NCBI GenBank assembly: GCA_000467715.1
Contig: AJFK01000673.1
Location: 1 to 20,666 of the forward strand
Direction: 5' to 3'
Length of the DNA: 20,666 nucleotides
Source: Hysterium pulicare CBS 123377
Lineage: Eukaryota > Ascomycota > Dothideomycetes > Hysteriales > Hysteriaceae
Below are positions 1-20,666 of the stretch, one piece after another (positions within the stretch are counted from its first letter, which is position 1; each line of letters opens with the position of its first letter). The position numbers and the translations under genes were made by a program. Under the pieces are notes generated by a model. It was not told where the DNA came from, made no database searches, and saw only the letters and a list, made by a program, of their open reading frames with translations.

Positions 1-3000
1 CCCCCCCCCTCCCCCGCCTCATCCATCTCCACATCAGCGACACAAAACGTATCCCCCTCCCACCCTCGCTCATCCACCTTTCCATCTTCCCCTCTCAATC
101 CCCCCAGCGCCATTCTCCTCGAATCCAGCATTCGACTCGGTACGCCAGCAGGCCCAACAGCAGCAGCTTCAGCTCCGCGCCTTCTCCGCTGCTCTTCTTC
201 CTGTGCTTTACTTTCTTCTTCTTCTGTACTTCTTGCGGAGGCGGCCTCAGCCAAGGCGCGCCGAGCCTCGCGCTCGCGCCGCCGATCCATGATCATCTGC
301 GGTGTTAGAATGCCAGCAGGCGAAGGCTGCGAAACGATAGGGACTACTGTTGTTGTAGCAAACTGGCGCGCGCCGTGGCTATTTACAATTAAACCCTTGG
401 GTGGGGGTGGAAAGGGCGGAGCGGGAGGCCGCGTCGTGTAGTGCGCGTTATGTTGTTGCTGGCTGGGATTCTGGCCCCGGCTGATGTTGCTGGTGTATTG
501 TGGAGGAGGTAAGGGCTGTGATGGAGCCCCGAGAGCATTTGGAGTGGCTATATTGACTGGTTCCACCGGTTTGCTGGTTTCAAGCTTGAGAACAGTGGGT
601 CTGCGCATGGATGTGGTTGTTCTAGGAGAAGCTGTCGTGGGTGGAGGAGGGCCAAGCTGGGTATTTTTCTTCAAAGATGCGAAGAGAGCTTCTCTCTCCG
701 TCTTTTGCTCCGCGGTCTCGTCGCTCTTGGCCTTATCTAGAGCCTCAGCATCTCGTTCGGCACGGCGCATTCCCTCCTCGGATTCCTTTTTCTTTTTGGC
801 CTGGTATGCCCGCTCTTGCTCCTCTTCCAAGCGCGCCGTTTCTTCCATTTCGGCAATTATTCGTTCTTCTTGGTTACGCCGGAGGACTCCATCGGCTTCT
901 GTATTGGGTGATAAAGTCCATTCTAGGCCTGGAAAACTAGTCGCCCTCATAGCAGGTTCATAGTCTTCTTCCGTCAACAACTCAAATACTGGGCGTTGCG
1001 CACTCCCTCTCTTGTCCCTTTCCCACTCAGAAGGCCCGGCACTTGCCCTTTCGTTCCCAACACTCCTCAAACTGGGAAAAGTGGGAAAAGACTCGTCGGT
1101 GGTAATTGTTGGCTCTAATGGTGGCTCCGGAGCATTTGGGAGAGTGGCAGATCCATAACCGGGGAATCGGAGAGTTGTCTTCGTCTTTGCAGCTTTAGTC
1201 TTCTTCCCTCCCTTCTCTGCCGCCTTCTCTTCCTTCATCCTCTCGTTCGCTAGTCTGTTCAACTCGCTGCCAACTCTCTTAGATTGATCTTCTGACAGGC
1301 TTTCGGTAATCTCTTTCACGAGTTCTTCAAGGAATGGGATATAATCAGGCTTCCTCGCATTTTGAGAGATGGCCAGAGAGAGTGCCTGAGCAGTCTGCAT
1401 GAATTCATCTTCGGCCTCAGGTTTGAAGATGCCGAGTGTAGAGATATCGACATTTTCGGTGATCTGAGAAGGACTTGGGGCGCTGCAACTTCTGCTGGAA
1501 GGTATCGACCTGGATCTTGACCTCATCCTCGACCTTGCCCTTGACCTTGATAAAGTTTGCTCCGCACGGGTATCAGCTAATTTATATCTGTGATCGGCTG
1601 GACCATCGGAGTCCCGGCTACGCGAACGTCGGTGATGGCTGCTCGCAACCAGGTCGGCATAGATAGGGTCACCACCGTACTCTATAAGGGCTGTATCACT
1701 GGTCATGCTATGTCTTCTACCAGAGGGCACCGACCTAGATCTTGACCTTGATCTTGACAAACTTCGCTCCATCAGTTTACTCGCTTGATCTTTCTTAGCC
1801 TTGCGTTTCTCATATAATCCAGCGAGAGCAGCTTGTCCGAGGCCAGCAGTAGCGATAGGTACTCCCTGTCGAATGCGGCTTCGACTGCGTGACTTTTCCT
1901 TCCGACTTCGAGACTTACTTCGAGCATGTTCGATAAGACCTGCAGTTGCCGCAGAGGCGAGACCGGCTTGTGCAACTCGACGGCGCCGGTAATCTGCTTG
2001 ATATCGATGCATGCTGCTCGATCTACCTCGTTCAATGCTGGTGATTGTAGAGACGGATGACCTTCTTCGCCTGGACCAACTCCTTCGATCTTCAATAAGA
2101 GTGTTTGTGTTGTTCTTCCAATGGCTTGCAGCATAAGCAAGAGCTCCCAGGCCAGCGATCGATGCAGGTTTGGCGGATTTCTTAGATCTAGATGAAGACC
2201 TGCTTCGGCGATGTCTTCGCCCTCTGCCTCTAGGAGTTGACTCGACCTCCTCTGTTGATAAGCTAGCACCTAAAGCACCGTAACCGACCGTTGGTATAGG
2301 TTGACCTGAACTATTGACCTGTTTCATTCTATGAGCTCTGATTAGCTCTGCAGCCGCAAGGCCACCAACGACACCTTCAGCGAGGTGCCGTCGGTGATGA
2401 GGGCCAGAGTCTCGGCCCCAGGTATCGATAGCATCGTCGTCGCTATAATAATCCCTATCATCTGGCTGATATGGGAACTCTTTGACCTTGCGCTCGTAGT
2501 AGTAGTCTTCTTCACGGCGCGGTTCCCTAGGAGCAACCGGCCGGTCTTCCGAAACTGCTTTCCCTTCAATAATCCCGTACTGTGGTTCTTCGCGTGCTGG
2601 TGGAGTGCTGACAGGGGTGTGCGCGGTTTCTCTGTCAATGCCATCATCCCCTTCCCCACCCTTATTCACCTCCATCGCAACGACTTCTTCGGCTGTCAAG
2701 AAACGGCCACCAGGTCCACGAGGTCGTCGCACCCCGTGATTATGTCTGGATTCATGAAGGTAAGGCTTTCGGTCTTTGGAAGTGAGATGAAGTCCAAGCT
2801 TCTGACGTGCCACGCGTCTTTTCAATATCCGATGAAACTGTTTCGCGTTTACGTAGAGAGGAGCTTCCTCTGCAGCCCCGGCGACGTCGTCGAACGGCTT
2901 GTCTTGTGGGATTTTGTAGCGTTTGACTGTAGTAGAACTTCGCTCCCTAGCGCGAGAAGCTATGGTATCCCAATCTCGTTCTCGCTCACGCTCCCCAAAT

Positions 3001-6000
3001 GTGCTTGACGCGACTACTGGAATGCGTGGCGCGGATTGTTCGACCTCACTGATCGTAGAACCCCCTACCATATCGGGAGACATCGGGTGGTGAGGTAAGT
3101 GATGATCTAGTCCCGAATCGGCCTTCATGGAAGTTTGCAACTCTTTGCCGTGAGGATCAGCTGGTGTTGAAAATCTCTCTTCGTCTGCAAGGTCCGTAAT
3201 AGAAGTGCTGGACTCAAAGCTATAAAAAATATGCGACTTTCGTGAAGGATCAAGATCCAATTTTTGCGCTTCCGAACCGAATTGCAGAGCAGATCTCTCT
3301 ACGGCATAACTGCCTGGCATGACTACAGCCTCCTCTTGCTCTACAAGCCTCCTCATGAAATTCGCACTGCGATGAGGGGTAGTAGTAACCTTGTGGGTGG
3401 CTGGGGTGATTCCTCCTATAAGACGCTGACGTGGAGATGAAGGTTCAGCAGACTCGTAGACAAACGTCTCGCCAGAGCCCGATGAGCTTCCTTCGTCTAC
3501 GGCACTGGCTACTTTTGCTTCAAAGACATCTGCTTTACTTGTAGATATTCCCATGTTTAATCCAGGAGATTTCTTGACCTTTTTCTTGTCTTTCTTGCCT
3601 CGTTTGGATGGCGGTGGCTCAATCGGCTGCTCGGAAGGTGGCAATGGCCACATGCGCATGGTGATCGACCAGCCGGGCTCAATGACTGCTTCCCAGACTT
3701 GAGGGAGTATAATCATTTGATCGGGCCCAAATAGATCATACTTTCCCCCTTTGATATGTTCTCCGATGATATCGATATGTATAAAGGCCTGATTAATCAA
3801 CCCTTCCATAGCCTGCAAGGTTTTAGCACGTTTCCCACTGGGTATGCACTTTTGATGGGAGTGACCAAGTCGATGAATGAAGATGGAAAGCGAGACGATC
3901 ATACTTACAGCCCAAGTCTTACAGCCTTGATACGGGAAGGTGAATGTCCTTCCTATAGCATCTTTGAAGCGAATAGGCGCTTCCCTCACCGGTATAGTGG
4001 AAATGGAAGCAAAATCTGTCAATTCCGTCTTCAATTTCGGCTCCTCCGTAGCATTTGTAGCGTTCTCTCTTTGTGCCTTGAGATTAGCCAGTTTTGCCTT
4101 CTTTTCTTCTATCTCCCTCGTCCGCATGAATTCCTCGGGAGAGTCTGCAGTGGAGGCACTATCATCCTTGACGGTAATCCTATTGATCCTGGCCGTCGCA
4201 ATTTTCTTCTTCCCACCCCTCTTCTTCGCAATTTTCTTCTTTCCGTCGACTCTGTAGAAAGGGTTAGCCAATGTTCAAACTACCGATGATTGAAATAGAA
4301 GTGGCGGAACCATACCTATCAACACCATCCTGCGTTAAACCTAGCGTTTGGTTCTGCAGCACAAGCTCCTCATTGATCTGCACACCCGTCTCCTTCATCC
4401 TCCCAACCACCTTCTCCAGATCCATAACGTCTTCACCTTGCGCTTGCATGATCTGTTTCTGCAACTGCAATACACGCTCATCCTCAGGAACAATCTCGCA
4501 TCGGCCGACCACTTTTCCAGAGTCATCGTGGATCAAGCCCTCGCCGTTAGTCTTGCGACCAGCCAGGTCTTGGAGGTTACCTTCGATAAGGCGGCCAACA
4601 GGAACACCGTCAGTAACGAGGTTTCCTTGTTTGTTGAGCTGAAGTCCATTAAGAGTAGAGAGCTTGTTAGGTATTTCTTCCGCTTCTTCAAGAGGCTCGG
4701 CGTGACCCATAACAGTACCATAATTATCGAGAATGTCTCCATACTCATCAACTGCCATACCCACAAGGCGCTTAGCGTTGCCTTCAACAATATGTCCGAT
4801 GATGTTGTCATCCTCGTCCGCGATTTTGCCATCTGGTACAACGCGGAGACCTTGAAGGCCGACGAATGGGCCTTCAGCCACACTCTCCCTAACGTTGATG
4901 GAGGGGGTGGAAGATCTTGGACGCCAGCCGTACGGCGTCCAGTTGGCGACATTGGTGACGTTGAAATGTGAAGGATCCCTAGGGCCCTTTTCGCGCGCTG
5001 GCATCTTTCGTTTGGATCTGCCGGAAATATACACTGGTGCAGGCGAAGCACTACTCCAGTCATTGATATTCGGCATAGTTTGTTTGGTGCGGAGTTTCGG
5101 TTCCTTGTCTCGTTGCTCTTCGTCTTCTTCGGTCTTCAAACTCCGGAGAGGGCTCTCTTCGGAGATTTGGGTGGTTATTTTCTCTAAATCAGATAGTGGC
5201 TGGAGAACAGTTTCTGCTTTCTTAGTCTCGGTCTGCGTAGTTGTCCGCTGAAGTTTCAGTGTCTCGTCTTCGGTGGTTGTCCGTGACAACTTCGAGCTGC
5301 CAAGTATGACAGTATCCAGATGGCCGCGGGCGCGAAAATACGACCCGATAAGAGTTTGCTCGTGATCGGCGGTATTCTTCACCTCTGATTGAGAGTTGAG
5401 AGCTTTTTGGAGTAGTTCAATGTCATCCAATAGGCTTCTAATGTGATGAACACAAGTTTCCAAACTCTTAGTCGTGATGGATGAACCAATGTTGGAGGCG
5501 GCAGCGAACATGCCGATTTCATTCACTGAACTTGAATCGATACTCCGTGGTTCTTGTTCTTGTGCTTCGTTCTCATCACTGGTTTCGTCAATCATTGATC
5601 GAGCGCTCTGGCATTGGACTACGTACTTGACGACGGTGCTATCTTCACTCATGCTATAGTTCCTCAAGGACTCCTCATAGCGCTTGGTAGACTCTTTCTT
5701 GGTTTGAATCAATGCTTTGATCTGCTCGCGTTGAGCAGCGGCTTCTTCCTTGTCGAATTTCCTGATTTCTTGCGTGAGCGCATGCAGAGAAGTTCAACAT
5801 CAGACAGACTTACTGGGATGCGATTTGATGGGCATGAGTTAAGACCTGCATCAACAATTGTAATGTGCTTTTAAGCCTATCAATATTCGTCCGTAGTAGC
5901 TCTAGCTTAGGTTCTCGAAACGGCATCATGAATTTGCTAAGCGTATTCTTCTTCGACTTCTTGAGTGCAGCATCCATCTCGGTGAAGACATTGGAGCACT

Positions 6001-6303
6001 CTCGCACCGTTTGATCAGCGGTCTTGACGGCATTTTTGGAGAGGATGGCTGATGTCTGCAAATTGTTATCATCCGCTCGACCACGGCTGCTGTCGCATTC
6101 CCGCCAACACTCACGGTATCCTGCTTAAAGATGTGCCCTAGCTCATCAATTACAAAAGCAGTCAACTCGACTTCTTTCGCAATATCCTTCACTCGTCTGT
6201 CGGCCGATGACACCGACTCCGCATAGTGATACAGAGTCTGGGAGAGCTTGAGCCCAGCTCCGGCGACTTGGATGACAGATGCGATCAGGCCTATCTCGGC
6301 CAT
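1..6303 (-). CDS. Giant mosaic protein: fungal N-domain, LEA repeats, ubiquitin-like, NF-YA, DUF3824 and eIF3j-like regions (3' end outside window)
   Basis: Proposed exons are 6303-6115, 6055-5814, 5761-4316, 4251-3909 and 3812-1. All introns are GT-AG (59, 52, 64 and 96 nt) and phases agree at every junction, giving 2010 codons with no stop before the left edge. The ATG at 6303 has A at -3 and G at +4. Domains in order: residues 1-90 resemble the N-terminal domain of fungal STAND/NLR-type proteins (starts MAEIGLIASVIQVAGAGLKL); charged, partly coiled linker; LEA-like DUF3659 repeats about 443-575; fungal ubiquitin-like domain about 717-798; NF-YA/HAP2 domain 1055-1111; DUF3824-type Ala/Gly plus Arg-Ser repeats about 1210-1530; eIF3j-like segment 1533-1621; then charged coiled-coil and Pro-rich low-complexity sequence. 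The last exon is 3.8 kb without an intron or stop. No function is established; a nuclear or scaffold role is inference. Two or more merged genes cannot be excluded, but the unbroken frame argues against it. Confidence 0.88.
1170..1436 (-). other. eIF3j (HCR1)-like C-terminal segment inside the giant protein
   Basis: Residues 1533-1621 follow the conserved second half of eukaryotic initiation factor 3 subunit j. LGIFKPEAEDEF corresponds to the family's FNP-x-(5)-F start. ARKPDYIPFLEELVKEI corresponds to the P-x-Y-x-x-FLE-x-LV block. The following SLSEDQSKRVGSELNRLANE and MKEEKAAEKGGKKTKAAKTK match the S-L-x-x-x-x-x-K-x-x-x-x-L-x-x-L-x-x-E and K-x-EEKA-x-KGGKK-x-KAAKTK ending of fungal HCR1 proteins. 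In eIF3j this half contributes to 40S/eIF3 binding. The first, acidic half of eIF3j is not seen here. The frame is the same as the NF-YA and DUF3824 regions. Confidence 0.87.
1505..1551 (-). repeat. Imperfect GACCTT/GATCTT hexamer repeat coding Arg-Ser dipeptides (copy 1)
   Basis: A run of GACCTTGATCTT-like hexamers (plus-strand view) encodes alternating Arg-Ser/Ala/Met in the minus-strand gene. The same unit recurs at 1731-1758. Codons vary (AGG, AGA, TCA, TCC, TCG), so selection on the RS protein repeat plus slippage is likelier than a recent pure microsatellite. Confidence 0.7.
1731..1758 (-). repeat. Imperfect hexamer repeat coding Arg-Ser dipeptides (copy 2)
   Basis: This is a second block of the same GACCTAGATCTTGACCTT-type hexamers, coding SRSRSRSRS in the giant protein about 180 bases from the first block. 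Confidence 0.7.
2700..2870 (-). other. NF-YA / HAP2 (CBF-B) CCAAT-binding domain inside the giant protein
   Basis: Residues 1055-1111 carry both signature parts of NF-YA. The subunit-association helix reads LYVNAKQFHRILKRRVARQK, the motif that binds the HAP3/HAP5 (NF-YB/NF-YC) dimer. The DNA-binding part contains YLHESRHNH, RRPRGPGGRF and LTAEEV, including the Arg/His residues that contact CCAAT in NF-YA. The linker between them is GLHLTSKDRKP, which looks about two residues shorter than in fungal HapB proteins as I remember them, and the usual Ala-Met after SRHNH is Gly-Val. The frame was checked against the exon start at 3812 and is continuous on both sides, so this is not a separate ORF. 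Confidence 0.93.
3639..3980 (-). other. Fungal ubiquitin-like domain (ULD-type) segment, split by an intron
   Basis: Residues about 717-798 read as the fungal ubiquitin-like domain often seen in NLR-linked and DUF3824 proteins. A beta-strand motif RFKDAIGRTFTFPY leads to CKTW, then helix MEGLINQAFIH, then GGKYDLFGPD, and the closing strand ILPQVWEAVIEPGW before MRMWPLP. The intron 3813-3908 (GTAAGT donor, TTGCAG acceptor) falls between CKTWA and AMEGL, where splicing joins the domain in phase 0. The assignment is by motif order recalled from the family. Confidence 0.8.
4468..4866 (-). repeat. LEA-like (DUF3659) repeats within the giant protein
   Basis: About 130 residues (443-575) contain repeated units with the pattern G-x-x-V/L-x-x-x-G-x-I/L, then D-x-x-x-x-x-(I/V)-G-x-(I/L)-(V/I)-E-G-(N/D), then (L/V)-(V/A)-G. 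Seen examples are GHIVEGNAKRLVG, GRLIEGNLQDLAG and GKVVGRCEIVPEDE. This is the pattern of fungal 'LEA domain' proteins (DUF3659), which are hydrophilic and have no proven molecular function. The repeats are diverged and are followed by a predicted helical stretch and a Lys-rich tract coded across the 4252-4315 intron. Confidence 0.8.
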
Positions 6304-6986
6304 GCTGCCACATCATCTATTCCACGGAAGAAGACATTTCGTCAAAGCGTTACCGCGTTCATCACTTCGTCGCCCTCGAGGGTGTGGTTGTTTTTTCATG
6401 TTCGTAGGATTGCAGATTGCGGGCTGAGGGCGGCCTCCATGCGCTGCGCCTCGATCCACGATGCCCAGATTCCTTAGGCATCAGAACTCTCGGCATGCAG
6501 GTATCATCACCATGTCTGCAGACTGGACATTACGGCAGCCTTCATTCATCATTGGGAGAGCAGAATGCTGTTTTGCCTTCTATTCGCACAATTCGGTCGA
6601 GTTCGGCCTGCGCCACAGACGGGACGGGCAGCTAGATTCAGTATAGCGGGTTCAAGCACCTTTACCCTTTACAAGCCCTTCATTTAGCCCAAGACAGCGA
6701 AGGGCCAATCAACCAGGCCTAGCTGCAGAGCGATGCGTTCTTCTTCTCCACAACGAGACTATCGATTATCTTGTAACAGCAAGCCATCGTTTGCTGATTG
6801 GTGCGGATGGCACCAGCCACAGTCAAACGCCACAACGCTCATCCGACATGTGGATGACATCACACCCAAGGCCCTGTTTATGGCAAGATCCTTCAGCTTA
6901 TCCCTCAGCCTTCTCGTCCACCATCTATACACCAATTGGTTCTTATACTGAACTCTCTCCTGCAATATACTTATCTTCTTCCCCCA
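6304..6986. promoter_or_regulatory. Divergent (head-to-head) promoter with CCAAT boxes
   Basis: This 683-base gap separates the start of the minus-strand giant gene from the plus-strand gene at 6987. CCAAT or its complement ATTGG occurs at 6551-6555 (ATTGG), 6705-6709 (CCAAT), 6797-6801 (ATTGG) and in the palindrome CCAATTGG at 6932-6939. Roughly one or two are expected by chance in this length on both strands. A CRE/AP-1-like ATGACATCA lies near 6854-6862, and a pyrimidine-rich stretch near 6900-6925 precedes the plus-strand gene. No clear TATA box was seen. The region is expected to drive both genes; which box serves which gene cannot be told. Confidence 0.6.
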
Positions 6987-8648
6987 ATGCAACCTATTCC
7001 ACCACGATCGAGTTCAAAGCTCGTAAAACGAAGACCCGTACCCTCACCGTCTCCAGAACGCCGTCGGCCCATTACCCCACAACCTGAAGAGCTTCCTCCC
7101 GTTCCTCCACTACACTCAGACGGCGCGGCAGACACATATCCAGACATGCCTTCGAACAATCACTCTGGCTCAGAGAAGCCGGACAAGGAAAAGAAGTCAA
7201 AATGGCGCCTGTCCAACCCATTCCATTCCAAGGATAAAGAGCAAAAGCACGACTCCATTCATGACTCGGCGTATGCCAGCAGTGAACCGAACAACAACTC
7301 TACAGAGTTCGCCGACAGTGGAATTGCTAGCTTCTCAAGTAGCGAGAGACGCAATTCCCGTCCATTGAGCGGGGAGCTGAATCGTGAATCGCGAGATCAC
7401 TTGCGACCACCGCCACAGACACTTCAAGCCCCCAAGACCAATGTCACTCCGCCAACCCCTCCAACTCACACGCCAATGCCACAAGCTGCGCAAGCAGAGA
7501 ATGTTCCTCGGAGTATTCCTCATAAACTTAGTTCGGAGAATATTACTAAGGAAACCCGACAAGACCCGAATACGGGCTATACGATTACCACGACTACGAC
7601 GACCACAACGACCACTACAACTACGACAGGGCCAGGAGGATCGACGACTGTCCAGGTTGCTAATAATGATGGGTCCCCCCACCCCAGCGTTACTGACCAG
7701 AGTGGCCCAAACCCTCCTGCGCCCGCCAATCTGTCACCAAACTCGCATCAGCACGGAACTTCGAACTTTGACAACAATCAGTCGGGCCGCTCTACAGGAG
7801 GGCACTCTCCTCCTATTCCGAACAAAAGCACTATGCGCGAGCGTGTAGAGCTCGACACCAATGTGCCCACCATGCAACATCAAAATCAAGCCGCACCAGC
7901 CGTGACTCCTACCAGTCCAAATCGAGCAAACTTCTCTTATCCAGCGAGGACACCGCCTCCGGGCGTTCCCAAGCAAATTCCTGCTCAAGACTATATGCAA
8001 GGTAATCACCACAACGAGTATCAGGCCGGATGGCCGGGCAAGCCAACGTATCAACCCACTGATAAGCAAGATTATCCAGCTCCGTTAAACACACGTCAAG
8101 CGGCCGAGCAAGGCCAGCCTCAGCAGAAATTACGCAATACTTCAACACTTGCAAATCTCAAGACTGCCGCGGCGGGTATTCACGTAAGCACTTCATTTTC
8201 TCCCTTCCTTGTCTTGTCAAGCCCAACTTGCTAACGTGTTTGATGTACGCAGGGCGCAGGCGAAACTCTCCGCGGAACCCTAAACTCCAGCGTCGACCGT
8301 CGCTTCGCCAAAGAAACAGACCCCGTGCATCTAAGGAACCAAGCCGTACTCGATGCAGGCCGATCCGAGATCGAGACTGGGAAATTCTACCATCATGGCC
8401 GAAACAATCCAAATTCATTCCAGAACCCGAATGAAGGTCGCTTGTATGAGAGCCCGACTCAATCTCAGGGCCAGGGCTACGGCAATACTACAAGTATAAG
8501 CGCTGGTGGGAATAATAATGCGGGTGTACCGGCGGCTGGAACGGGACGGGAAGGAAGGAGTGGTAAATTGGACCGTTTGGCGACTAAGATTACTAGCAAT
8601 CTAGATAGGCAGAGGGAAAAGCAGCCGTTGAGGGTTGTGAACGAGTAG
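6987..8648 (+). CDS. Conserved-looking disordered Pro/Ser/Thr-rich fungal protein, two exons, about 530 aa
   Basis: Exons are 6987-8183 and 8253-8648. The 69-nt intron has a GTAAGC donor, a GCTAAC branch site and a CGCAG acceptor, in phase 0. The ATG at 6987 is the first in-frame ATG; the frame is open upstream to 6936 but only with a TTG. The protein starts MQPIPPRSSSK and is rich in Pro, Ser, Asn and Gln, with a Lys-rich block (PDKEKKSKWRLSNPFHSKDK) and a run of 14 Thr coded at 7587-7628. The ordered part is the end: TAAAGIHGAGETLRGTLNSS, then VDRRFAKETDP, NQAVLDAGRSEIETG and a basic tail ending LRVVNE. The GAGETLRGTLN part looks like a conserved motif of fungal proteins of unknown function. 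No signal peptide or membrane span is visible. It shares a promoter with the giant gene. Confidence 0.85.
7587..7628 (+). repeat. Imperfect ACN triplet repeat coding 14 threonines
   Basis: Fourteen consecutive Thr codons with mixed third bases (ACC, ACG, ACT, ACA) lie in the disordered part of the plus-strand gene at 6987-8648. The mixed codons suggest an old, protein-selected repeat. Length variation between strains is plausible. Confidence 0.85.
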
Positions 8649-8953
8649 ATGGTTGGTAGAAAGTGGAAGGTGGATCTGTGTATCATATAGGTTTGGATCG
8701 CGAGTTTCTGCTTCTTCTTTACACTTCGATACCATGAAGCAATGATTTTATGTTGCATGAATTCTTGTATTTAGTAGGCGCGATTCGGGAAAATAGTTGG
8801 ATATTATATTGGTAATTTGAAAGGATTTTAGAAGGTTGGATCCCGCGGATGAGTTGAGTTGATGGAGTACACGTGATGTTATGGTTACTAACGGCACTGA
8901 GCTAGGCATATAAGCATCGATTGAGACGTTCGGTGCTCGATTTCTTCTCACAA

Positions 8954-8967
8954 CTTCTGCGCAGAAG
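8954..8967. repeat. Perfect 14-bp palindrome CTTCTGCGCAGAAG
   Basis: The sequence equals its own reverse complement. It lies in non-coding sequence about 300 bases after the stop of the gene at 6987-8648 and about 45 bases after a weak TATA-like CATATAAG. It could be a dimeric regulator site; a chance event is also possible. Confidence 0.5.
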
Positions 8968-9718
8968 CAGTCGTGGAATTATCTCTGGTCATCCACATAA
9001 AAACCAGATGAACCATGCTCTCCGGACTAGATCCTTGGGATCAGAAACGGAAGACGGTTCAAGTTATGCTGCTGGCGGACTGGTCGAGCTACCAAAGCAG
9101 CATAAGTCCGTGGATGATGTGTGGTGGGCGTGGCTGCTGGGCGTCTAGCATTGGGACGAGGTTTACAAGAGACGCTGAAGTGTGATGATGATCTTCGTTA
9201 GAACGTTGATTCAGCACTGATATGCAGTATCACTTCAAGGTAGAGTGTATCAATTTTTGAAGACGAAGGTATTCACTGATAAGTTTTAGAGTCTCGAGGA
9301 GGACCCATCGAACCCATTCAGGTTGGAGTTCTGGGAATCCATCGATTCTTTCTTGGTGCTATTTTATGGCATTTTACGGCTTTCTTCATTCTTTTTGGCC
9401 AGAGTCTCAACAACTCCGAGAATGAGCACATATACCATGACTTCTTAGACGACAAAGTTGTCTAGTGAGATTGTGTGTGAGGAGAACGAAGAGCTGGAGC
9501 GTGGGCTTGGGCTTGGGTTTTTATATGTTTGGAGATTGTGTGGGAGCTTACCTAAGTCCATTCAGCTGATTCATACTTGTCGGCGTGGCTTATTCGCTAC
9601 CTAAGTAACGTGCTTCGAAGATCTATATATACGCCAAAACTCTTTTAGGTTTCTTGACTCCTTTTTATAAGATCAACTAGTGTTCAAACTAGATTACAAC
9701 ACATTGGACAACAACATT

Positions 9719-10050
9719 ATGCGGACCGTTGGAGTCAAAACCGTATAGAAGCATTGTTCAATGTGTTGGTGTAGGTGCGCGTTCCGAGAACATACAAACA
9801 CACATGGGGGGTGCCATGGGTGGGAGAGGTAGACTTGGGAGATATGAGTGTTAAGACTGAGATGTCGTGAGAATCACTGGTTCTACGTGATGATTGTCAA
9901 CGTTGCTTACTAATCTAGATTATCATCAAGGAGTCTCTTAACAGTAGCGGTGTTGGTTCCCCCTTCTCTCAATTCCACACGTTTGTCACGCCTCCTAGCG
10001 TTTGTCTAAGCCCGACTCTGGACATCCATGTCTCCCTTGGCCGTTGTTGA
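9719..10050 (+). CDS. Possible small spliced gene, about 51 aa (speculative)
   Basis: The ATG at 9719 follows a TTTTTATAAG TATA-like box by about 55 bases and has A at -3. Exon 9719-9742 could join exon 9919-10050 across a 176-nt intron with donor GTATAG and acceptor TTACTAATCTAG, in phase 0. The product would start MRTVGVKTIIIKESLNSSGV and stop at TGA 10048-10050. Past that TGA the same frame stays open to about 10206 and reads PHETATRYPVEKLGEDLEPE and onwards, which looks protein-like. So this may be a broken longer gene. Nothing was recognised by family, and the opposite strand has a competing ORF in register. Confidence 0.2.
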
Positions 10051-10113
10051 CCCCACGAGACCGCGACCAGATATCCAGTCGAAAAACTGGGTGAAGATTT
10101 GGAACCCGAACAT
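10006..10113 (-). CDS. Short ORF behind a TATA box, 35 aa (speculative)
   Basis: A TATATAAAA box (plus 10200-10207) is about 90 bases upstream of this ATG at 10113. The ORF starts MFGFQIFTQFFDWISGRG and ends at a TAG. Beyond that TAG the same frame continues for 31 more codons, ending ATVKRLLDDNLD at 9910. It overlaps the plus-strand candidate at 9719-10050 in complementary codon register, so at most one of them is likely to be real. Confidence 0.18.
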   Translation of the reverse strand: MFGFQIFTQFFDWISGRGLVGSTTAKGDMDVQSRA

Positions 10114-10290
10114 GACTTAGATGAAGGGACGTATTTTGGTGAGGTCAAGACTCGTAGTGTCGTGGAGAAGAAAATTGTTGGATCTCGAAAGTTTGGAGAT
10201 TTTATATAAGAGAAGACGGGATCTAGCGTTACGATGAGGTAAAGAGTCACGGGAATCGGCTTGACTAATTATCCTCTGTCTTTCCTGCAG

Positions 10291-10464
10291 ATGTATTTAC
10301 TTTTAAAACTTCCTGTCAAAATCATTTCTTGCCGTACCCTACAATTCAGCGCCGTATGCGGCCAAGAAGTCGACATTGAACTTTTGGATGGTGGCAGCCT
10401 GTGTCCTCCATGCATAGCTGGAAGCAAAATGGCTGGGCTGGAGTGCTCGTGCCAAACCCAGTAG
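10291..10464 (+). CDS. Cys-rich ORF or exon, 57 aa (speculative)
   Basis: The ATG at 10291 follows directly on GACTAAT, a pyrimidine tract and CTGCAG, a textbook fungal 3' splice site. So this may be an internal exon, not a first exon; a possible donor GAG-GTAAAG lies near 10238. The frame starts MYLLLKLPVKIISCRTLQFS and has paired cysteines (CRTLQFSAVCG, then LCPPC, then LECSCQTQ) spaced like a small zinc-binding or disulfide unit. No family was recognised. Confidence 0.25.
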   Translation: MYLLLKLPVKIISCRTLQFSAVCGQEVDIELLDGGSLCPPCIAGSKMAGLECSCQTQ

Positions 10465-10767
10465 GAGGCCAGCTCTCATGAATTCTTGCGCACTCGTTGG
10501 GTGGTTACCCGTCGAAAGAGTTCCAAGTCTACATATGATGGGAGGGACTCCTGAACGGCTCCATAACGGTTGCGGTCAAAATTGGTATCTCGTTATCGAG
10601 TTAATAACGAAGCTTATCGTCACCTTGATACGAAGTCAAGGATTATCATTCCTTGATATATACTTTAGCCAACGTCGTGGACCTTTGCACGTCACGCTTT
10701 CCACAACTCCTTAATGGCACATGATCCAACTTCAGGCCCCAATCACCCATACATAGATGATCTCTAG

Positions 10768-10926
10768 TTAGTTGATCAGACACCAGTATCGAGAGCGGAA
10801 ACCGCCCGAAGAAACATAACAACCTCTTCCGCAGCGACTTGAAGCGTCACTGCGTCTCAGAAAGCTCCACACATCTGACATTTCGAGAGCTTTGCTCAAT
10901 CTCGGAGCATTCGGTTTTGGAGCCAT
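10768..10926 (-). CDS. Short ORF behind a TATA-like box, 52 aa (speculative)
   Basis: A GATATAAAA box (plus 11004-11012) is about 80 bases upstream of the ATG, which has a good context (ACCAATGG). The product starts MAPKPNAPRLSKALEMSDVW and ends in a Cys/Arg/Tyr-rich tail. No homology was recognised and no signal peptide is seen. The arrangement resembles the 10006-10113 ORF: TATA box, 80-90 base leader, short ORF, same strand. Confidence 0.2.
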   Translation of the reverse strand: MAPKPNAPRLSKALEMSDVWSFLRRSDASSRCGRGCYVSSGGFRSRYWCLIN

Positions 10927-11968
10927 TGGTTTTGGACCCAAGATTGGGATTCCGGCTCAGCGTAAGGAAGAGGAAGGAAGGGATCGAACGAGGAAGTCGG
11001 GGATTTTATATCTTTCAAGACAGGGGGTGTGGTTGAGTCACATGTCCTCTGGGTCACGAGGGAGAGGACTGAGTGGAAGCCAGATTGTTTGTAAGCTTTT
11101 CCGGCGGTCATTACTTTCAAGAGCTCTGTATAGGACACGAGCCCTCGCCCTTTCTTTCTGCACGCCATGTTGAGAGGTACGTTCAAAAACGAATATGACA
11201 CTCTGCCATGATGTATACAGGACATGCGACGAGTTTTATGGCTGGTGGTGGCGGTGACTCCAACACATTCAAAGGTTACCAAACACTATGCTCATGAGTT
11301 GTTTCTTGGTTCTCCTCAAAAGGCTAGAAGGGAGCGTTGGGGAAGATGTTGGCAAGCAAAATCGTAATTGCCTTTAGAGTCCTTCATGAAATCATTGATC
11401 TGCTCATTATCATTATTATCTGGAGAGAATGAAGTACACCATCACTCTCACTCACCATCTCCTTCCTTCGACCTCCGTCGTTTACGGGTTTATCTCGCAA
11501 GTCCATCAATTTGTCCCCGAATCCGCGAAACAAGTTCAAGTCAACCAACTACCCCACAACATGTAGGCCTCTGATATGAAGCTCGAGCCTCCAACGAAGG
11601 TTTCAAAGCACTTGGTTTTGCTTGAGAGCTGCTTGTGCACATATTCCATGGTATAGTCCAGTTGCTCTGAAGATTCTCCCATAGGATTGTCTTCGTTTAA
11701 TAGTTGAACGAGAAGTCCAGAAAGTCTCTGGCATTGGCGAGAAAAGAGGGTTCAGATATCGTACAAGCAAGAGAAGACTTTATATCAAAGGGAAATAGTC
11801 GATTACTCAGCGAAGGATTTCGATGGAGATTACATGAGGCTTTTGAAATGGATGAGTAAGCGCAAGGCTGAGCGCATAGTACAGGCTGTGGCAACGACTG
11901 TTGCCTGGACCTACCACCGTAGTCTCTAGATTTCCCACAGCATGCAACTTCAAATCTAAACTCTAGAT

Positions 11969-13242
11969 ATGGCGCTAAGATACTTTTCAAAACTATTCCA
12001 CCGATCATGGACATTTTCGCTACCCTCATTTGGTGTAGCTCGCTACATTGATATCTTGAGAGGTTGTCGCGTATCGTTCGGATTTTGGGTTCAATTCACC
12101 GTTGACAAGGTTGAGGTACAGTGGATTGAGGTTAGTATACCATCCTGCTCAGTTTAGATAGTTTATCCCCCTTTCCAATTCTCATCACCACGTGTCTTTA
12201 ACAGGCGTGCCGTGAAACCTTCCTATATGAGCTTCTAGAGGAACATCATTCCCGATTGCTGTTGCTCCGACCCGGTGCGAAGAACGACCCTTTACAAGGG
12301 AAAATCATCACATATAAAAGACACTGGCGACTAGACAAGGAACTATCGTACGAAGCATTATCGTATTGTTGGGGCAATCCTGCACAAACCGGCCAGCTAC
12401 TTATCGAACGAGGCGATAGCGAAATCGCCCAAATCGGAATCACTGCAAATCTCACAGAAGCTCTTTATCACCTACGTCTTAGCGATCGCACAAGGACTCT
12501 TTGGATAGACGCAATCTGCATCAATCAGTATGACCTCGATGAACGAAACCGTCAGGTCTCGGTCATGTCAAACATCTATTCGTCGGCGTCGAATGTTATA
12601 GTTTGGCTGGGGCCGGCTAGTGAGCATAGTATCCATGGAATGGATGTCCTTGACTATCTCGTGAAAGTGCCAGACCGCCATCCCACACCACCGTACACAA
12701 CCAAGCCACCTACCGTAGTTCAGGCGGGTGTCAGCGACATCCTCTCCAGGCCCTGGTTTGAAAGGATGTGGGTAGTTCAAGAAGTCGCAATGGCCCGAGT
12801 CGTGACTTTTGTATGTGGAAGCCATCAAGTCTCGTGGTGCGGAGTTGATGTTGTCGGCGTTCAGAGAATCAAAAAGATGATGCAATTCGCCGTGCTCTCA
12901 CCGTTGTGGGCTCAAGCAGGGCTTACAAAGGTAATTCTAGATCCTATCTACGATCTTCTGGATATGCAGATCGGCCAGCAGCTCGATAAACAGCATGGTT
13001 CGAGCAGCCGACGCTCTGCTGATTTGTTGGATATTATGTATGGCATGCGTCATAAGCTTGCAACGGATGCTCGCGACAACATTTTCGCATTGAGTAATGT
13101 TGCGGTTTATAGTCACTCGGGAGAGCCCTTTGAGGTGGACTATTCGCTGACACTTGAGGAGAGTTATGAAAAGCTGTGGGACGAATTTGAACTATGGCAT
13201 GATTATCTTCCAACATCTTGGAGTCACTCAAGGGGAGAGTAA
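11969..13242 (+). CDS. HET-domain (heterokaryon incompatibility) protein, apparently truncated
   Basis: Main exon 12205-13242 is preceded by a TTAACAG acceptor, with an in-frame TAA inside the proposed intron. A first exon 11969-12130 joined by a GTTAGT donor keeps phase and supplies an ATG, but its 54 residues are not HET-like, so the start is uncertain. HET motifs are clear: RLLLLRPG, YEALSYCWG, NLTEALYHLR, RTLWIDAICINQ, ER-x-x-QV-x-x-M-x-x-IY, VIVWLGPAS, then RPWFERMWVVQEV and a DARDNIFALSNVA block. The domain acts in fungal non-self recognition and can trigger cell death in known members; no such activity can be claimed here. Full members are usually 500-700 aa. This one stops about 399 aa after the proposed start, shortly after the block equivalent to DPRDKVYALLGLA, and no C-terminal remainder was found downstream. 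Confidence 0.85.
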
Positions 13243-13761
13243 ATCCGGGTCATTCGAAAAAGTAAGCTGACGAAAGGTCTGCTAGTGCCGGACCTGTGAA
13301 CTCGTGTAAGATGAAATATCTAGGGGATCGTCTAAAATTATGAAAAAGAATGGATCATGAAAGAAGCTATGCAAGGCTTTCTAGGGTTTATCAAGTGTTT
13401 TGGAGAATATGAGAACGTGGCGAGGACTTCGCGGCCATTATCGTCCTTCTGCTGAGAAAGTAGACCACGCCCACAGGGGGGTGTGATAAATCGTTTTCAG
13501 AGGATAGGTCGGCGCCTGCTATCTTATTTTCTACCTGCCTGCAAAGCCGGATCAACCTCGGTACAAGGCAATAAAGCAACTTGTAATCCCTAAGATTATT
13601 AATAAAGAAGCAAATAGAATAGGATCTATCTAGGCTTGTGCGGCTTTGGAAGTCCGTAGTATGACGAATAAGGGCATCAGTTGTGGCCTTGAGAGCTAAC
13701 CAGGGAGGTGCCGATCCCAAAGTAGGACTCACTGCTCCTCGCTATGTCTCTTACAAACCAC

Positions 13762-13917
13762 TCATTTCCCCATATTCCAATCGATGGCAAATTCGAAATA
13801 ATCCCATTGTCGCTCAAGACTCAGAGTTTTCCAGCCCATCAACCAAGCCGGTCTCATCATAAACCTCGAAAGGGTCGATTTGAAAGCCGCCTTGATGGTT
13901 TTAGGGTCTGACTTCAT
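13762..13917 (-). CDS. Small ORF, 51 aa (speculative)
   Basis: The ORF begins MKSDPKTIKAAFKSTLSRFM, is Trp-rich in the middle (RPAWLMGWKTL), and ends IDWNMGK. It has balanced amino acid use but no recognised family, and no clear TATA box of its own. The MMRPAW segment is echoed by MMSPAW in another short ORF that starts at 14000, about 140 bases upstream in the same orientation, which suggests a small local duplication or chance. Confidence 0.15.
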   Translation of the reverse strand: MKSDPKTIKAAFKSTLSRFMMRPAWLMGWKTLSLERQWDYFEFAIDWNMGK

Positions 13918-13935
13918 GAGTCAAGTACTCCGATG

Positions 13936-13977
13936 ACCGGGGGCGTGGACTACTGAGAGTCTGAGACTCCCCCCGGT
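13936..13977. repeat. Nested GC-rich inverted repeat
   Basis: Outer arms ACCGGGGG (13936-13943) and CCCCCGGT (13970-13977) enclose an inner interrupted palindrome GAGTCT-G-AGACTC (13957-13969). As RNA or single-stranded DNA it could form a hairpin. Its role is unknown; a terminator or a zinc-cluster regulator site are guesses. Confidence 0.6.
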
Positions 13978-14304
13978 GACACCCAAGCAGGGCTCATCAT
14001 GGGTCTATCTACGAATTTGGTTTTGGGGAATCTCAAACCAAATTGTTCGACTCTGATGGCGGACAGAACGGGGTTTGGTAAAGGCGAATGTGTTTTATAG
14101 GCGTGCAGTGGAATCGGAGGTAGAAATGGCCAAGCTCTATCAAGGTTGCTGACTACGCATATTATGCAGAGATCACGAGTTCAACTGGAAACCTGACTAA
14201 GACGAAAGGCCTTTCTGAAGACTCCCGAAATCTATAAAGACCATCGAATGCTTGACAGATTCTTTTTCTGCACTGACTCTCCCACCCTCTAAATCTAAAC
14301 CACC

Positions 14305-14600
14305 ATGGTTTTTCGGCGGGTATGATTCTCAAACACGAGAGGAATGAAGCTCGATGCCGGGTGTGCCTCTTTTCTTCACACTGTTTTGAGCTTGAAAAGA
14401 ATGTGTACAGAGAGTCCACCTCCTATAAAAAGATGTTGCCGATATCCTATGGCGGAAGGAGAGCCTTCGGAATCTATGCATCTCCGGTAATATGGTGGAA
14501 CAAGCTGCTGATTGGTGAAGCTATCGAGCGGCGAGAATTCGCGTTGGTCACGAACGTGAGCACGAAAGAAATGATGGCGAAGATCATGTATCGCGCATGA
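14305..14600 (+). CDS. Possible small gene, 71 aa if spliced or 92 aa from 14322 (speculative)
   Basis: The ATG at 14305 has a very good context (AAACCACCATGG). Splicing 14320-14399 (GTATGA donor, AAAAG acceptor, a weak site) would join MVFRR to NVYRESTSYKKMLPISYGG and keep the frame to the TGA at 14598. Without splicing, an ATG at 14322 gives a 92-residue frame with the same end. The shared part contains RRAFGIYASPVIWWNKLLIG and ends MMAKIMYRA. It is not recognised. It sits just after the 3' end of the pseudogene on the other strand and may be noise. Confidence 0.25.
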
Positions 14601-14647
14601 TAATCTTCATCGCTGCAGTATCATTCTTATTAGCACCAACTACCTTA

Positions 14648-16456
14648 CTACTTTCGACATAACCTCCCACTCATCAAATCATACTCCCGCCCCCTCCCCA
14701 CCCCACCTAGGCCAAACAAGCTATCAGTAGGATCATACCTTCTCCTGATCTCCAGCATCTAATCATAATGCCCCCCATAGAAGTCCCTCTTCCAGGTGTT
14801 GCTAAAGGGATTCGCCTCATTCAAATACGCACCCATACCAGGCGGCGCCGCGCCAACTCACGCCACAAACTCTCCCAATTCTTCTCTACCCACGCTGCTG
14901 CAGCCTTGATGGCATCTTCCGGTACAGCGGCGGTGTTGATACTTACTGGATGTATGTGCTCTGCCATGCTGGGTTCAAGGCTCCGCGCATGGAGGGCTTG
15001 ACATGTCTGGGACTTGGACGGTGGACCGCACGATCATGAGCGTGGAAGTTTTGTCTTCGACTTCTAAGTGCATTATTCTCTCTAGATAGGACCGCAGTGT
15101 GTGTAGCGGGATGTTGGACAACTCGGCGCCACCGAGAAGGCGGTTTGATATCAAGTTGAAGATGCCAGCAGTGCTTAGGGATGAGTTGAAAAAGGAGAGG
15201 TACCTTGGGAATGCTGATGGTTCTGATAGGGAGGCTGATAGCACCCCGTTGCCTGCCTGCGCCAGCATGCGAGCTCTGATAGGTTCTAGGAGGCACGTAA
15301 AAGTCGAGCGTGCCATATTTTTCCTCGATTCCAGGTTGGAGCTTCCCAATTGCCACGGAAGATTCTGCTCTCTGAACGGTCTGCGCGGGACCGCTTATGG
15401 CTAAGACTTTATCCGTCAAGTCCGGAAGACTGCTAAGGATAGTAGTCAAACCATCCCAAGAGGCGTTCACGATTCTGGGCATTGCCGACTATGGACAATT
15501 CCAGGGATGCAGTTACGACACTTGCCAGGTTAGGGTATGTCGTGAATACACACTCGACGATAAAGCCTCGAATAGCCCACACCAGATCGCGATTTTGTAC
15601 CTCGTTGGTCACTAGCTTGTCTCCTTGACTGGTAATAACGTTTACCTGGAGGATTCGATCAGCGGCTAGGCCTTAGTGGCTGGAAAGAAGTCCGTGGCCA
15701 CCACGTTGAATATACCCACCCAGGCCTACGGTCTCATCTGTTCCGCCGACAAGTGTTTGCCCGCCTGCGTAAACGGCGGGGATGGTATCATCCTAATCAT
15801 TGCCACTTCCCACAATGAGATCATCTTCTGTTCCATTCCGACCTGGAAGCGGCCACTTGGTTTTGAATTCCATCTTCCTGAAGTTGTGTGTCCATATCGA
15901 TACGCAATACGCCCCGCTGGACCTGTCCTGGCTTTAGCATCTGGTAACGTAGCCAAAGTTGTAGTCTCTTGCCCTAGCTGCCATTTAGATCATGACCTGT
16001 CCCTTTGACCACGATACGGATGTTGTTGCCACTAGCCCATTGCATGGCGCTTGCGGCCTGCTCGTCGGTTGTGGCATTGACGATATACTGCGGCAGTCCA
16101 CCTATGTGACATCCCTTTTCGGCAGTGTAGCCAGGAGCACCGGGCGGCAAACAAGCATTGTTTGCATAGATTGGATAATCGATTGTCTCCGGAAGCGAGG
16201 CGTGATAGGCTGAGTATCTCCAGTTCTGCTCTACTTCTTCGCATGTATGAGTCGAATTAAAGGGATTTCAACTGTAACAGGATGAAGCGACAGGCCGTGT
16301 TTTGATGAGCGAACCTCCGATGGAATTGTTCAATGCGACCCATTAGTCTTCGGACGGTCAGTTAGGATCGAATGGAGTGATCTTGCACTGTGGCTCCCCG
16401 AGAGTATTGGTGGAGGAGAGGACTACAATAGTTAGCAGAACGGTGTTATACAACAT
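14648..16456 (-). pseudogene. Decayed secreted FAD-linked oxidoreductase (PCMH-type FAD-binding plus BBE domain)
   Basis: Pieces in order give the whole family: signal-peptide-like MLYNTVLLTIVVLSS at 16456; VALNNSIGGSLIKTRPVASS; ANNACLPPGAPGYTAEKGC; GLPQYIVNATTDEQA; RIVVKGTGHDLNG with the flavin-linked His; TVGLGGYIQRGGHGLLSSH; GLAADRILQVNVITSQGDKL; SNRLLGGAEL; MRGALNPAWQSTYI; GAYLNEANPFSNTWKRDFYG (BBE); RRRYDPTDSLFGL to a final TAG at 14648. Lesions: stops at 16360, 16345, 16270, 15795, 15675 and 15435; a 55-nt intron (15923-15977) whose donor reads CT instead of GT; loss of the Gly-rich stretch after DLVWAIRG (about 15565); frame changes after about 15480 and again further on; and another stop near the end. 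Intact members are secreted flavoenzymes oxidising diverse small molecules. The gene cannot make a working enzyme. Confidence 0.93.
15923..15977 (-). other. Former intron of the oxidase pseudogene with destroyed donor
   Basis: Joining GGCAG (ending at 15978) to GTCCAGCGGGGCG (from 15922) restores N-G-R-S-S-G-A in the frame of the family. The 55-nt stretch between ends in ATGCTAAAG and GGACAG, a normal branch site and acceptor, but begins CTAGGG where GTAGGG is expected. One base change thus abolished splicing, and the unspliced frame meets a TAG at 15976. Confidence 0.8.
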
Positions 16457-16716
16457 ATCGTGATTCCTGTTCTCCGCTTTCTTTGTCCAGTAGCGGAATG
16501 TATGGATGTAGAGTTGGGAAACCATACTGGGCCCTCGTCATCCTATAGTTCACATGTCAGATCTCCATCCCCTCACAAAATATATTCCTGCCCATTGACG
16601 TCACTTCTGTGAACATAAAACACATGCTCGCCATCACGTGCACTATGCAGACTATCAGGCTGAATGTACACTCAATGTATTATTGCTGCAAATATGCGAG
16701 GGTATCAAAGGTGGTA
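16457..16716. other. Gap between pseudogene start and the Clr5/Est1 gene end
   Basis: This 260-base region holds the former promoter of the minus-strand oxidase pseudogene and the 3' UTR of the minus-strand gene ending at 16717. A CACGTG box lies at 16635-16640. No gene is seen. Confidence 0.5.
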
Positions 16717-19700
16717 CTAAAGGTCAAAGCAACCATCCGTGCTCTCACAACTCAACGCACGGGGGGTAAATTCATTTCCCTCGACAGACGACGGTGGTGT
16801 GAACTCTGAACCTGGTACTGGTGATGTGTTGTAGCTTCGGGGCGTACTTAACGAGTCAGATTTCTGGGTAAATCTTCCTTCGTGCATGGCTATGTCGAAG
16901 TCCGAAAGCTGGCCAGTGGTCTTGAGCATTTTCGGGGAAGTTCCTCGAGTAGATGTGGAGTCCCAGGGCGTCGAAGTTGAGGAAATTACGCATGTGAACA
17001 CGTCCAGCTCGTAGTCATAGTCCATGTAACCATAAGTAGCAAGCTTATGGCCCAGCCAAAGAACTCTGTCCACACGCATCTCCACTGTGGCTTTGCGTTC
17101 AAGGTATCTTTCTTCTTCCTCATCTTCTTTAAACCAACTCTCAGGGAAGTAGTGTTGCGCCCAAACCTGTCCACGCAGTAGATAATCTTCAGGCAATGGG
17201 CGAGCACTAGATTTGGCTGGGTACGGGAATGTCGGGAATATCGTTGGATCAATGTCATTTTCGGATTTCTGGAAGGCCCCAAGTTCGTTGAGATAACGGC
17301 ACAGTGATTCCCATGGGACGGCATCGAAAATGAAGTGTTGATCAAACAGTGACGATGCTGACAGCATGTCGCTGAATCTCTGTGCTTCCGCAAGGGCAAC
17401 GAGAAACGCTATAATGACATGGACATGAGGTAAAACATTCAAGTCTGTTTGCCGTGAAAGGACTATCTCGAGTGTTTTGAATAATAAAGCACATCGTGGC
17501 ATTAGACTTTCGATGTCGGAAAGACAAGATAGAGTTGGCGTCCTCAATTCAGCAAGAAGGTGTGATTCGGCAGCAGTCGAAGGATCCGACAGGCTTGCCA
17601 GATGATTTCCTAGGTCAAAGAAGTGCCGCAGTGAATTGCTGTTGCCATAATCGAAGAGAGAAGCTATGTTTGCGATTGCGATATGCACACCCTGTTCCGT
17701 CCATCTCTTCGAGACCCTTGCGATATAGGAGTCGAGGAGCTCTAAGAATCCATTCATCGACTGATCAACTTCCGAGTATTTGTGGTGAAATAACGAGGCG
17801 TGTGTCTTGACAAAAGAAACCACAAGTTCTTCCTGGCGATAGACACTATTCTCCTGGGCCAGATTAAATAGTGTCATGATAGACTCTCGCGTAGAGAGGA
17901 ACGGTTTGGCCGACAACAGGGACCGAGTGTAAAAGAATAGTTGTTGAAGGGCGTTTGGTCGAGACAGAATAGCCACGTGATGGTAAAGTCGGCCCACCGA
18001 CGGGTTTTTATCTGCTGCTCTGGTATACCATGATCGGGCGACACCGGCCCATGTTTCACGATCTCGTATATCCTCATCCTCAATCGCCATCCGATATCGA
18101 GCTAGATCCCCAAGGCACTCTATCCAAGTATCCTCAAAAGCTGGCACAGTCTCATACAGTAGCGCTATTAGCTGATAGGCTAGATAGATGAATGCGAGCA
18201 TGTAATCCAAGCTATCAGGTAGGTGACGGCGTAAGAGCTCTAAAAAGGAGTGAATACCATGTTTCCACATGCGGGCTGGCATAGAGTACTTGGACGCCAA
18301 CCGACGTAACGCCGGGGATGCTCCAGGGTGTTGAGAAGCCAAGAAGAAATCGTGATGTTCATGTAGTAACGTGCGGTGCAGTGCGACCAAAGCCTGCCAG
18401 TGAGCACTATCCAATTTCGAATTTGTGACGCTGGATGCTTGGGCTCTATCCACATGGATACACTTGGTCTCAACCATAGTCAATCCGACGTATATTGACT
18501 TTACTTCGGAAGCGAGCTGCTCCTGCGAAATCGGGCGTGAATCTGGCTGGAGTAAGAGCCCCGGATAGCGCGAATCAAAGACTTGAATCTGAGTAGCCGG
18601 GCGTGTTTCGGGCTGTGAAGGTAATGATTGGGAGCTATCACCCGTAACTGCCCTACTCCACTTATCCAATGTCCCCCGGACTGGGGCTTTCAACAAGTCA
18701 CCTCCTGCCTCCCTCTTTCCCAATCGTGACTGGGGTTGCCTAAGGAATTGACCACCAGTAGCAGAAGAGTTGGGCAAACGAGATTGACTGGGGAATTCGC
18801 AAACTGGTTGAGGGATATGGCTGTTGGGACCCGGCATCTCCGAACTTCCATAAGCTCCTGCTTCTCCGTTGCTGGCCTTAGGAGAAGTCGACAGTGTCTC
18901 ATTTACAGGCGTAGTACTCTCTGGCGTTAATTTGGTGCCGTTGGTTGTCGAGGTGTCAGCAAAGGGTTCATGAAGACTGTCGGGAGTCAACGTAATAACT
19001 GCACGAGAGATACTGCGTTGGAAGGGCTCGATGCTGTTTTGCTGTTCTCGACTCGCTGTTGAGGGTGTAGTCCAGGTGATCCAAGGCGGAGCATCTGGGA
19101 CAGTCAGTAGGAATGAGACATAGTGGTCAAATGACAATCACCTTCAAGGTTGGGCTCGCGAAGCTCTATGCCGAACCGCTTTCTGTGAGCACAAATTTTG
19201 TTTCGAGAAACGGGGAATCCACGGTAGCTGAGATCTGGGAGCACACCATAGCGCGTCTCAATGTGATTTGAGACGAGGACCATGTAATCCATATCGGGCT
19301 TCTTGATATTTTTAGTAGGAAGCCGGCCATCTTCCTGCCACTGCGTGATTTTCGTTTTCAATTGTTTTCGGCTTGAGATTGTCAGTGCATAGAGATACGT
19401 ACTAGCGGCATAAGTTACTAACCTCGGACTAAAGCTGTGTTCTCGCGGCAAGATTTTCAACATTTCAGCCAGCTTCTTCGAAGCGAAAAGCTGCAATATC
19501 ACCGGGAAATATTGTTCCCAGACCTCAGCATCAACCTTGTCGGCTTTCTGGGTTGTACGGAAGTTTGGGCCGGTCTGATAAGGCACATGAATTGCCGCAC
19601 CCGCTTGAGAGTCCACCAGAGGAATGTTTCCAGTTCTTTCTTGGAAGGATATTGGTTGGCCATAGGGATCGGAGTATACGTTATCATATTCTTGGCTAGG

Positions 19701-19991
19701 CTGAATTGGGCTCGCAATCGGAGGCGGCAAGCAACGATTAGATGGAACCTCATTTTGTTGCTGAGCAGGAAAGCTGTTCTGCTGCCAAAGGGTTTGATCC
19801 GGTTCCAGGTTCAGAAAGGTCGATATTAGGTAATCTTCTGCTTCGTCGAAAAATGGCGCTTGAAGATTCATTGTAGTTTCAGCAGGGAAAGACAGGGCTG
19901 CACCACCGCTCATCTCCTGGTCCCAAAATTCTTGCGAAAAATCCATCTGGAGCTCATCCCATCCCTCTGCCTGTACCTGCTGCTGTTCCAT
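16717..19991 (-). CDS. Clr5-domain plus Est1-type DNA/RNA-binding protein, three exons, 1058 aa
   Basis: Exons are 19991-19423, 19371-19142 and 19094-16717. Introns of 51 nt (GTTAGT...CTCAAG) and 47 nt (GTGATT...CCCAG) keep the frame. The ATG at 19991 has G at -3 and G at +4. Residues about 152-210 fit the fungal Clr5 domain: W-E-Q-Y-x-P-V-I-L-Q-L, KKLAEMLKIL, HSFSPSRKQLKTKITQW. After a Pro/Ser-rich linker, residues about 536-676 fit the Est1/SMG-type module: YSMPARMWKHGIHSFLELLR, then ETWAGVARSWYTRAADKN, GRLYHHVAILSRPNALQQLF and KPFLSTRESIMTLF. The tail is Ser/Thr-rich. Est1/SMG5-7 proteins act in telomere maintenance and mRNA decay, and Clr5 of fission yeast in gene silencing; whether this fused fungal type does either is unknown. 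The 51-nt intron lies inside the Clr5 domain and has no in-frame stop. Confidence 0.9.
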
Positions 19992-20666
19992 GGCGAATAT
20001 TGCGCAACAAGGTGAGGCTACATAGAGAGCGATACCGTGGATACAACGAGAAGCATGAAATCAGAGTGTCGAGACGAGAAAGTTCAAAAGCATGAAGGCA
20101 AGAAGCATTAAACGATGAAGGGAATAGAAGTGAATGAAGAAGCTGAACCATGCTTGGGCATGGGCAAGATTTGAGGTTGGCGGGACGGACGTCAGCGAAG
20201 CTAGGCACCGTTGATTGGAGAGACAAAAGGTCCCAAGCACCGCCTCAGAGACTAAGGCAAGTTCCAGCTCAGGGAGCTGTGAATGGTCGATGCCGCCTGC
20301 AGCGGTGGCAGTGCTGAATTTTGCTTACCGCGGCACACCCGCGACTTCTCCACCCTCAAAGATAGGTGCTTCCTTTTTTTCCGCATATTCAATAAGATGA
20401 TTATGCCAACAACATTTCCGTCATCCTCGGAGGGTTAATACCTAGGTACTCCTTCAGAGTCACATCACCGAGCTCAACCGGCCAACGCGGACGGCAAGAA
20501 GATTTGACGCGACGCTGATGCGCAGCCCGAACTCCAGCGAACTATTACACCCAGTGTGCACTCTTCTTCGAACAGCTATGAATGCTCGATAACTATTCTT
20601 TCTACCTTTAATCTCTGTAGGGGTATAGAGTCGTTGGTCATTTTGCTGCACAATCCTGACCCATTC
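19992..20666. promoter_or_regulatory. Upstream region of the Clr5/Est1 gene
   Basis: The 675 bases to the right edge contain no convincing coding sequence. The near-start part (19992-20120) would be the 5' leader. A short T-run with CCGCATATT lies near 20375-20390. No clear TATA box, CCAAT cluster or RNA gene was found. The next gene, if divergent, must start beyond the window. Confidence 0.45.

Follow-up and report, generated by a model that had tools for sequence, protein, structure and literature searches.

How does a CCAAT-binding domain of the HAP2/NF-YA type come to lie inside a very large protein? HAP2/NF-YA proteins are a few hundred residues long, and the helix in their conserved domain binds HapC and HapE. 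The window that we analyzed (20,666 nucleotides of Hysterium pulicare CBS 123377) is the entire contig C457, a 20.7 kb piece of a 37.2 Mb assembly in 596 contigs. A preliminary description of this DNA placed a complete HAP2/NF-YA domain at 2700..2870, at residues 1055-1111 of a protein of more than 2010 residues, in a single open frame. All of this agrees with what we found. On the minus strand, the frame 4274-3 is free of stops for 1424 codons and runs past the end of the contig. A gene model that begins with a start codon at 6303 (-) has five exons and four introns and encodes at least 2010 amino acids without a stop; in this protein, the HAP2 core starts at residue 1058. (The splice sites and the four introns of this model were picked by eye, and the C-terminus of the gene lies beyond the contig edge.)

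The HAP2 domain itself is clear. PF02045 matches at 2700-2861 (-) with 89.6 bits in a profile search of the genome and 82.4 bits in hmmscan (the cut-off is 27), and the best match to the domain in PDB is HapB of A. nidulans (4g91; phmmer E = 1.4e-27). A stretch of 22 residues (PLYV...RQKL) is identical to HapB, so the binding helix is present as described. The DNA-binding part is also present, with changes that had not been mentioned: the linker is 2 residues shorter than HapB's, and in the DNA-sensing part, HNHAM has become HNHGV (A to G, M to V), while GPGGRF is kept. In the passages of PMC7266990 available to us, the sensor helix and anchor of HapB read the CCAAT box in published structures. 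Given the two changes in the sensor part and the shorter linker, the piece might have kept its subunit binding with altered DNA binding. It is plausible that it could join or poison the CCAAT-binding complex.

Does this locus encode a working HAP2 fusion, which would join the complex and link it to whatever the N-terminal domains sense? PF02045 is complete and above its curated cut-off, as in NF-YA/HAP2/HapB proteins, and most of the HapB core is kept. But HAP2 accounts for just 98 of at least 2010 residues, its linker and sensor part are altered as above, and the genome has a normal HAP2: the PF02045 search of the genome found two places, the window and an ordinary HAP2 gene on C547. (The C547 gene may lack part of its N-terminus, as its open frame starts right where the contig does.) This is the standalone gene that the preliminary description suggested looking for, and with these points in mind, we consider a functional HAP2 fusion to be very unlikely.

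HAP2 is not the only domain of this kind in the protein. In the product of the 1424-codon frame, hmmscan also found ULD_2 (3.9e-28), eIF3j (PF08597, 2.5e-24) and Vac7 (3.9e-18), and Pfam matched two DUF3659 stretches upstream. The eIF3j and Vac7 domains share the frame with HAP2 and had been overlooked. Of the neighbors that had been named, the ubiquitin-like region is real (ULD_2), but the DUF3824 region is not, as PF12868 has no match there at E up to 1. The stretch that had been called DUF3824 corresponds to residues 200-604 of an open reading frame (ORF) on C78, whose own DUF3824 match is at residues 599-652. Because Pfam showed ULD_2, eIF3j, Vac7 and DUF3659 together with HAP2, we compared the gene to the rest of its own genome.

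Using tblastn and DNA searches, we found that 13 successive stretches of the gene, which cover 1338 of the 2010 residues, match 12 loci of the same genome (Table 1). Along the gene, the matching loci are C361, C436 (DUF3659), C317 (PX-domain), C14 (ULD_2), C110 (Vac7), C356, C78 (DUF3824), C547 (HAP2), C78 again, C377 (eIF3j), C592, C353 (eIF4G) and C236. With about 13 matched pieces, of which HAP2 is one, the picture of a single odd fusion was too narrow. We conclude from these comparisons that the gene is very probably an old patchwork with its frame preserved: a common head followed by coding stretches that have relatives at 12 or more other loci. In what follows we call these loci donors.

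Table 1. Predicted features of the patchwork gene, in order from its start codon, and of a second gene on another contig. Residues (aa) are numbered along the gene model.
Feature	Position	Strand	Remarks
Predicted patchwork gene	1..6303	-	predicted exons 6303-6115, 6055-5814, 5761-4316, 4251-3909, 3812-1; open at contig end
Head resembling HeLo-like, aa 1-143	5816..6303	-	PF17111, 20.8 bits vs. cut-off 27.2; intron 6114-6056 inside
Second head part, aa 144-339	5176..5815	-	no donor found; weak likeness to C488, 27%, E = 5e-4
C361 ORF piece, aa 340-420	4933..5175	-	86% DNA identity
C436 DUF3659 gene piece, aa 432-571	4480..4899	-	82% DNA identity; Pfam
C317 PX-domain gene piece, aa 573-638	4215..4476	-	80% DNA identity; donor intron at 4315-4252
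ULD_2 domain, relative C14, aa 715-802	3627..3986	-	intron 3908-3813 inside
C110 Vac7 piece, aa 830-863	3444..3545	-	72% DNA identity
C356 ORF piece, aa 872-928	3249..3419	-	79% DNA identity
First C78 DUF3824 gene piece, aa 1000-1049	2886..3035	-	own-genome tblastn and DNA searches
HAP2 piece, donor C547, aa 1050-1147	2592..2885	-	85% DNA identity; PF02045 at 2700-2861
Second C78 piece, RS-rich, aa 1147-1509	1506..2594	-	74-82% DNA identity
eIF3j piece, relative C377, aa 1526-1621	1170..1457	-	PF08597, 2.5e-24
C592 ORF piece, aa 1654-1706	915..1073	-	72% DNA identity
C353 eIF4G piece, aa 1717-1833	534..884	-	64% DNA identity
C236 ORF piece, aa 1880-1975	108..395	-	76% DNA identity
Second predicted patchwork gene, behind a related head	C488 about 3036-6838	-	bZIP and other host pieces

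Might such matches be a coincidence of low complexity? We ruled this out in three ways. First, blastn against the 13 donor stretches gave DNA identities of 64-86% and E-values between 2.8e-5 and 2.3e-177. Second, DNA searches of the whole genome, which are blind to the frame, recovered 8 of the 12 donor loci; tblastn with the 1424-residue part had found 11 places besides itself. Third, as a control, a Q/P-rich low-complexity ORF of 1771 amino acids on C592 matches just itself, the patchwork gene, and one further place, on C325. (That place, C325:26387-26569, lies in an open frame of 202 amino acids that is 48% identical to residues 688-749 of the C592 ORF, and it is possibly part of another patchwork.) As another control, we looked at the other 13.5 kb of the window, where the DNA matches listed gave no sign of a patchwork: of these 39 matches, 37 are to a dispersed 200-bp repeat and the other 2 to relatives of a single ORF.

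Not all of the donors have known functions. At E up to 0.01, Pfam gave no match for the donor ORFs on C361, C356, C592 and C236, and the C356 ORF, which we take to resemble Def1/UBAP2L, has no match in PDB at E up to 0.1. The C317 gene may be a Vam7-like PX-SNARE gene (PX, 46.7 bits), but the C317 piece matches syntaxin 8 only weakly (E = 0.42), and by Pfam neither the piece nor the donor's end has a SNARE domain.

The pieces are in the sense and frame of their donors. All 17 blastn HSPs run in the same direction as the donor's ORF, and codon phase agrees for 3537 of 3621 aligned coding bases (98%); in these counts, overlapping HSPs (for instance, to other DUF3659 repeats) were counted each time, and the donor frames are the long ORFs that we chose. 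Of the 84 bases that are out of phase, 34 are in C317 after its intron, where an arbitrary frame was used (by eye, they are in phase), and the other 50 are in gapped alignments to C14, C78, C592 and C353. The probability that 13 pieces would agree in sense and phase by chance is (1/6)^13, although the open frame was our starting point.

Some of the joins are tight, namely C436/C317, C78/HAP2 and HAP2/C78. Around HAP2, residues 109-207 of the HAP2 ORF replace residues 57-199 of the C78 ORF, and the C78 pieces on both flanks are co-linear. As the HAP2 stretch adjoins another gene's sequence on both sides, in frame, a separate HAP2 gene that is hidden here is unlikely. The C317 piece retains the donor's intron (47 of 64 bases are identical, and the splice sites are kept), and its likeness to the donor stops about five codons ahead of the donor's in-frame stop, as judged by eye. 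The kept intron implies that this piece was copied at the DNA level, which rules out capture from spliced mRNA for the C317 piece, and with it the idea that every piece came that way. (Pieces within single donor ORFs are uninformative about this.) Exon shuffling via introns is not supported either, as by their coordinates the donor-to-donor joins sit within predicted exons. We also inspected nine joins by eye for microhomology, with no statistic: C436/C317 has a short shared stretch, and C78/HAP2 and HAP2/C78 have a few bases at most.

If the gene was built from pieces of DNA, were they all captured at once? Synonymous divergence (dS) from the donors is uneven: it is 0.30 for C361 (0.13-0.50), 0.37 for HAP2 (0.22-0.57), and 0.76 for the long C78 piece (0.60-0.96). 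It is saturated for ULD_2 and Vac7, and for C317, eIF3j and C592 it has no usable upper bound. The uneven dS fits stepwise capture, in which HAP2 would have arrived later than the C78 sequence that it interrupts, although the donors' rates may not be the same, or the donors may be diverged paralogues of the true sources.

The frame has stayed open over this time. Exon 5 has 1270 codons without a stop. When we simulated neutral change of exon 5, it stayed free of stops in 30, 1, 0 and 0 of 500 simulations each at 2, 5, 10 and 15% change. Also, dN/dS is below 0.5 (bootstrap P < 0.05) for 10 of the 14 rows, including 3 with saturated dS. In the other 4 rows (C361, C356, the first C78 piece and C236), a dN/dS of 0.5 was not rejected. 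(The 14 rows omit C317b, a chance alignment of 16 residues with 4 of 16 identical, and five segments were trimmed to their matching core.) Low dN/dS could partly reflect constraint before capture. Still, selection has probably preserved the frame, and we infer that the gene is likely to be translated and maintained as a protein.

We considered two explanations without a protein function. The gene could be an artefact of assembly or contamination, with coding stretches from a related species misjoined. Contig C457 is one of 596 and is 20.7 kb long, and the gene runs up to its edge. However, random joins would not preserve sense and phase across 13 pieces, divergence varies widely between pieces, and there is another such gene, on a contig of 66 kb (see below). 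That the divergence is old and uneven, with the frame free of stops, argues against misassembly as well as against fresh junk, and we think an artefact is highly improbable.

Alternatively, a transposon (Pack-type, Helitron-like or transduplicating) might have captured the fragments passively. In captures by maize Helitrons and plant transposons, sense and frame are not known to be preserved throughout. In the patchwork, there is no stop, the sense is the same for every HSP, and nearly all bases are in phase. Also, our own-genome DNA searches found no second copy of the assembled gene, and the window contains no repeats of 24 bp or more, though one end of the gene is off the contig. On the other side, the range of dS from 0.30 to saturation fits stepwise capture by a transposon too, and such captures are known in plants and, in the passages of PMC3538342 available to us, are reported in a fungus. 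Passive capture strikes us as unlikely, if less so than an artefact. In that fungus, Pyrenophora tritici-repentis, transduplication likewise moved coding sequence that is not from transposons and gave an in-frame chimera, but it involves multicopy elements with terminal inverted repeats, whereas the patchwork occurs once, has 12 donor loci, and shows no sign of an element (PMC3538342, in part). Stepwise capture by maize Helitrons (PMC3288121) and capture by plant transposons (PMC13317346) likewise bring several gene fragments into one unit, in the parts of these papers that we drew on.

Is the patchwork gene unique? Using its first 433 residues, we found one relative of the head in the genome (at E up to 0.001), on C488, with 55 of 148 residues identical to the window's head (37%). 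Behind the C488 head is a frame of 1104 codons with its own stop, on a 66 kb contig. Its pieces match C188, C146, C188, C146, C473, C54 and C511 (two places), so this second predicted gene has other pieces behind a related head. Pieces from C188 and C146 alternate, and their order is the reverse of the donor's. C146 (77%) and C188 (75-78%) are backed up by DNA matches whose phase agrees with that of the protein matches; the other pieces were identified by tblastn alone. The first C188 piece includes a bZIP_2 domain (24 bits vs. a cut-off of 22.3). C27, C344 and C487 match only the bZIP region of the C488 gene, and they are probably other bZIP genes.

What might the head do? The window's head falls below the cut-off for PF17111, as does a match to Imm5 downstream for its own family. 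The head on C488 is at the threshold of 27.2 bits: it scores 28.4 bits in hmmscan, and in the genome search 27.0, or 27.7 with neighbors. PF17111 is named HeLo-like in the fungal NLR literature (PMC9815663), and this class is tied to membrane-targeting cell death (PMC12881547), in the available portions of these papers. Among the Pfam matches in either part of the gene, up to the contig end, there is no NACHT or NB-ARC, so we did not file the gene as an NLR. In the PF17111 search of the genome, 25 places matched, 17 of them over the cut-off, and the window's head was absent from the list. It was probably missed because introns split it, and such heads may be undercounted.

Our preferred but tentative proposal, which we find possible rather than probable, is that the copied modules are baits or competitors behind a head of the cell-death type. 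The head would be a membrane-acting module for cell death or signaling, of the kind that fungal NLRs have. The copied modules (the ubiquitin-like domain, the HAP2 core, eIF3j, and the pieces of eIF4G, Vac7 and the PX gene) would bind the partners of the real proteins. If an attacker's effector or a non-self allele engaged one bait, the head would change. HAP2 would then be one bait and not a working subunit of a transcription factor. This reading derives from the class of the head, from the modules carried, and from two precedents: copies of host domains in fungal NLRs and the interaction of an NLR with a t-SNARE. That the head's nearest relative, C488, is also a patchwork counts for it. Counting against it are the head's score below the PF17111 cut-off, the lack of a NACHT or NB-ARC match in the gene, the lack of a SNARE match by Pfam in the C317 piece or its donor, and the 4 rows in which a dN/dS of 0.5 was not rejected; also, the sources of several pieces contain no known domain, and these pieces fit the role of bait less well.

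A selected patchwork might instead have no immune role, but serve as a scaffold, or compete dominantly for HapC/HapE, translation factors and other partners by titrating them, with the head being an ordinary helical domain. The 22 residues that are identical to HapB, the recognizable eIF3j and ULD_2 domains, and the weakness of the PF17111 match are all consistent with this. On its own, it leaves unexplained why the related head on C488 has other, unrelated host pieces, and we regard it as rather doubtful. Returning to baits, we have similar doubts about a broader conjecture, of a family of many-bait proteins in which a HeLo-like death head is joined to a tail of housekeeping modules, added stepwise and in frame, so that one protein could watch many targets. 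If true, this would be an NLR-free, multi-decoy system for immunity or allorecognition.

The precedents for baits are partial, as judged from the passages available to us. The fungal NLRs with a CHK-2-type kinase as a putative integrated decoy (PMC12258605) combine copies of host domains with immune-type N-terminal domains, including the HeLo-like class, as the patchwork would if its head is of that type. Unlike the patchwork, in which no nucleotide-binding domain was found and which has about 13 pieces, they have a nucleotide-binding domain and one extra domain (in the case of the kinase). In PLP-1/SEC-9 (PMC12881547), an NLR interacts with a t-SNARE, so a death-type protein is tied to a core cellular protein, as would be the case for the patchwork, but the partner is a separate protein and no captured fragments are described, whereas the patchwork carries the fragments itself. 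In the open-access literature that we searched, as far as those texts were available, we found no in-frame genes made from a dozen unrelated genes. A scan of IMG/VR for relatives gave 4 stretches that fit a pattern, of which none was confirmed.

If the patchwork is real and conserved, it illustrates how essential proteins can supply the working parts for a large new protein in a genome. It would also be a testable fungal counterpart of the integrated decoys of plants, with many baits per protein. More practically, extra matches to HAP2, eIF3j, Vac7 or eIF4G in a genome may stem from such patchworks.

We noted three other features in the rest of the window. An ORF with a HET domain (PF06985, 4.1e-34) lies at 12202-13242 (+), about 6 kb from the patchwork gene, which we view as weak context. 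A dispersed element at 13461-13686, about 200 bp long, has at least 37 matches in the genome, at 71-78% identity; the Pfam match of an overlapping ORF is below the cut-off. Finally, 17941-18576 lies inside an ORF at 16717-19137 (-) that has an Est1-type DNA/RNA-binding match and two relatives in the same genome, on C40 and C38, at 72-76% DNA identity.
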